Both the position numbers and the translations under genes were made by a program. From NCBI RefSeq assembly GCF_003151075.1, contig NZ_CP029482.1, positions 682,001 through 746,000 on the forward strand: DNA of 64,000 bases, given 5' to 3'. Below, in pieces: positions 1 to 64,000 of the stretch. The notes under the pieces were generated by a model that was not told where the DNA came from, made no database searches, and saw only the letters and a program-made list of their open reading frames with translations. The DNA comes from Pseudomonas sp. 31-12. Its GTDB lineage: Bacteria > Pseudomonadota > Gammaproteobacteria > Pseudomonadales > Pseudomonadaceae. How positions within the stretch are numbered: position 1 is the first letter of the stretch; every line of letters starts with the position of its first letter.

Positions 1-434
1 AGCTGGCGCAGAGTCTTGTCGATGCGCTTGGGTTCGCCGCTGGAACCGGAAGTACACAGGCTCAGCTGGCAGGTGTCCAGATCCAGTTTGGCGGGGGACA
101 GGGGCGCCTGTCGATAATCGATAAGGTGCGCATCATCGGCCTGATCGGTCAGCCACAGATCGACTTCGCTCGACCAGCGTTGGCGAGTCTGTGGTTGCAG
201 GTCGGCAGGCAGCAGCACGCTGACCCCGGCACGCCAGGCGCCGAGCAGGGCAATCGCCAGGTCAGCGGCGTCTTCAAAGTGCACGGCAATGCGTTGCACG
301 CCTTGGGATTGCAGGCCGGCCGCGAGGCTTAGCGCCTGTTCGCACAGCTGTGCGTGATTCAACGCCGGTTCGGCCGTCACGGCACGCTCCGGCTGAGCCT
401 TGAGCAACAGCTGCTCAAGTGTTATCCAATTCAT
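1..434 (-). CDS. AMP-dependent ligase (acyl/aryl-CoA synthetase type), 3' end outside window
   Basis: This is the N-terminal 144 residues of an adenylate-forming enzyme; the rest lies to the left of the window. The ATP-binding core motif A3 is clear (TSGSSGEPK, about residues 129-137). The ATG at 434 overlaps the stop of the upstream membrane-protein gene (ATGA), so the two are translationally coupled. In aryl-polyene clusters an AMP-ligase in this position is thought to activate the aromatic starter acid (4-hydroxybenzoate type) for loading onto an ACP; that substrate is inferred from context only. The order ketosynthase-like, acyltransferase, ACP, ACP, membrane protein, ligase supports the assignment. 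An ordinary fatty-acyl-CoA ligase cannot be excluded from this fragment. Confidence 0.85.
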
Positions 435-976
435 GGGTGGCCTCGTACCCGTTGTCGTATGAGCCATTCAATGGCAAACAGCAGGCCCATCAATCCATAG
501 GAAATCAGGCCGGTGTACAACATCCACCAACTCAGCGGCGCCCACAGGGTCAGGGCGGCGGCGAGCAAACCGTTACAGAGGAAAAACACACACCAGACGA
601 TGGTCACCTGGCGGGTGTAGACAATCGCCTTGGCCGGCAAGTGCGGTTCCCGCAGGCGCGCCAGGCGTTCCACCATCGGCGGCCCGACTTTCAGGCTCAG
701 GCCAAACAGGCCAAGCATGAAAGCGCTGATCAGCACCGGGTACCAACGCAGCAACAGCGGACTGTCGAACAACGCCAGCAACAGGCAAAAGCCAATCGCG
801 GTGATCGCCATCCACAGGTTGCCGGGGCGACGCGCACCCAGCAGCACCCGCGCCAGCCACAGGCTGCCCAGCAGCAGACCGAACTGCCACGGAGCAAAGT
901 GTTCCATGCCGAAATACACCGCGAAGGGGTACAACAGGCCCGCCAGCAGCAGGCCAAGGCCGATCAGTCGACTCAT
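431..976 (-). CDS. Polytopic inner-membrane protein of the aryl-polyene operon (COG4648-like)
   Basis: This 181-residue protein is almost entirely hydrophobic, with about five to six predicted membrane helices starting at residue 2 (for example LLLAGLLYPFAVYF). It has no signal peptide apart from the first helix. It sits between ACP2 and the AMP-ligase and overlaps both by ATGA junctions, so it belongs to the same translation unit. Proteins of this kind are a regular member of aryl-polyene clusters, and their function is not established. It may anchor the synthase or help move the product at the inner membrane, but nothing in the sequence demonstrates this. Confidence 0.75.
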   Translation of the reverse strand: MSRLIGLGLLLAGLLYPFAVYFGMEHFAPWQFGLLLGSLWLARVLLGARRPGNLWMAITAIGFCLLLALFDSPLLLRWYPVLISAFMLGLFGLSLKVGPPMVERLARLREPHLPAKAIVYTRQVTIVWCVFFLCNGLLAAALTLWAPLSWWMLYTGLISYGLMGLLFAIEWLIRQRVRGHP

Positions 977-1227
977 GCGGCCGGTTGAACCAGACGGTAG
1001 ACCGCCTCGACCACGTCGCTGACGGTACGCACCGATTTGAATTCTTCGGCGGCGATTTTCTTGCCGGTCTGACGTTTGATGTGATCAATCAGGTCGACGG
1101 CGTCGATGCTGTCGATTTCCAGGTCCTGATACAGATTGGATTCGAGGCTCACGCGCTCAGGGTCCAGCTCGAAGAGTTCGACCAAGGCATCGCGCAGGGT
1201 GTTGAAAATGTCATCACGAGTTTGCAT
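973..1227 (-). CDS. Acyl carrier protein (second ACP of the operon)
   Basis: An 84-residue acidic protein with the four-helix ACP pattern and the phosphopantetheine attachment motif DSIDAVDL (Ser about residue 40) at the start of helix II. The stop overlaps the ATG of the membrane-protein gene. It is separated from the first ACP by 9 bases. It would carry the growing polyene or the starter unit as a thioester in the cytoplasm. Two differing ACPs in tandem are typical of aryl-polyene clusters and suggest a division of labour, probably initiation versus elongation. The sequence does not show which does what. Confidence 0.9.
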   Translation of the reverse strand: MQTRDDIFNTLRDALVELFELDPERVSLESNLYQDLEIDSIDAVDLIDHIKRQTGKKIAAEEFKSVRTVSDVVEAVYRLVQPAA

Positions 1228-1236
1228 GGTCCGGTC

Positions 1237-1497
1237 TCAAGCTGCCTGTTTTGCGGTGACGAACGCCGCAAGGCTCGCCACGTTACTGAAATGATTACGG
1301 GTGTCCTTGGCGTCGGCGTCGATTTTGATGCCGTACTTTTTCTGGATCGCAAGGCCGAGTTCCAGGGCGTCCACCGAGTCCAGGCCCAGGCCTTCGCCAA
1401 ACAGGGTCTGGTCGTCGCCGATGTCTTGTGCGCTGATGTCTTCGAGGCCGAGGGCGTCGATGATCAGTTCTTTGATTTCACGGTGTAGATCGCTCAT
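1237..1497 (-). CDS. Acyl carrier protein (first ACP of the operon)
   Basis: An 86-residue ACP with the attachment motif GLDSVDALEL (Ser about residue 40). I place the start at the ATG at 1497 because an AAGGAG ribosome-binding site lies at about 1508-1513 and the preceding in-frame residues do not look like ACP. The start lies 20 bases inside the end of the acyltransferase gene. It should be modified by a phosphopantetheinyl transferase encoded elsewhere and shuttle acyl intermediates for the ketosynthase, dehydratase and reductase enzymes expected further left, outside the window. Confidence 0.9.
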   Translation of the reverse strand: MSDLHREIKELIIDALGLEDISAQDIGDDQTLFGEGLGLDSVDALELGLAIQKKYGIKIDADAKDTRNHFSNVASLAAFVTAKQAA

Positions 1498-2287
1498 CTT
1501 CGGCGAGCTCCTTAATAAAGTAAGAATGCAAATAATCGTTGAGCTTGCGCGAAGCCTGAGGCGCAGGACCGCACGCGGCAAAGGCTTGTGGGTCTATATC
1601 GGCCCCCACACGAAAACTGAAGTGCACGCGACGTTTCGGGATGCGATACCAGGGTTCGGCCTTCGTCAATGTGGTCGGGCTGACCTTGATGATCACCGGG
1701 GTCAGGATTTTCGCACCCCGCAGGGCAATCGATGCACCCCCCCGATGAAAGGCCGGCGGTTCGCCTGGCTGGGTGCGAGTACCTTCGGGAAAGATGATCA
1801 GCGTCTGACCGCTTTTCAGTGCGTCGGCCGCAGCGTCGAGCATGTCCATGCTGCCGTCGTTGCTGATGTAATCGGTGCGGCGTAGCGGGCCGCGGGTGAA
1901 CGGGTTCTCCCAGAGGCTTTTCTTGACCACGCAGTTGCTGTGACGCACCAGTCCGATCAGAAACACCACATCGATCAGCGACGGGTGATTGGCCATGATC
2001 ATCTGGCCCGGGCGACCAAGCTTCTCCGCGCCCTGGATGTCGTAGGTCAGCACGCCGGTACGGGCCATGAACCGGACAAAAAACCAAAAGCAGCGACTGA
2101 CGGTTCTACGTGCCCGCAGCCGATGAGTCTGGGCATCGCCGGGCAGGCAACTCAGCAACGGGAAAACCACCAGGCGCAGGCACAGCCCGCCTAACCCGAA
2201 CAGAGTGAAGCTCGCAGCGGTCGCCAGCAAACGCCAGTAATAGGCGTCGCGGTTTTTTTCGCTTACAGGTTGCGTTGCCAGGTCCAT
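1478..2287 (-). CDS. PlsC-type 1-acylglycerol-3-phosphate acyltransferase family protein
   Basis: A 269-residue membrane-bound acyltransferase. The catalytic NHxxxxD motif is present (NHPSLID, about residues 99-105), and the substrate-binding block FPEGTR lies at about 165-170. A hydrophobic stretch at about residues 20-50 would be a membrane anchor. It overlaps the upstream ketosynthase-like gene by 25 bases and the downstream ACP by 20 bases. In aryl-polyene clusters such enzymes are proposed to transfer the polyene acyl chain to a lipid anchor. A general phospholipid role is possible but less likely given the setting. Confidence 0.85.
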   Translation of the reverse strand: MDLATQPVSEKNRDAYYWRLLATAASFTLFGLGGLCLRLVVFPLLSCLPGDAQTHRLRARRTVSRCFWFFVRFMARTGVLTYDIQGAEKLGRPGQMIMANHPSLIDVVFLIGLVRHSNCVVKKSLWENPFTRGPLRRTDYISNDGSMDMLDAAADALKSGQTLIIFPEGTRTQPGEPPAFHRGGASIALRGAKILTPVIIKVSPTTLTKAEPWYRIPKRRVHFSFRVGADIDPQAFAACGPAPQASRKLNDYLHSYFIKELAEDERSTP

Positions 2288-2988
2288 ACACGATTTTTCC
2301 AGGCATGTTGGCAGGTGGTCTGCTGGCCGAGCAGGGTACGCAATAGATTCAGGGCATGGGGCCAGTGGGCTTTGGACAACGCATCCGAAGTGCTGTTCAG
2401 GGACAGCTGCCAGTCGGTACCCGGTGTCAGCAACAGACCGACGGCATACGGGAACGGCACGTCGTCGATCCAGGCCGAGTAGGCCTGGGGCGGTTTTTCT
2501 TCAGTGACGATCAGCAGTACCGCAGGCGCGCCTTCGGCAAGCAGCGCCGCGGCCTCTAGCATGCCGTGTTCAAGGCCGTCTCCGGCGGCGGCAAGGGCAG
2601 TCATCTCACTGGTTTCGCCACGCATGATCGACCACAGGCCAATCACCGCGTTGTGCACCGACAAGCTGAATTGCGTCGGTGACAACGGTTGTTCGGCTGC
2701 CAGATCGCGCAGGATTTCGAAGGTGCGGGGCGTTTCGCCATGACGGGAAATAAAGACCAACGGTAGGTCCTGGCGACCATCGGCCAGGGGCCAGCCGACG
2801 CTGAACGCCATCCGCGCCAGACGGCTGAGCCGCCGGCGCTGCATGGCAGGCAGAAAAGACACGTCGGGGGCGGCATCGCTGCTCTGAAGCACGACCGGTT
2901 GTCGGCTCCAGGCCTGCCAATCGTCCACGCTTTCGAGCCCTGGGGCCCACGCGCGCCATTGGGCGATGTTGAAATTGATCACAGGCAT
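2263..2988 (-). CDS. Beta-ketoacyl synthase-like chain length factor, first gene of the aryl-polyene operon
   Basis: A 241-residue protein resembling the N-terminal ketosynthase-like half seen in aryl-polyene chain-length-factor subunits (opening MPVINFNIAQWRAW, then FISRHGETPRTFEIL and SLSVHNAVIG). It is about half the length of a full ketosynthase, and no catalytic Cys in the usual context is visible, which fits a non-catalytic partner that shapes chain length in a heterodimer. It is the promoter-proximal gene of the minus-strand operon. A sigma70-like promoter lies about 90 bases upstream (3076-3104). Its active ketosynthase partner would lie beyond the left edge. Confidence 0.8.
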   Translation of the reverse strand: MPVINFNIAQWRAWAPGLESVDDWQAWSRQPVVLQSSDAAPDVSFLPAMQRRRLSRLARMAFSVGWPLADGRQDLPLVFISRHGETPRTFEILRDLAAEQPLSPTQFSLSVHNAVIGLWSIMRGETSEMTALAAAGDGLEHGMLEAAALLAEGAPAVLLIVTEEKPPQAYSAWIDDVPFPYAVGLLLTPGTDWQLSLNSTSDALSKAHWPHALNLLRTLLGQQTTCQHAWKNRVWTWQRNL

Positions 2989-3075
2989 TCATCCCGCCCC
3001 TGCGGGCTTTCTTGACGCGGCGAGTCGCAGAGAAACGCGACGACCTTACGTGGCGCTTGGCGCCGAGTGGCGCGC

Positions 3076-3104
3076 ATTATCCCGTTGCGACGGGCGTGTA
3101 GCAA
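3076..3104 (-). promoter_or_regulatory. Sigma70-like promoter for the aryl-polyene operon with an overlapping palindrome
   Basis: Reading the minus strand, TTGCTA (3104-3099), a 17-base spacer and GATAAT (3081-3076) form a good -35/-10 pair, giving a start near 3069 and a leader of about 80 bases. CCCGT-TGCG-ACGGG (3081-3094) overlaps the -10/spacer and could be an operator. The rest of the 2989-3343 gap separates this operon from the divergent parA-like gene; I see no further gene or clear plus-strand promoter in it. Confidence 0.5.
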
Positions 3105-3343
3105 ATGATGGTTACGTTTTGCGCAGTCAAATGAACTGATTAGTCCGCGAAAAGCTGTCGTTTGGCCATTATCCACATCGTGCTGAGCAAGTCTGTCGGC
3201 TCTGTCGGCGATCGATGGCAGAGTTGGCGGTTTTTTTATTGGGAGATTGCCGCTGACTGTGTAGTCCCCGTGCCGACGAGGTAGCTAAGCAGCGCCATGG
3301 ACTACTACACTCGATCATTCTTTGATACACGGAGGTTTTTCAC

Positions 3344-4114
3344 ATGCGGCGCGTGGTGTTCAATCAGAAAGGTGGCGTGGGCAAATCCAGCATTGCCTGC
3401 AATCTGGCGGCGGTCAGCGCCAGCGAGGGGTATCGCACCCTGTTGGTGGATCTCGATGCCCAGGCCAACTCCACTCAGTACCTAACGGGCCTCACCGGGG
3501 ATGACATCCCGATGGGCATCGCCGACTTCTTCAAGCAAACCCTGTCCTCAGGACCGTTCTCGAAGAAGAACCAGGTCGATATCTACGAAACGCCGTTCGA
3601 AAACCTCCACGTCATCACCGCAACCGCCGAGTTGGCCGACTTGCAGCCCAAGCTTGAGGCCAAACACAAGATCAACAAGCTGCGCAAATTGCTCGATGAA
3701 CTGGGGGAAGATTACGACCGCATCTATCTGGATACCCCGCCAGCGCTGAACTTCTATGCGGTATCGGCATTGATTGCCGCTGACCGGGTGCTGATCCCAT
3801 TCGATTGCGACAGCTTCTCGCGCCAGGCGCTATACGGCCTGTTGGCGGAAATCGAAGAGTTGAAGGACGACCACAACGAAGGCCTGGAAGTCGAAGGCAT
3901 CGTGGTCAATCAGTTCCAGGCCCGTGCCAGCCTGCCGCAGCAGATTCTCGACGAGCTGATCGCCGAAGGATTGCCGGTATTGCCGGTGTACCTGACCAGC
4001 TCGGTGCGCATGCGCGAATCCCATCAGGCCAATACGCCGCTGATTCACCTCGACCCACGGCACAAGCTGACGCAGCAGTTCGTCGAACTGCATAACCTGC
4101 TCGAAAACGCCTGA
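3344..4114 (+). CDS. Orphan ParA/Soj-type ATPase
   Basis: A 256-residue MinD/ParA-family P-loop ATPase. The deviant Walker A KGGVGKSS lies at about residues 9-16, the switch/Walker A' region [12 protein letters not shown] at about 35-46, and Walker B-like IYLDTPPA near 127. A strong GGAGG (3331-3335) precedes the ATG. Family members bind DNA or membranes as ATP dimers and position cargo. No ParB-like partner or parS site is visible beside it, and it is not in the usual chromosomal parAB setting, so its cargo is unknown. It converges on trxC across a REP hairpin. The compact length fits short chromosomal ParA paralogues rather than plasmid ParA with an N-terminal helix-turn-helix. Confidence 0.9.
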
Positions 4115-4136
4115 ATCTGTCGACGTCGCCCAACCC

Positions 4137-4168
4137 AATGTGGGAGCGAGCAAGCCCGCTCCCACATT
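4137..4168. repeat. Single REP-type palindrome between convergent genes
   Basis: Perfect 12-base arms (4137-4148 and 4157-4168) around an 8-base loop, carrying the GTGGGAGCG core of the common Pseudomonas REP family. It lies between the converging parA-like and trxC genes and could end transcription from both sides. It has no U-run, so the terminator role is inferred. Confidence 0.8.
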
Positions 4169-4182
4169 AAATCGCGGTGGTT

Positions 4183-4617
4183 TTAAATCCCCTGGCTACG
4201 CAACCAGCTCATCAACTGCGGTAACGGAAACGCCCCGCTCTGACGCGCCACTTCCCGGCCGTTCTTGAACAGAATCAGGCTCGGAATCGAGCGAATCCCC
4301 AACTGAGCCGACAATTGCTGATTCGCCTCACTGTCCAGTTTCGCCAGTCGACATTTACCCGCCAATTGCGCCGCCGCCTGCTCGAACACCGGCGCAAACG
4401 ACTTGCACGGCCCGCACCACTCCGCCCACACATCCACCAGCAACGGCAGATCGCCCTTGATCTGGCTGGCGTAATCGCCTTGTTTCAATTCGAACGGCTT
4501 GTTCAGCAAGACCTCGGCCTTGCAGCGACCGCATTTTGGGTGATCGTTGAGGCGTTCGGCGGGGATGCGGTTGAGGCCGTTGCAGTGAGGGCAGGGGATG
4601 AGGAGTGGGTCGGTCAT
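4183..4617 (-). CDS. trxC: Thioredoxin 2 (zinc-binding thioredoxin TrxC)
   Basis: A 144-residue thioredoxin with an N-terminal zinc ribbon (CPHC about residues 9-12 and CGRC about 29-32) followed by a thioredoxin fold with the redox site WCGPC (about 68-72) and the cis-Pro region RSIPSL. Length and zinc motif are diagnostic of TrxC rather than TrxA. It reduces disulfides in cytoplasmic proteins, including ribonucleotide reductase, using thioredoxin reductase, and in other bacteria it is part of the oxidative-stress response. It is a single-gene unit on the minus strand. About 270 bases separate it from the toxin-antitoxin pair, and I see no gene in that stretch. Confidence 0.96.
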   Translation of the reverse strand: MTDPLLIPCPHCNGLNRIPAERLNDHPKCGRCKAEVLLNKPFELKQGDYASQIKGDLPLLVDVWAEWCGPCKSFAPVFEQAAAQLAGKCRLAKLDSEANQQLSAQLGIRSIPSLILFKNGREVARQSGAFPLPQLMSWLRSQGI

Positions 4618-4844
4618 GGTCGAGGCTCTGAATGTTTGGGCAGTCTAAAGCTGATTTGGAGTCGCAAGCTTCATTTATCAAGCCAGCAAAAGACGGGGGC
4701 AGGCGCAGTGATTGTCGTAAATGCACACATATTCTGGAGTTTCGGGGCGGGATCGGTGGCTACGCTGGAAGCAACTTCACCGTTTTCTAATCTCTTTATG
4801 AGGAGCTCGCTTTGCCTTTAAGCTCGTGCTACTTTTGTTGCACT

Positions 4845-4860
4845 TATCGAGAAGTCGATA
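4845..4860. promoter_or_regulatory. Inverted repeat upstream of the toxin-antitoxin genes, candidate autoregulatory operator
   Basis: TATCGA-GAAG-TCGATA is a perfect palindrome with 6-base arms, centred about 37 bases before the antitoxin start. MazE/AbrB-type antitoxins normally bind palindromes in their own promoter, alone and with toxin. The assignment rests on position and symmetry only. Confidence 0.45.
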
Positions 4861-4873
4861 TCTCTCAATTGTC

Positions 4874-4888
4874 GGATAGGAGTTATCC
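4874..4888 (+). promoter_or_regulatory. Ribosome-binding site inside a small inverted repeat
   Basis: GGATA (4874-4878) and TATCC (4884-4888) flank GGAGT, the Shine-Dalgarno for the GTG start at 4890. The RBS therefore sits in the loop of a possible 5-bp hairpin, or in a second half-operator. It decides the antitoxin start: the upstream TTG at 4812 has no comparable site. Confidence 0.4.
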
Positions 4889-4889
4889 C

Positions 4890-5159
4890 GTGTCCGTGAC
4901 TTCCAAAATCCGCCGTCAAGGTGGCGCTGCAGTGATTACTCTCCCGCCAACGCTGCTGAAGCTCCTGCACCTGGAAGTAGGAGCACAACTGGAACTGAAT
5001 GTGGTCGATGGTGAGTTGATTGCCCGTCCGGTTGTACGGCCTTCTCGCAAGCGCTATAGCCTTGCAGAGTTGCTTGAAGGTTCCGAAGAAGTAGCCGAGT
5101 TGAATGCGCAGACGGCGTTTGCACGTGAAGGCGATCCAGTTGGCCGGGAGTTGGGTTGA
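4890..5159 (+). CDS. MazE/AbrB-type antitoxin
   Basis: An 89-residue protein starting at a GTG with AGGAGT 7-12 bases upstream. Residues 1-50 have the swapped-hairpin AbrB/MazE DNA-binding pattern (SVTSKIRRQGGAAVITLPPT, then LEVGAQLELNVVDGELIARP). The C-terminal third is charged and probably the disordered toxin-neutralising tail. Its stop overlaps the toxin start (TGATG), the usual coupling that ensures antitoxin is made first. It should dimerise, repress its own promoter and block the MazF-like toxin next door. The candidate operator at 4845-4860 fits this. The C-terminal tail is a little longer than in short MazE proteins. Confidence 0.85.
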   Translation: MSVTSKIRRQGGAAVITLPPTLLKLLHLEVGAQLELNVVDGELIARPVVRPSRKRYSLAELLEGSEEVAELNAQTAFAREGDPVGRELG

Positions 5160-5521
5160 TGGTTCGGCGTCAGGCCCCACAGCGGGGGGATGTTTACTGG
5201 ATTGATCCGAACCCGGTTGCGGGACGCGAAATGATGAATAGGCATCGATTCGTGGTAATTACGCCAAGGGAAATCAACGCCTTGGGTGTCAGCATGACTG
5301 TGCCGGTGACCAGTGGCGGCAGCTTCAGTCGAAACACCGGCTTGGCGGTCATCGTCTCCGGCCACGAAACGAATGGTGTCGCAGTTTGTAATCAGGTTCG
5401 TAGTTTTGATATAGAGCAGCGTGTGCGCGACGGCTCAGCCAAGTTCATTGAGCGACTTGATGACGTTACGATGGCAGACATCGTTGCTCGCGTCGTCAGT
5501 GCCATTGATCCGCTGGACTGA
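5159..5521 (+). CDS. MazF/PemK-family endoribonuclease toxin
   Basis: A 120-residue protein with the MazF fold signature: RGDVYWIDPNPVAGREM at about residues 9-25, RHRFVVITP near 28-36, then VPVTSGG and the NQVRSFD strand. Family members cut single-stranded mRNA (sometimes tRNA or rRNA) at short sequences, slowing growth until antitoxin is restored. The cut site cannot be read from sequence. I start at the ATG at 5159, which overlaps the antitoxin stop, rather than the in-frame TTG one codon earlier. The pair lies between trxC and selO and ends 6 bases before the convergent selO stop, so it looks like a compact insertion into a housekeeping region. Confidence 0.88.
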   Translation: MVRRQAPQRGDVYWIDPNPVAGREMMNRHRFVVITPREINALGVSMTVPVTSGGSFSRNTGLAVIVSGHETNGVAVCNQVRSFDIEQRVRDGSAKFIERLDDVTMADIVARVVSAIDPLD

Positions 5522-5527
5522 CCAACC

Positions 5528-7024
<1,497 letters not shown>

Positions 7025-7039
7025 CTAGGGATAAGGCCG

Positions 7040-10000
7040 TTAGTCGAGCTTGGCGGGCGGCGGCTCAAGGGGCGACTTGCCATCCACCAGCGGCACGATG
7101 GTTTTGGTTTCCGGTTCGATCGGCACCATTTTGTATTCCTGGCCGTGAAGGTTCTTGAGATAGACCTCCATCTGCCGGAACGAGATGTTGATGTGCTGCT
7201 TCTTGAACTCGCGATTGATGAAGCGGTTGACCTCGTCCAGCACCGGGTTGCGGTCACCGAGGTCGCGCACGTGCATGCGCAACTCGTGGTCGAGGGTGCT
7301 TTCGCCGAAGTTCAGGAAGTACACGTGGGGTTCCGGGTCTTTCAGGACACGTGGGTTATCGCGCGCCGCTTTGAGCAGCAGCTCTTTCACCAGGTCCAGG
7401 TCCGAACCGTAGTCGACGCCGAGCTTGAGGGTCACCCGGGTGATGGTGTCGGTCAGAGACCAGTTGATCAGTTGCCCGGTGATGAACGTCTTGTTCGGGA
7501 CAATGATGTCCTTGCGGTCGAAGTCGGTGATGGTCGTGGCGCGGATGCGGATCTTGCTGACCGTGCCCGACAGGTTGCCGATGGTGATGGTGTCGCCGAT
7601 CCGCACCGGACGCTCGAACAGGATCATGATGCCCGAGATGAAGTTCGCGAAAATCTCCTGCATCCCGAAACCGAGCCCCACCGACAGCGCCGCCACCAGC
7701 CATTGCAACTTGTCCCAGCTCACGCCGAGGGTCGACAGGGTCGAGACGAAGCCGATGCCGGCGATCACGTAGGACAGCAACGTGGTCGTGGCATAAGCAC
7801 TGCCTTGTGCAAGATTCAACTTGGACAGCACCAACACTTCCAGCAAGCCTGGCAAGTTGCGCGCGAGAGCGAAGGTGATACCGATGATGATCAGCGCGCC
7901 GAGCATGTCGCCGATGCTGATCGGCACCATGCTCATGTTGGCGCCGGTACCGCTGGTGTATTCGTACAGGGTGATGTTGTCGAGGTACGAGAACACCGAG
8001 ATCAAATCGGACCAGACCCAGTACAGCGCCGCAATGAAACCGCCAAGCAGTGCCAGGCGGATCAGGCGCAGGGACTGTTCGTTGACCTTCTCGATGTCCA
8101 GCGTCGGCTCTTCGATCACCGCTTCGCCGTCGCCAGCCTCCTTGGCGGCCTGACGTTTGGCCAGGGCGCGCTGGTAGGCCAGGCGTCGTGCTGCAACGCT
8201 GAGACCGCGAACGAAAGTGGCTTCAATCACCAGCCAGAACATCAGCAGGTAAAGGGTGTTGATCAGCCGGTCACTGAGTTTCAGCGCGGTGTAGTAGTAG
8301 CCGAAGCACACTGCCACAAATAACGCGACGGGCAGGACGGTGAACAGGACCCCGACCGCTTTGCGGAACAGCGACGCGTTCTGGTGCGTCGGGCTGGCGA
8401 TCAGAAGGCGGCTGAGCAGCCAGGCCATCAAGGCGTAACAGATCAGCACCACGGGCATGCCGAGCACGTCATCCGCCAGCGTCGAGGGTTGCAGTTCGGC
8501 AACCGCTACCACGGCAACCAATGCCATCACCACCAAGCCGAGTCGGCGGACCCAGCCCTGCAGGAACTCGACCTGGGGTTTTTCCCAGCGGAAATGCAGT
8601 TCAGCGACGCCGCCCGGTGCGAGGATCCGGTAAGCGGTGTAGAACACCAGCCAGGCCTGGGCCATTTGCAGCAGCGCCGCGCCCATGTTGGCGTTCTGCC
8701 CGCGGGCGTCGATCTGCAACGCCAGGCCGCACAAGGCCAGGCCCAGCGAGACCGGCATTGCCAGCAGAATATTGATCAGGATGGCCTGCGGCGTGTGCCA
8801 CTGGCTGTCGCGCTTGAAGTGGCCGATGTCCTGGTGAACTTTGCTCAGTCGGGCATACAGACTTTTACGTCGCCACAGCAGGGCACCGATCAGCAACACC
8901 AGGGGCAGGAACAGCAGCGGCCGCTGTATCAGGCCATCACTCAATTCGCTCAGGCTGGAAGCCCACGGCAGCGTAGTGACCTGACGTTCCAGGCGCTCCG
9001 GCACGGCGCGCATCCATTCCAGGTCCAGCGGCTTGTTGCTGGGAATCCAGAACATCTGCTCATCGAGGGTCGCCCGCAGGCTTTGCGCGGTGCTGAGCAG
9101 CTGTTTCTGATTGAGTTGCAGGGTGATGGATTCGTTGAGCACCGCACTCAGTTCGCGGTTCAGGCGTTCCAGCAGGTCTGCGCGGGTGGTGGCCAGTTCC
9201 AGCAGGCTTTTTCGCAGCTGCGGGGTAACTTGCTCCGGCGGCTGGGTGGACAGCAGGTTGTCGACATAGGTCGCGGGGTTGCTGAGCAATTCCCGCTGCT
9301 GGCTCACTTCAAACTGGTACAGGCGAATATCGGCGATCTGGTCGGCCAGGTCGCGGTCGAGCTTGAGACGTGGCAGAGCCTGTTTCTGTTTATAGAGAAT
9401 CTTGGAGAGCAGCAGGCTGCCCTTTAGTACGTTGATTTGTTCGTCCAGTGCCGAATCGCTTTGGGTCACGTTGTCCAGCTGCTGTTTGGTCTGCAGGTTC
9501 TGCTGGGTGACCTCATTGAGGCGGTCAGTGCTTTTGAGCAGGTAGTCCGAGAGCTTCAGGTTGGCCGAACTTTCGGTGGCCAGCAGCGCGCTGCCGCCGG
9601 ATTTCTGCGCTTCGATGGACTGTTGCGTCACCGTCTCCTGGGACTGGGCCAGACGCTTCTGGTTGATCAGGGTTTGCAGCTCCTGGATTTCCTGATCCAG
9701 GCGATCGGATTTTTCGGTCAGCAAGTCGTGCTGGCTGTTACCCAGATCCTGCAACTGGTTGTTGCCGGCCAGTTCCTGGCGACGCAGCGGAATCAGCGCA
9801 TTCAGTGCCGCGAGTTCGGCATTCAGGAGGTCACGCTGTTCACCGCTCAAGGTCTTGCCGGCGTCCTTGCCGGCTTTGAGTATGTTGTTGATCTGTTGAA
9901 TACGCGTCTGGCTGGCGGAAATTTCGGCCTGTGCGCGCTCGGGGCGGGTCTGGGCGGTGATCACCAGACTGTTGGCGTCGGCCAGCGCCTTCTGCAGGTC

Positions 10001-10390
10001 GCTTTGCTGGGTCGAGCGCTCGGTGAGCATTTGCTCGAGCTGCTGGATCGACTGGTTGGCGTAACGTTGCGGCACCGGCGGCATTATGGTGGCTTTGAGC
10101 TTGGTCAGCTCACGCTGGTTTTCGATGTTCTGCTTGGGCGCGGTGGCGAGCTGCTGCTTGAGAGCGACCAGCTTTTGCTCGTAATCACGCTGGTTGCCGA
10201 GCTGGGTCAGCGTGCTTTGCAGGACGGATTGCAGGGCTTTCTGATCTGCTTCCGGCAGTTTGCGATCGGCGATCTTGTCCAGATTCGCCTGCACGGCTTC
10301 GCTGGTCGGCGGTTCGGCCGCTTGCAATGTACCGACAGAAAGACTCAAGCCCAGCAGGGCCATGATGAAAAAAGTGCGCAGGGTTGACAT
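7040..10390 (-). CDS. mscK: Large MscS-family mechanosensitive channel (MscK/KefA type)
   Basis: A 1116-residue inner-membrane channel starting at ATG 10390, where a signal peptide is obvious (FIMALLGLSLSVGTLQA, cut before AEPP). Residues about 30-480 are periplasmic and coiled-coil-rich, followed by about 8 helices and then the MscS pore helix and beta domain (VGLGFGMQEIFANFISGI, then RPVRIGDTITIGNLSGTVSK). It opens under membrane tension to release ions during hypo-osmotic shock. An open frame upstream of 10390 would add 63 residues ahead of the signal peptide and is not credible. It follows cvrA by 34 bases, so the two are probably co-transcribed, pairing an osmotic release valve with a K+/H+ antiporter. 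MscK versus the related MscM cannot be settled by eye. Confidence 0.85.
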   Translation of the reverse strand: MSTLRTFFIMALLGLSLSVGTLQAAEPPTSEAVQANLDKIADRKLPEADQKALQSVLQSTLTQLGNQRDYEQKLVALKQQLATAPKQNIENQRELTKLKATIMPPVPQRYANQSIQQLEQMLTERSTQQSDLQKALADANSLVITAQTRPERAQAEISASQTRIQQINNILKAGKDAGKTLSGEQRDLLNAELAALNALIPLRRQELAGNNQLQDLGNSQHDLLTEKSDRLDQEIQELQTLINQKRLAQSQETVTQQSIEAQKSGGSALLATESSANLKLSDYLLKSTDRLNEVTQQNLQTKQQLDNVTQSDSALDEQINVLKGSLLLSKILYKQKQALPRLKLDRDLADQIADIRLYQFEVSQQRELLSNPATYVDNLLSTQPPEQVTPQLRKSLLELATTRADLLERLNRELSAVLNESITLQLNQKQLLSTAQSLRATLDEQMFWIPSNKPLDLEWMRAVPERLERQVTTLPWASSLSELSDGLIQRPLLFLPLVLLIGALLWRRKSLYARLSKVHQDIGHFKRDSQWHTPQAILINILLAMPVSLGLALCGLALQIDARGQNANMGAALLQMAQAWLVFYTAYRILAPGGVAELHFRWEKPQVEFLQGWVRRLGLVVMALVAVVAVAELQPSTLADDVLGMPVVLICYALMAWLLSRLLIASPTHQNASLFRKAVGVLFTVLPVALFVAVCFGYYYTALKLSDRLINTLYLLMFWLVIEATFVRGLSVAARRLAYQRALAKRQAAKEAGDGEAVIEEPTLDIEKVNEQSLRLIRLALLGGFIAALYWVWSDLISVFSYLDNITLYEYTSGTGANMSMVPISIGDMLGALIIIGITFALARNLPGLLEVLVLSKLNLAQGSAYATTTLLSYVIAGIGFVSTLSTLGVSWDKLQWLVAALSVGLGFGMQEIFANFISGIMILFERPVRIGDTITIGNLSGTVSKIRIRATTITDFDRKDIIVPNKTFITGQLINWSLTDTITRVTLKLGVDYGSDLDLVKELLLKAARDNPRVLKDPEPHVYFLNFGESTLDHELRMHVRDLGDRNPVLDEVNRFINREFKKQHINISFRQMEVYLKNLHGQEYKMVPIEPETKTIVPLVDGKSPLEPPPAKLD

Positions 10391-10424
10391 AGAGACCGAT
10401 CGAAAACGAGACGAAGTGTGGAGT

Positions 10425-12167
10425 TTAGAGGAACAAGCCCGGACCCGGGCGACTTCCTTCGGGGAATCTGACGCCCACTTTGCCGATCTTGTTCCCCTCC
10501 ATGACTGCGACGGTCCAGATGGTGTTGTTCCACTCCACCTGGTCGCCGACGACGGGAGCACCGCCGACTTTCTGGGCAATGAAACGGCCCAGGGACATGT
10601 CCGGATCGATGCCTTCGACTTTCAACCCGTACAGCGCCGCAACCGCTGCCAGCTGGGCGTCTCCTTCGAGTACGAAGTCGCCGAAGAAGCGCAGATCGAG
10701 GCCGCGTTGCGGTGCCTGGCTGAAGAGTTTTCCGAGGGCTGGAAGGTTGTGTTCATGGCCGATAACACACAGCAAATCATCGACTTCGAGCACCGTACTA
10801 CCCGACGGATGGAGCAGTTGTTGGCCACGAAACAGCGCTGCAATACGTGTGCCTTCGGGCATTTTCAGCTCCCGAAGGGGCGAACCGATGCACCATTTCT
10901 CGGCACCGAGGCGATAAACGAACAGCTCCCACTCGCTGGTGACATGCACCTCAAGGGCTGCGCGCGAGATCGGCGCCGGCTCCGGCGGAACGGTCACTTT
11001 CAAAAGTTTCGCCACCCAGGGCAGGCTCGTGCCCTGCACCAGCAGTGACACCAGCACGATAAAGAAGGCGAGGTTGAAGTAGAGCTGGGCATTCGGCAGG
11101 CCGGCCATCAGCGGGAACACCGCCAGAATGATCGGGACCGCGCCGCGTAATCCGACCCAGGAGATAAACGCCTTTTCGCGGCCGTGGAACGCTTTGAACG
11201 GCAGCAGACCGACCAGCACCGACAGCGGCCGAGCGAACAGAATCATCCACAGCGCCAGGCCCAGAGCGGGCAGGGCGATCGGCAGCAGATCATGCGGCGT
11301 GACCAGCAGCCCCAGCACCAGGAACATGCCGATCTGCGCAAGCCAGGCCATGCCGTCGAGCATGTGCAGAATGCCGTGGCGGCTGCGCACCGGGCGGTTG
11401 CCGATCACCAGGCCGCACAGGTAAACCGCCAGGAAGCCGCTGCCATGCAGGGCGTTGGTCAGGGCGAACACGACCAGGCCGCCGGCAATCACCAGAATCG
11501 GATAGAGGCCGTTGGCCAGGTGGATCCGGTTGACCAATTGCAGCATGACCCAGCCACCGCCAAGGCCGATGACGGCACCGATGCCGAACTCACGCACGAA
11601 GTGGGCGAGCAGGCTCCAATGGAGGCCGGTCTGGCCGCTGGCGAGCATGTCGATCAGGGTGACGGTGAGGAACACCGCCATCGGGTCGTTGCTGCCGGAT
11701 TCGATTTCAAGGCTGGCGGTGACCCGTTCGTTCAGTCCTTTGCCGCCGAGCAGCGAGAACACCGCCGCGGCGTCGGTGGAGCCGACGATAGCGCCGATCA
11801 GCAGGCCCTGAATCAGGTTCAGATCGAATAGCCACGCGGCGGCCATGCCGGTCATCCCCGTGGTGATCAACACCCCGACCGTCGCGAGCGACAGCGCTGG
11901 CCATAACGCCACGCGGAAGCTGGAAACCCGGGTGCGCAACCCGCCGTCGAGCAGGATGACTGCCAGCGCGAGGTTGCCGACCAGATAAGCTGTTGGGTAG
12001 TTATCGAAAATAATGCCGGCGCCATCGACACCGGCCGACATGCCCACCGCGAGGATGATCACCAGAATCGGGATACCAAGGCGCGATGAAAGGGAACTCA
12101 CCAGAATGCTTGCACCTACCAGCAACGCGCCGATCAAGAACAGGCTGTTGATGGTCGTCGCATTCAA
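10425..12167 (-). CDS. cvrA: Potassium/proton antiporter CvrA (NhaP2, CPA1 family)
   Basis: A 580-residue protein with about 12-13 helices of the Na+(K+)/H+ antiporter fold ([14 protein letters not shown]; ion-site region [31 protein letters not shown]), followed by a cytoplasmic RCK_C/TrkA-C region and a CorC_HlyC-like tail. It exchanges cytoplasmic K+ for protons and helps adjust cell volume at low osmolarity. I chose the TTG at 12167, giving the family-typical opening [17 protein letters not shown], because TGGAGT lies 7 bases before it. An ATG at 12260 would add 31 residues that do not look conserved. It is immediately upstream of the mscK-like gene. Confidence 0.88.
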
Positions 12168-12305
12168 AGGCAGTACTCCAGAAAGCTGAAAGGCGGGCAC
12201 AAACTGACCATGCAGTCTGCGTGCCAGCGATTCTAACCTGTTGAAATGTGATGCTGTCAAAAAGCTTTTGCAGCCGCGACAACGTCACCCGGATTGAGCT
12301 TGATC

Positions 12306-12428
12306 CTGTGGCGAGGGGATTTATCCCCGTTGGGCTGCGGAGCGGCCCCTGCGTTCTTTCAGGCACACACCGCAAACAGATCTTGCGACGGCTTCGCCGC
12401 CGAACGGGGATAAATCCCCTCACCACAG
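12306..12428. repeat. Inverted pair of REP elements (GTGGCGAGGGG family)
   Basis: Arms of 26 bases (12306-12331 and 12403-12428) match as inverted copies with one mismatch, separated by about 70 bases. They belong to the second REP family of this window (core GTGGCGAGGGG). They lie between cvrA and the chemoreceptor gene, both minus strand. No gene is visible in 12168-12462. Confidence 0.85.
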
Positions 12429-12462
12429 ATAAATCCCTTAGCCACAGAGAAAGTGTCGCTGC

Positions 12463-14088
12463 TTACAGGCTGAACCGCCCAACCATGTTGTTCAGGTCCA
12501 GCGCCAATCGCGACAATTCATTGCTCGCCGCACTCGTCTGATTCGCCCCGGCCGCCGATTGCACCGACAAATCACGGATGTTCACCAGGTTGCGATCGAC
12601 TTCACGGGCCACCTGCGCCTGTTCTTCAGCCGCGCTGGCAATCACCAGGTTGCGCTCGTTGATCTCGACAATGGCGCTGTTGATCGTGTCCAGGGACATG
12701 CCTGCACCGCGGGCGATGTTCAAGGTCGATTCGGCACGTTCGGTGCTGTTACGCATCGAATCCACCGCGTGTTCGGTACCGCTCTGGATGCTGCCGATCA
12801 TGCGTTCAATTTCGCTGGTCGACTGCTGGGTGCGATGCGCCAGTGCACGAACCTCATCCGCCACCACCGCGAAGCCACGCCCGGCTTCACCGGCACGCGC
12901 CGCTTCGATTGCGGCGTTCAAGGCCAGCAGGTTGGTCTGGTCCGCCAGGCCGCGAATTACGTCCAGCACCTTGCCGATGTCACGGGATTCATTGGCCAGA
13001 TCGCCAATCAGGGTCGCGGTGCTCTGCACATCGGCGCTCATGCGTTCGATGGCACTGACGGTTTCCTGCACCAGGTCACGACCGTCGCCGGCCGAGGTGG
13101 TGGCGTTTTTCGAGGCCTCGGAAGTGCTCACCGCGTTGCGCGCGACTTCTTCCACGGCGCTGGTCATTTCATTGACGGCGGTGGCGGCCTGTTCGATTTC
13201 GTTGTTCTGCTGGGTCAGGCCGCGGGCGCTTTCGTCGGTGACGCTGTTCAGCTCTTCCGCAGCGGAAGCCAGTTGCGTGGCCGAGCCGGCAATCCGCTGC
13301 AGGGTGTCGCGCAGCTTGTCCTGCATCTTCGACATGGCCAGCAGCAAGCGGCCGGTTTCGTCTTCACCATCGACATGGATCGGGCGAGTCAGGTTGCCTT
13401 CGGCGATTTCTTCCGCAGCGCTCAAAGCGTTGGCGATCGGCTTGGTGATGCTGTTGGTCAGCAGCCAGGCGAACAGCACGGTCAGGCCGCTGGCAATGAC
13501 CAGCAAGGTGATCACCAGGTTGAGCGAAGTCGAATACTGCTCACCGGCACGGGCGTCGGTGGCTTCAATCTGTTGCGTATTGATCTCAAGCAGCTTGCCG
13601 AGGGCCGAGTTGACGGCCTCGGAGTTGGAAAGCAGTTCGCTGTTGAGCATCGCGCTCAGTTCGTCGATCTGGTTATTGCGCGACAGCGTCTTCATCCGGT
13701 CTTCGAGCTGGCGATATTGCGCCAGCAACTGCACGTATTGATCGTACGCGGCGCGCTCTTGCGGGCCGTCGATCAGCGGTTCGTAGACCTTCTGAGCGTC
13801 ACGGATTTGCTGATTGCGCAGTTCGAACAGCTCGAAGGTTTTCCGCTGCACGTCCGGTTCGCGGTTGACCAGCAAACGGTAGGACAGCACCCGTAGGCGC
13901 AGGGTCAGTTGAGTAAATTCGTCCAGGCTTTTGATGCTCGGCACGCTCATGGACGCGATGTCTTCGCCGGCGTCGCGAATCTTGCTCATCTGGTTCAAGG
14001 CAAACACACCGAGAACCAGCATCAAACCGCCAATCAGGGCGAAACCGAGGAACGCCCGCGGTGCGATATTCATGTTACGAAGGGACAT
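12463..14088 (-). CDS. Methyl-accepting chemotaxis protein with 4-helix-bundle sensor
   Basis: A 541-residue chemoreceptor. TM1 at about residues 10-32 ([19 protein letters not shown]), a helical periplasmic ligand domain of the 4HB_MCP type (about 33-185), TM2 at about 190-212 ([20 protein letters not shown]), HAMP, then the long cytoplasmic hairpin whose tip contains the conserved [18 protein letters not shown]. The ATG at 14088 gives the family-typical opening [13 protein letters not shown]; an ATG at 14154 adds 22 polar residues and has no clear ribosome-binding site. It signals to CheW/CheA. The ligand is unknown. No pentapeptide for CheR docking is seen at the C-terminus (ends GRFSL). 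Confidence 0.93.
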
Positions 14089-14362
14089 GCTGTTTACCAA
14101 AGTGAGCGCACCCGTGCGGCGCTGAAGCTGACGTGTGAGTGACTTATCGGTCATACGACTAAAGTCTTGAGGGCCTGCGCGTTTTTGTCGCAGACAGGCC
14201 CCGGCGACGAAGTGCAGGAACCAGATCCGCCAATCACAGTCTTTAAAGCTCGCGAGGAAGGTCGCCCGCCAGGAAAATCAAGGTCTTGCGCCCGAATAAC
14301 CCTGGCATCCGTGGTGACTTTTCTTTATCGTACGCGCCCCTTGAAATGCTTGGAAAATCAAA

Positions 14363-14593
14363 ATGTTGGAAGCATCCCTAAGCCAATTGGAACAGCTGGT
14401 CAGCGACCTGGTGCAACAGAACCAGAGCCTGCTCGCCACCAATCAGACCCTGAGCGCAGAACTGGCCCAGGCCAAGGATGAAAACGAAAGCCTGCAGCTG
14501 AACCTGATGGAACAGGAAGAGAAACAAGGCGCCACCGCGGCACGTATCCAGGCCCTGGTTGAGCGCGTCAGCGCCGGCCCGGTCAGCGCATGA
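14363..14593 (+). CDS. Small coiled-coil protein upstream of zapA (TIGR02449-like)
   Basis: A 76-residue protein that is a coiled coil nearly throughout: Leu heptads run from LSQLEQLVSDLVQQNQSLL to about residue 60. It is the conserved partner gene upstream of zapA in Pseudomonas, and its stop overlaps the zapA ATG (ATGA), so the two are co-translated. Its shape and place resemble the cell-division coiled-coil protein ZapB, which links the Z-ring to the chromosome terminus, but sequence alone does not prove that function. The 274 bases upstream (14089-14362) separate it from the divergent chemoreceptor and show no gene. Confidence 0.8.
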   Translation: MLEASLSQLEQLVSDLVQQNQSLLATNQTLSAELAQAKDENESLQLNLMEQEEKQGATAARIQALVERVSAGPVSA

Positions 14594-14892
14594 ATCACGG
14601 CGCCGCAGGGGTAAAAGTCGTCTCGATCCTGGGGGAGGACTATTCGATCAAGGCGCCGGCCGGGGAAGAGCAAACCCTGCTGGACGCCGCGCTGATGTTG
14701 AAAGCTGCCTTGGCCGATACCAAAAGAAAGTACCCGACGCTGATCGGTGACCGCCTGCTGGTGTTGGCCGCGATGAATCTGTGCTCCCAGCAGATTGAAA
14801 TGCAGAAGCAGCACAAGCAGGAACTCGACCGTTACCAAGAGCAAGTCAGCGCCACGGTTGAAGTGATCTCCAAGACGATCAATCAGGCCTGA
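14590..14892 (+). CDS. zapA: Cell division protein ZapA
   Basis: A 100-residue protein with an N-terminal alpha/beta head ([20 protein letters not shown]) and a C-terminal dimerising coiled coil, the normal ZapA layout and length. ZapA cross-links FtsZ protofilaments and stabilises the Z-ring at mid-cell. It is translationally coupled to the coiled-coil gene before it. In P. aeruginosa, zapA is followed by the 6S RNA gene and the 5-formyltetrahydrofolate cyclo-ligase gene. Here only 100 bases follow before a chemoreceptor gene, so that neighbourhood has been rearranged. Confidence 0.93.
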
Positions 14893-14932
14893 TCGGCTTT
14901 GCGCACAACCAAAGAATAGATTGTCCATTGTG

Positions 14933-14942
14933 TTGTATACAA
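14933..14942. promoter_or_regulatory. Perfect palindrome TTGTATACAA, candidate regulator site before the Cache chemoreceptor
   Basis: A 10-base perfect palindrome lies 50 bases upstream of the chemoreceptor ATG at 14993. Such TTGTATACAA-like sites are typical of GntR/FadR-family repressors. No regulator gene adjoins it, so the binding protein is unknown. Confidence 0.35.
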
Positions 14943-14992
14943 TCGGCACGGCTGTTGCAGTGTTTCAGCCTCTTATTCTTTGGGGGTGCTCC

Positions 14993-16930
14993 ATGCAGTT
15001 CTGGCGACGCAGTATTCAATGGCAGTTGATTCTCAGCATGGGCACCGCCCTGCTGGTCAGCATCCTGATCGTGGTTGGCATTTATACCCTCGTGGTCAAC
15101 CGTCTCGCCCAGAGCTATCTGGTCGAGCAGGCACTGCCGTCGAGTATCGAGGCGATGCGCAACGACATCGAACGAATCCTCGTTCAACCTCTTACCGCCG
15201 CCAAGGACATCGCCAGCAACAGCATGGTGCGCGACTGGCTGGCCGGGGGTGAAAACAGTGGCCAGACAGACGCGTTCGTCCAGTATCTGGAAGGCATCCG
15301 CGCCGAACACAAAGCCTTTACCGCGCTGATTGTCGGCACCGCTTCAAACCACTATTTCACTGAGAAAGGCCTGGACCGGACCCTCAGCCGCTCCAATCCC
15401 AAGGACGCCTGGTTCTACACCTTCCTCGACAGTAACCAGCCGCGCACCCTCAATATCGACAATGACACCGCGACCGGAGAATTGGCGCTGTTCATCGACC
15501 TGAAGGTCGAGCAGGGCGGCAAAGTCGTGGGCGTTGCCGGGCTTGGGTTGAGCATGAAAGAGCTGTCGGAGCTGATCCACAATTTCAACTTCGGTGAGCG
15601 CGGCAAGGTCTATCTCGTGCGTTCCGACGGTTTGATCCAGGTTCATCCCGAGGCGCAATTCAGCGGCAAGCGCACACTGGCCGAGCAAATTGGCGCAACC
15701 GCCGCACAATCGGTCATGGGTCAAAAAGTTGCCACCAACAGCAGCTTCGTTCGCGACGGCGAAGATTATCTGGCGTTAAGCCTGCCGTTACGGGACTTGG
15801 GCTGGACCCTGGTGGCCGAAGTGCCACAGTCGCAGATCTATGCCGAGGCTCGTCGTGCCATGTGGGTGAGCAGCGGTATTGGCCTGGCGGTGGCGCTGGT
15901 GTGTCTGTTGCTAGTGGTTTTGCTGGCCCGTGGGTTGGTGCGGCCGATCCGTCAGGTAACAGCGGCGCTGGTAGCCATCGGTAGCGGCGGGGGAGATTTG
16001 ACCCACCGGTTAGATTCCAGCCGCGCCGATGAACTGGGTGACCTGGCACGCGGCTTCAATCGATTCCTCGGCAGTCAGCGCGAAATGATTGGCGAAGTGC
16101 TGACCACCAGCGAGCGTTTGCGCACGGCCGTTGGGCAGGTAGCACGGGTGGTGGATAACACCGCCGAACGTTCGGGTCGTCAGCAGGAAATGACCGACAT
16201 GGTTGCCACCGCCGTCCACGAAATGGGCCTGACCGTGCAGGAAATCGCCCAGAACGCGGGTAACGCCGCGGTCGCTTCACAGAACGCTCGCGATGAAGCG
16301 ATGCAGGCGCGTGAAGTTGTGGGTGGGTCGATCCGCCATATAGAAAGCATGTCCGATGAAATCGGCCTTGCGGCGGGAGCTGTTGGTGAGCTGGCTAATC
16401 AAGTGGCGTCGATCGATCAGGTGCTGGCAGTGATTCGCGGAATCTCCGAGCAGACCAATTTGCTGGCACTGAACGCGGCTATCGAAGCCGCGCGGGCCGG
16501 GGACATGGGGCGTGGGTTTGCGGTGGTGGCGGATGAAGTGCGGACGTTGGCGCGGCGCACGCAGTCGTCGACCGATGAGATCCAGCAGATGATCGGCAGT
16601 CTCAAGCAGGGCGCGGAAAATGCTGTTTCATCCATGCATTCCGGGCAGGCAGCAACGGGTACGGGGGTTGAGTCGAGCCAGCGCACCGGCGCGTCGCTGA
16701 CGGCGATTACCGGACAGGTCGAGCGTATCAGCGACATGAACCATCAAGTGGCGACGGCCACGGAAGAGCAGTCGGCGGTGACGGAAGAGATCAACCGCAA
16801 TGTGCAGGGGATTTCCGATCTGGCCCGGGCGACGGCCGGGGAAGTGAGAGCGTGCCGGGAGGACTGTCAGACGTTGCAGCGGTTGGCGGATGATCTGGCG
16901 CGGCAGATGGGTGGGTTCAGGCTGAGCTGA
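14993..16930 (+). CDS. Methyl-accepting chemotaxis protein with Cache-type periplasmic sensor
   Basis: A 645-residue chemoreceptor with TM1 at about residues 11-34 ([20 protein letters not shown]), a large periplasmic double-Cache-type domain (about 35-280, with KDAWFYTFL and [16 protein letters not shown]), TM2 at about 285-308 ([20 protein letters not shown]), HAMP, and the signalling tip [20 protein letters not shown]. The ATG at 14993 follows a GGGGGTG ribosome-binding site; earlier in-frame codons lack one. Double-Cache receptors in Pseudomonas commonly sense amino acids or organic acids, but the ligand pocket cannot be assigned here. It ends before a REP pair and converges with the acyl-CoA dehydrogenase gene. 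Confidence 0.94.
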
Positions 16931-16956
16931 TAAATGTATTGCCTGTACTGACGCCT

Positions 16957-17041
16957 TCGCGGGCAAGCCCGCTCCCACAGGGTCAGCGTGAACCACGATC
17001 CTGGGTTCACCGCAAAACCTTGTGGGAGCGGGTGCCCGCGA
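16957..17041. repeat. Inverted REP pair between convergent genes
   Basis: Two inverted copies of the GTGGGAGCGGG family lie at about 16957-16980 and 17020-17041, with a few mismatches and about 40 bases between them. They fill the gap between the converging chemoreceptor and acyl-CoA dehydrogenase genes and may act as a transcription barrier. Confidence 0.85.
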
Positions 17042-17071
17042 TTGGATGTCAGCTTCACCACAAGGCTTTGA

Positions 17072-18874
17072 TCAGAACCACTCATCCTGCATGCCTAGAC
17101 ACACATCATCCCGAGCCTCAAGAATCGCCAGCTCATGATGACAACCCGGCACTTCCCACGTCAGGAAATACCGCGCCGCCTGCAGCTTGCCTTTATAGAA
17201 GCTCACATCCGCCGCATCCCCTTTCGCCAACCCTTCCTCGGCGCGAATCGCCTGTTCCAGCCAGCGCCAGCCAATCACCGTATGCCCGAACACTTTCAGG
17301 TACAGCGCCGAGTTTGCCAGGCTGCTGTTGACCTTGCCTTGGCCCAGGTCTGTCAGCAAACCGATGGTCACCGTTTGCAGGTGCGCCACCAGTTTCTCCA
17401 GCGGCTCACGCAACGCGGTCAACGACTCATACGCTTGCGCCCGTTCGCCCGTGCCAGCGATCAGCCGAATCAATTGTTTGAGCCCCGCACCTCCGTTCTG
17501 CGCCAGTTTGCGTCCCAGCAAGTCCAGCGACTGAATGCCGTGGGTGCCTTCGTGGATCGGATTCAAACGGTTGTCGCGGTAGTACTGCTCCACCGGATAT
17601 TCGCGTGTGTAACCGTGGCCGCCGAGAATCTGGATAGCCAGTTCGTTGGCCTTCAGGCAGAACTCCGATGGCCAGGATTTGACGATCGGCGTCAGCAAAT
17701 CCAATAGCTCATGAGCCTGTTTGCGCTGGTCTTCAGTCTCCAGGGTCGTGGTGTCATCGAACAGACGCGCCGCGTACAACCCAAGGTCGAACGAGCCTTC
17801 AACATAGGCTTTTTGTGTCAGCAGCATGCGTTTGACGTCGGCGTGCTGAATGATCGCCACCGGCGCGGTGTTCGGGTCCTTGCTGTCCGGCACGCGGCCT
17901 TGCGGACGCTCGCGGGCGTACTCCAGGGAATACAGGTAACCGGCATAACCGAGCATCACCGCGCCCATGCCGACACCAATTCGCGCCTCGTTCATCATCT
18001 GGAACATGTAGCTCAAACCGTGGTGCGGTTTGCCCACCAGATACCCGACACACTCCCCGTTGTCGCCGAAATTCAGCGCGGTGGAGGTGGTGCCGCGCCA
18101 GCCCATCTTGTGGAACAGCCCGGCCAGCAGCACGTCATTGCGCTTGCCAAGGCTACCGTCATCGTTGACCAGAAACTTGGGCACGATAAACAGCGAAATC
18201 CCTTTCACCCCGGCCGGTGCGTCCGGCAATTTCGCCAGGACCATGTGCACGATGTTCTCCGAGAGCGGGTGATCGCCACCGGAGATGAAAATCTTGTTGC
18301 CCTTGAGCCGATAGGTGCCGTCAGACGCAGGCTCGGCGCGTGTACGAATATCCGACAGCGACGAGCCAGCGTGCGGTTCGGTCAGGGCCATGGTGCCGAA
18401 GAAGCGGCCGTCGATCATCGGTTGCAGGAAGCGCTGCTTCTGCTCATCGGTGCCGAAGCTTTCAATCAGGTTCGCCGCGCCCATGGTCAGGAACGGGTAC
18501 GAGGTCGACGCCGCGTTGGCTGACTGGAAATGCGCGAAGCAGGCCTGGGACAACAGCGTAGGAAGTTGCATGCCACCAGCGTCGAAACTGCGCGCCGCGT
18601 TGAGGAAACCGGCTTCGAGGAACGCATCCACCGCCGGTTTCACTTCCGGAATCAGAATCGCCTGACCGTTCTCGTAGCGCGGCTCGTTCTCGTCATTCTT
18701 GCGGTTGTGTGGCGCGAAGAACTTCTCGGCGATGCTGCGGGCCGTGCCGATGGCGGCATCGAAGGTTTCGCGATTGTGCTCGGCGAAACGCTCACGCTGG
18801 GTCAGGCCCTCGGCATCGAGGACTTCGTACAGCTCGAAAGCCAGATTGCGGGAACTGAGCAACGTCTCGGACAT
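17072..18874 (-). CDS. Acyl-CoA dehydrogenase with extended C-terminal domain (DmdC/AidB-like subfamily)
   Basis: A 600-residue FAD flavoprotein that oxidises an acyl-CoA to the enoyl-CoA, passing electrons to ETF. The N-terminal helical domain is followed by the FAD-binding segment (MALTEPHAGSSLSDI, about residues 160-174) and the C-terminal helical domain with ILGGHGYTREYPVEQYYRD. The segment NPIHEGTHGIQSLDLLGRK contains the Glu expected to be the catalytic base. About 120 extra residues at the C-terminus place it in the long subfamily that includes 3-methylmercaptopropionyl-CoA dehydrogenase. The true substrate is not deducible and no beta-oxidation partners adjoin it. It is a single gene flanked by REP elements on both sides. 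Confidence 0.9.
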   Translation of the reverse strand: MSETLLSSRNLAFELYEVLDAEGLTQRERFAEHNRETFDAAIGTARSIAEKFFAPHNRKNDENEPRYENGQAILIPEVKPAVDAFLEAGFLNAARSFDAGGMQLPTLLSQACFAHFQSANAASTSYPFLTMGAANLIESFGTDEQKQRFLQPMIDGRFFGTMALTEPHAGSSLSDIRTRAEPASDGTYRLKGNKIFISGGDHPLSENIVHMVLAKLPDAPAGVKGISLFIVPKFLVNDDGSLGKRNDVLLAGLFHKMGWRGTTSTALNFGDNGECVGYLVGKPHHGLSYMFQMMNEARIGVGMGAVMLGYAGYLYSLEYARERPQGRVPDSKDPNTAPVAIIQHADVKRMLLTQKAYVEGSFDLGLYAARLFDDTTTLETEDQRKQAHELLDLLTPIVKSWPSEFCLKANELAIQILGGHGYTREYPVEQYYRDNRLNPIHEGTHGIQSLDLLGRKLAQNGGAGLKQLIRLIAGTGERAQAYESLTALREPLEKLVAHLQTVTIGLLTDLGQGKVNSSLANSALYLKVFGHTVIGWRWLEQAIRAEEGLAKGDAADVSFYKGKLQAARYFLTWEVPGCHHELAILEARDDVCLGMQDEWF

Positions 18875-18992
18875 GTCGGCCTACCTTTTTTTGGAATGGA
18901 CCGAGTCTAGGCGTGGGAATAAAGGCTGAACAGGATGATTGATGAGCGTGATGGTGGAGCCGCGCAACAACTTAGCAGACACCCTAAAACAA

Positions 18993-19084
18993 CTGTGGGA
19001 GCGAGCCTGCTCGCGATAGCGGTGTGTCATCCGATTCATGTATTGGATGACACACCGCTATCGCGAGCAGGCTCGCTCCCACAG
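18993..19084. repeat. REPIN: perfect 40-bp inverted repeat
   Basis: Arms at 18993-19032 and 19045-19084 are perfectly complementary over 40 bases with a 12-base loop. The outer part is the GTGGGAGCGAGC REP core, and the inner part (ATAGCGGTGTGTCATCC) extends the pairing. It lies between the acyl-CoA dehydrogenase start and the putA stop. This is the REP-doublet (REPIN) form mobilised in Pseudomonas by RAYT transposases, and no RAYT gene lies in this window. Confidence 0.95.
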
Positions 19085-19134
19085 GGGATATTGCTGACCG
19101 GGCGTCTGTTGTAGATACCCGGTCGTGTTGCTGT

Positions 19135-22100
19135 TTAGCCGATCGTCATCAAGCTGGCATTACCACCCGCCGCAGCGGTGTTAACACTCAATGCCCGCTC
19201 AATCACCAGACGCTCCAGCGCAATGCTGGTCTCGCCCTGCGACAACCCATGAACCCCGACAATCGCCCCGGCACGCTTGGCCACTTGCTGGCACACCGCA
19301 CGCAACTGGTCGGAGTGGCCATGATGCAGAACCGCATCAAACACCACTTCGTCCTTGCCCCAGTCGGAAACCAGCTTGATCTTCGCCTGAATTTCCTTCG
19401 GCAGACGTGCGAACAGTGCCTTGGTCAATTCAACTTCCGGCCACACCGCCGAACCGCCGACGGCCAGTACCGCTGCCAGTTGCGTCAGCAGATCGCCTTC
19501 GACTTCCGCCAGGCACAGCACGTGTTCACGCGGCAGGATGGCGTAGCTGTTGCGCTCGCCAGTCGGGCCAGCGAGTACACGGGTGATGCCGCTTTGCGAT
19601 TGCGCCGCGAACTGCCCACACAGGGTGCTCAAGTCAGCGAACTTGTTGCTGTCGGCCCAGGTCTTCAGGGCGGTCAGCGGTTTGCTCATGGCATCACGCA
19701 GACGAACGTCCGGAGCAACGACGGCGTCGCCGCGAGCGAAGGATTGTTCGATCGCATCGGTAGGACGCGTCGACAGCAGGCGGTAGAGGTACAGCGGACC
19801 ACCAGCTTTCGGGCCGGTGCCCGACAGGCCTTCACCACCGAACGGCTGCACACCAACCACGGCACCCACGATGTTGCGGTTCACATAGACGTTACCGGCG
19901 TTGACGTTGTCGATCACCTTGGCGATGGTCTCGTCGATCCGGGTGTGCACACCCAGCGTCAGGCCATAGCCGGAAGCGTTGATCTGACCGATCAGCTGAT
20001 CGATGTCTTTGCGCTTGTAGCGAACCACGTGCAGCACCGGACCGAAGATTTCCCGTTGCAGTTCGTCGAAGCTTTCCAGTTCGATCAGCGTTGGCATCAC
20101 GAAGGTGCCGCGTTTGACTTCTTCGCTGTTGGCAATCGCCACCTGATACACATTGCGGCCTTTGTCGCGCATGGCCTGGATGTGCTTCTCGATGCCAGCC
20201 TTGGCTTCGGCGTCGATCACCGGGCCAATGTCCACGGACAGGCGCTCAGGGTTGCCGAGACGGCATTCAGCCATCGCGCCCTTAAGCATTTCGATGACAC
20301 GTTCAGCGGAATCTTCCTGCAAGCACAGCACTCGCAGTGCCGAGCAGCGTTGACCGGCGCTGTCGAAGGCCGACGATACGACGTCGATCACAACCTGTTC
20401 GGTCAGTGCCGAGGAGTCGACGATCATCGCGTTCTGGCCGCCGGTTTCGGCGATCAACGGAATCGGACGACCCTGTGCATCCAGGCGACCCGCGACGTTG
20501 CGTTGCAGCAGACGAGCAACTTCGGTGGAACCGGTAAACATCACGCCTTTGACCCGATCGTCGCCGACCAGACGGGCGCCGACGGTTTCGCCACGGCCCG
20601 GCAGCAGTTGCAGCACGCCTTCCGGAATACCGGCTTCGATCATCAAACGCACGGCTTGAGCAGCGACCAGCGGAGTTTGTTCCGCAGGCTTGGCCAGTAC
20701 CGGGTTACCGGCGGCCAATGCAGCAGCGACTTGACCACTGAAAATCGCCAGCGGGAAGTTCCACGGGCTGATGCACACCACCGGACCCAGTGGGCGGTGG
20801 GCGTCGTTGGTGAAATCGTTGCGCGCCTGCACCGCGTAATAACGCAGGAAGTCCACGGCTTCACGCACTTCGGCGATGGCGTTGGCGAAGGTTTTGCCGG
20901 CTTCGCGAGCCAGCAGGCCCATCAGCGGCTGGATCTCGCCTTCCATCAAATCAGCGGCACGTTCCAGAATCGCAGCGCGTTCGGCGGGCGGGGTGGCCTG
21001 CCAGATCGGTGCAGCGTTCAGGGCGCACTGGATCGCGTTGTCGACGTCTTCGACGGTCGCTTCCTGTACGTGACCAACCACGTCACGCAGATCGGACGGG
21101 TTGAGCACTGGCGCAGGAGTTTCGGAGCTGGACGCGCAACCGAGCATCGGCGCGGCTTTCCAGTGGTTGTGAGCGCTGGCCAGCAAAGCACAGGACAGCG
21201 AAGCCAGACGATGTTCGTTGGCCATGTCGATGCCGCTGGAGTTGGCGCGCTCGGCACCATACAGGTCACGCGGCAGCGGGATACGCGGGTGCGGCAGGCC
21301 GAAGCCGCCTTCCAGCGTCGCCATCTGCTCGATGCTGGCCACTGGATCGGCCACCAGCTCCTGAATCGAAATAGACTGGTCGGCGATACGGTTGACGAAC
21401 GAGGTGTTCGCGCCGTTTTCCAGCAGACGACGTACCAGGTACGCCAACAGGGTTTCGTGAGTACCGACCGGTGCGTACACGCGGCACGGACGGTTCAACT
21501 TGCCTTCGGAAACTTTGCCTACAACCTGTTCGTACAGCGGTTCACCCATGCCGTGCAGGCACTGGAACTCGTACTGACCCGGGTAATAGTTCTGACCGGC
21601 AATATGGTAAATGGCCGACAGGGTGTGGGCGTTGTGCGTGGCGAACTGCGGATAAATAACTTCCGGTACCGACAGCAATTTGCGGGCGCAGGCGATGTAG
21701 GAAACGTCGGTGTACACCTTGCGGGTGTAGACCGGATAGCCTTCCAGGCCTTCAACCTGGGCGCGCTTGATTTCGCTGTCCCAGTACGCGCCCTTCACCA
21801 GGCGGATCATCAGGCGATGACGGCTGCGGCGAGCCAGGTCGATCACGTAGTCGATCACGTACGGGCAACGCTTCTGGTAAGCCTGGATCACGAAACCGAT
21901 GCCGTTCCAGCCGGTCAATTGCGGCTCGAAGCACAGGCGCTCCAGCAGATCCAGCGACAGCTCGAGACGGTCGGCTTCTTCGGCGTCGATGTTCAAGCCG
22001 ATGTCGTACTGCTTGGCCAGCAAGGTCAGCGACAGCAGGCGCGGGTACAACTCATCCATCACACGCTCGTACTGCGCGCGGCTGTAACGCGGGTGCAGTG

Positions 22101-23085
22101 CCGAGAGCTTGATGGAAATGCCCGGGCCTTCATAAATCCCACGACCGTGGGACGCTTTGCCGATCGAGTGGATGGCTTGTTCGTACGAGGCCAGGTATTT
22201 CTGGGCGTCGTGCTCGGTGAGTGCAGCTTCACCCAGCATGTCGTAGGAATAGCGGAAGCCCTTGGCTTCGAACTTGCTGGCGTTGGCCAGGGCTTCGGCG
22301 ATGGTTTCGCCGGTGACGAACTGCTCGCCCATCAGGCGCATCGCCATGTCGACGCCCTTGCGGATCATCGGCTCGCCGCTCTTGCCGATGATGCGACTCA
22401 AGGAAGAAGTCAGGCCCGCTTCGTTATGGGTGGCGACCAGTTTGCCGGTCAGCAACAAGCCCCAGGTTGCGGCGTTGACGAACAGCGACGGGCTGTTGCC
22501 CAAGTGCGGGTGCCAGTTGCCGGTGCTGATCTTGTCGCGGATCAGCGCATCGCGGGTGCCTTTGTCCGGGATGCGCAGCAGCGCTTCAGCGAGGCACATC
22601 AGCGCTACGCCTTCCTGGGACGACAGGGAAAATTCCTGCAACAGACCCTGAACAATCCCGGCACGGCCGCCGGCGCTTTTCTGATTGCGCAGTTTCTCGG
22701 CAATCGAGGAGGCGAGCTTGTTGGTGGCTTCGGCCATCGCCGCCGGCAGGCGCGCCTGTTCGATCAGCATCGGCACCACTTCAGGTTCCGGGCGACGGTA
22801 GGCGGCGGTGATCGAGGCGCGCAGTACCGATTGCGGCAGGATGCTTTCGGCGAACTCGAGGAAGCACTGGTGGGCGTGATCCAAGGGCGCATCGACGGCT
22901 TCGTCGGAATCCTTGGTCAAACCGCTCAGCTCGGTCAGGGTTGCACCACCCTCGAGTTTTTCCAGGTAATTGAAAATTGCCTGCTTGATCAGCCAGTGCG
23001 GCGTGCGATCAATCGAGGTCGCGGCCGCCTTGAGGCGCTCGCGGGTCGGGTCGTCAAGTTTGACCCCAAGGGTGGTGGTAGCCAT
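19135..23085 (-). CDS. putA: Trifunctional proline utilization protein PutA (repressor, proline dehydrogenase, P5C dehydrogenase)
   Basis: A 1316-residue protein that oxidises proline to glutamate in two steps and represses put genes when proline is low. Residues 1-48 form a ribbon-helix-helix DNA-binding domain (ATTTLGVKLDDPTRERLKAA). The FAD proline dehydrogenase barrel follows (about 180-570, with the C-terminal YRRLLENGANTSF-type signature VRRLLENGANTSFVNR). The aldehyde dehydrogenase half (about 640-1130) carries ETGGQNAMIV and the catalytic Cys914 in GQRCSA. A C-terminal domain completes the long PutA type. I start at ATG 23085 (GAGGAT upstream) because the ATG 12 codons earlier precedes the ribbon-helix-helix. 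It is divergent from putP, with operator-like boxes between them. Confidence 0.97.
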   Translation of the reverse strand: MATTTLGVKLDDPTRERLKAAATSIDRTPHWLIKQAIFNYLEKLEGGATLTELSGLTKDSDEAVDAPLDHAHQCFLEFAESILPQSVLRASITAAYRRPEPEVVPMLIEQARLPAAMAEATNKLASSIAEKLRNQKSAGGRAGIVQGLLQEFSLSSQEGVALMCLAEALLRIPDKGTRDALIRDKISTGNWHPHLGNSPSLFVNAATWGLLLTGKLVATHNEAGLTSSLSRIIGKSGEPMIRKGVDMAMRLMGEQFVTGETIAEALANASKFEAKGFRYSYDMLGEAALTEHDAQKYLASYEQAIHSIGKASHGRGIYEGPGISIKLSALHPRYSRAQYERVMDELYPRLLSLTLLAKQYDIGLNIDAEEADRLELSLDLLERLCFEPQLTGWNGIGFVIQAYQKRCPYVIDYVIDLARRSRHRLMIRLVKGAYWDSEIKRAQVEGLEGYPVYTRKVYTDVSYIACARKLLSVPEVIYPQFATHNAHTLSAIYHIAGQNYYPGQYEFQCLHGMGEPLYEQVVGKVSEGKLNRPCRVYAPVGTHETLLAYLVRRLLENGANTSFVNRIADQSISIQELVADPVASIEQMATLEGGFGLPHPRIPLPRDLYGAERANSSGIDMANEHRLASLSCALLASAHNHWKAAPMLGCASSSETPAPVLNPSDLRDVVGHVQEATVEDVDNAIQCALNAAPIWQATPPAERAAILERAADLMEGEIQPLMGLLAREAGKTFANAIAEVREAVDFLRYYAVQARNDFTNDAHRPLGPVVCISPWNFPLAIFSGQVAAALAAGNPVLAKPAEQTPLVAAQAVRLMIEAGIPEGVLQLLPGRGETVGARLVGDDRVKGVMFTGSTEVARLLQRNVAGRLDAQGRPIPLIAETGGQNAMIVDSSALTEQVVIDVVSSAFDSAGQRCSALRVLCLQEDSAERVIEMLKGAMAECRLGNPERLSVDIGPVIDAEAKAGIEKHIQAMRDKGRNVYQVAIANSEEVKRGTFVMPTLIELESFDELQREIFGPVLHVVRYKRKDIDQLIGQINASGYGLTLGVHTRIDETIAKVIDNVNAGNVYVNRNIVGAVVGVQPFGGEGLSGTGPKAGGPLYLYRLLSTRPTDAIEQSFARGDAVVAPDVRLRDAMSKPLTALKTWADSNKFADLSTLCGQFAAQSQSGITRVLAGPTGERNSYAILPREHVLCLAEVEGDLLTQLAAVLAVGGSAVWPEVELTKALFARLPKEIQAKIKLVSDWGKDEVVFDAVLHHGHSDQLRAVCQQVAKRAGAIVGVHGLSQGETSIALERLVIERALSVNTAAAGGNASLMTIG

Positions 23086-23157
23086 ATTTTTATCCTCATG
23101 TTTGCCACGACCGCGTGGCATCAGCTGGCCGCAAGATTAGCTGGGCAACCTTTGAGG

Positions 23158-23396
23158 TGCAACCGGGTGCAACCCTTTTTTTGTCGGAATAATAAGCAGC
23201 TCGTCAGGAAATAAATTCCGGAACGAACGTACCGCGCCGGCTTGGTGCTTTTCATTCTAGTAAACCGTCAGAACTGCCCTAAAAGGGAGCAAAAACAGGG
23301 GTTTTTCAGGTAAATCCGACTAGGTGCAACTTATTCTCGAAAAATGGGTTGCACCTTATTTGCTTTGTTGAATAGCATTCGCGGCCAAGGTGCAAC
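23158..23396. promoter_or_regulatory. put control region: five GTTGCA/TGCAAC boxes
   Basis: TGCAAC lies at 23158-23163, 23168-23173, 23325-23330 and 23391-23396, and GTTGCA at 23348-23353, most within the wider context GGTGCAACC. GTTGCA is the core operator bound by the ribbon-helix-helix domain of E. coli PutA. The first two are exactly 10 bases apart, on one face of the helix. They lie within the 462-base putA-putP gap, two near putA and three nearer putP, as expected for autorepression of both genes. I see no other gene in the gap. Confidence 0.7.
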
Positions 23397-23547
23397 CGGT
23401 CATAAAAAACAGGTGTACCGGCTGATGGCTTTCCTGGGGAAACATCAGTCATAAATGCGCGGGACCTGAAATCGTCTGTCAAACGTCGTCGTTTGCGCGC
23501 GGTTCACCAGCCGCCGCTACATAAAAACAAAGCCAGGGCGAAACTTA

Positions 23548-25032
23548 ATGAGCGTTAGCAATCCAACTCTGATCACGTTCGTGATCTACATCGCAGCAAT
23601 GGTGCTGATCGGCTTCATGGCCTATCGCTCCACCAACAACCTTTCTGACTACATTCTGGGCGGTCGCAGTCTGGGCAGCGTCGTGACTGCATTGTCCGCC
23701 GGCGCCTCCGACATGAGCGGCTGGTTGTTGATGGGCCTGCCGGGCGCCATCTACATGTCCGGTCTGTCCGAAAGCTGGATCGCCATCGGCCTGATCATCG
23801 GTGCTTACCTGAACTGGCTGTTCGTCGCCGGCCGTCTGCGCGTACAGACCGAGCACAACGGCGATGCATTGACCCTGCCGGATTACTTCTCCAGCCGTTT
23901 TGAAGACAAAAGCGGTCTGCTGCGGATCATCTCTGCCGTCGTGATCCTGGTGTTCTTCACCATCTACTGCGCTTCCGGCATTGTGGCCGGCGCCCGTCTG
24001 TTCGAAAGCACCTTCGGCATGTCCTACGAGACAGCGCTGTGGGCCGGTGCTGCGGCGACGATTGCCTACACCTTCGTCGGCGGTTTCCTGGCAGTGAGCT
24101 GGACTGACACCGTACAAGCCACGCTGATGATCTTCGCCCTGTTGCTGACGCCGATCATCGTGCTGCTGGCCACCGGCGGCGTCGATACCACGTTCCTGGC
24201 CATCGAAGCGCAAGATCCAAGCAACTTCGACATGCTGAAAAACACCACCTTCATTGGCATCATCTCGCTGATGGGTTGGGGCCTGGGCTACTTCGGCCAG
24301 CCGCACATCTTGGCGCGCTTCATGGCGGCGGATTCGGTCAAGTCGATCGCTAAAGCACGTCGCATCTCCATGGCCTGGATGATCCTGTGCCTGGGCGGCA
24401 CCGTCGCTGTAGGTTTCTTTGGTATCGCGTACTTCTCGGCGCACCCTGAACTGGCTGGTCCTGTGACCGAAAACCCAGAGCGCGTGTTCATCGAACTGGC
24501 CAAAATCCTCTTCAACCCTTGGGTTGCCGGTGTCCTGCTGTCGGCCATTCTGGCTGCCGTCATGAGCACCCTGAGCTGCCAACTGTTGGTGTGCTCGAGC
24601 GCCCTGACCGAAGACTTCTACAAAACCTTCCTGCGTAAAACCGCTTCCCAGGTTGAACTGGTCTGGGTCGGCCGCGCCATGGTGCTGCTGGTTGCCCTGA
24701 TCGCCATCGCGTTGGCCGCTAACCCGGAAAACCGCGTACTGGGTCTGGTCAGCTACGCCTGGGCAGGTTTCGGTGCTGCGTTCGGTCCGGTTGTCCTGAT
24801 CTCCGTGATCTGGAAAGACATGACCCGCAACGGCGCACTGGCCGGCATCCTGGTCGGCGCGATCACCGTGATCGTGTGGAAACACTTCGAGCTGCTGGGC
24901 CTGTACGAAATCATCCCTGGTTTCATCTTCGCCAGCCTGGCGATCTACATCGTCAGCAAACTGGGCGCCCCGACTCAGGGCATGCTTCAGCGCTTCGCCG
25001 CTGCCGAGGCTGATTTCCGCCTGAACAAGTGA
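23548..25032 (+). CDS. putP: Sodium/proline symporter PutP
   Basis: A 494-residue member of the sodium:solute symporter family (LeuT fold, about 13 helices). Recognisable family segments are YILGGRSLGSVVTALSAGAS (about residues 33-52), GASDMSGWLLMGLPGA and GWGLGYFGQPHILARFMA (about 246-263). It imports proline with Na+ and supplies PutA. The Asp in ASDMSGW corresponds to the Na+-site Asp55 of E. coli PutP. It is divergent from putA and ends in a clear intrinsic terminator. Length and start (ATG at 23548) match the family. Confidence 0.96.
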   Translation: MSVSNPTLITFVIYIAAMVLIGFMAYRSTNNLSDYILGGRSLGSVVTALSAGASDMSGWLLMGLPGAIYMSGLSESWIAIGLIIGAYLNWLFVAGRLRVQTEHNGDALTLPDYFSSRFEDKSGLLRIISAVVILVFFTIYCASGIVAGARLFESTFGMSYETALWAGAAATIAYTFVGGFLAVSWTDTVQATLMIFALLLTPIIVLLATGGVDTTFLAIEAQDPSNFDMLKNTTFIGIISLMGWGLGYFGQPHILARFMAADSVKSIAKARRISMAWMILCLGGTVAVGFFGIAYFSAHPELAGPVTENPERVFIELAKILFNPWVAGVLLSAILAAVMSTLSCQLLVCSSALTEDFYKTFLRKTASQVELVWVGRAMVLLVALIAIALAANPENRVLGLVSYAWAGFGAAFGPVVLISVIWKDMTRNGALAGILVGAITVIVWKHFELLGLYEIIPGFIFASLAIYIVSKLGAPTQGMLQRFAAAEADFRLNK

Positions 25033-25070
25033 TCGGGATGAGCTGATGCTCTGACCTTTCGCCGAACATG

Positions 25071-25107
25071 AAAACGGCCCGCTTCCATTTGGAGGCGGGC
25101 CGTTTTT
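25071..25107 (+). terminator. Rho-independent terminator of putP
   Basis: Arms 25071-25086 and 25091-25106 pair over 16 bases with one G.T wobble and a 4-base loop, rich in GC (CGGCCCGC core) and followed by T at 25103-25107. The A-tract on the 5' side would let it work in the opposite direction too. Confidence 0.93.
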
Positions 25108-25140
25108 AAGTCTTCCGATTGTGGAGGGCGTGGCGCAGAT

Positions 25141-25238
25141 CCCCTGTGGGAGCGAGCCTGCTCGCGATTGCGGTGTGTCAGTCGACATCAATGTTGAATG
25201 AACAACCGCAATCGCGAGCAGGCTCGCTCCCACAGGGG
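25141..25238. repeat. REPIN: 34-bp perfect inverted repeat
   Basis: Arms 25141-25174 and 25205-25238 are perfectly complementary over 34 bases around a 30-base loop. The sequence is nearly the same as the REPIN at 18993-19084 (GCGGTGTGTCA follows the core in both), differing mainly in the loop. It marks the boundary between putP and the effector island. Confidence 0.95.
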
Positions 25239-25359
25239 GTAGGGGTGGTCTTGAGGGAAATGTCTGTAGCCAAACGCACCTATTTTCGAAGGAAAAATCT
25301 CTAAAAAAGTAGGGCAAATCTGATTTTCCTGTCCCTCCCTCAACACCCCTTGTTGCTCA

Positions 25360-25386
25360 TGCAGAATCGCCCGCCTTCATTCTGCA
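25360..25386 (+). promoter_or_regulatory. Hairpin immediately upstream of vgrG
   Basis: TGCAGAAT (25360-25367) and ATTCTGCA (25379-25386) form a perfect 8-bp stem with an 11-base loop, ending 12 bases before the vgrG ATG. The Shine-Dalgarno region between stem and ATG is weak (GCAGAGACACATCGG). The hairpin could modulate translation or be a protein-binding palindrome. No regulator can be named. Confidence 0.4.
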
Positions 25387-25398
25387 GAGACACATCGG

Positions 25399-27417
25399 AT
25401 GTTCGCTCCTGCCAATCAACCGCGTTTCACGTTGACGATCGACGGCGTCCAGAATGAGCTCAAGGTGCTTGAGTTCACGGGCACGGAAGCCATCAGCCAA
25501 CCCTACCGCTTTGACCTGGAACTGGTCAGCGAACGGCCAGACATCGAGCTTGAAAGCCTGCTGCATCGTCAGGCGTTTCTGAGTTTCGATGTACAAGGCT
25601 CCGGCATACACGGTCAGATCTTTCGCGTCGGTCAAAGCGACTCCGGGAAACGTCTGACCGGCTATCAAATCAGTCTCGTACCGCGATTGGCCTACCTCGG
25701 TCAGCGCATCAACCAGCGGATCTTCCAGCACAAAAGCGTGCCGGCGATCATCGCGCAGGTCCTCAAGGACCATGGCATCCAGCGCGATGCGTTCGAATTC
25801 CAACTCGGCAGCGACTACGCGCCTCGCGAGTACTGCGTGCAGTACGCCGAAAGCGACCTCGCATTTATCCAGCGCCTGTGCGCCGAGGTCGGCATTCACT
25901 ACCACTTCCAGCACACCCCCGACGGGCATCTGCTGGTGTTCGGTGATGATCAAACAGTGTTCCCGCGTTTGCCCGAGTCGACGCTGTACCTTCCGGGCAG
26001 CGGCATGGCGGCGGATGCGCCGGCCATCAAGCGTTTCAACGTGCGCCTGGAGACCCGCACCACAGCGGTCACCCGTCGCGATTACGACTTCCAGAAACCG
26101 CGTCTTTCCCTTGAAAACCGTGTCGACAGCGAACAGCGCCCGGTGCTGGAGGATTACCACTTTCCCGGCCATTTCACCGATCGCGAATACGGCAAACAAC
26201 TGACGCAACGAGCCTTGGAGCGCCACAACGCGGACTTCCGTCAGGCCGAAGGTCGTGGCGACGATTCTGCCTTGGTCAGCGGACATTTCCTGCACCTCGC
26301 CGAGCACCCGCGTCAGGCGTGGAACGACCTGTGGCTGATCACTGAAATCGAACACCGCGGCCGACAGCCGCAAGTGCTGGAGGAGTCGGCCACCAGTGAT
26401 GACCCGGATGATTTCCAGGGTTATCGCAATACTTTTCTGGCGACACCGTGGGACGTTTCGTTCCGCCCGCCGGTGGGACCGGAAAAGCCACGCATGCTCG
26501 GCTACCAACCTGCCGTGGTCACCGGTCCGGTCGACAGCGAAATCCATTGCGACGAGTTCGGCCGGGTAAAGGTCCAGCTCGCCTGGGACCGCGACGGTCA
26601 GCTCAACGAACATTCCAGTTGCTGGCTGCGCGTGGCTACCGGTTGGGCCCACGACCATTACGGCAGCGTGCTGATCCCGCGAGTCGGCATGGAAGTGCTG
26701 GTGGGTTTCATCGACGCCGATGCCGACAAACCGCTGGTAATGAGTTGCCTGCCCAACGCCGCAACACCGGTGCCACTGGATCTGCCCGCCGACAAGACCC
26801 GCAGTATTTTCCGCAGCCAAAGTAGTCCGGGCGGCGGCGGTTACAACGAATTGCGCATCGAGGATCGCAAAGGCGCCGAGGAAATCTACCTGCGCGCCCA
26901 GCGAAACTGGACTCAGCACGTGTTGAACGATCAGCAGGTGCAGGTCGATAACGCCCGCAGCATTGTCGTCACCGGCACCGCTCGGCATGAGTTGAAGGCC
27001 GACGAGCTACGCATCACCCACGGCCAGCGCCAGACCGAAGTAAAGCTCGACGATCACCTGGTGGTGATGGGTGACCGGCACATTCGCGTGAACAGTCAGG
27101 CGCTGAATGCCAGTCAGCAATTCCACGTCAGCGCGGGTCAGCAAGTGGTCATCGATGGCGGCGCCAGCGCGACGATTCAGGCGGGCGGGCAGTGGATCAA
27201 CATCGGTCCCGGCGGGATTTTCAGCAGCGTGCCGATTCAGGTCGGCGGCGCACTGATGCCGTCGATGGCCGCTGCCCCAGTTTCGCCGAATACGCCGTTA
27301 AAACTCGTCGCCGCGCCCGCAGCGCTGCTAAGCGCCGCACAGATCATGAGCCTGCAAAGCGACGCGCCGTTCTGCGAAGAATGCGAGCGCTGCAAGGACG
27401 GTGTCTGTGCAGCCTGA
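25399..27417 (+). CDS. vgrG: Type VI secretion spike protein VgrG (TssI), orphan
   Basis: A 672-residue trimeric spike subunit. The N-terminal gp27-like half (about residues 8-390) includes the family-typical REYCVQYAESDLAFIQRLCA and GIHYHF. The gp5-like OB-fold follows (DEFGRVKVQLAWDRDGQ, then SCWLRVATGWAHDHYGS), then the needle repeats (about 480-610). There is no C-terminal enzymatic extension. It ends in a short Cys-rich tail FCEECERCKDGVC after an Ala/Pro-rich linker (about 620-660), probably the region that docks the effector. The next gene, a DUF4123 adaptor, starts 17 bases inside this one. No hcp, tss or clpV genes are present, so it must load onto an apparatus encoded elsewhere. Confidence 0.95.
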   Translation: MFAPANQPRFTLTIDGVQNELKVLEFTGTEAISQPYRFDLELVSERPDIELESLLHRQAFLSFDVQGSGIHGQIFRVGQSDSGKRLTGYQISLVPRLAYLGQRINQRIFQHKSVPAIIAQVLKDHGIQRDAFEFQLGSDYAPREYCVQYAESDLAFIQRLCAEVGIHYHFQHTPDGHLLVFGDDQTVFPRLPESTLYLPGSGMAADAPAIKRFNVRLETRTTAVTRRDYDFQKPRLSLENRVDSEQRPVLEDYHFPGHFTDREYGKQLTQRALERHNADFRQAEGRGDDSALVSGHFLHLAEHPRQAWNDLWLITEIEHRGRQPQVLEESATSDDPDDFQGYRNTFLATPWDVSFRPPVGPEKPRMLGYQPAVVTGPVDSEIHCDEFGRVKVQLAWDRDGQLNEHSSCWLRVATGWAHDHYGSVLIPRVGMEVLVGFIDADADKPLVMSCLPNAATPVPLDLPADKTRSIFRSQSSPGGGGYNELRIEDRKGAEEIYLRAQRNWTQHVLNDQQVQVDNARSIVVTGTARHELKADELRITHGQRQTEVKLDDHLVVMGDRHIRVNSQALNASQQFHVSAGQQVVIDGGASATIQAGGQWINIGPGGIFSSVPIQVGGALMPSMAAAPVSPNTPLKLVAAPAALLSAAQIMSLQSDAPFCEECERCKDGVCAA

Positions 27418-28144
27418 TTGCTTGTCACCTCGTGAATGGCTGGAACGGCAGCCACTGAAACCGTCGGAACAACTGTTCGCGATCTTCAGCAATGCCAGCA
27501 CGGCTGAGCCGTTCAAAGCGTGGCGGCAGTCAGTCGCCGCTCAACCGCCTAATCCGATCTGGGCCGACACCGCTTACGCCGAGTGGGAGCCGGTCATGCC
27601 CTACGTCGGAATCGTCTCGGCTGAGGGTGAGTTTCTGGAGTGGGTTGCCACGACCGAGTCTCGCGACTGGGGTTGGCTGGCGGTTTCTTCTGCCTCTCAA
27701 GATGCATTGGTCGAGCATCTGCGCAGCCTAACTCAAGTGCTATTGCCCAACGGTAATGCGGTGTTTTTCCGCTTCTGGGATGGGAGTTATCTGTTGCCGA
27801 TTCTTCAGTCTGCCGACGTAAACCCTACGCAATTAATGCCGGTGCTTGACCGCTGTTTGATCAATGGGCAACCGCTCGATATCGGTGGCAGGCCGTTGAA
27901 ACCCTCCAGGGTTTTTCCGTGGTGGGAAGTTTCCGAGTCGCTACTCGAAGACCTCGCCACCGAGTCCGCGACAACCCGTATCAACAACTTGATGAAGTGG
28001 TTGAGCGAGGACCGTCCTGATCTTTTTGAAGCGTTTTCTGAGCATGTGTTGCGGCACAAAGTCGCGATCTTTCTGCAGGCGCCGGACCTGCCTCAAGCCC
28101 CGAAACAAGACTTGGCGGATTACCTGATGGCGGAGCTGAACTGA
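27401..28144 (+). CDS. DUF4123 effector-loading adaptor (Tap/TEC chaperone)
   Basis: A 247-residue DUF4123-type protein starting at GTG 27401, which overlaps the vgrG end. Family-like features are the N-terminal LFAIFSNASTAEPFKAW, the acidic WEPVMPYVGIVS and the aromatic WGWLAVSSAS segment. DUF4123 proteins hold a cargo effector and hand it to the cognate VgrG tip; they are not secreted themselves. It lies exactly between vgrG and the Rhs toxin and overlaps the toxin start by one base (TGATG), the classical order for such modules. A second GTG at 27407 is a possible start. It should be specific for this VgrG/Rhs pair. Confidence 0.88.
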   Translation: MSVQPDCLSPREWLERQPLKPSEQLFAIFSNASTAEPFKAWRQSVAAQPPNPIWADTAYAEWEPVMPYVGIVSAEGEFLEWVATTESRDWGWLAVSSASQDALVEHLRSLTQVLLPNGNAVFFRFWDGSYLLPILQSADVNPTQLMPVLDRCLINGQPLDIGGRPLKPSRVFPWWEVSESLLEDLATESATTRINNLMKWLSEDRPDLFEAFSEHVLRHKVAIFLQAPDLPQAPKQDLADYLMAELN

Positions 28145-31100
28145 TGGATCAGATTGTGCGCATCGAGCAGGAGCTCGACGGTTTTCCGAACACCCTTTCC
28201 CTCTACCGTGACCAGCTAAAGCATTGGTTTAGCCTGGCGGCAGACAAGGCCAGTCACGCGGCGGATTTACCTTCGCTGATGGGGATGGAACGGATCGTTC
28301 GGTTCGGTAATACCAGCACCGTTGTGAGCAGTGGTGATGACGATTTTCTCTCTACCGTCGTGCAGTGCCCGAAGGGTGGAAAGCTGGAGATCGAGAGCAA
28401 GTTCGAATCGGTTTATGACATTCCCGTGGGGAATATTCAGGTCGATGTGATTGCGGCTGAGAGCGGAGAGATAAAGCAGGTCACGCTCGACGAAAATGGC
28501 AAAGGGACCTTCGAGGGGAAAGAGGGCAAGTTCTACCGCATTCACGTTCACGACGAAGTCACACCGCAGCAAGTTGAAGATCTGTTCTCTTCCTACGATG
28601 GTCTGACGAAGGAGCTGGAAAAGTGGCTGCGTGATGAGTGGAAGACGTTTAAACCGAAGTGGTCGGAATCGTCTGCGGTTGCTGTAGGCAATGGAATGCT
28701 TGCGGGCAGTTGGGCCGCTATCGAGGGCGTGTGGGACGGTATCAGTCTGCTTTCAGAGATCCTCAAGGACCCCGGAAAGTTTGGTGAGCGGTTGGGCGAG
28801 AGTGCCTTAGAGCTGAAAAGGCTCGCGAACACCGCACCGAAGGTCATGGAGAAAGCCCAGCTGCTGGCCAGCGACGAAGCGGCGCTGTGTTTGCTGTTGC
28901 GCTCCGCCAGTCTCTGGTTGGACATGCTGCCGCCCAGCGAGATCGCCGGTAAAACCGCCGAAGCCGTTTCGACGGTGGTGGTGCAGCTATTGATCGACAT
29001 CCTGATCGGTATCGTTCTGACCTTTGCCGGGGCGGGGGCTGGCATTGCCTATTTGACGATGCGTCTGGCTGATCGGGCCGCGCAGTTGCTCAGCGCTGTT
29101 CTGCGCCTCGTCAAAGCAATTTTCACGATCATCAATAACTTCATCAACTACGTCGACCGCTACAAAAAAGTGGCCGCGCGCGGCGTTGCGGCAGGCCTCA
29201 AAAAAGGTCGCATGCAACTGCGCTGGGATGCCAAGCGCAACACCACCCTCAAGCGAAACGAACACCACGACAACGCCCCGGATCAAGCGAAAAACCCCAA
29301 CGGCGACAGCGCCGATTCCGTCGATAAAACCGCCACCAACAAATGCCCGGTCTCGATGGTCACCGGCGAAGAACTGCTGACCCTCACCGACGGTTCGCTG
29401 GACGGCATCCTGCCGTTCGACTTCACCCGGCTCTACCGCACCAGCGCCGCCGAGATCGATGTCGGCCTCGGATTTGGCTGGAGTCATTCGTTATCCCATC
29501 GGCTGGAAATCGACGGCGAAACGGTCATCTGGATCGACCACGAAAACCGACGCACCACGTTCCCGCTGCCGAGCAGCGCACGCCCGGCAATCCACAACAG
29601 CCTCTCGCGCGCTGCGATTTACCTCGGCAATGAACCCGAAGAACTGATCCTCGCCCAGGCCGGCGACGAGGCACGTTTCTACCATTTCCATAATGGTTTT
29701 CTGACAGCGATCAGCGACGGATACGACAACCGTCTACGCATCACCCGCGACCGCCAGGGCCGCATCCAGCGCCTCGACAACGGTGCCGGCCGCGCCTTGC
29801 TGTTGCGCTATGAACGCAGCCATCTGGTTGCCGTCGACTACCAGGTTTTTGCCCCCGCCCAAACCCTCGAAGAAGCCTGGCAGACCGAGCAAGCACTGGT
29901 CTGTTACCGCTACGACGAGCGCAGTCGGCTCATCGAAGCCACCAACGCCGCCGATGAAAGCGAGCGCTACGACTACGACGATCAGCACGTCATTCTCCAG
30001 CGGCAACTGGCCGGTGGGGCGAGTTTCTTCTGGGAGTGGGAAAGGTCCGGCAAGGCCGCCCGATGCATCCGCCACCGGGCGTCGTTTGCGCAGATGGACG
30101 CGCGGTATACCTGGGATGACCAGGGCAGCGTCACCGTCCACAACATCGACGGCAGCGAAGAGGTTTACGTCCACGACGACCGGGCGCGGCTGGTGCGCAA
30201 GGTCGAACTGGATGGCGGCGAACACCTCATGGCCTACGACGACCAGGGTCGGCTGATTGCCGAGCAGGACCCGCTCGGCGCCGTCACCGAATACCGTTAC
30301 GACGAAGTCGGACGCTTGGTGGCGCTGATTCCGCCAGAAGATGAGCCAACGGCCTACGAGTATCGCAACGGTTTCCTGCACGCACGCTATCGCGGCAAAG
30401 CGGTGTGGAAGTATCAGCGCAATGCGCAGGGGGATGTCACCGAAGCGACCGATCCCGATGGCCATGTCACCCACTATCACTACGACGAAAAAGGTCAGTT
30501 GCTGTCGATCCGCTACCCGGACACCAGCCGGCATGTGTTCGTCTGGAATGGCTTGGGGCAACTGGTCGAAGAGACGCTGCCGGACGGTGGCGTACGGCGG
30601 TTTTCCTACGATGCGCTCGGGCGGCAGATTACCCGTCAGGACGAAAACGGCGCGGTCACGAAGTCGCTATGGGACGCTGTTGGCCGACTGATCCAGACGA
30701 TTCTTCCTACCGGTGCCAGTCGCGTTTACAGCTACAACGCCTACGGAAAAATCACCGCCGAACGCGACGAACTCGGCCGCGTCACCCGCTACGAATACCT
30801 CGACGACCTTCACCTGGTCAGCCGCCGGCTCAATGCCGACGGCACCCAGCTGAAGTATCGCTACGACAACGCGCAGCTGTTGCTCACGGAAATCGAAAAC
30901 GAATCCGGCGAAAAATATCAGTTGGCCTACACCCCCGGCGGATTGATCCGACAGGAAACCGGCTTCGACGGCCAACGCACGGCGTATGCCTACGACCTCA
31001 ACGGCCATTTGCTGGAGAAAATCGAGTTTGGCGACGATGGTTCGCAGCTCGTCACCGCCTATGAACGAGACTCGGCAGGACGGTTGCTGGTCAAAACGCT

Positions 31101-32925
31101 GCCCGACGGGCTCAAGGTCGAATACCGCTATGACAGCCTCGGCCGACTGATTGGCGTCGATGATGGCCACGACCATCCGCTGGAATTCGAGTACGACCAA
31201 CAGGATCGCCTGATCACCGAGCATCAGGGTTGGGGCACGCTGCGTTATGGCTACGACGCCTGCGGCCAACTCAACCGCCTGCGTCTGCCGGACGGCAGCA
31301 AACTCGATTACCACCATGCCAAGGGCGGCGCGCTCACCGCCATCGACCTCAACGGCGCAAGGCTTTCCAGCCACCAATTTGCGTTTGGTCGCGAGCAGCA
31401 ACGCCAGCAAGGCCAACTGCTCAGCGAATATGCCTACGACGATCAAGGCCGCTTGAAGGCCCACGCTGTCAGCCAACAGCAACAACCGCTCTATCGCCGC
31501 GACTATGCCTACAGCGCCAACGGCAATCTCGACAGCATCGCCGACACCCGTCACGGCCAGCGCAACTACCAATACGACCCGCTCAACCGCCTGACCCGCG
31601 TCCGTCACACCCGCGACGACCCGGCGGAAAGCTTCGCCCACGACCCGGCCGGTAACCTGCTGATGCAGGATCGGCCTGGCTTGGCGACCGTTAAAGGCAA
31701 TCGCCTGCTGATGCAGGGCGACCGCCATTACGACTACGACGCCTTCGGCAACCTGGTTCGTGAACGTCGCGGCACCGCGCAAAAACTCGTCACCGAATAC
31801 CGCTACGACTGCCAGCACCGATTGGTCGGCGTCACCACCCCGGACGGTCGCACCGCCAGTTACCGCTACGACGCCTTCGGCCGCCGTATCGCCAAAACCG
31901 TCGACGGCAAAACCACCGAGTTCTTCTGGCAAGGCGACAACCTCATCGCCGAAAGCAGCCGCGAACACTACCGCAGCTACGTCTACGAACCCGGCAGCTT
32001 CCGCCCGCTGGCGATGCTCGACGGCAAAGGCCCGCGCAAGGCCTGCCCGTTCTACTACCAACTCGACCACCTCGGCACACCGCAGGAACTGACCGATTTT
32101 GGTGGCGAGATCGTCTGGTCAGCGAAGTACAACGCCTACGGCAAAGTCACTCGCCAGACGTTCGGCGGGGGCGAGCAACTTGAACAGCCGTTGCGGTTTC
32201 AGGGGCAGTATTTTGATGCCGAGAGTGGTCTGCATTACAACCGGCATCGGTACTATGATCCAGAGGTTGGACGGTATCTGACGCCGGACCCGGTGAAGTT
32301 GGCGGGTGGGCTGAACCAGTATCAGTACACGCCGAATCCGACGGGGTGGGTTGATCCGTTGGGGTTGAGCGGGAATTGTCCGCAGTCGGGTAAGACTGGG
32401 TGTAAGGCGCCGGATGATACGACAGGCGTTAGGGTTGATGAGGGTGAGGCGCAGCTACCGAAGCTGACAGGTGAGGAGCGGCGGGCAAGAATTGATTGGT
32501 TATCAGAGTCAGTTTTTTATAGGCGCTTAAAGGAAATGGAAGAATCGATTGATGGTGCCCACTTCCAGCAGAAACATGGTGCACAAACAACCCTGCAATC
32601 CCAGCTTGATCGAATGAAGGAAGGCAAAAATCCAACGACAGGCGAAATAGAAAGGTACGAGAAAGGAAAGAAAAAAGGCGAACCTGTCATTCCTTCGGCC
32701 GCGACGCGTTTTCTGAGTCATCGTGATCAATTTAATGCAATACAACGTGCGGAGTTAATTTTTAGGCAGAGCGGTTTAGATGCTTCACGACAACCAATTG
32801 AAATGGGTAAAAAAATAGGTGAAGGATTTAAAAGGGAGGGGTTGCAGTATGGTGAGCAGACTAGAGCGATCGTCATACTGGACAAAAATGGTAAAGCTAA
32901 AACTTCATATACGGAATTTGACTGA
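28144..32925 (+). CDS. Rhs-repeat polymorphic toxin, type VI effector with an unrecognised C-terminal toxin domain
   Basis: A 1593-residue Rhs effector. Residues 1-60 are helical, about 60-150 look like a beta-sandwich, and 278-306 form a strongly hydrophobic stretch (LLIDILIGIVLTFAGAGAG) in a helical region reaching to about 345. I see no clear PAAR motif. The Rhs core begins near residue 401 (CPVSMVTGEELLTL) and contains many YD repeats (YRYDxxGRL), folding into a cage. It closes with YYDPEVGRYLTPDP and the cleavage-site signature DPLGL (1404-1408). The last 185 residues are the released toxin: H1473 and H1478 in GAHFQQKHG, ATRFLSHRDQ (1520-1529), then MGKKIGEGF and a final TSYTEFD. This order is reminiscent of RNase A-like/BECR-type contact-dependent toxins, but the match is weak. 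Base composition turns AT-rich from about 32490. Confidence 0.92.
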   Translation: MDQIVRIEQELDGFPNTLSLYRDQLKHWFSLAADKASHAADLPSLMGMERIVRFGNTSTVVSSGDDDFLSTVVQCPKGGKLEIESKFESVYDIPVGNIQVDVIAAESGEIKQVTLDENGKGTFEGKEGKFYRIHVHDEVTPQQVEDLFSSYDGLTKELEKWLRDEWKTFKPKWSESSAVAVGNGMLAGSWAAIEGVWDGISLLSEILKDPGKFGERLGESALELKRLANTAPKVMEKAQLLASDEAALCLLLRSASLWLDMLPPSEIAGKTAEAVSTVVVQLLIDILIGIVLTFAGAGAGIAYLTMRLADRAAQLLSAVLRLVKAIFTIINNFINYVDRYKKVAARGVAAGLKKGRMQLRWDAKRNTTLKRNEHHDNAPDQAKNPNGDSADSVDKTATNKCPVSMVTGEELLTLTDGSLDGILPFDFTRLYRTSAAEIDVGLGFGWSHSLSHRLEIDGETVIWIDHENRRTTFPLPSSARPAIHNSLSRAAIYLGNEPEELILAQAGDEARFYHFHNGFLTAISDGYDNRLRITRDRQGRIQRLDNGAGRALLLRYERSHLVAVDYQVFAPAQTLEEAWQTEQALVCYRYDERSRLIEATNAADESERYDYDDQHVILQRQLAGGASFFWEWERSGKAARCIRHRASFAQMDARYTWDDQGSVTVHNIDGSEEVYVHDDRARLVRKVELDGGEHLMAYDDQGRLIAEQDPLGAVTEYRYDEVGRLVALIPPEDEPTAYEYRNGFLHARYRGKAVWKYQRNAQGDVTEATDPDGHVTHYHYDEKGQLLSIRYPDTSRHVFVWNGLGQLVEETLPDGGVRRFSYDALGRQITRQDENGAVTKSLWDAVGRLIQTILPTGASRVYSYNAYGKITAERDELGRVTRYEYLDDLHLVSRRLNADGTQLKYRYDNAQLLLTEIENESGEKYQLAYTPGGLIRQETGFDGQRTAYAYDLNGHLLEKIEFGDDGSQLVTAYERDSAGRLLVKTLPDGLKVEYRYDSLGRLIGVDDGHDHPLEFEYDQQDRLITEHQGWGTLRYGYDACGQLNRLRLPDGSKLDYHHAKGGALTAIDLNGARLSSHQFAFGREQQRQQGQLLSEYAYDDQGRLKAHAVSQQQQPLYRRDYAYSANGNLDSIADTRHGQRNYQYDPLNRLTRVRHTRDDPAESFAHDPAGNLLMQDRPGLATVKGNRLLMQGDRHYDYDAFGNLVRERRGTAQKLVTEYRYDCQHRLVGVTTPDGRTASYRYDAFGRRIAKTVDGKTTEFFWQGDNLIAESSREHYRSYVYEPGSFRPLAMLDGKGPRKACPFYYQLDHLGTPQELTDFGGEIVWSAKYNAYGKVTRQTFGGGEQLEQPLRFQGQYFDAESGLHYNRHRYYDPEVGRYLTPDPVKLAGGLNQYQYTPNPTGWVDPLGLSGNCPQSGKTGCKAPDDTTGVRVDEGEAQLPKLTGEERRARIDWLSESVFYRRLKEMEESIDGAHFQQKHGAQTTLQSQLDRMKEGKNPTTGEIERYEKGKKKGEPVIPSAATRFLSHRDQFNAIQRAELIFRQSGLDASRQPIEMGKKIGEGFKREGLQYGEQTRAIVILDKNGKAKTSYTEFD

Positions 32926-33284
32926 TGAATAGGCCCTACACACTGTGGAGTATACGAGGTCTGCTTTTTGTTTTTGATATTGAAAATACTCATGATTTGG
33001 AGCGGGAGGAGATTATTGTTTCGAAAAATGTGAATGATGACAAAGAGCTTGCCGAACTTTTTGACGTTTTGCTACGTCCGGAATTTTTTATTTATAGTGA
33101 GCAGGAGCGAATTTTATTAATCGAAACCTTGTCTTATTTTTTAGACGTAGGTAATAGTTTTGATGAGATTTTTTCAAAAATGGACACTTATTTTGATGAT
33201 GAAGTTAAAGATCAAAGGCGGTTTATGACCGTTCTCATTAATTGTTTGGAGCGGTATCAAAACCAAGGAAGTGGCAATAATTAA
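32925..33284 (+). CDS. Probable cognate immunity protein of the Rhs toxin
   Basis: A 119-residue acidic protein with no recognised domain. Its ATG overlaps the toxin stop (TGATG), the position where immunity genes of polymorphic toxins are found, and it shares the AT-rich composition of the toxin tip rather than the GC-rich Rhs core. It has no signal peptide or membrane helix, so it should act in the cytoplasm, consistent with a toxin that attacks a cytoplasmic target such as RNA. Many Asp/Glu residues (DIENTHDLEREE, YFDDEVKD) would suit binding to the basic toxin domain. Function is inferred from position only. Confidence 0.75.
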   Translation: MNRPYTLWSIRGLLFVFDIENTHDLEREEIIVSKNVNDDKELAELFDVLLRPEFFIYSEQERILLIETLSYFLDVGNSFDEIFSKMDTYFDDEVKDQRRFMTVLINCLERYQNQGSGNN

Positions 33285-33349
33285 TTCCTGCAGAAGGAAA
33301 AAGTCTGATGGCTGAACAGATTTTTTTGCCAAAGGGGACTGCCAAAGTG

Positions 33350-33440
33350 CCAAAGGGGACGGATTTATTTTTGCTGATTTTTTGCTGCCAGCTTCGAAGG
33401 TGTTGTTATAGAGCAACAAATATATCCGTCTCCTTTGTGG
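33350..33440. repeat. Inverted GGGGACGGATTTATTT-type repeats in the 33285-33615 gap
   Basis: CCAAAGGGGACGGATTTATT (from 33350) and an inverted, imperfect copy at 33418-33440 lie about 50 bases apart. A partial extra copy of the CCAAAGGGGAC end lies at 33329-33339. Sequences with the TAAATCCGTCCCCTTTG motif are familiar as flanks of small transposase/REP-type elements in Proteobacteria, so this looks like a remnant with no transposase left. No gene is visible in 33285-33615. Confidence 0.5.
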
Positions 33441-33615
33441 TTTAACTACTGCTTCACTTGTGCTCGCGAATGCAACATTGTTTTGACAGTGGTAGCGAGC
33501 GGATACACTGTTGGAAAGTGTCATTGAGGAATTAGAAGAATAAATCCGCCATCTTTTTCAAGCTTGATAAGGATAATGTGCTGCGGCCTTTTAATGCTTA
33601 TCCTTCGGGGAGAAA

Positions 33616-34035
33616 ATGATGCTGCGAGATCCATTTTTAAATGAAGAATTTCAACCCGATTTGATGTGGTTTATTGGCGTCTTTGATGTTTATGATCGCG
33701 AGGAAACTCGAGGTGCGGAGCTGGAAGTGTTTAACCCTAATGATCGCATTGACAGAACGGAACTGATCAAAAGATACAGCTTGAATCTAGGTTGTCTGTC
33801 CTATAGACATAAGCTCGTGCTGATGGATTTTCTAGCGGAAAAGCTAAACGATGCGTCTTATGACTTTCAGAGTTTGTTTGATATAGATGAAGAAGATGCA
33901 GGGAGTTGGCCGCGTGGTGAGTGGTATGCATTGGCGGATCCCCGTGGATTTCTTCAAGATGTCTATACGTTGGCTCAGGAGGTCTGGAAGGAAGATGTTC
34001 TTTTAGCGAGCTTTGAAGATCGGGCCAGTTGGTGA
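33616..34035 (+). CDS. Second immunity-like protein (orphan, distantly similar to the first)
   Basis: A 139-residue acidic protein of unknown family with a GGGGAGA ribosome-binding site at 33607-33613 and tandem ATGs (33616, 33619). Two stretches resemble the neighbouring immunity protein in order and spacing: FIGVFDVYDREETRGAELEV against LLFVFDIENTHDLEREEIIV, and a helix ending YDFQSLFDID against NSFDEIFSKMD. It is AT-rich like its neighbour and separated from it by a mobile-element remnant. The likeliest reading is an orphan immunity gene kept from an earlier toxin tip; an unrelated cargo gene remains possible. No toxin gene precedes it directly. Confidence 0.6.
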   Translation: MMLRDPFLNEEFQPDLMWFIGVFDVYDREETRGAELEVFNPNDRIDRTELIKRYSLNLGCLSYRHKLVLMDFLAEKLNDASYDFQSLFDIDEEDAGSWPRGEWYALADPRGFLQDVYTLAQEVWKEDVLLASFEDRASW

Positions 34036-34340
34036 TAGAGAAGGTGGCACCTGTCAGTCTGGAGTCCTCCGCGTCGGTATTCGCAATGCCAATTGCCAGC
34101 ACTACGGAATGTTTAAGTGTTGTTTAAAGACCTCGTAACTACTACGAAATTTCCGGGCAAACTCATCGGAAGTTTCCTTCAAGTTGTGACGGCTTCCATG
34201 AACTGGTGGGCGATGGGTTGCAGGGATAGTCTTTGGCTGTCACCGCGCAAGTGGTGGCAGGGTGTAGGAGCCCTCTCTCATGATGCAACAGCTCTGTCGT
34301 TTGATTGCGGCACTTAACTCGTGTCCATATGATCGTTCGC

Positions 34341-34454
34341 GGCGGCTGTGTGCGGGACACGCTTCGGCGTGACCGAGGTTCATGAGTGCTCGGTACTCCT
34401 ACTCCTGCGCATGGCTGCCACCCAAACCTGTAGGAGGGGGTGTTTGGCAGCTAA
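34341..34454 (+). ncRNA. Structured leader RNA: three-way junction with a competing downstream helix
   Basis: A 16-bp closing helix (34341-34356 with 34404-34419, several G.U pairs) encloses a UUCG-capped hairpin CACGC/GCGTG (34358-34371) and a second hairpin CCGAG/CTCGG (34373-34393). Immediately downstream, CCAAAC (34422-34427) can pair with GTTTGG (34442-34447), and GCTG inside the closing helix can alternatively pair with CAGC (34448-34451), so the two folds compete. It lies 12-125 bases before the start of the small gene at 34466. This is probably a cis-regulatory leader. The stretch 34036-34340 before it shows no gene. Confidence 0.55.
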
Positions 34455-34465
34455 TTTTCATACTC

Positions 34466-34801
34466 ATGGAATTTACAAATGACAACGCTAACGCCAGATC
34501 CCCCTACGAAAAACCAATCCCCCACCCCAAAAACCGCTTCATGGCCCTCACCAGCAACTGCACCGACATGCCCACGCTGTTCGTCGATACCCACGCGCCG
34601 CTCGATGTTTTATATGACGCTGCCAGCTATCGAATTCGCGCGGTGACGCAGGTGCTTGAGAACATGTCGATGCGCGGTTCGGTTGAGTGTGAGTCGTTCA
34701 TTCTTAGTGATTTTGCGTTGCTGTGTGCCATTCCGTTGCGGGATGGGTGTGATGTATTGGATGTGGTTGGACGGCGGTTGAAGGCTCGGCCTACGGACTA
34801 A
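34466..34801 (+). CDS. Small conserved Pseudomonas protein of unknown function (DUF3077-like)
   Basis: A 111-residue protein. The first 45 residues are polar and variable-looking (SPYEKPIPHPKNRF), and the rest is compact: LFVDTHAPLDVLYDAASYRI, then VLENMSMRGSVECESFILSD and IPLRDGCDVLDVVGRRL. I recall this pattern as one of the many small Pseudomonas paralogues related to DUF3077/DUF6124, whose role is unknown. The ATG at 34466 has only a weak ribosome-binding site, which suits control by the structured leader in front of it. GC content returns to chromosomal average here, so it is outside the AT-rich immunity island. Confidence 0.7.
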   Translation: MEFTNDNANARSPYEKPIPHPKNRFMALTSNCTDMPTLFVDTHAPLDVLYDAASYRIRAVTQVLENMSMRGSVECESFILSDFALLCAIPLRDGCDVLDVVGRRLKARPTD

Positions 34802-34815
34802 GGGCTGGATGGCTT

Positions 34816-35020
34816 TTGTGGCGAGGGAGCTTGCTCCCGTTCGGCTGCGTAGCAGTCGCCAAACCACGCGCTGTGGTGTGTCTGACAAATCTGCGGTGCT
34901 GGGTTTGGGGCTGCTTCGCAGCCCAGCGGGAGCAAGCTCCCTCGCCACAGGGTTTGTGGGTGGCTGGGATGTTTTGGGGCTGCTTCGCAGCCCAACGGGG
35001 GCAAGCCCCCTCGCCACAGG
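34816..35020. repeat. Cluster of three REP elements (GTGGCGAGGG family)
   Basis: Copies at about 34816-34848 (forward), 34924-34949 (inverted) and 34994-35019 (inverted), with a GGCTGCTTCGCAGCC mini-hairpin repeated beside the inverted copies. Odd-number clusters of this kind arise from REPIN duplication. No gene is visible in 34802-35127. Confidence 0.88.
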
Positions 35021-35127
35021 TTTTGTGTCCGGCGGAGATTGTGGCTGTTGCGACCGGCCGCTTAGCCGCGAACCCCTGACGTTCGCCTCGGTACAAGGTA
35101 AACTTCCCGGCCTTCGCAGGAGCAATC

Positions 35128-35967
35128 ATGAATTATCGTCACGCCTTCCATGCCGGCAATCACGCCGATGTGTTCAAACACCTGACCTTGACCCGCCTCA
35201 TCGCCCTGATGTCGCGCAAGGAGCAGCCGTTTGCCTATCTCGACACTCACGCCGGCATTGGTCTGTATGACTTGCAGGGTGATCAGGCGAGCCGTACCGG
35301 TGAGTACCTGGAAGGTATTGCGCGGTTGTGGGATCAGCCGGATCTGCCGGCGCTGACTGCCGATTACATGAAGGTGCTGCATGACATGAACCCGGATGGC
35401 CAGTTGCGCTATTACCCGGGATCGCCTGAGTTGGCGCGGCGTCTGACGCGGCCGCAGGATCGGGTGATGCTTAACGAGAAGCACCCGGAAGACGGCGTGT
35501 TGCTCAAGGACAACATGGCCGGCGACCGTCGGGTGAAGGTGCATCTGGGCGAAGGCTGGCATGTGCCGCGTGCGATGTTGCCGGTGCAGGAGAAGCGGGC
35601 GGTAATGTTGATTGATCCGCCGTTTGAACAGCTCGATGAAATGCAGCGGTGTGCGGCGTCGTTGAAAGAGGCGATTGGCCGGATGCGCCAAACCGTGGCG
35701 GCGATCTGGTATCCGGTGAAGGACCAGCGCATGTTGCGGCGGTTTTATCAGGATCTGGCCGGGACGGGCGCGCCGAAGTTGTTGCGCGTGGAGTTGCTGG
35801 TGCATCCGCTGGATACGCCGAACAGTCTGAACGGTTCTGGGTTGGCGATTGCGAATCCGCCGTGGGGGCTGGAAGAGGAATTGCGTGAGTTGCTGCCGTG
35901 GTTGTCGAAGAAGCTTGGGCAGACCCAAGGTGGGTGGCAGATGGATTGGTTGATCGCTGAGAGTTGA
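35128..35967 (+). CDS. rlmJ: 23S rRNA (adenine(2030)-N6)-methyltransferase RlmJ
   Basis: A 279-residue SAM-dependent methyltransferase that methylates A2030 in domain V of 23S rRNA. The N-terminus MNYRHAFHAGNHADVFKH is diagnostic of the family. The SAM motif I region is YLDTHAGIGLYDL (about residues 37-49), and the catalytic DPPF-type motif is IDPPFE (about 163-168). Length is typical. It lies between a REP cluster and a REPIN and appears monocistronic. Confidence 0.95.
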   Translation: MNYRHAFHAGNHADVFKHLTLTRLIALMSRKEQPFAYLDTHAGIGLYDLQGDQASRTGEYLEGIARLWDQPDLPALTADYMKVLHDMNPDGQLRYYPGSPELARRLTRPQDRVMLNEKHPEDGVLLKDNMAGDRRVKVHLGEGWHVPRAMLPVQEKRAVMLIDPPFEQLDEMQRCAASLKEAIGRMRQTVAAIWYPVKDQRMLRRFYQDLAGTGAPKLLRVELLVHPLDTPNSLNGSGLAIANPPWGLEEELRELLPWLSKKLGQTQGGWQMDWLIAES

Positions 35968-36007
35968 TGGCTGATCAGATGGATTGATGGCGTCTGATCG
36001 GACGCCT

Positions 36008-36095
36008 TCGCGGGCAAGCCCGCTCCCACAGGGTTTCATGTCGATCACAAGAGTGTGGTGAGACATGGATCCTGTGGGAGCGGGCTTGCCCGCGA
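36008..36095. repeat. REPIN between convergent rlmJ and msrA
   Basis: Perfect 25-base arms (36008-36032 and 36071-36095) of the GTGGGAGCGGG family, with further inner pairing (CATGTC/GACATG). The hairpin sits between converging genes and may serve as a shared transcription end. Confidence 0.93.
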
Positions 36096-36115
36096 TGCTT
36101 TTAGGGCCTGAAAGA

Positions 36116-36766
36116 TCAGATCGGGCAGGTCACGCCCGTGCCGCCAATCCCGCAATACCCTTCAGGGTTCTTCGCCAGGTACTGCTGGTGATACGCCTCG
36201 GCGAAGTAGACCGTCGGCGCTTCGTCGATTTCAGTGGTGATTTCGCCTTTCCCGGCCTTGGTCAACTCGGCCTGGAACACGTCCTTGCTGTGCCTGGCGG
36301 CGTCCAGTTGAGTCGGGTTGGTCGCATAGATCACCGAGCGATACTGCGTGCCGATGTCGTTGCCCTGGCGCATGCCTTGGGTCGGGTTGTGCAATTCCCA
36401 GAACATTTTCAGCAGCTCTTCGTAGCTGACTTTTGCCGGCTCGTAGACCACCAGCACCACTTCGCTGTGGCCGGTCAGGCCCGAGCAGACTTCTTCGTAC
36501 GTCGGGTTCGGCGTAAAACCGCCGGCGTAACCCACTACCGTGCTGACCACGCCTTCACGTTGCCAGAACTTGCGTTCCGCGCCCCAGAAGCAGCCCAGGC
36601 CGAAGATCGCGAAATCCACGTCCATCGCGAACGGGCCCAGCAGCGGGGCGTCGTGGACGAAGTGTTTTTCCGGCAGGTTCATTGGGGTTTCGCGGCCAGG
36701 CAGAGCTTGTTCTTTGGTAGGGAGCACGTTTTTGTTCACCAGTATTTCCGAGCGCAAGACCATCAT
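36116..36766 (-). CDS. msrA: Peptide methionine sulfoxide reductase MsrA
   Basis: A 216-residue enzyme that reduces methionine-S-sulfoxide in proteins, repairing oxidative damage. The catalytic Cys is in [11 protein letters not shown] (about residues 58-68). Downstream family motifs are GYAGG (about 79-83), [11 protein letters not shown] and the C-terminal [12 protein letters not shown], which holds the recycling cysteines. Tandem ATGs at 36766 and 36763 share a GAGGGG site, so either may be used. The N-terminal extension of about 45 residues is normal for the longer Proteobacterial MsrA. In P. aeruginosa msrA also adjoins dipA. Confidence 0.95.
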
Positions 36767-36854
36767 CAGTCCCCTCAGTCAGGTTGAATGTGAATTGTCA
36801 GACACGCAGTTTGCCCAATGCCGGCCGGTTACGCACTACCCCTGTGGGAGCGAA

Positions 36855-36970
36855 CCTGTGGCGAGGGGGCTTGCCCCCGTTGGGCGGCGAAGCTGCCCCA
36901 AAATCTCTGAGGTACCAAAGATTTTGTGAGTGCTGCGCACTCAAACGGGGGCAAGCCCCCTCGCCACAGG
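36855..36970. repeat. Inverted REP pair (GTGGCGAGGGGG family) with a truncated foreign REP at its edge
   Basis: Perfect 27-base arms (36855-36881 and 36944-36970) lie between msrA and dipA. Directly before the left arm, 36841-36852 is the beginning of the other REP family (CTGTGGGAGCGA), cut short, as if one element inserted into another. Confidence 0.9.
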
Positions 36971-37006
36971 GATTGCGGGTGTTTCACAGGGGATTTTGCG
37001 GTGTGC

Positions 37007-39700
37007 TCAGATGAGCGGGCCGCGCGGGTAGCGCTTGAGCTTTTCGATCAGCTCGGCGCCGGGGATTGGCCGGTCGAACAGGTAACCCTGGCCGACGTCG
37101 CAGCGGTGACGACGCAGGAACGCCAATTGCTCGGCCGTCTCGATGCCTTCCGCCACGACCTTGAGTTTCAGGTTGTGGGCCATGGCGATCACTGCGGAGG
37201 TGATTTCCATGTCGTCCTGGTTGTCCGGGATTTCGTGGATGAAGCTGCGATCGATCTTGATGATGTCGATCGGGAATTTTTTCAGGTAACTGAGCGACGA
37301 ATAACCGGTGCCGAAGTCGTCCATGGCCAGGGTCAGGCCCAGGCGCTTGAGCTGGTCGAGCTGCAAGTGGGTGTCTTCGGTGGCTTCCAGCAACAGGCCT
37401 TCGGTCAGCTCCAGCTCCAGCAGGTTCCCCGGCAGCGCTTCTTCCTTGAGGATGTTGGCGATGGAGGCCACCAGGTCCGGGTCGGAGAACTGCTTGGGCG
37501 ACAAGTTGATCGCCACTTGAAGATTGCCCAGGCCGGCGGCGGTCAGGTCTTTGCTCATGCGGCAGGCCTGGCGGGCGATCCATTTGCCGATGGGGATGAT
37601 CAAGCCGGTTTCTTCGGCAACGCTGATGAACTGGTCCGGGCGGATCATGCCTTTTTCCGGATGGTTCCAGCGCAGCAGCGCTTCCATGCCCAGCAGGCGA
37701 CCGCTGCGCAGGCACAGCTTGGGTTGGTAGAACACGTCCAGCTCGTTCTGGGTCAGGGCGCGGCGCAGGTTGTTCTCGACGAACAGCTTGTAGCTGGCCT
37801 CGGCGTTCAGCGCTTCGGTGAACACCTGGACCTGGTGTTTGCCGTTGGCCTTGGCCTTGTGCAGCGCCAGGCCGGCGTTGCGCATCAGGGTCTGTGGATC
37901 GCGACCGTGCAGCGGCGCGCAGGCCAGGCCGACGGAGCCGGTGACGCTGATCAACTGGTTGTCGACGAACATTGGCTTGTCGAGGGTCGCCAGCAATTGG
38001 TTGGCGACGTGCTGGCCCATTGCGAGGTCGGTGTTGTCCAGCAACACGGCGAATTCGTTACTGGCGAACCGCGCCAGGCTGCCGCTCGGGCTCAGGCTGT
38101 TGCGCAGGCGCCGGGCCAGGCTGATCAGCAGTTTGTCGCCGGTCTGGTGGCCGAGGCTGTCGTTGATGCGCTTGAAGTTGTCGATGTCCACCAGCAACAG
38201 GCTGATCGGCGTATCGCTGTCTCGGGCGAAGCGTTCGTCGAGGTTACGGATGAACGCCGGGCGGTTGCCGAGGTTGGTCAGGTTGTCGGTGTAGGCCAGG
38301 CGCTCGATGCGCTGCTGGGCGAGCTTGGTCTGGGTGATGTCTTCGTAGATGCCGATGTAATGCGTCAGCTCACGGTTGTCGCCGTAGACCTTGGAAATCG
38401 ACAACTGGCCCCAGTAGGGTTCGAGGTTTTTACGGCGGCTCTTGAACTCGCCCTGCCAACTGTTGCTCTTGGCCAGCGCCGAGGGCGCGTCGAACAGCAG
38501 CTCGCTGAGGTTTTCCAGTGCCGGCAGTTCCGACAGGCGCTGGCCGTGGACTTCTTCGGTGGTGTACTGGGTGATCGCCGTGAAGCTCGGGTTGACGTAT
38601 TCCACCACGCCATCGCAATTGACCAGCAAAAAGGCGTTGGCGCTTTGCTCGACCGCACGCTGGAACAAATGCAGGGCACTGGTGGCGGTGCGGCGGTTGT
38701 GATTGTTGATGACCTGAGCGAACTGATCGGCCAACTCGCCAGCGAAGGCGATTTCATCCGACTGCCAGGCGCGAGTCGCGCCGGTCTGTTCCAGGCACAG
38801 CACGCCGACCACCTGGCCGTCGACACGAATACTGGCGTCGAGCATCGCGTTCACATCGCGCGGGCGCAGGCTCTCGGCCATTTCCCGGGTGCGTGGGTCG
38901 CGCATGGCGTTGTGGGCGTCGATGGCGCGGCTGCTGTGCAAGGCGTCGAGGTAATCGGGGAAGCCGCTGACGTCGATCGGGTCCGGCAGTTGGTAATCCC
39001 CGGAGGCGCGGTGATAGGCCGAGATCGGCACCAGCAGCGAGCCTTCGAGGTTCCACAGGCTGGCGCAATCGATTTCGTAGATATCGCACGCGCTACGGGT
39101 GATCAGTTCGGCGGCTTCTTGCAGGGAATTGTTGGTGCTGTAGCGCTGGCGGGTCAGCAGCAGAATCAAGTCTTGCTGGGCGCGCACCCGGTCCAGGTGC
39201 TGCAGTTGTTCCAGCTGGGCGCGCTGATTGAGCTCCAAGGCGATTTGCAGGCGCGAGTTCTGCGTTTCCAGGTCCAGTGACGGCAGCAGCGGTTCACCCT
39301 CGAACAAGCCGTCCACGACCATCAGGTAGCCGCGCAGCAGGTGTCGATTGTGTTGGCGGTAGGCTTCGCCGAGCTCGAGCAGGCTCAGGGAGCCCTTGGC
39401 GGTGTGCAGCTTGTAGCGGATCAGGTAATGCGGGCCGTCGCTGAGTTGCTGCTGAATCGCGTCGTGCAGCTGATAGCGCGCTTCGGGCTCCATCAGGCTG
39501 GCGTAAGGTGAGTCGACCAGGGCACAAAGCTCCACGGCCGGCAGACCAAACTGTCGTTCGCAATTGGGATCGAGAAACAGCAGTGCCCAGCTAGCTTCAT
39601 TCAGCCGTTCGAAACGCAGCATGCCGAGCCGCGAGGGCACAGGCAATTGCGTCACTACCTCGGCCACCATACGGCTGGCGGCATCGGGTTGGCTTTTCAT
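37007..39700 (-). CDS. dipA: Cyclic-di-GMP phosphodiesterase DipA (GAF-PAS-GGDEF-EAL)
   Basis: An 897-residue multidomain protein, close to the length of P. aeruginosa DipA (899). Order: N-terminal PAS-like region, GAF-like domain (about residues 190-345), PAS (about 350-465), degenerate GGDEF domain and EAL domain. The GGDEF motif reads ASNEF (546-550), so cyclase activity is not expected. The EAL motif is intact (EALLRW from 673), with downstream catalytic residues in MDDFGTGYSSLSYLKKFP and VVAEGIET. DipA lowers c-di-GMP and promotes biofilm dispersal in P. aeruginosa. I chose ATG 39700 (MKSQPDAAS) because the 38 residues before it are unlike the family. Its position beside msrA and near aceF matches PAO1. 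Confidence 0.92.
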   Translation of the reverse strand: MKSQPDAASRMVAEVVTQLPVPSRLGMLRFERLNEASWALLFLDPNCERQFGLPAVELCALVDSPYASLMEPEARYQLHDAIQQQLSDGPHYLIRYKLHTAKGSLSLLELGEAYRQHNRHLLRGYLMVVDGLFEGEPLLPSLDLETQNSRLQIALELNQRAQLEQLQHLDRVRAQQDLILLLTRQRYSTNNSLQEAAELITRSACDIYEIDCASLWNLEGSLLVPISAYHRASGDYQLPDPIDVSGFPDYLDALHSSRAIDAHNAMRDPRTREMAESLRPRDVNAMLDASIRVDGQVVGVLCLEQTGATRAWQSDEIAFAGELADQFAQVINNHNRRTATSALHLFQRAVEQSANAFLLVNCDGVVEYVNPSFTAITQYTTEEVHGQRLSELPALENLSELLFDAPSALAKSNSWQGEFKSRRKNLEPYWGQLSISKVYGDNRELTHYIGIYEDITQTKLAQQRIERLAYTDNLTNLGNRPAFIRNLDERFARDSDTPISLLLVDIDNFKRINDSLGHQTGDKLLISLARRLRNSLSPSGSLARFASNEFAVLLDNTDLAMGQHVANQLLATLDKPMFVDNQLISVTGSVGLACAPLHGRDPQTLMRNAGLALHKAKANGKHQVQVFTEALNAEASYKLFVENNLRRALTQNELDVFYQPKLCLRSGRLLGMEALLRWNHPEKGMIRPDQFISVAEETGLIIPIGKWIARQACRMSKDLTAAGLGNLQVAINLSPKQFSDPDLVASIANILKEEALPGNLLELELTEGLLLEATEDTHLQLDQLKRLGLTLAMDDFGTGYSSLSYLKKFPIDIIKIDRSFIHEIPDNQDDMEITSAVIAMAHNLKLKVVAEGIETAEQLAFLRRHRCDVGQGYLFDRPIPGAELIEKLKRYPRGPLI

Positions 39701-39891
39701 TGAGGGAAACTCGCTTCGAATGTGCTGATCGCGCCGGGCTCTCGCCCTCTTTACTGTTGCCTGCGGCAAGGTTGCATCATTGCGACACTGACTGACAAGA
39801 GACATGAAGGCCAAGTGCTATAAGAATATGTCGGCAGGGGCGAAGATTTCTCCAGCAAGAGCCGAAAACTAATGCATTTGGCCTCAGTGCC

Positions 39892-41286
39892 TTAGCGCAA
39901 CGGGATGCTGATCGATTGCAGGCGCTTTCCATTGCGGTCGTGGTAATTGACCTGAATCTGCTCCCGATCCACCACCAGATGGGCGAAGTTGTCTTCGCTG
40001 ACCACCTCGCTGGTCAATTCATGTCGATAGTCTCCCGCAGCGGTTCGTGCCAGTGCCTGATCGAGAATGAAGGTTGATGCGGAGGCATACGGCAGCAGTT
40101 TGCTGTTGCACAGGGGTGACGACACGATGGTGTGTACTTCGAAGTCCGGATCCTCGCTGTGGGTCAGTCGGCTGGTCAGAGAGCCGTGGACATCGCCGGA
40201 AACGAAGATGACATTCTTGATGCGATGCGTACGAATCGTCTCCAGCAGCCGTAGGCGTTGTTCCGGGAAGGCTTTCCAGGCGTCATCCCCGTTGAGTTTG
40301 CGGTCGGGGTAGAACATCACGCTGGTGACCACGAACTTGACCTGGGCCGGGCTGTGGATCAGCCATCTACTCAGCGCCTGTTCCTGATCTTCGTCGAGGA
40401 TGCGTCGATCATCGGGCGACAGATTGCGACAGGTCCGGCTGTCGGTGACAAACCATTCAATATCGCCCTCGGCGAACTGATACCAATACCGTTCAAGCTT
40501 TGGGCTTAATTGGCCATTGGCTAATAAGGCATGCGCCGGGCTGTGGCTGGCCTGATATATCTCATAGGCTGCCATGGCGTTCTTATATAAATAAGCATCG
40601 GCCTTGCTCTCGTTGACAGGCCAGTTGTCTTCTATTTCATGGTCGTCGAGGATCATATAAGTCGAAATATTGGACATTAATCTGGTGATATTCGGCTGAG
40701 AAAAGGCCGCGCGATACTTGCTGAGTATTTCCTTGTATTCCCGATCGGGCGCAATGACGTTCAAGTCATCCACGTAGATTTGATCGCCCGTCATCAGCAT
40801 CGCGCTGATGGGTGGTTCCGCCCGCTGCGCGAGTTCGGTGATCGCGGCAAAAATCCGGTCGCCGGCCTGGGGCGCGATGACCACACCCGCAGTCAGGCGC
40901 AGATAGCGGCATGAGCCAACAATGTACGCTCGCGCAATGCCGGCTTTGCTGGACCGGGTGCGAAAGCGATAAGTCTCTCGTGGCCATTGCAGCGGCAGTT
41001 CCTGGACGGTTTCCACGGTATGCACCGGGCTCATGGGACTGAACCATCCGGCCTGGTATTCGTACACGGTGTCGGTGGCGAGGTTTTTCAGTGCAATCAC
41101 ATCGGACATGTCACGCAAGATAGACAGTTTGGTAAAGACGCCTTGCGACCAACGCTCTTCTCCAATGTGCCGATAACGAACGCCGGCAAATACCAATGAA
41201 TTTTCTTGAAGTTCGCCGCGCAGGAAAATACGTACGTGGTTAGTTGTAGTGTGGCCAACAATAGGGCCGGCAGTCGGTTTAAACAT
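39892..41286 (-). CDS. PhoD-like metallophosphatase
   Basis: A 464-residue PhoD-type alkaline phosphatase/phosphodiesterase fold. An N-terminal beta domain (about 1-115, TAGPIVGHTTTNHVRIFLRG) precedes the metal-binding domain: MLMTGDQIYVDDL (about 163-175), MILDDHEIEDNW (about 212-223) and VSGDVHGS (about 345-352) supply the usual Asp, His and Asn ligands. Classical PhoD enzymes are Tat-exported, but no twin-Arg signal peptide is present here, so the protein may be cytoplasmic. It lies between dipA and aceF, where I recall no such gene in P. aeruginosa. Substrate unknown. It looks monocistronic, with 190 bases before dipA. Confidence 0.85.
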   Translation of the reverse strand: MFKPTAGPIVGHTTTNHVRIFLRGELQENSLVFAGVRYRHIGEERWSQGVFTKLSILRDMSDVIALKNLATDTVYEYQAGWFSPMSPVHTVETVQELPLQWPRETYRFRTRSSKAGIARAYIVGSCRYLRLTAGVVIAPQAGDRIFAAITELAQRAEPPISAMLMTGDQIYVDDLNVIAPDREYKEILSKYRAAFSQPNITRLMSNISTYMILDDHEIEDNWPVNESKADAYLYKNAMAAYEIYQASHSPAHALLANGQLSPKLERYWYQFAEGDIEWFVTDSRTCRNLSPDDRRILDEDQEQALSRWLIHSPAQVKFVVTSVMFYPDRKLNGDDAWKAFPEQRLRLLETIRTHRIKNVIFVSGDVHGSLTSRLTHSEDPDFEVHTIVSSPLCNSKLLPYASASTFILDQALARTAAGDYRHELTSEVVSEDNFAHLVVDREQIQVNYHDRNGKRLQSISIPLR

Positions 41287-41456
41287 GTTCGAATCCGTTC
41301 GAAATAACGCTAACTAAGCAATGATGTTTTCAGTGCGTATAAGAAAACTCTGTTGAACTAAGCCTAGTTATTAAATAGCAAAAAATATCGAGCGAAAGTC
41401 GCCGTGAGTTGTGGGTGATGTAAGCCACGACTGTAGGAAATTACTTTATTCAAGGC

Positions 41457-41547
41457 AAAAAAAGCCCCGCCAAATTGGCGGGGTTGAGGTACGAGCGTGG
41501 CGCTCGGAAAACGAGGAACGCGACAGGCCCTCCGGTGAAGGAGGGCC
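41457..41547 (-). terminator. Double hairpin terminator of the aceEF operon
   Basis: After the aceF stop (minus strand) comes a first hairpin, GGCCCTCC/GGAGGGCC (41526-41547, 6-base loop). Then a perfect 19-base palindrome CCCCGCCAAATTGGCGGGG (41465-41483) is followed on the minus strand by a run of seven T (41463-41457). The second is a textbook intrinsic terminator. Confidence 0.93.
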
Positions 41548-41555
41548 GGCCGGTG

Positions 41556-43514
41556 TTACAGCAAGATGGTGCGGATGTCCGCCAGCAGGCTGCTCAGACG
41601 CTGGGTGAAGCGTGCAGCAGCGGCGCCGTTGATCACGCGGTGATCGTAGGACAGCGACAGCGGCAGCATCAGTTTCGGCTGGAAGGCTTTGCCATCCCAG
41701 ACTGGCTGGATGGTTGCCTTGGAAACACCGAGGATCGCCACTTCCGGCGCGTTGACGATCGGCGTGAAGCCGGTGCCGCCAATGTGGCCGAGGCTGGAAA
41801 TGGTGAAGCAGGCGCCTTGCATGTCGTCAGCGGTGAGCTTCTTGTCGCGGGCCTTGGCGGCCAGCGCAGCGGCTTCGGCTGCCAGTTGCAACAGGCTCTT
41901 CTGGTCGACGTTCTTGATGACCGGTACCAGCAGGCCTTCAGGGGTGTCGACGGCGAAGCCGATGTTCACGTACTTCTTGCGAATGATCGCCTTGCCGCTT
42001 GGTGCCAGCGAACTGTTGAAGTCCGGCAGTTCCTTGAGCAGATGCGCGCAGGACTTGAGCAGCAGCGGCAGGATGGTCAGCTTGACGCCGGCCTTCTCTG
42101 CAACGGCTTTCTGAGCAACACGGAACGCTTCCAGGTCGGTGATATCAGCCGAATCGAACTGAGTCACGTGCGGAATGTTCAGCCAGCTGCGATGCAGGCT
42201 CGACGCGCCGATCTGCATCAGGCGAGTCATCGGCACTTCTTCGGTTTCACCGAAGCGGCTGAAGTCCACGACCGGAATCGGCGGAATGCCGGCGCCGCCG
42301 GTTACGCCAGCTGCGGCGGCCGGTGCTTCCTTGGCCTTCTGCATCATGGCTTTGACGTAAACCTGCACGTCTTCTTTCAGGATGCGACCGTGCGGGCCAC
42401 TGGCGCCGACGGCGTTCAGCTCGACGCCGAACTCGCGAGCCAGTTGGCGTACAGCCGGGCCAGCGTGAACCTTGGCGCCCGGCTTGGCCGGTGCAGCGGC
42501 AGGTGCGGCAGGTGCCGGAGCAGCAGGCGCCGCGGCGGCCGGAGCAGGAGCGCTCGGTGCAGCAGCGGCTGGAGCTGGAGCAGCGGCCGGGGCAGCGCCT
42601 TTGACTTTCAGCTTCAGGATCAGGTCGCCGGTACCGACTTCGTCATCCAGCTTGATGGAAACGCTTTCCACCACGCCGGCGGCAGGCGATGGAATTTCCA
42701 TGCTCGCCTTGTCGGATTCCAGGGTGATCAGCGACTGGTCGGCAGTGACGGTGTCGCCTGCCTTGACCAGCACTTCGATGATCTTGGCCTTGCCCGCCGA
42801 ACCGATGTCCGGGACATGAATGTCTTGAATACTGTCGGCAACCGGTGCAGCCGGGGCTGCAGCGGCAGGTGCCGGAGCAGCAGCAGGCGCAGCGGCTTGA
42901 GCTGGCGCGGCCGCAGCAGGGGCCGCAGCACCCGCCACTTCCAGGTCCAGGATCAGGTCGCCGGTGCCGACTTCGTCGTTGAGCTTGACGCTGATGGCCT
43001 TGACCACGCCAGCGGCAGGCGATGGGATTTCCATGCTCGCCTTGTCGGATTCCAGGGTGATCAGCGACTGATCAGCCTCGACGGTGTCGCCGACCTTGAC
43101 CTGGATCTCGATGATCTGGGCCTTGCCCGCCGAACCGATATCCGGCACGTGCACTTGCTGAACCGAAGCGGCAGCAGGCGCGGCGGCCGGTGCTGGAGCA
43201 GCGGGGGCAGGAGCGGCAGCCGGTTTCTCTTCAGCTTTGGCAGCCGGTGCAGCCGCAGCCGCAGGGGCCGCATCAGCGGCACCTTCGACTTCCAGTTCCA
43301 GCAGTTCGTCGCCTTCTTTCAGGCGATCGCCCAGCTTCACTTTCAGGCTTTTGACGATGCCGGCCTTGGGAGCAGGGACTTCCATGCTCGCCTTGTCCGA
43401 TTCCAGCGTCAGGATGCTCTGTTCGGCTTCGATACGGTCGCCGACCTTCACAAACAGTTCAATTACTTCACCTTCACCGCTGCCGATGTCAGGTACGCGA
43501 ATGAGTTCGCTCAC
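41556..43514 (-). CDS. aceF: Dihydrolipoyl acetyltransferase, pyruvate dehydrogenase E2
   Basis: A 652-residue E2 subunit that transfers the acetyl group from lipoyl-lysine to CoA. It has three lipoyl domains, each with an ESDKASME lipoylation motif (first Lys at residue 41), joined by Ala/Pro-rich flexible linkers. A peripheral-subunit-binding domain follows (AGPAVRQLAREFGVELNAV), then the catalytic domain ending with the active site SYDHRVINGA. The start is GTG at 43514, preceded by GAGGAGA. It follows aceE by 11 bases. The three-lipoyl layout is like E. coli. The Ala/Pro linkers are encoded by long near-repeats, which could promote recombination between lipoyl modules. Confidence 0.97.
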   Translation of the reverse strand: MSELIRVPDIGSGEGEVIELFVKVGDRIEAEQSILTLESDKASMEVPAPKAGIVKSLKVKLGDRLKEGDELLELEVEGAADAAPAAAAAPAAKAEEKPAAAPAPAAPAPAAAPAAASVQQVHVPDIGSAGKAQIIEIQVKVGDTVEADQSLITLESDKASMEIPSPAAGVVKAISVKLNDEVGTGDLILDLEVAGAAAPAAAAPAQAAAPAAAPAPAAAAPAAPVADSIQDIHVPDIGSAGKAKIIEVLVKAGDTVTADQSLITLESDKASMEIPSPAAGVVESVSIKLDDEVGTGDLILKLKVKGAAPAAAPAPAAAAPSAPAPAAAAPAAPAPAAPAAAPAKPGAKVHAGPAVRQLAREFGVELNAVGASGPHGRILKEDVQVYVKAMMQKAKEAPAAAAGVTGGAGIPPIPVVDFSRFGETEEVPMTRLMQIGASSLHRSWLNIPHVTQFDSADITDLEAFRVAQKAVAEKAGVKLTILPLLLKSCAHLLKELPDFNSSLAPSGKAIIRKKYVNIGFAVDTPEGLLVPVIKNVDQKSLLQLAAEAAALAAKARDKKLTADDMQGACFTISSLGHIGGTGFTPIVNAPEVAILGVSKATIQPVWDGKAFQPKLMLPLSLSYDHRVINGAAAARFTQRLSSLLADIRTILL

Positions 43515-43525
43515 AGAGTGTCTCC

Positions 43526-46171
43526 TCAGCAGTCCAGTGGGTTGCGTTTTTCCGGGTTGATCCCGAACTTGGCGATGGCTTCAGACACCACCTTAGGTTC
43601 GATATCACCACGGTCAGCCAAGGCTTCCAGGGCTGCCAACACCACGAAATGACGGTCGACTTCGAAGAAGTGACGCAGCTTCTTGCGGCTGTCACTGCGG
43701 CCGAAACCGTCGGTGCCCAGGACTTTGAATTCCTTGGACGGGACCCACTGACGAATTTGCTCAGCGAACAGCTTCATGTAGTCGGTAGACGCGATGACCG
43801 GACCTTTACGGCCGTTCAGGCACTCTTCGACATAGCTCAGTTTAGGCTTCTGGCCCGGGTGCAGACGGTTGGTGCGCTCGACGGCCAGGCCATCGCGACG
43901 CAGTTCGTTGAAGCTGGTAACGCTCCAGACGTCGGCGGCAACGTTGAACTCTTCACGCAGAATCTTCGCCGCTTCACGGACTTCACGCAGGATGGTGCCG
44001 GAGCCCATCAGCTGTACGTGGTGCGCCGCTTCGCGGGTGTCTTCCTCGAGCAGGTACATGCCCTTGACGATGCCTTCCTCGACACCGGCCGGCATGGCTG
44101 GCTGCTGATAGGACTCGTTCATCACGGTGATGTAATAGAAGATGTCCTGCTGTTCTTCGGTCATCTTCTTCATGCCGTCCTGGATGATCACCGCCAGCTC
44201 GTAGCCGTAGGTTGGATCAAAGGTGCGGCAGTTCGGGATGGTACCAGCCAGGATGTGGCTGTGACCGTCTTCGTGTTGCAGGCCTTCGCCGTTCAGCGTG
44301 GTCCGGCCTGCGGTGCCGCCGATCAGGAAGCCACGGGTACGGCTGTCGCCGGCAGCCCAGGCCAGGTCGCCGATACGCTGGAAGCCGAACATCGAGTAGA
44401 AGATGTAGAACGGCAGCATTGGCTGGTTGTGGCTGGAGTACGAAGTACCGGCAGCGATGAAGGAGCTCATGGCGCCCGCTTCGTTGATGCCTTCTTCGAG
44501 GATCTGGCCCTTCTTGTCTTCCTTGTAGAACATCACCTGGTCTTTATCGACTGGCTCGTAGAGCTGGCCGACGGACGAGTAGATGCCCAACTGACGGAAC
44601 ATGCCTTCCATACCGAAGGTACGGGCTTCGTCCGGAATGATCGGAACGATGCGCGGGCCGATTTCCTTGTCCTTGACCAGCTGCGCGAGGATCCGCACGA
44701 AGGCCATGGTGGTGGAGATTTCACGGTCGCCCGAACCATCAAGAATGGCCTTGAGGGTATCGAGTGATGGCGTCGGCACGCTGAAACTTTGCGCGCGGCG
44801 CTGTGGCACGAAACCGCCCAGTGCAGTGCGGCGCTCGCTCAGGTAGCGGGCTTCGGCGCTGTTTGGTTCTGGCTTGAAGAACGGCAGGTTTTCCAGCTCT
44901 TCGTCGCGCACAGGAATGTCGAAACGATCGCGGAACAGCTTCAGGCTTTCAACATCAACCTTCTTGGTGTTGTGCGCGGTGTTCTTCGCTTCGCCGGCAC
45001 CGGTGCCATAACCCTTGATGGTCTTGGCCAGGATGACGGTCGGTTGTTCTTTGTGGTTGACCGCTTCGTGGTACGCCGCGTAGACCTTGTACGGGTCGTG
45101 GCCGCCACGGTTGAGTTTCCAGATCTCGTCGTCGGACAGATCAGCAACCATCGCCTTGAGTTCTGGCGAGTTGAAGAAGTGTTCACGCACGAACGCGCCG
45201 TCTTTGGCTTTGTAGTTCTGGTACTCGCCGTCGATGACTTCGTCCATGCGACGTTGCAGGATACCGTCGACGTCTTTGGCCAGCAGTGGGTCCCAGAAAC
45301 GGCCCCAGATGACTTTGGTCACGTTCCACTGAGCACCGCGGAACACGCCTTCGAGTTCCTGGATGATCTTGCCATTGCCGCGAACCGGGCCGTCGAGGCG
45401 CTGCAGGTTGCAGTTGATGACGAAGATCAGGTTGTCGAGCTTCTCGCGGCCAGCCAGCGAGATCGCGCCCAGGGATTCCGGCTCGTCGCACTCGCCGTCG
45501 CCCAGGAAGCACCAGACTTTCTGCTTGCCTTCAGGGATGAAACCACGGGCTTCCAGGTACTTCATGAAGCGTGCCTGGTAGATCGCCTGGATCGGGCCCA
45601 GACCCATGGATACGGTCGGGAACTGCCAGAAATCAGGCATCAGCCAAGGGTGCGGATAGGACGAGAGGCCCTGGCCGTCGACTTCCTGGCGGAAGTTGTT
45701 CATCTGGTCTTCGGTGATGCGGCCTTCCATGAACGCGCGGGCATAAACGCCTGGCGAGGTGTGGCCCTGGAAGTAGATCAGGTCGCCGCCGTGTTCGTCG
45801 GTCGGGGCCTGGAAGAAATAGTTGAAGCCGATGTCGTACAGGGTGGCGCTGGAGGCGAAGCTGGAGATGTGACCGCCCAGGTCAGAATCTTTCAGGTTCG
45901 TACGCATCACCATGGCCATCGCGTTCCAGCGCACCAACGAGCGAATGCGGCGTTCCATGAACAGGTCGCCAGGCATGCGTGCTTCGTGGGTTACGGGAAT
46001 GGTGTTGCGGTATGGCGTGGTGATGGCGTAAGGCAACTGCGAACCGCTGCGGGTTGCGAGTTCACCCATACGGGTCATCAGATAGTGAGCGCGGTCTTCG
46101 CCTTCTTTGTCGAGAACCGATTCCAGGGCGTCCAGCCATTCCTGGGTTTCGACGGGATCGAGGTCTTGCAT
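43526..46171 (-). CDS. aceE: Pyruvate dehydrogenase E1 component (homodimeric)
   Basis: An 881-residue thiamine-diphosphate enzyme that decarboxylates pyruvate and acetylates E2. I start at ATG 46171 (MQDLDPVETQEWLDALESV), which has GGAG 7 bases upstream and matches the family start; an open frame reaches further but is not credible. Thiamine-site features are visible, such as CFLGDGECDEPESLGAI (GDGE motif, about residue 230) followed by the NCNLQRLDGPVRGNG segment (about 255-270). Length is normal for the single-chain E1 of Gammaproteobacteria. It is the first gene of the aceE-aceF operon and is divergent from glnE. Confidence 0.97.
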   Translation of the reverse strand: MQDLDPVETQEWLDALESVLDKEGEDRAHYLMTRMGELATRSGSQLPYAITTPYRNTIPVTHEARMPGDLFMERRIRSLVRWNAMAMVMRTNLKDSDLGGHISSFASSATLYDIGFNYFFQAPTDEHGGDLIYFQGHTSPGVYARAFMEGRITEDQMNNFRQEVDGQGLSSYPHPWLMPDFWQFPTVSMGLGPIQAIYQARFMKYLEARGFIPEGKQKVWCFLGDGECDEPESLGAISLAGREKLDNLIFVINCNLQRLDGPVRGNGKIIQELEGVFRGAQWNVTKVIWGRFWDPLLAKDVDGILQRRMDEVIDGEYQNYKAKDGAFVREHFFNSPELKAMVADLSDDEIWKLNRGGHDPYKVYAAYHEAVNHKEQPTVILAKTIKGYGTGAGEAKNTAHNTKKVDVESLKLFRDRFDIPVRDEELENLPFFKPEPNSAEARYLSERRTALGGFVPQRRAQSFSVPTPSLDTLKAILDGSGDREISTTMAFVRILAQLVKDKEIGPRIVPIIPDEARTFGMEGMFRQLGIYSSVGQLYEPVDKDQVMFYKEDKKGQILEEGINEAGAMSSFIAAGTSYSSHNQPMLPFYIFYSMFGFQRIGDLAWAAGDSRTRGFLIGGTAGRTTLNGEGLQHEDGHSHILAGTIPNCRTFDPTYGYELAVIIQDGMKKMTEEQQDIFYYITVMNESYQQPAMPAGVEEGIVKGMYLLEEDTREAAHHVQLMGSGTILREVREAAKILREEFNVAADVWSVTSFNELRRDGLAVERTNRLHPGQKPKLSYVEECLNGRKGPVIASTDYMKLFAEQIRQWVPSKEFKVLGTDGFGRSDSRKKLRHFFEVDRHFVVLAALEALADRGDIEPKVVSEAIAKFGINPEKRNPLDC

Positions 46172-46283
46172 GGCTTGCTCCAGGGCGGAAAGGCTTCCAG
46201 AATCGGTTGCCTGAGTTTGCGACTGGCCTTGTGGGCAGACGATATAAATTCTTGGATTGCCGAGTGGTAGGTTCCGGCGGCGT

Positions 46284-46348
46284 GTAGTTTTACTACAAAT
46301 CATCGGGCATTTCAGCTATCTGGATGTATATACGAGTAGTAAAACTAC
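46284..46348. promoter_or_regulatory. Two mirror-related palindromes in the aceE-glnE control region
   Basis: GTAGTTTTACTAC (46284-46296) and GTAGTAAAACTAC (46336-46348) are palindromes and reverse complements of each other, spaced 52 bases centre to centre, about five helical turns. They lie 113-177 bases upstream of aceE. This suggests cooperative binding by a dimeric regulator across a loop, possibly of GntR type, as PdhR is in E. coli, though the sequence is unlike the known PdhR box. No gene lies in 46172-46555. Confidence 0.5.
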
Positions 46349-46496
46349 AGATGAGCGGCTTGTGGCCTCCGGCTGCGTTGTGAGAATAATCGTTAAGGTT
46401 GGTCTTTTGCCAACCGAAAAAGGTGAAAGCTTGATGCTGTCTGCCAAAAACAAAGTAATTTCAGCTATTTCTAACCTTTGTTCGACAGTCGATCAC

Positions 46497-46521
46497 GTAG
46501 TGCGAATTGAAAATTCACTAC
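46497..46521. promoter_or_regulatory. Third GTAGTG/CACTAC inverted repeat, near the glnE start
   Basis: GTAGTG (46497-46502) and CACTAC (46516-46521) flank an AT-rich centre with a further GAATT/AATTC pairing. The half-site GTAGT is shared with the two palindromes nearer aceE, so the same protein may bind all three. It ends 34 bases before the glnE ATG. Confidence 0.4.
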
Positions 46522-46555
46522 ATGCCGCCCTCTACACGCCGATCAAGGATAGACC

Positions 46556-49495
46556 ATGAGCCTCCCTGTGCTTGCCGAACTGCCCGGCATTCTCCTGCCG
46601 TTTGTCACCCGCGCCGAGCAGTCGTTCCGCACCGCCGTGGCCGAGCTGGAAGACGACCATGGGCTGTCTGCCTGGACGCCTGAGCGCTGGGCGCAATTCG
46701 CCCGCGTCACCGCCGCCAGCGACTTCGTGACCGAGCAGTGTGTGCGTGACCCTTTGATGTTGCTGACGCTGGGGCAGTCCGGCGAACTGGACCGCAGCTT
46801 TGCGCCCGGCGAGCTGTGCGGGCAGATCGCGGCGGCGGTGAATGCGGCTGAAACCGAAGACGAGCTAGGTCGTGTCCTGCGCCGTCAACGCACCCGTCAT
46901 CAAGTGCGGATCATCTGGCGTGACCTGACTCGCCAGGCGGACCTGATCCAGACCTGCCGCGACCTTTCAGACATGGCCGATGCGAGCATCGATCAGGCCT
47001 ATCAGTGGTTGTACGCGCGGCATTGCCAGCAGTTCGGCGTGCCGACCGGCCGGCGCAGTGGCGAGCCGCAGCAAATGGTCATCCTCGGCATGGGCAAGCT
47101 CGGCGCCGTGGAACTCAACCTGTCGTCGGACATCGACCTGATCTTCGCCTACCCCGAGGGCGGTGAAACCGTCGGGGTGAAACGCTCGCTGGATAACCAG
47201 GAATTTTTCATTCGCCTCGGCCAGCGCCTGATCAAGGCACTGGACCCGATGACCGTCGACGGTTTTGTGTTCCGCGTCGACATGCGCCTGCGGCCTTACG
47301 GCTCTGCCGGCGCGCTGGTGCTGAGCTTCAACGCGCTTGAACAGTATTACCAGGACCAGGGCCGCGACTGGGAACGCTACGCGATGATCAAGTCGCGGGT
47401 GGTGGCCGGCGATCAAGTGGCCGGCGCGCAACTGCAAGAAATGCTGCGCCCGTTCGTTTACCGACGTTACCTCGATTTCTCGGCGATCGAAGCGCTGCGC
47501 ACCATGAAGCAACTGATCCAGCAGGAAGTGCGCCGCAAGGGCATGGCCGACAACATCAAGCTTGGGTCGGGCGGCATTCGCGAAGTTGAATTTATCGCCC
47601 AGGCGTTTCAGCTGATCCACGGCGGTCGCGACTTGAGCCTGCAGCAACGTCCTCTATTAAAAGTGCTGGGCACCCTGGAAGGTCAGGGGTATTTGCCGCC
47701 GGCGGTGGTCAGCGAACTGCGCGAAGGCTACGAATTCCTGCGTTACACCGAGCACGCGATCCAGGCGATTGCCGACCGCCAGACCCAGATGCTGCCGGAC
47801 GGCGCCCAGGATCAGGCGCGCATTGCCTTTATGTTGGGCTTCGCTGACTGGGAGGCTTTCCATGAGCAGCTGATGTATTGGCGCGGCCGCGTGGCCTGGC
47901 ACTTTGGTCAGGTGATCGCCGACCCCGATGAAGAGGAAGGCACCGAAAGCGAAGTGGTGGTCGGCGGTGAATGGCTGCCGCTTTGGGAAGAAGCCCAGGA
48001 TGAAGAGGCCGCTTGCCGCCAGTTGGAGGAGGGCGGTTTTGCCGATGCCACCAAGGCCTTGAAGGCGTTGGCCGGTTTGCGCAACAGCCCGCAATTGCGC
48101 GCGATGCAACGCTTGGGGCGCGAGCGCCTCGATGCGTTCATTCCGCGGTTGCTGGCTCAGGCGGTCGAGCATGCCAATCCGGATCTGGTGCTGGAACGCG
48201 TGTTGCCGCTGGTGGAAGCGGTGGCCCGTCGCTCCGCGTATCTGGTGTTGCTGACCGAGAACCCCGGCGCGCTGCGGCGTTTACTGACGTTATGCGCGGC
48301 AAGCCCGTGGATCGCTGAGCAAATCACCCGCTTCCCGCTGCTGCTCGACGAATTGCTCAATGAAGGCCGGTTGTTCAAGCCGCCCATGGCGCCGGAGTTG
48401 GCCGCCGAGTTGCGCGAGCGCCTGACGCGGATTCCCGAAGACGACCTCGAACAGCAAATGGAAGCCCTGCGTCACTTCAAACTGGCGCACCGGTTGCGGG
48501 TCGCTGCCTCGGAAATCGCCGGCAGCCTGCCGTTGATGAAAGTCAGCGATTACCTGACCTGGCTCGCTGAAGCGATCCTCGAACAAGTGCTGGCGCTGGC
48601 CTGGCGCCAAACCGTGGCCAAATACGGCACGCCACTGCGCACCGACGGCACCTTGTGCGATCCGGGCTTCATCATTGTCGGTTATGGGAAAGTCGGCGGG
48701 CTGGAATTGGGGCATGGTTCGGACCTGGACCTGGTTTTCATCCATGACGGCGATCCGCAGGCCGAGACTGACGGGGCGAAACCCATCGACGGCGCGCAAT
48801 TTTTCACCCGGTTGGGGCAGCGGATCATTCATTTGATTACCACCCAGACCAACTCCGGTCAGTTGTATGAAGTCGATATGCGCCTGCGACCTTCCGGTGC
48901 CTCGGGGTTGCTGGTGAGCTCGGTCGGGGCGTTTGCCCGGTATCAGGAGAACGAAGCCTGGACCTGGGAACATCAGGCGCTGGTACGGGCGCGGGTGCTG
49001 GTGGGCAGCAAAGATGTTGGCCAGGCGTTCGAGAAGGTCCGCGCGGCGATATTGGGCAAACCACGGGACCTGGCGACTTTGCGCCAGGAGGTGAGCGAGA
49101 TGCGCGCCAAGATGCGCGATAACCTTGGCAGTAAGAGCACCGCGGCCGGCACCGCGGCAAATGCCTTCGAGGCCGCGGCGCCGTTCGATCTCAAGCAGGA
49201 CGCCGGAGGTATCGTCGATATTGAATTTATGGTGCAATACGCGGCCCTGGCGTGGTCCGAAACACACCCGCCATTGCTGCGCTGGACAGACAACATCCGC
49301 ATTCTGGAAGAGCTGGAACACGAAGGGCTGATGCCCGCCGAAGACGCCAGCCTGTTGCGCGAGGCCTACAAAGCCTACCGCTCCGCCGCGCACCGGCAGG
49401 CCTTGCAGAAGGACGCCGGGGTGATACCGGGTGACCAGTTTGTAGATGAGCGCCGGCAGGTATTGCGGATCTGGAAAGAGTTGGGGCTAAGCTGA
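46556..49495 (+). CDS. glnE: Bifunctional glutamine synthetase adenylyltransferase/deadenylylase GlnE
   Basis: A 979-residue enzyme that adds and removes AMP on glutamine synthetase, under control of PII and glutamine. It has two nucleotidyltransferase domains, as expected: the N-terminal deadenylylase motif near residues 180-200 (LNLSSDIDLIFAYPE) and the C-terminal adenylylase motif near 720-735 (LGHGSDLDLVFIHDGD), separated by the PII-responsive region. Length is typical. The ATG at 46556 has AAGGA 6 bases upstream. It is divergent from aceE and is followed by a REP pair. In P. aeruginosa ilvE lies between glnE and waaF; it is absent here. Confidence 0.97.
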   Translation: MSLPVLAELPGILLPFVTRAEQSFRTAVAELEDDHGLSAWTPERWAQFARVTAASDFVTEQCVRDPLMLLTLGQSGELDRSFAPGELCGQIAAAVNAAETEDELGRVLRRQRTRHQVRIIWRDLTRQADLIQTCRDLSDMADASIDQAYQWLYARHCQQFGVPTGRRSGEPQQMVILGMGKLGAVELNLSSDIDLIFAYPEGGETVGVKRSLDNQEFFIRLGQRLIKALDPMTVDGFVFRVDMRLRPYGSAGALVLSFNALEQYYQDQGRDWERYAMIKSRVVAGDQVAGAQLQEMLRPFVYRRYLDFSAIEALRTMKQLIQQEVRRKGMADNIKLGSGGIREVEFIAQAFQLIHGGRDLSLQQRPLLKVLGTLEGQGYLPPAVVSELREGYEFLRYTEHAIQAIADRQTQMLPDGAQDQARIAFMLGFADWEAFHEQLMYWRGRVAWHFGQVIADPDEEEGTESEVVVGGEWLPLWEEAQDEEAACRQLEEGGFADATKALKALAGLRNSPQLRAMQRLGRERLDAFIPRLLAQAVEHANPDLVLERVLPLVEAVARRSAYLVLLTENPGALRRLLTLCAASPWIAEQITRFPLLLDELLNEGRLFKPPMAPELAAELRERLTRIPEDDLEQQMEALRHFKLAHRLRVAASEIAGSLPLMKVSDYLTWLAEAILEQVLALAWRQTVAKYGTPLRTDGTLCDPGFIIVGYGKVGGLELGHGSDLDLVFIHDGDPQAETDGAKPIDGAQFFTRLGQRIIHLITTQTNSGQLYEVDMRLRPSGASGLLVSSVGAFARYQENEAWTWEHQALVRARVLVGSKDVGQAFEKVRAAILGKPRDLATLRQEVSEMRAKMRDNLGSKSTAAGTAANAFEAAAPFDLKQDAGGIVDIEFMVQYAALAWSETHPPLLRWTDNIRILEELEHEGLMPAEDASLLREAYKAYRSAAHRQALQKDAGVIPGDQFVDERRQVLRIWKELGLS

Positions 49496-49520
49496 AGCTG
49501 ACTCGGGACGTGGCGGGCTT

Positions 49521-49656
49521 TTGTGGCGAGGGAGCTTGCTCCCGCTCGGCTGCGAAGCAGTCGTAACCCAGTCGGCGCGGTTTGCCAGATGAAATTCAGT
49601 AGCAGGTTTTGGGGCTGCTTCGCAGCCCGGCGGGAGCAAGCTCCCTCGCCACAGAG
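49521..49656. repeat. Inverted REP pair between glnE and waaF
   Basis: Forward copy from 49521 and inverted copy ending near 49656 (GTGGCGAGGGAGC family), the second preceded by the GGCTGCTTCGCAGCC mini-hairpin also seen at 34.9 kb. The pair occupies most of the 307-base gap 49496-49802, which shows no gene. Confidence 0.88.
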
Positions 49657-49802
49657 TTTTATGCTGATTGATATTGATGTGTATGAAATTGATCCGATGA
49701 GCCCCAACCGGCTCGTCCAAATGACCTGACAGCCAAGGCTGCGGGTGCTGGATTCTCGAGGCGGGGAGGCGTATGCCTCCCCGGTTCGTTTATGGAAACC
49801 AC

Positions 49803-50837
49803 ATGAAAATTCTGATCGTTGGGCCCAGTTGGGTCGGTGACATGGTGATGGCGCAGACACTGTTTCAGTGTCTCAAGCAACGCCACCCGCAATGCGAAAT
49901 CGACGTCCTGGCCCCCGAGTGGAGCCGGCCGATCCTGGAGCGCATGCCCGAAGTCCGTCAGGCCTTGAGCTTTCCGCTCGGTCACGGCGCCCTCGAGCTG
50001 GCGACGCGTCGGCGCATCGGCAAATCCCTGGCCGGCCAGTACGACCAGGCGATCCTGCTGCCAAACTCCTTGAAGTCGGCGCTGGTGCCGTTCTTCGCCG
50101 GTATCCCGAAACGCACCGGCTGGCGTGGCGAGTTCCGCTACGGCCTGCTCAATGACGTGCGGACCCTGGATAAAGATCGTTATCCGCTGATGATCGAGCG
50201 CTTCATGGCGCTGGCTTATGAGCGCGATGCCGAGCTGCCGACACCTTATCCACGACCGAGCCTGCAGATCGACCCGGTCACCCGCGAGGCCGCGCTGGCC
50301 AAATTCGGCCTGACCCTCGACCGCCCCGTGTTGGCCCTGTGCCCCGGCGCCGAGTTCGGCGAATCCAAGCGCTGGCCGTCCGAGCACTACGCCAAGGTCG
50401 CCGAAGCGAAGATCCGCGAAGGTTGGCAAGTCTGGTTGTTCGGTTCGAAAAACGATCACGCGGTCGGCGAAGACATCCGCGCGCGGCTGATTCCCGGTTT
50501 GCGTGAAGAGTCGGTGAACCTCAGCGGTGGCACCTCCCTGGCGGAAGCCATCGACTTGATGTCCTGCGCCGATTCGGTGGTGTCCAACGACTCCGGCCTG
50601 ATGCATGTCGCCGCCGCGCTGAACCGTCCGTTGGTAGCGGTCTACGGCTCGACGTCGCCAGGGTTCACGCCACCTCTGGCCGAGCACGTCGAAATCGTAC
50701 GCCTGGGCCTCGACTGCAGCCCGTGCTTCGATCGCACCTGCCGTTTCGGTCATTACAACTGCCTGCGCCAGCTCATGCCGCAAGCGGTGAACGAAGCCTT
50801 GCAGCGGTTGCAGGGCACTGTGGTCGAGGTCAAATAG
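49803..50837 (+). CDS. waaF: LPS heptosyltransferase II WaaF
   Basis: A 344-residue GT9-family glycosyltransferase that adds the second L,D-heptose to the LPS inner core on the cytoplasmic face. The opening MKILIVGPSWVGDMVMAQTL is characteristic of WaaF. The ADP-heptose-binding C-terminal half has CPGAEFGESKRWP and the NDSGLMHVAAAL segment. ATG 49803 gives the conserved N-terminus; the ATG ten codons earlier adds residues before it and lacks family support. It is the first gene of the core operon and is followed after one base by waaC. Confidence 0.96.
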   Translation: MKILIVGPSWVGDMVMAQTLFQCLKQRHPQCEIDVLAPEWSRPILERMPEVRQALSFPLGHGALELATRRRIGKSLAGQYDQAILLPNSLKSALVPFFAGIPKRTGWRGEFRYGLLNDVRTLDKDRYPLMIERFMALAYERDAELPTPYPRPSLQIDPVTREAALAKFGLTLDRPVLALCPGAEFGESKRWPSEHYAKVAEAKIREGWQVWLFGSKNDHAVGEDIRARLIPGLREESVNLSGGTSLAEAIDLMSCADSVVSNDSGLMHVAAALNRPLVAVYGSTSPGFTPPLAEHVEIVRLGLDCSPCFDRTCRFGHYNCLRQLMPQAVNEALQRLQGTVVEVK

Positions 50838-50838
50838 T

Positions 50839-51900
50839 TTGCGCGTTCTGCTGATCAAGACTTCTTCGCTGGGCGACGTGATTCACGCGTTGCCGGCGTT
50901 GACCGACGCGGCGCGGGCGATCCCCGGCATCACGTTCGACTGGGTGGTGGAAGAAGGCTTTGCCGAAATCCCGACCTGGCACCCGGCCGTGGGCAAGGTG
51001 ATTCCGGTGGCCATCCGTCGCTGGCGCAAGAACCTTTGGCAAACGATCAAGAGTGGCGAGTGGAAGCGCTTCAAGCAAAGCGTTCGCGCCACCCCATACG
51101 ATCTGGTGATCGACGCTCAGGGCCTGCTGAAAAGCGCCTGGCTGACGCGCTATGTCAAAGCACCGGTCGCAGGACTCGACAAGGACTCGGCGCGCGAACC
51201 CATCGCCGCACGTTTCTATTCCCGTCGCCTGGCCGTGGGCCGTGGACAACACGCGGTCGAGCGAGTACGTCAATTGTTCGCCCTGGCGCTGGGCTATGAC
51301 CTGCCCAAAGGCCTGGGCGATTACGGCCTGAACGTCGAACGCCTGGTGGAACTGCCGCGCAAGAATCCTTACGTGCTGTTTCTGCACGGCACCACATGGG
51401 ACACCAAACACTGGCCGGAAGCCTATTGGCGCGAACTGGCCGAGCGCGTTGGCTATCTCGGCGTCGCCGTGAAGCTGCCGTGGGGCAATCCGGTCGAGAA
51501 GGCCCGGGCCGAACGCATCGCTGCCGGGTTCCGGCATGTCGAAGTGCTGCCCAAACTGAACCTGGCCGGTGTTGGCAAAGTATTGGCCGGCGCTCAGGCC
51601 TGCGTGGCAGTCGACACAGGCCTCGGTCACTTGGCCGCCGCGCTCGACGTACCGACCCTGTCGCTGTTCGGCCCGACCAATCCAGGCCTGACCGGTGCCT
51701 ACGGCAAGGCGCAGATTCACATCGCCAGCGACTTCCCCTGCGCACCGTGCCTGCAAAAGAAATGCACCTATCAACCGACGGCCGAAGATGCCCGTCAGTT
51801 CGACCTGAAACGCGAGTGGCCCCTGTGCTTCACGCGTCTGAATCCCGAGCGTGTCGCGACCCGACTGAGCACGTTGTTACTGGCTGAGGAGCTGCGCTGA
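50839..51900 (+). CDS. waaC: LPS heptosyltransferase I WaaC
   Basis: A 353-residue GT9 enzyme that transfers the first heptose to Kdo2-lipid A. The N-terminus RVLLIKTSSLGDVIHALPAL is the WaaC hallmark (acceptor-side loop with the catalytic Asp), and DTGLGHLAAALDVPTL with the FGPTNPGLTG segment binds ADP-heptose. The start is a TTG at 50839 with GAGGT 7 bases upstream, one base after the waaF stop. The waaG start overlaps its stop by one base. Confidence 0.96.
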   Translation: MRVLLIKTSSLGDVIHALPALTDAARAIPGITFDWVVEEGFAEIPTWHPAVGKVIPVAIRRWRKNLWQTIKSGEWKRFKQSVRATPYDLVIDAQGLLKSAWLTRYVKAPVAGLDKDSAREPIAARFYSRRLAVGRGQHAVERVRQLFALALGYDLPKGLGDYGLNVERLVELPRKNPYVLFLHGTTWDTKHWPEAYWRELAERVGYLGVAVKLPWGNPVEKARAERIAAGFRHVEVLPKLNLAGVGKVLAGAQACVAVDTGLGHLAAALDVPTLSLFGPTNPGLTGAYGKAQIHIASDFPCAPCLQKKCTYQPTAEDARQFDLKREWPLCFTRLNPERVATRLSTLLLAEELR

Positions 51901-53021
51901 TGCAATTGGCATTCGTCTTGTACAAGTATTTTCCGTTCGGGGGCTTGCAGCGCGATTTCATGCGCATCGCCCTGGAATGCCAGCAGCGCGGCCATCAGAT
52001 TCGCGTCTACACGCTGATCTGGGAAGGCGATGTCCCGCCCGGTTTCGAAGTGCTGGTGGCGCCGGTCAAGGCGTTCTTCAACCATCGGCGCAACGAGAAG
52101 CTCAGCGAGTGGATGGAAGCGGACCTGGCCAAGCGTCCCGTGGACCGTCTGATCGGTTTCAACAAGATGCCGGGCCTCGACGTTTACTACGCCGCCGACG
52201 GCTGTTTCGAAGACAAGGCGCAGAACCTGCGCAACTCGCTGTACCGTCGCTGGGGCCGCTACCGGCACTTCGCCGAGTACGAGCGCGCGGTGTTCGCCAA
52301 GGACGCCAAGACCGAAATACTGATGATCTCCGAAGTCCAGCAGCCGCTGTTCATCAAGCATTACGACACGCCGCTGGAACGCTTTCATTTGCTCCCGCCG
52401 GGTATTTCCCAAGACCGTCGCGCGCCGGCCAATTCTGCAGAAATTCGTGCCGAATTCCGTCGCGAATTCAATCTGAAAGACGATGAGCTGCTACTGGTGC
52501 AGATCGGCTCCGGGTTCAAGACCAAGGGCGTGGATCGCAGCCTCAAGGCGTTGGCCGCGTTGCCCGCTGATCTGAAGAAACGCACCCGGCTGTTTGTAAT
52601 TGGCCAGGATGACCCCAAATTATTCCAGATGCAGAGCGTCACTTTAGGGCTCGGCGACAACGTGACGTTCCTCAAGGGGCGCAGCGATATCCCGCGTTTC
52701 CTGCTCGGTGCCGACCTGTTGATCCACCCGGCGTACAACGAAAACACCGGGACCGTATTGCTCGAAGCCTTGGTGGCCGGGTTGCCGGTGCTGGTGAGTG
52801 CGGTGTGTGGTTACGCCCATTACATCGCCGAGGCCGACGCTGGCCTGGTGTTGGATGAACCGTTCGATCAGGCGCAACTGACCCAGTACCTGACCGGCAT
52901 GTTGAACGACACTCAAGCACGGGCGGCCTGGAGCCGCAACGGTCTGGCCTTCGCTGAGACGGCCGACCTCTACAGCATGCCGCAACACGCGGCCGATGTG
53001 ATTCTGGCGGAGCACACTTAA
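51900..53021 (+). CDS. waaG: LPS core glycosyltransferase WaaG (GT4)
   Basis: A 373-residue GT-B-fold GT4 transferase. The N-terminal acceptor domain has KYFPFGGLQRDFMRIA (the glycine-rich loop), and the C-terminal donor domain contains GSGFKTKGVDRSLKAL, HPAYNENTGTVLLEAL (the EX7E motif) and PVLVSAVCGYAHYI. E. coli WaaG adds glucose to heptose II; the Pseudomonas orthologue is thought to add the first galactosamine of the core. Coupled by one-base overlaps to waaC and waaP. Confidence 0.95.
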   Translation: MQLAFVLYKYFPFGGLQRDFMRIALECQQRGHQIRVYTLIWEGDVPPGFEVLVAPVKAFFNHRRNEKLSEWMEADLAKRPVDRLIGFNKMPGLDVYYAADGCFEDKAQNLRNSLYRRWGRYRHFAEYERAVFAKDAKTEILMISEVQQPLFIKHYDTPLERFHLLPPGISQDRRAPANSAEIRAEFRREFNLKDDELLLVQIGSGFKTKGVDRSLKALAALPADLKKRTRLFVIGQDDPKLFQMQSVTLGLGDNVTFLKGRSDIPRFLLGADLLIHPAYNENTGTVLLEALVAGLPVLVSAVCGYAHYIAEADAGLVLDEPFDQAQLTQYLTGMLNDTQARAAWSRNGLAFAETADLYSMPQHAADVILAEHT

Positions 53022-53827
53022 TGAAGTTGATGCTGGCTGAACCGTTCAAGAGCCTTTGGGCCGGACGCGATGCGTTCACCGAAGTCGAAGGCTTGCAGGG
53101 CGAGGTTTACCGTGAACTGGAAGCGCGCCGCACTTTGCGCACTGAAGTCAACGGCAATGGTTTTTTCGTGAAGATCCACCGTGGCATCGGCTGGGGCGAG
53201 ATTTTCAAGAATCTGCTGACCGCCAAGCTGCCGGTGCTCGGCGCGGGGCAGGAATGGAAAGCCATTCAACGCTTGAAAGAAGTCGGCGTGCCCACCATGA
53301 CCGCCGTGGCTTATGGCGAGAAGGGCAGCAACCCGGCGGATCAGCATTCGTTTATCGTCACCGAAGAGCTGGCGCCGACCGTCAGCCTCGAAGACTTCAG
53401 CATCGACTGGATCAAGAACCCACCCGAGCCCAAACTCAAGCGCGCACTGATCGCCGAAGTCGCACGCATGACCGGCATGATGCACCGCGCCGGGGTCAAC
53501 CACCGCGACTGCTACATCTGCCACTTCCTGCTGCACATCGACAAACCGGTGACGGCTGATGACTTCAAGCTTTCGGTGATCGACCTGCACCGCGCCCAGA
53601 CCCGCCCGACGATCACTCAGCGCTGGCGCAACAAGGATCTGGCGGCGCTGTACTTTTCGGCACTGGACATCGGCCTGACCAAACGCGACAAACTGCGATT
53701 CCTCAAAGGCTACTTCCAGCAGCCGTTGCGCCAGATTCTGGGCGAGGAAGCCGGATTGCTCGCCTGGCTCGAAGGCAAAGCCAACAAACTCTACGACCGT
53801 AAACAGCGATACGGGGATGCGCTCTGA
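53021..53827 (+). CDS. waaP: LPS core heptose kinase WaaP (RfaP)
   Basis: A 268-residue kinase-fold enzyme that phosphorylates heptose I of the inner core; it is essential for viability in P. aeruginosa. Catalytic features are the nucleotide-anchoring Lys in FFVKIHRG (about residue 50), the catalytic loop VNHRDCYICHFL (about 158-169, Asp in HRD) and the metal motif VIDLHRAQ (about 186-193). Length is standard. It starts within the waaG stop (TAATG) and ends within the start of the next kinase gene, and it is the first of four kinase-fold genes in a row. Confidence 0.95.
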   Translation: MKLMLAEPFKSLWAGRDAFTEVEGLQGEVYRELEARRTLRTEVNGNGFFVKIHRGIGWGEIFKNLLTAKLPVLGAGQEWKAIQRLKEVGVPTMTAVAYGEKGSNPADQHSFIVTEELAPTVSLEDFSIDWIKNPPEPKLKRALIAEVARMTGMMHRAGVNHRDCYICHFLLHIDKPVTADDFKLSVIDLHRAQTRPTITQRWRNKDLAALYFSALDIGLTKRDKLRFLKGYFQQPLRQILGEEAGLLAWLEGKANKLYDRKQRYGDAL

Positions 53828-54561
53828 TGCCGGGTTGGAGGCTGGAACCTGCTTACAGCGACCTCGCGGAAGATTTTGGCAGCCTGGAAGCGGTGTTCGC
53901 GCTTCAGGGCGAGCGCCTGACCCGCGACCCGTTGTCCGAGGTTATCCGGGTCAATCGCAACGGCGTCAATTACTACGTCAAGCGCTACAGCGGCGCCGGC
54001 AAAGGTCTGCGCCGTTACTTGGGCAAACCACGGGTCAAGGCTGAATGGCAGAACCTCAAGCGCTTCGCCAAGTGGGGCATTCCGACCGCTGAAGTGGTTG
54101 CCTGGGGCCTGGAGCGGCGTGGCGCGGCGTATGCCCGTGGCGCGATGATCACCCGTGAACTGCCGAACACCGAAGATTTGTCAGCCCTCGCCGACCGGCA
54201 CGATCCCAAGCTGGCGGACCGCGTCTGGGTCGATACCGTCAGTCGTCAGCTGGCCGGTTACACCCGGACCATGCACGACAACCGGTTCACCCATAACGAT
54301 TTGAAGTGGCGCAACCTGCTGATCGACGATCAGGCCAAGCTGTTCCTGATCGATTGCCCCAACGGCGATTTCTGGCGCGGCTTCTGGCTCAAGTACCGAA
54401 TCACCAAGGACCTGGCCTGCCTCGACAAGGTGGCCAAATATCACCTGTCGGCGACCCAGCGCCTGCGCTTTTACCTGCAATACCGCCAGCGTGACCGGCT
54501 GAATGCCGACGACAAGAAACGCATCCGGCACGTGGTGAGATTTTTCGAGGGACGCGAATGA
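53827..54561 (+). CDS. wapP: LPS core kinase-like protein (WapP, PA5008-type)
   Basis: A 244-residue member of the lipopolysaccharide kinase (Kdo/WaaP) family. It shows YYVKRYSG (anchoring Lys), a catalytic loop FTHNDLKWRNLL with Asp and Asn in place, and LIDCPNGDFWR in the metal position. In P. aeruginosa the corresponding gene follows waaP and is proposed to phosphorylate a further heptose position; direct proof for this protein is lacking. Its ATG overlaps the waaP stop and its stop overlaps the next start, so it is part of one translation chain. Confidence 0.85.
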   Translation: MPGWRLEPAYSDLAEDFGSLEAVFALQGERLTRDPLSEVIRVNRNGVNYYVKRYSGAGKGLRRYLGKPRVKAEWQNLKRFAKWGIPTAEVVAWGLERRGAAYARGAMITRELPNTEDLSALADRHDPKLADRVWVDTVSRQLAGYTRTMHDNRFTHNDLKWRNLLIDDQAKLFLIDCPNGDFWRGFWLKYRITKDLACLDKVAKYHLSATQRLRFYLQYRQRDRLNADDKKRIRHVVRFFEGRE

Positions 54562-55310
54562 CTGATTTCCTGGCCGCTGAAGACCGTGCGCTGCTTGAGC
54601 GTCATGGCCTCGGCACGTTCGACGCACTGTGGGCCAAGCAGCTCGACGCGGTGGATGAGCCCAACACCGTCGGTGGTGGCTGGAGCAGCGTGTTTCGGCT
54701 GGATCTGGAAGGTCATGGCTACTACCTCAAGCGCCAGAGCAACTACCTGACGCGCACCTTCCATGCGCCGTTCGGCGAGCCGAGTTTTGCCCGCGAGTTT
54801 CGTAACATCAGTCGTTATCAGAAGCTGGGCATACCGGCGCTGCAGGCGGCGTTTTTTGGTGAGCGCAAAGTCGACGGGGAAGTGCGGGCGGTTCTGCTGA
54901 CCCGTGCGCTGGACGGTTGGGATGACCTGGATTCGCTGTTGCAGCGCTGGTCGGACCTGAGCGAAGCGCAGCACGTGGCCATTATGAAAGCCTGTGGCGA
55001 ACTGGCGCGGCGCCTGCACGGCGTGCGCCAGCTTCACGGGTGTTTCTACCCCAAACACATTTTTCTGCAGGCCACGGGCGACGGTTATCAGGCGCAGTTG
55101 ATCGACCTGGAAAAAACCCGGCCGTTGCTGTTCGGTCAGCGTGACCGGATCAAGGATCTGGAACCGTTGCTGCGTCGTGCGCCGGAGTGGACCGAAGCGC
55201 AGTTGCGCGAATTGCTGGCGGTCTACGTGGATCAGCCACGGGACAGTTCGCTGGTGGACAGTTGGGTTTCGCGCCTGACCGCGCGGCGCAGTCGCAAGGA
55301 GACGCGCTGA
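54558..55310 (+). CDS. wapQ: LPS core kinase-like protein lacking the catalytic Asp (WapQ, PA5007-type)
   Basis: A 250-residue InaA/WaaP-like protein. The anchoring Lys lies in YYLKRQSN (about 56-63). The catalytic-loop segment reads LHGCFYPKHIFLQ, where a Cys occupies the place of the catalytic Asp of the HxD motif, while LIDLEKTRP keeps the metal-binding Asp. It may therefore be a weak or pseudo-kinase, or use a shifted mechanism. Its P. aeruginosa counterpart is assigned to core phosphorylation by homology. ATG at 54558 overlaps the previous stop (ATGA). Confidence 0.82.
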   Translation: MTDFLAAEDRALLERHGLGTFDALWAKQLDAVDEPNTVGGGWSSVFRLDLEGHGYYLKRQSNYLTRTFHAPFGEPSFAREFRNISRYQKLGIPALQAAFFGERKVDGEVRAVLLTRALDGWDDLDSLLQRWSDLSEAQHVAIMKACGELARRLHGVRQLHGCFYPKHIFLQATGDGYQAQLIDLEKTRPLLFGQRDRIKDLEPLLRRAPEWTEAQLRELLAVYVDQPRDSSLVDSWVSRLTARRSRKETR

Positions 55311-56761
55311 TGCGCTTGTCTGAACTGAAAAACGCCGGTCGCAGCCCGAGCCTGCCGCTGAGCATTTCGCTGGCCGATGCCGCCGGTCCCGCCGAGTTGC
55401 AGCTGCTGAGTCTGCTGCGTGTGTTGCCGGGGCAGCGTTACGTTGGTGCAGGCGTGTGGCGCGGCCGTCCGGTGCTGGCCAAGTTGTTGGTCGGCAGCAA
55501 AGCGGCGCGGCATTTTCAGCGTGAGCGGGACGGCGTGCGTTTGCTCGCCGATCAAGGCCTGACCACGCCGCAGTTGCTGGCGGACGGTTTGAACGAGGGC
55601 GAGGGCGGCTGGCTGCTGTTCGATTTCCTTGAAGGCGCCGAGAGCCTGGGGGATACCTGGAAAAAAGTCGAACATCTGCCGGTACTGGCGGATATGCAAG
55701 GCGCTGTGCTGGCCGAGGCGCTGGGCGCCATTGGCCAAATGCATCGCAAGGGGCTCTGGCAGGAGGACCTGCACCTGGACAATCTTTTGCGCCAGCGCGG
55801 TCGGTTGTACTTGATCGATGGCGGCGGTGTCTGTGCTGAAACCCCGGGCCAGCCGCTGTCACGGCAGAAAGTCCTGGAAAACCTCGGCGTATTTTTCGCC
55901 CAGTTGCCCAAATCGCTGGAGCCGTTCACCGAAGAATTGCTGGTGTATTACCTGCTGAGCAATGGTGAACACGCGTTGCCGATGGAGGCGTTGCAGAAGC
56001 AGATCGACAAGGTTCGCAGCTGGCGCTTGAAGGACTACCTGATCAAGGCGGGCCGTGAATGCACGTTGTTCAGCGTTCAACGCGGGGCGTTTGGCCTGCG
56101 GGCTATTCGTCGCGAGGAAGAAGCAGCGATGCTGCCGGTGCTGGAGCAGGCCGATGCCTTGCTCGACCAGGGCCATCTGTATAAGACCGGCGGCGCGGCG
56201 AGCGTAGGAAAAGTCGAGGTTGATGGTCGGACGCTGGTGATCAAGCGCTACAACATCAAAGGCTTTGCGCACTGGCTCAAACGCTTCTGGCGCCCGAGTC
56301 GTGCCTGGCACTCGTGGCGCGAAGGCAATCGCCTGGAATTTCTCGGTATCGCCACGCCAAAACCGCTGGCGTTGCTGGAGAAGCGTTTTCTCTGGTTGCG
56401 CAGCCGGGCGTACTTGATCACCGAGTATCTGCCGGGGCCGGACATCATCGAACGCTTTGCGCCGTACGTTGAAAGGGGGGATGCGCCCGAGGCCGAGTTG
56501 GTGGCGCTGGATCATTTGTTTGCCGAGCTGATTCGCGAGCGCATCAGTCATGGGGATTTCAAGGGCCATAACCTGTTCTGGCAGCAGGATCGCTGGGCGC
56601 TGATCGATCTGGATTCGATGTGTCAGCATGGCACTGTGGGCAGCTTTGCCCCGGCGTATGCACGGGACCGGGCGCGGTTCATGCGTAACTGGCCTGAGAG
56701 CAGCGCGCTGTATCAGGTCATTGACCAGCGTCTGCCCAAAGACATCTCTGGCGCTGGCTGA
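55310..56761 (+). CDS. Tandem kinase-fold protein of the LPS core operon (PA5006-type)
   Basis: A 483-residue protein made of two kinase-like halves. The first (about 35-205) has RPVLAKLLVGS, then LWQEDLHLDNLLRQ and LIDGGGV. The second (about 290-465) has LVIKRYNIKGF, then RISHGDFKGHNLFW and ALIDLDSM. Both halves keep the catalytic Asp and Asn, and the second keeps a typical metal-binding Asp. I start at ATG 55310, overlapping the wapQ stop; the open frame before it is a shadow of wapQ. The role is unproven, probably modification of the core or a related surface sugar. Confidence 0.85.
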   Translation: MRLSELKNAGRSPSLPLSISLADAAGPAELQLLSLLRVLPGQRYVGAGVWRGRPVLAKLLVGSKAARHFQRERDGVRLLADQGLTTPQLLADGLNEGEGGWLLFDFLEGAESLGDTWKKVEHLPVLADMQGAVLAEALGAIGQMHRKGLWQEDLHLDNLLRQRGRLYLIDGGGVCAETPGQPLSRQKVLENLGVFFAQLPKSLEPFTEELLVYYLLSNGEHALPMEALQKQIDKVRSWRLKDYLIKAGRECTLFSVQRGAFGLRAIRREEEAAMLPVLEQADALLDQGHLYKTGGAASVGKVEVDGRTLVIKRYNIKGFAHWLKRFWRPSRAWHSWREGNRLEFLGIATPKPLALLEKRFLWLRSRAYLITEYLPGPDIIERFAPYVERGDAPEAELVALDHLFAELIRERISHGDFKGHNLFWQQDRWALIDLDSMCQHGTVGSFAPAYARDRARFMRNWPESSALYQVIDQRLPKDISGAG

Positions 56762-56779
56762 ATCGGGTCTTCGACCCTA

Positions 56780-56852
56780 TCGCGAGCAGGCTCGCTCCTA
56801 CATTGGTTCGGTGTTCGCCGCAGATCAAATGTAGGAGCGAGCCTGCTTGCGA
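56780..56852. repeat. Inverted REP pair inside the core locus
   Basis: Arms of about 25 bases (56780-56804 and 56828-56852, one mismatch) around a 23-base loop, GTAGGAGCGAGC variant of the main family. It separates the kinase genes from the lipoprotein gene and probably marks the end of the first transcription block of the locus. Confidence 0.92.
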
Positions 56853-56984
56853 TGCGGCCAGAGCAGACACCCGAGATTAAGAGGACAAGTTCTTGTGAAC
56901 CTTCCTACATGATCCACAGACCCCATGAACTGTGCCCTGAATAGCCACGATGCTAGTTTGCCTGACGTTCACGGAGGGCAAATC

Positions 56985-57320
56985 TTGACCATAAAAACGG
57001 CTGTTGCGATCAGTACTTTTTCACTGGTTCTATCGGGGTGCGGGACCGCACTGACGGTGCTGCAGGATGACGAAGACGCCACTCGCGGCCTGCGAAAACA
57101 AAAAACCTACTGCCAGTCCATTCCCCGCATCTACAGCGGCCTGGCCTACGACTTCTGCATCCTGAACGCCCCGCCCGATCCCACCGGCGTCCTCGTCCCC
57201 TTCGTATTGCTGGACCTGACCTTATCGGGTGTCATGGACACCGTTTCCTTGCCCTATACGATTTACCGCCAGGCTATCGACGGCAATCTCGGTATTTACT
57301 GGCGAGCAGGCCGCGGGTAG
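56985..57320 (+). CDS. Small lipoprotein, YceK/YidQ-like
   Basis: A 111-residue predicted lipoprotein. The start is a TTG at 56985 because GGAGG lies 7 bases before it and it gives a correct signal peptide (KTAVAISTFSLVLSGC, lipobox LSGC with the lipidated Cys at residue 19). An ATG at 56925 would add 20 residues before the signal. After the Cys come a polar stretch and IPRIYSGLAYDFCIL, then hydrophobic VLVPFVLLDLTLSGVMDTVSLPYTI, the pattern of YceK/YidQ proteins of unknown function. I recall no gene here in P. aeruginosa, so it is a lineage-specific insertion within the core locus. Confidence 0.8.
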   Translation: MTIKTAVAISTFSLVLSGCGTALTVLQDDEDATRGLRKQKTYCQSIPRIYSGLAYDFCILNAPPDPTGVLVPFVLLDLTLSGVMDTVSLPYTIYRQAIDGNLGIYWRAGRG

Positions 57321-57354
57321 CGCTTTTGTAATCCGGCGGGTGATGTGTCTAGTC

Positions 57355-57444
57355 CTGAAACAGGTTTTCCCTGTTTCAGAAAGCGAAAAGCCCCGATGAA
57401 CTCACCGAGGCTATAGCGCCGACCGGGATCTCCCAGTCCATTTG
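57355..57444 (-). ncRNA. Candidate small RNA, three consecutive hairpins, minus strand
   Basis: Downstream of a strong minus-strand promoter, the predicted transcript starts near 57444 and contains a hairpin GACTGGG/CCCGGTC (57438-57421), a terminator-like hairpin AGCCTCG/CGGGGCT (57412-57389) followed by TTTT (57389-57386), and a back-up hairpin CTGAAACAGG/CCTGTTTCAG (57379-57355). This gives an RNA of about 60 bases, or 90 if the first terminator is read through. No open frame is apparent. The third hairpin could instead end the plus-strand lipoprotein transcript. Confidence 0.45.
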
Positions 57445-57450
57445 AGCAGG

Positions 57451-57479
57451 AGCCTATGTCGACGTCTTTCTGCTGTCAA
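57451..57479 (-). promoter_or_regulatory. Sigma70 promoter for the candidate small RNA
   Basis: On the minus strand TTGACA (57479-57474), a perfect -35, is followed by exactly 17 bases and TAGGCT (57456-57451) as a partial -10. It points away from wapO towards the hairpins at 57.4 kb, so it does not serve any annotated gene. Confidence 0.5.
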
Positions 57480-57534
57480 CGCGTGAGCTTGCTGCTTGCC
57501 ACTTCCCGCTAGAGGCTTGCCGTCGCTTTTAAGC

Positions 57535-57577
57535 TATAATCCCGCCCTTTAGCTGTCTCTCGCCCCTTGCGAGGGGC
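57535..57577 (+). promoter_or_regulatory. -10 element and leader hairpin upstream of wapO
   Basis: TATAAT at 57535-57540 is a perfect -10, though no good -35 lies 17 bases before it. A 6-bp hairpin GCCCCT-TGCG-AGGGGC (57562-57577) lies in the predicted leader of about 87 bases. This suggests that wapO and following genes have their own promoter, separate from waaF-waaP. Confidence 0.45.
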
Positions 57578-57633
57578 ACATCAATTTTTGAGGCGCTTGT
57601 CGCCTGCATGCAGACTAAAGAGGCTAGACCCCT

Positions 57634-59391
57634 GTGGCATTGACGATTCTTGGCCTGTCCGGCGCCCTTAGCCATGATCCTTCAGCAGCCTTGTACATCG
57701 ACGGCAAGCTGGTCGCGGCGGCTGAGGAAGAGCGCTTCGTACGCGATAAACATGCAAAGAACCGCATGCCTTACGAATCGGCGAAGTTCTGCCTGGAGCA
57801 GGCAGGCATCAAGCCGTCCGACGTTGACGTGGTCGCGATTCCGTTCGCCCCGATCAGCATTTTCGGCAAGGCTCGCTGGCAGTACGCCAAGCGTTACTGG
57901 TACGCCCCGGACCGCGCACTCGACGCGATCCTGATGGGCAACCGTCGCTACAAGCGCTATCGCAACAAGATCGTCTGGTGCCTGGAGCAACTGGGCTTCG
58001 ATCCGAAGAAAATCAAGATCGAGCCGGTTGAACACCACCTGGCCCACGCTTCCAGCGCTTATCACTGCTCGGGTTTCAAAGAGAAAACCGCGATCCTCGG
58101 CATCGACGGCAAGGGCGAGTACGCCACGACCTTCTTCGGTTATGGCGAAAACGGCAAGATCCACAAGATCAAGGAATTCTTTGATCCGGACTCCCTCGGC
58201 GGCCTGTACGGCGCGATCACCGAGTTCCTCGGTTTCGACATGCTGGACGGTGAGTTCAAGGTCATGGGCATGGCGCCGTACGGCGATGCCAGCAAATACG
58301 ATTTCTCGCGTCTGGCCTCGTTCGAGAACGGCGAACTGGTGATCAACACCGACTACGCCAACGTGATCGGCCTGCGCCGTTATAAAGAGAAGGGCAAGGG
58401 TTACTACTTCTCGCCGAAGCTGATCGAGTGGCTGGGGCCGAAGCGCGAAGGCGACATCGCCGACGAGCCGTACATCCACTACGCCGCCAGCATTCAGGCG
58501 CTGTTCGAAAAAATTGCGCTGCAGATGATCGACTACTACCTGGGCGACGTGCTCAAGGAAACCGGCAAACTGGCCTACGCCGGTGGCTGTGCGTTGAACG
58601 TCAAGCTCAACCAGAAAATCATCGCCCGTGACGACGTCAAGGAGCTGTTCGTACAGCCTGCTTCCGGCGATGCCGGCACCGCAGTCGGCGCAGCAGCCTA
58701 CGTGTCCAATGCCCGTGGCGTGCCGGTCGAGAAGATGGAACACGTCTACCTCGGCCCGTCGTACAGCAACGAAGACGTGATCGCCGCGTGCGCCCGTCAC
58801 CCGAGCAAGCCGGTCTGGCGCAAACTCGAAAACATGCCGGAAAACATCGCCAAAATCATGGTCGACGGTAACCCGGTAGCCTGGTTCCAGGGCCGCATGG
58901 AGTTCGGTCCGCGGGCCTTGGGCGGTCGTTCGATCATCGGTTGCCCGAGCGCTGTCGGCGTGGCTGACCGCATCAACCACCAGATCAAGTTCCGCGAGCG
59001 CTGGAGGCCTTTCTGCCCGTCGATGCTCGACACCGTGGCCCCGCAGATGATCAAGATCGATCACCCGGCGCCGTTCATGACCTTCACTTTCGAAGTGGCG
59101 GAAGAGTGGAAGACCCGCGTGCCGGAAGTCGTCCACGAAGACGGCACGTCCCGGGCCCAGGTGCTCAAGCGTGAATACAACCCGCGCTACTACGACATGA
59201 TGAAGGCGCTGGAAGTGCTGACCGGCAACGGTGTGTCGCTGAACACCTCGCTCAACCGTCGTGGCGAGCCGATGATCTGCTCGCCGACCGACGCACTGAA
59301 CATGTTCTTCGGATCGGATCTACAGTATCTGATCATGGAAGACATCCTGGTGGTCAAAGAGGGCGCCAACGCTTATGACACGCTCGGCTGA
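57634..59391 (+). CDS. wapO: LPS core carbamoyltransferase WapO (NodU/CmcH family)
   Basis: A 585-residue carbamoyltransferase. The N-terminal Kae1/TobZ-like ATP domain starts ALTILGLSGALSHDPSAALY and has EHHLAHASSAYHCSGF (the metal-binding HxxxH) and ILGIDGKGEYATTF. The C-terminal carbamoyl-transfer domain has YAGGCALNVKLNQKI and GRMEFGPRALGGRSI. The P. aeruginosa counterpart (PA5005) adds the carbamoyl group found on core heptose II. The start is GTG 57634; no better in-frame start exists. The next gene begins 17 bases inside it. Confidence 0.92.
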   Translation: MALTILGLSGALSHDPSAALYIDGKLVAAAEEERFVRDKHAKNRMPYESAKFCLEQAGIKPSDVDVVAIPFAPISIFGKARWQYAKRYWYAPDRALDAILMGNRRYKRYRNKIVWCLEQLGFDPKKIKIEPVEHHLAHASSAYHCSGFKEKTAILGIDGKGEYATTFFGYGENGKIHKIKEFFDPDSLGGLYGAITEFLGFDMLDGEFKVMGMAPYGDASKYDFSRLASFENGELVINTDYANVIGLRRYKEKGKGYYFSPKLIEWLGPKREGDIADEPYIHYAASIQALFEKIALQMIDYYLGDVLKETGKLAYAGGCALNVKLNQKIIARDDVKELFVQPASGDAGTAVGAAAYVSNARGVPVEKMEHVYLGPSYSNEDVIAACARHPSKPVWRKLENMPENIAKIMVDGNPVAWFQGRMEFGPRALGGRSIIGCPSAVGVADRINHQIKFRERWRPFCPSMLDTVAPQMIKIDHPAPFMTFTFEVAEEWKTRVPEVVHEDGTSRAQVLKREYNPRYYDMMKALEVLTGNGVSLNTSLNRRGEPMICSPTDALNMFFGSDLQYLIMEDILVVKEGANAYDTLG

Positions 59392-60505
59392 ACGCCATGT
59401 GTTGCAGTTCTGCCACGGCTATGACGGGCCGTTCCTGGACTGCGCCCGGCAGTACGCCAGCCTGTTCGCGGGGACCGGTTATCGGGTGACCACGGTCTTT
59501 CTGACCGGGGTCGCCGATAGCGAAGTGGCCGCGAACTGCGCTTCCGATGAAGTGCTGTTCATGGAATACAGCTCCAAGGCCATTCGTGGCCTGAAGCTGG
59601 GCGCCATCAGCGATCTGCGCAAGATCGCCGCCTCGCGCAACTTCAGTTTCTGCATTGCTCACCGCTTCAAGCCGATCTACATCGCCTTGCTCGGCACTTC
59701 GCTGCCGGTGATCGGCGTGCATCACGCCTTTGGCGATTACAAGCGCGGCACCCGCAAACTGTTCGCGCATATTTTCCGCAAGCGCCTGAGCCTGCTCGGG
59801 GTCTCCGATGCGGTGCGCGACGACATGCGCCGTTGCCTGCCGAAATGGCCGGCCGGGCGGATTCAGACGCTCTATAACCGTGTCGATGTGCCGGCGTTGC
59901 AAACCAGCCAGGTGTCGGTGCGCGAGGCCCGGGAAACCCTCGGCCTGTCGGCGGATGCCTGGATTGTCGGCAACGTCGGACGGCTGCACCCAGACAAAGA
60001 CCAGACCACGCTGCTGCAAGGTTTTGCCGAGGCATTGCCGGGCCTGCCGGCCAACAGCCAACTGGTGATTCTTGGCAGCGGTCGTCTGGAAGAGGACCTC
60101 AAGGCCCTGGCCCGGGAGCTCGGTATCGGCGATCGCGTGCTGTTTCTCGGTCAAGTACCGGATGCCCGTCGCTACTTCCGAGCCTTCGATGTGTTTGCCT
60201 TGAGTTCTGATCATGAACCGTTCGGCATGGTGCTGCTCGAAGCCATGGCCGCTGGCGTCCCGTTGCTCGCCACCGCGTGCGGTGGGGCCAAGGAGGTCGT
60301 CGAAGGCGTGGGCATTCTGTTCCCGTTGGGCGATGCCGAACACCTGGCCCAAGGGCTGCAACACCTGGCCGCGATGGACGACCAGCAACGTCACCAATGT
60401 GCTGAGCTGATGCTCGATCGCCTGCGTGAGCGTTTCTCCGACCGCGCGGTACGCGATGCTTTCTGGCATTTGCCGCACGTCACCGAACTGGCACCGAGGG
60501 GCTGA
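59375..60505 (+). CDS. wapH: Core glycosyltransferase WapH (GT4)
   Basis: A 376-residue GT4 enzyme. The acceptor domain has HGYDGPFLDCARQYASLF and AHRFKPIYIALLG. The donor domain has VGNVGRLHPDKDQTTLLQGF, SSDHEPFGMVLLEAMAAG (the EX7E motif) and LLATACGGAKEVVEG. It corresponds to PA5004, a transferase of the Pseudomonas outer core, probably for a glucose residue; the exact linkage is not readable from sequence. It starts inside wapO and its stop overlaps the next ATG. Confidence 0.88.
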   Translation: MTRSAERHVLQFCHGYDGPFLDCARQYASLFAGTGYRVTTVFLTGVADSEVAANCASDEVLFMEYSSKAIRGLKLGAISDLRKIAASRNFSFCIAHRFKPIYIALLGTSLPVIGVHHAFGDYKRGTRKLFAHIFRKRLSLLGVSDAVRDDMRRCLPKWPAGRIQTLYNRVDVPALQTSQVSVREARETLGLSADAWIVGNVGRLHPDKDQTTLLQGFAEALPGLPANSQLVILGSGRLEEDLKALARELGIGDRVLFLGQVPDARRYFRAFDVFALSSDHEPFGMVLLEAMAAGVPLLATACGGAKEVVEGVGILFPLGDAEHLAQGLQHLAAMDDQQRHQCAELMLDRLRERFSDRAVRDAFWHLPHVTELAPRG

Positions 60506-61401
60506 TGCTCAACCGATTTCAAGGCTGGCGCGAACGGGGCTGGGCGGTGGTCGATGCCTCGACTTATGCACAGGCCTGGCAGCGTTTCGGCGGCAGCGTC
60601 GCGACCCATCCCCTGGTAGTTGAACGCCTGGCACAGTTGGCCGAGATCCCGGTGCGTTACCTGGCCTGGGAGCAAAACGGTGAAGTGAAAGCCGCCATCC
60701 CGACCTGGGGGCGCGACCTGGCACTGTCCAAAGACGTGCTCAAACGCCGCGGTAAAAAAGGCTTGTTTGACCTCGGCAATGCCGAGTTGATCCTGCCGGC
60801 CGCCGCTGATGCCCAGGCGCCACTGCGCCATCGTGGACGATATTTGTCGGCGCTCAGTGAAGGCCGTTTCACCGACATCAAGTTGCAGACCGAACAACTG
60901 GCCATGGCCCGCACGCCTGAAGAGTTGTCGAAGAAGTTTCGCTACAACCAGCGCCGTGAGTTGCGTTTGCTGGAAGAGGCGGGCGGCGTGGTTCGGTCAG
61001 TTGCCGAGTTCTCCAGCGCTGAGCTGGCCGCGATCTACTGCGACCTGTTCCAGCGTCGCTGGGGCTTCCCGGCCACCGGTGCCGAACGCATGGCGGAGGT
61101 GATCGAGCTGCTGCGGGACTTGTTGATCGGTTCGGTGATTTTCCTCAACGATGCACCGATTGCGATTCAACTGGTGTACCGCGTCGAAGCGCCAGAATGG
61201 ATCAGCGTCGAGTACATCAACGGCGGCGTCGATCCTGAAACGCGCGAATTCAGTCCCGGCAGCGTGCTGAGTTTCCTCAACACCCAAAGTGCCTGGGAAC
61301 ACGCCCGTGCCCTGGGTAAACCCTTGCGGTTTTCCTTCGGCCGCGCCGACCGGGAATACAAGGACCGCTGGTGCAATCCTGTGCCGGTCTTCACTGTGTG
61401 A
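60505..61401 (+). CDS. Mig-14 family GNAT-like protein
   Basis: A 298-residue protein of the Mig-14/FemAB-like acyltransferase fold. Visible blocks are WAVVDASTYAQAWQRFGGS, KKFRYNQRRELRLLEEAGG (about 150-168), FQRRWGFP (about 186-193) and LRFSFGRADREYKDRWC near the end. In Salmonella and P. aeruginosa mig-14 homologues contribute to resistance to antimicrobial peptides, apparently through the envelope, but the reaction is unknown. Location inside the LPS core operon, overlapping wapH by one base, points to surface-sugar or lipid A-core modification. Confidence 0.88.
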   Translation: MLNRFQGWRERGWAVVDASTYAQAWQRFGGSVATHPLVVERLAQLAEIPVRYLAWEQNGEVKAAIPTWGRDLALSKDVLKRRGKKGLFDLGNAELILPAAADAQAPLRHRGRYLSALSEGRFTDIKLQTEQLAMARTPEELSKKFRYNQRRELRLLEEAGGVVRSVAEFSSAELAAIYCDLFQRRWGFPATGAERMAEVIELLRDLLIGSVIFLNDAPIAIQLVYRVEAPEWISVEYINGGVDPETREFSPGSVLSFLNTQSAWEHARALGKPLRFSFGRADREYKDRWCNPVPVFTV

Positions 61402-61409
61402 GTGAGCCC

Positions 61410-62843
61410 ATGAGCCGCAAACAGCAACTGCTCAAGCGCCATCGGCGCAACAAACGCATCGGCCTTTTGATCGCGCTGGTGCTGTTGATTGCCATCGGAC
61501 TGCTGGTGGCCTGGTGGTTGCCGCTGGTGCTGGCGGTGCTGGGCTGGATTGCCCACGAAGCCTGGTTCGCCGATCACCTGTTCTACTCGCCCAAAGACGA
61601 TTACCAATACAGTTTCCCGCCGTACACCCCGCAGCCCAAGGTGCATCTGGACGGGGAGCGTTTGCGCCTGGACGAAGGCGTGATGCTGGTCGACGACGCA
61701 ACGCTGGTGTTGGCGCTGCGGGTAAAAAGCACGTGGCTGGGGCGCTTTATCGATCCGGTGGTCGAATTGCTGGGTGGCGAAAATCCGGATCAACAGACGT
61801 TTGAGCGCGGTGTGAACGGCCTTCGCTACCTGAACCTCAGCGGTCAGGCGCAAGTGTTGTCGCGGGGCGAGTTGCGCCTCCAGGGACGCTTCTGCCGCTT
61901 AGTCGGCGAGCCGGTGCTGTGGGCGCTGGAGCAACCGGATTATCGCCGCCAGCGGGTGATGGTGATCGCGCCCCACGCCGACGACGCCGAGCTGGCCGCC
62001 TATGGTTTGTACAGCCAGGCCGATGAAGCCTGGATCGTGACCCTCACCGCCGGTGAAATCGAAGCCGAACATTATCAGCAGATCGGTTTGAGCAAGGTCG
62101 AGGCCGCCCGACTCAAGGGCCGTTTGCGCGCCTGGGACAGCATCGCTGTGCCGCGCTGGGCGGGCGTGCCTGAAGCGCATTGCGTGCAGCTGGGATATTT
62201 CTGCCTGCAACTGGCGGCGATGCAGGCTGCACCGACGAAGCCGATGGGTTCCCGTGAAGCCGAGTTGAGCGACACCCGTGTGTATCGCCAGTTGAATCCA
62301 TTTGCCCTGCCGGGCGACGTCGACGGTGCGCCGACCTGGAACAATCTGCTGGCCGATCTGCGTGAGCTTTTGTTGCGCGCGCGTCCCGAAGTGATCGTGC
62401 TGCCACACCCGACGCTCGATCCGCATCCCGATCATCTCTGCGCCCAGCAAGCGGTCCTCGAAGCCTTGAGCGGTCTTGAGTGGCAGCCGACCACCTTGCT
62501 CGGCTACGCCAATCATCTGCACGATAACGATCGCTGGCCGATGGGCGATGCGGGGCACGGCATCGCGCTGCCGCCGGCCTTTGACCCGGCGACGCAGATG
62601 CAGCCTTGCTGCCTGCCGCTGTCGTTGGACCTTCAGCGTGATAAAGCCATGGCGCTGGGCATGATGCACGACCTGCAACCGCCCATGCCGTTCAAGCGAC
62701 GTTTGCGTCGGTTGATACAACGGTTGCTGGCCCGTAGAGTGCCGCCCCTTTATGGCGAGAACGAATTTTTTCGAAAAGCGGTCAGACGCCATGAATTGTT
62801 GTGGCTTTTGAAGCATGGTGAAACATCTCGACAGCAGAAATGA
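61410..62843 (+). CDS. dnpA: PIG-L family de-N-acetylase DnpA
   Basis: A 477-residue membrane-anchored LmbE/PIG-L deacetylase. Two hydrophobic helices at about residues 17-50 (IGLLIALVLLIAIGLLVAWW) anchor it. The zinc and catalytic motif APHADDAELAAYG (about 190-202) and a second His cluster HPTLDPHPDH (about 331-340) are intact. It would remove acetyl from an N-acetyl sugar of the core. In P. aeruginosa dnpA (PA5002) is linked to fluoroquinolone tolerance. The start at ATG 61410 is 8 bases after the mig-14-like stop. Confidence 0.93.
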   Translation: MSRKQQLLKRHRRNKRIGLLIALVLLIAIGLLVAWWLPLVLAVLGWIAHEAWFADHLFYSPKDDYQYSFPPYTPQPKVHLDGERLRLDEGVMLVDDATLVLALRVKSTWLGRFIDPVVELLGGENPDQQTFERGVNGLRYLNLSGQAQVLSRGELRLQGRFCRLVGEPVLWALEQPDYRRQRVMVIAPHADDAELAAYGLYSQADEAWIVTLTAGEIEAEHYQQIGLSKVEAARLKGRLRAWDSIAVPRWAGVPEAHCVQLGYFCLQLAAMQAAPTKPMGSREAELSDTRVYRQLNPFALPGDVDGAPTWNNLLADLRELLLRARPEVIVLPHPTLDPHPDHLCAQQAVLEALSGLEWQPTTLLGYANHLHDNDRWPMGDAGHGIALPPAFDPATQMQPCCLPLSLDLQRDKAMALGMMHDLQPPMPFKRRLRRLIQRLLARRVPPLYGENEFFRKAVRRHELLWLLKHGETSRQQK

Positions 62844-62896
62844 AGCACTTCGCGGCCTAGCATGGCCGCGTCTTAAACAACTGCAGTGATTCTTCT

Positions 62897-63781
62897 GTGA
62901 TCAACCCACGCCCGCGCATTGTTTTTCTGATCCCGTATTTCGGCCAATGGCCGTTCTGGATGCCGTTTTTCCTGGAGAGTTGCCGTCGCAACGCCGATAT
63001 CGACTGGTTGCTATTCAGCGACTGCGGCACGCCCGAGAATCTGCCCCCCAACGTCACGGTCGAGTGCATGACGTTCAAAGATTACTGCGGGTTGGTCTCA
63101 CAACGGCTGGATATCGACTTTGCGCCGGATGCGGCTTACAAGCTCTGCGACATCAAGCCGGCGCTGGGGCATATTCATGCCGACCGCTTGCAAGGCTATG
63201 ATTTCTGGGGGTTCGGCGATATTGATCTGGTGTATGGTGACCTGCGAAGTTATTTCACCCCTGATCGGCTGGCCGGTTATGACCTGTTCTCGACTCACGA
63301 GCGACGAGTAGCAGGGCATCTCTGCCTGATGCGCAACAACGCCCGCAAGCGTGAGTTGTTCATGCAGATGAAGAATTGGCGAAAGCGCTTCACCGATCAG
63401 GAGCATCATGCGCTGGACGAGGGCGCATTCAGCCGGATCTTCCTCTGGCGCAAGAATTTCCCCGAGCCGTTGTTCACCTTGGTGGGCAAGCTCAATCCGT
63501 GGCGTCGGCGCAGCGAGTTCACCGAGGCGTTCAGCACGCCGGGTGGCTGCATCAAGTGGCACGACGGCACGGATGATTTTCCGCATCACTGGTATTGGCG
63601 TAATGGCTGTTTGAGTAATGATCGCGATGGCGATCGCCGGTTTCCGTACTTCCACTTCGTTTGCTGGAAACGCAACGAGTGGTCACGGTTGCCTCCACCC
63701 GATCCAGCCGAGGTCAGGCGTATCGCCGCCGAACCGGCCTGGGTCATCGATGCGACAGGTTTTCACCGAGGAGCGTTATGA
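62897..63781 (+). CDS. DUF6625-like glycosyltransferase-type protein
   Basis: A 294-residue protein starting at GTG 62897. It opens with RIVFLIPYFGQWPFWMPFFL and carries YDFWGFGDIDLVYGDL (about 109-124), whose DID looks like the metal-binding DXD of GT-A glycosyltransferases. AYKLCDIKPALG and a Trp/Tyr-rich C-terminal half (HHWYWRNG, YFHFVCWKRNEW) follow. The family is seen in surface-polysaccharide loci, and its sugar is unknown. I recall no such gene between dnpA and ssg in P. aeruginosa, so it may add a strain-specific core sugar. Its stop overlaps the ssg start (ATGA). The ribosome-binding site is weak. Confidence 0.75.
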   Translation: MINPRPRIVFLIPYFGQWPFWMPFFLESCRRNADIDWLLFSDCGTPENLPPNVTVECMTFKDYCGLVSQRLDIDFAPDAAYKLCDIKPALGHIHADRLQGYDFWGFGDIDLVYGDLRSYFTPDRLAGYDLFSTHERRVAGHLCLMRNNARKRELFMQMKNWRKRFTDQEHHALDEGAFSRIFLWRKNFPEPLFTLVGKLNPWRRRSEFTEAFSTPGGCIKWHDGTDDFPHHWYWRNGCLSNDRDGDRRFPYFHFVCWKRNEWSRLPPPDPAEVRRIAAEPAWVIDATGFHRGAL

Positions 63782-64000
63782 GTCAACGGTCAAAGGTTCT
63801 GCAATTGCAGCCTGACTACAATGTCAAAGCCCATGATTTTGCCGACCTCGCGGAGCAGATCGTCAAGGCGCTGCCAAATGATCGCTACGAAGTCACTGCA
63901 GCGTTCCTGCGGGGCAAGCCCGGGCCGGGCGAGGCTGTGAGCCAGGCCGACCGTTCGGTGTATTTCGAGTTTTCCGACAAGTCCCTCAAGGGCATGCGCC
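63778..64000 (+). CDS. ssg: Glycosyltransferase Ssg, N-terminal part (runs off the window)
   Basis: The first 74 residues of a glycosyltransferase whose opening, KVLQLQPDYNVKAHDFADLA, matches my recollection of Pseudomonas Ssg (PA5001). The visible part includes NDRYEVTAAFLRGKPGPGEA, the start of a GT-B acceptor domain. Ssg is needed for normal core/O-antigen and phage sensitivity in Pseudomonas. It is coupled to the DUF6625-like gene by an ATGA overlap. The donor-binding half lies beyond 64000. Confidence 0.88.
   Translation, partial: MSQRSKVLQLQPDYNVKAHDFADLAEQIVKALPNDRYEVTAAFLRGKPGPGEAVSQADRSVYFEFSDKSLKGMR

Follow-up and report, generated by a model that had tools for sequence, protein, structure and literature searches.

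The C-terminal tip of an Rhs effector of Pseudomonas sp. 31-12, encoded in the 64,000-nucleotide stretch of DNA analysed here (the window), was found to represent a toxin family that has no name but is of a known kind, for which an RNase A-like mechanism is plausible and an immunity gene is predicted. Under the explanation that we favour, with a probability of roughly 0.65, the tip is an antibacterial, metal-independent RNase A-like RNase carried by a type VI secretion system (T6SS) Rhs effector and paired with a cognate immunity protein of 119 amino acids. The Rhs shell would cut itself after L1408 to release residues 1409-1593, and type VI secretion would deliver the tip into other bacteria. 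There it would cleave RNA without a metal, using H1478, R1490, T1587 and Y1589 as an active site like that of CdiA-CT Ykris, with H1473 as a further conserved histidine, while the acidic 119-residue protein (32925-33284) would protect the producer.

The Rhs gene, its predicted self-cleavage site and the toxin module

The Rhs effector gene (28144..32925, + strand) is one open frame of 1593 amino acids with Pfam matches to RHS_repeat, DUF6531 and RHS, and the NCBIfam Rhs_assc_core match (residues 1329-1408) ends on the last residue of the motif DPLGL. In front of it on the + strand lie a gene for a VgrG-type spike protein of 672 amino acids (25399..27417), named VgrG from its domains (Phage_GPD, 8e-82; Gp5_trimer_C, 2e-23; Phage_base_V, 4e-10) and the likely carrier of the Rhs effector, and a gene for a DUF4123 protein of 247 amino acids from a GTG start (27401..28144; PF13503, E 2.6e-19), which we take to be a likely effector adaptor. 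A TssC/VipB homologue is present in the same genome and, together with the VgrG-like and DUF4123 genes upstream, it is the basis on which we infer secretion through the T6SS. The locus has the layout of T6SS Rhs polymorphic effectors, with an Rhs core, a predicted Asp self-cleavage site, a variable tip and a small acidic gene behind it, and with VgrG and DUF4123 genes in front.

A C-terminal self-cleavage region is predicted at 32287..32367 (+ strand), comprising the pair D1382/D1404 and the motif PTGWVDPLGL, whose DPLGL is residues 1404-1408 (codons 32353-32367), with the predicted cut after L1408. In Pseudomonas protegens RhsA the catalytic residues are described as D1324 and D1346 and the consensus as PxxxxDPxG[WLF] (PMC8765631). 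The Asp pairs of both proteins are 22 residues apart, and the window motif fits the consensus as worded in that description. Release of residues 1409-1593 would be expected, since both the spacing of the Asp pair and the consensus match RhsA. The two loci also have a nearby VgrG in common, but a DUF4123 protein is found in the window whereas P. protegens RhsA has an Eag chaperone; a further difference is that Pfam showed no PAAR domain here.

The first-pass annotation, made from the sequence without database searches, had described a domain of 185 residues after DPLGL. Residues 1409-1593 are exactly 185 in number, though the toxin module proper appears to begin at about residue 1441, since P0073, an Rhs protein with another tip, keeps residues 1409-1440 but diverges from 1441 (94% identity to the window protein over 1201-1408, 84% over 1409-1440 and 10% over 1441-1470). 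Residues 1409-1440 (32368..32463, + strand) are thus a linker that also occurs in Rhs proteins with other tips; P0057, whose tip is of the related A2 type discussed below, is 99% identical over 1201-1408 and 88% over 1409-1440. Over residues 1471-1593 the tips of P0057 and P0073 are 24% and 22% identical to the window tip. The toxin module, residues 1441-1593 (32464..32922, + strand), was delimited and studied by alignments, an AlphaFold2 model and dN/dS, and the tip has a pI of 9.30. An abrupt change of base composition had been noticed near 32490; the maximum likelihood change point over 31500-33284 was computed at 32487, with 62% GC before and 39% after (log-likelihood ratio 50). The motifs GAHFQQKHG, ATRFLSHRDQ, MGKKIGEGF and TSYTEF, quoted in the same annotation, are all present in the 1593-residue translation.

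The tip family and its predicted immunity gene

The domain had been called unrecognised, and at E <= 1 neither Pfam nor NCBIfam indeed had a family that matches the window tip. PADLOC and PHROGs gave no match, and a search of the PDB by sequence gave nothing significant. NCBIfam searches with 41 tips gave only single-member matches, the best of them to VioB (E 0.0027), which we take to be chance. The 31 pattern matches in phage contigs included no relative, and none of the papers listed in literature searches, made by words rather than by sequence, names the family in its title or in the opening of its abstract.

When proteins were searched with the tip region, 73 of 534 candidates matched at E <= 0.01, including that of the window; these comprise also the second, related tip type (A2) and P0073, which has only the linker in common. 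Among short proteins, 95 of 3175 candidates matched the profile at E <= 0.01; their source names are from Pseudomonas, Serratia, Burkholderia, Proteus, Cronobacter, Paenibacillus and a Clostridiaceae MAG. Of these, 82 covered more than 100 profile positions and were reduced to 40 non-redundant pieces. The working alignment (A4) has 41 rows, made up of the window tip, 11 loci, 2 pieces from the tip-region search and 27 of the 40 short-protein pieces, the other 13 being left out by choice as near-duplicates or incomplete. Among genomes, a tip match at E <= 0.001 was obtained for 21 of 194 relatives, every one of them from a single genus of 61. The class gave 1 such genome among 369, and the phylum 7 among 398; the window's own genome is included in each count, is the single one in the class, and holds one copy. 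Weaker genome matches included A2-type tips (L028, L035, L036, L038), partial tips and distant full members (L025, L027). Three plasmid records matched the tip, one from Variovorax and two from Proteus. The tip is a real family, found mainly in Pseudomonas, that has no name in the libraries searched.

Two histidines, H1473-x4-H1478 (32560..32577, + strand), are invariant in the alignment: H1473 in each of the 40 rows that extend to it, H1478 in 41 of 41. P1497, D1528 and G1561 are likewise invariant in the 41 aligned members. R1490 (32611..32613, + strand) is Arg in 37/41 and Ser in 4/41, and in T1587-S-Y1589 (32902..32910, + strand) the first position is Thr in 37 and Ser in 4 members, and the last is Tyr in 23 and Phe in 18. 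Mutation of H1473, H1478 or H1526 had been proposed as a check of catalysis; the first two histidines are among the best conserved residues, but position 1526 is His in only 22/41 members, with Asn, Tyr, Pro or Ala in the remainder. H1526 is a poor candidate because it is not conserved, and we have ruled it out as a catalytic residue; R1490, T1587 and Y1589 appear to be better candidates. The dN/dS of the tip against L001, L003 and L004 is 0.20, 0.18 and 0.09, with synonymous sites nearly saturated for L004, and the tip is therefore under purifying selection.

The predicted cognate immunity gene (32925..33284, + strand; 119 amino acids, pI 4.35) has an ATG start that shares one base with the TGA of the tip. 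Each of the 25 other loci of the genus that were examined (L001-L008, L010-L024, L032 and L033) has a homologue immediately after the tip; these loci contain 24 distinct tips because those of L006 and L010 are identical. In the 22 loci with an intact tip frame, the homologue starts at most 4 bases ahead of the end of the tip stop codon and at most 7 bases past it; the frame is broken in L002, L023 and L024. Outside the genus but within the class, L034 has a weaker immunity homologue (49 bits), and the distant members L025, L027, L029 and L030 have none at E <= 0.001. Against two relatives, the dN/dS of the 119-residue gene is 0.11-0.12. This immunity family (A5) had no convincing Pfam match, the best being E 0.039 and from single members. 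A match of the 119-residue protein to Cas8a (E 0.0045, 53 residues) was taken as chance.

Remains of a displaced tip

Downstream of the predicted immunity gene, and separated from it by 272 bases, lies what is left of an A2-type tip: its last 20 codons and the stop (33557..33619, + strand), 70% identical over 20 amino acids to the end of an A2-type tip (E 1e-4). This fossil is followed by a gene of 139 amino acids (33616..34035, + strand; pI 4.25), predicted to be the orphan immunity gene of the displaced A2-type tip. Its product is 91% identical to that of the gene behind an intact A2-type tip in L028, and positions 33560-34086 of the window (527 bases) are 92% identical in DNA to L028 over the end of that intact tip and the gene that follows. 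The orphan gene has a dN/dS of 0.20.

The A2-type tips are unnamed Pseudomonas Rhs tips (P0057-P0060, P0062-P0066 and P0068-P0072) that are, by profile comparison, remote homologues of the window tip over the whole module (hhalign 98.9%). Without the N-terminal helix that both have in common, hhalign still gave 95.5% (E 1.5e-8), and 100 shuffles gave at most 2.6%. The two types have the two His, the Arg and the C-terminal motif (T-x-[FH]-P in A2-type tips) in common, but A2-type tips have SSQF or SSQY where the window tip type has ATRF and GRGY[KR]PN where it has GEGY. They are also paired with a different immunity family, A6, which like A5 had no convincing Pfam match; homology of A5 and A6 was considered and is unsupported (hhalign 10.9%).

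Similar remains were seen elsewhere. In L026 the arrangement is reversed: the A2-type tip is intact and has its A6 gene, and behind them come a fragment of the window tip type and an A5 gene. L001, L002, L007, L013, L021, L061, L073, L074 and L075 each have a partial A2-type tip with an A6 gene behind it, and in the last four of these loci a match to PF18431, the Pfam family discussed below, lies in front of the A2-type remains. Tip exchange, which the first-pass annotation had read from base composition, is well supported by other tips on near-identical cores and by the fossil downstream, and the window bears the mark of tip replacement, in which a new tip/immunity pair stands before the remains of an older tip with its immunity gene intact. 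The process is not new, since orphan tip/immunity modules are described as well known from CDI and Rhs loci (PMC3150448, PMC10539506), but the locus is a compact and clear record of it.

Likeness to RNase A-like toxins and rival readings

The nearest named family is PF18431 (RNAse_A_bac, 'Bacterial CdiA-CT RNAse A domain'), to which CdiA-CT of Yersinia kristensenii (CdiA-CT Ykris, PDB 5E3E) belongs. Its Pfam curated cut-off of 27 bits was reached by no tip: the window tip had no match, and sub-threshold matches were obtained for 3 of 26 members (best E 0.012) and 2 of 41. The likeness to RNase A-like or BECR-fold RNases that had been suspected from the letters is partly supported. An RNase A-like or BECR assignment is still the best reading, although the link to PF18431 lies below the Pfam cut-off and the profile-profile scores are moderate. 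Because the cut-off is not reached, we do not file the tip as a member of PF18431.

CdiA-CT Ykris is described as an RNase A-like toxin with the active site H175, R186, T276 and Y278 (PMC9086364); as to RNA targets, the same review gives tRNA for most characterised BECR CDI toxins. PF18431 members have H7-R18-T108-F110 in the first row of their alignment (A3), a spacing of +11, +101 and +103 that equals that published for Ykris. H175 should therefore be the second His of an H-x4-H pair, since the two spacings agree. Counted from H1478, the tip has R1490 at +12, T1587 at +109 and Y1589 at +111, larger distances because of an insert; the order and spacing of the Ykris active site thus seem to recur in the tip, in a mapping made by pattern and profile rather than by superposition. 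H1478, R1490, T1587 and Y1589 would accordingly be the counterparts of H175, R186, T276 and Y278. The tip and PF18431 both have H-x4-H followed by an Arg; next come a strand with (A)S/A-T-x-F, a conserved Gly and, at the C terminus, a strand with T-x-[YF]. PF18431 domains too are exchangeable tips, on open frames of about 1560-1650 amino acids in the same genus. The tip differs in that R1490 is one residue further from H1478, that an insert separates R1490 from the ATRF strand and that a further helix is present at the N terminus; P1497 and D1528, both invariant, and the motif GEG[YF] also set it apart.

Profile comparisons were made with 11 and 33 full-length PF18431 matches, leaving out the partial or stop-containing L052 and L054-L056 and matches without a locus. 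The tips gave 28% in hhalign against the 11 members, and the 41 tips gave 64% (local) and 73% (global) against the 33, in an alignment that runs colinearly through all of the PF18431 domain and pairs the His, the Arg and the Thr, R1490 falling on the conserved Arg. Reversed profiles and the two immunity alignments, used as controls for the larger set, never exceeded 0.2%. Without the N-terminal helix, values of 33-41% were obtained; the score was 26.7, and the highest among 100 column-shuffled controls was 17.4. Values of 95-97% with N-terminally extended PF18431 sequences were discarded, as an Rhs linker common to both sets may explain them. Several results count against an RNase A-like reading: values ranged from 2 to 78% over 30 random subsets, A2-type tips gave at most 2.7% against PF18431, R1490 is Ser and position 1589 Phe in the members counted above, and the histidine region lay outside the aligned stretch in the 11-member comparison and in the local helix-trimmed run. 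On balance, we conclude that the mechanism of the tip is most likely that of a PF18431 toxin.

AlphaFold2 run on the 41-row alignment gave a confident model (mean pLDDT 96.8, pTM 0.89) with the element order of three helices, a strand, two helices and four strands (aaabaabbbb). As described in PMC9086364, Ykris has helix, helix, strand, helix, helix and five strands, and the BECR tRNase Kp342 has five helices and then four strands. By edit distance from these descriptions the tip is closer to Kp342 (1) than to Ykris (2), and equally close to both (1) without its N-terminal helix, so the order fits the RNase A/BECR group without choosing within it.

The main rival remains a BECR-fold tRNase of another clade, for example Ntox35, in which H1473 and H1478 would act in a two-histidine cleavage of tRNA. 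Besides an element order at least as close to Kp342 as to Ykris, this reading has in its favour that H1473 is as invariant as H1478 and that H1473, KH1478 and T/S1587 agree with the signature of Ntox35 (PF15534, a predicted BECR RNase) as described in PMC3482391, a signature that combines an N-terminal histidine pair ('H, KH') with a Ser/Thr in the final strand. That likeness comes from the description and not from a profile: PF15534 was absent from the families matched by 26 members (E <= 10) and 41 members (E <= 1), and was found in 0/144 and 0/398 genomes. The best PDB profile match is also to a BECR tRNase, the C-terminal domain (CTD) of YxiD, weakly and over some 41-44 C-terminal residues (E 0.046 and 0.077), but the YxiD type needs C-terminal histidines that are absent from the tip. 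These are given as His521 and His528 in HxVP, among three active-site histidines, in PMC12700104; the tip ends in TSYTEFD with no conserved C-terminal His, and membership of Ntox50 (YxiD CTD) was rejected. With R1490 and the Thr-x-Tyr/Phe pair pointing to PF18431, we consider a BECR tRNase of another clade unlikely.

It is still less probable, in our estimate, that the tip has some other activity, such as that of a nucleotide- or protein-modifying enzyme, and that the resemblance of its conserved His, Arg, Asp and Thr to an RNase site is accidental. D1528 and G1561 vary no more than the histidines do and have no assigned role in the RNase model, the hhalign values to PF18431 are moderate (28-73%), and no published experiment on any family member was found. 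Yet four catalytic positions agree in spacing and order with a solved RNase, and the control comparisons to PF18431 scored far lower. A confident match to a non-nuclease toxin family had been named as what would overturn the nuclease reading; in Pfam and NCBIfam no such match was convincing, and only scattered single-member ones were seen.

A broader version of the RNase A-like reading, which we put forward tentatively, is that the tip belongs to an unnamed, widespread toxin clade of the RNase A superfamily, and that the window tip, the A2 type and PF18431 are three kinds of tip which displace each other on the Rhs cores of the genus, each leaving its immunity gene behind. The active-site surroundings of the window tip clade would be its own (H-x4-KH, R, the invariant D1528, GEG[YF] and T-x-[YF]), and the clade may therefore have its own RNA target. 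If the RNase A-like reading is right, a toxin family that is blank in current family libraries would gain a predicted immunity protein and a catalytic mechanism open to testing, and the RNase A-like toxins of bacteria would be extended by a clade with relatives in Firmicutes, as the source names Paenibacillus and Clostridiaceae suggest.

Low-GC spacer ahead of the fossil tip

A low-GC stretch (33285-33556) separates the predicted immunity gene of the window's tip (32925-33284) from the fossil end of a related A2-type Rhs tip (33557-33619). The motif 'ccaaaggggac' recurs within this stretch. Since 33343-33436, or portions of it, matched L004, a locus from another genome, at several places, it may be a small repeat element.

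An apparent orphan immunity gene and clustered tip matches

In locus L058, an immunity gene of A5 type, the immunity family of the window's tip, was located at 2195-2530. Because a tip of the PF18431 type (RNAse_A_bac) lies in front of it, and no window-type tip was detected adjoining it in this locus, the gene is apparently an orphan, directed at tips of the window's type. A search with the tip profile gave four partial matches (L037 and L039-L041) spanning about 5.4 kb in G852, a single genome from a different family of the same phylum, a cluster which is possibly an array of tip cassettes.

Tip types in locus L074

Locus L074 carries, in order, a PF18431 tip, a fossil module of the A2-type tip with its A6 immunity family, and a fragment (2177-2305) similar to the last third of the window's tip family. 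With this layout, traces of all three tip types are retained in a single locus.
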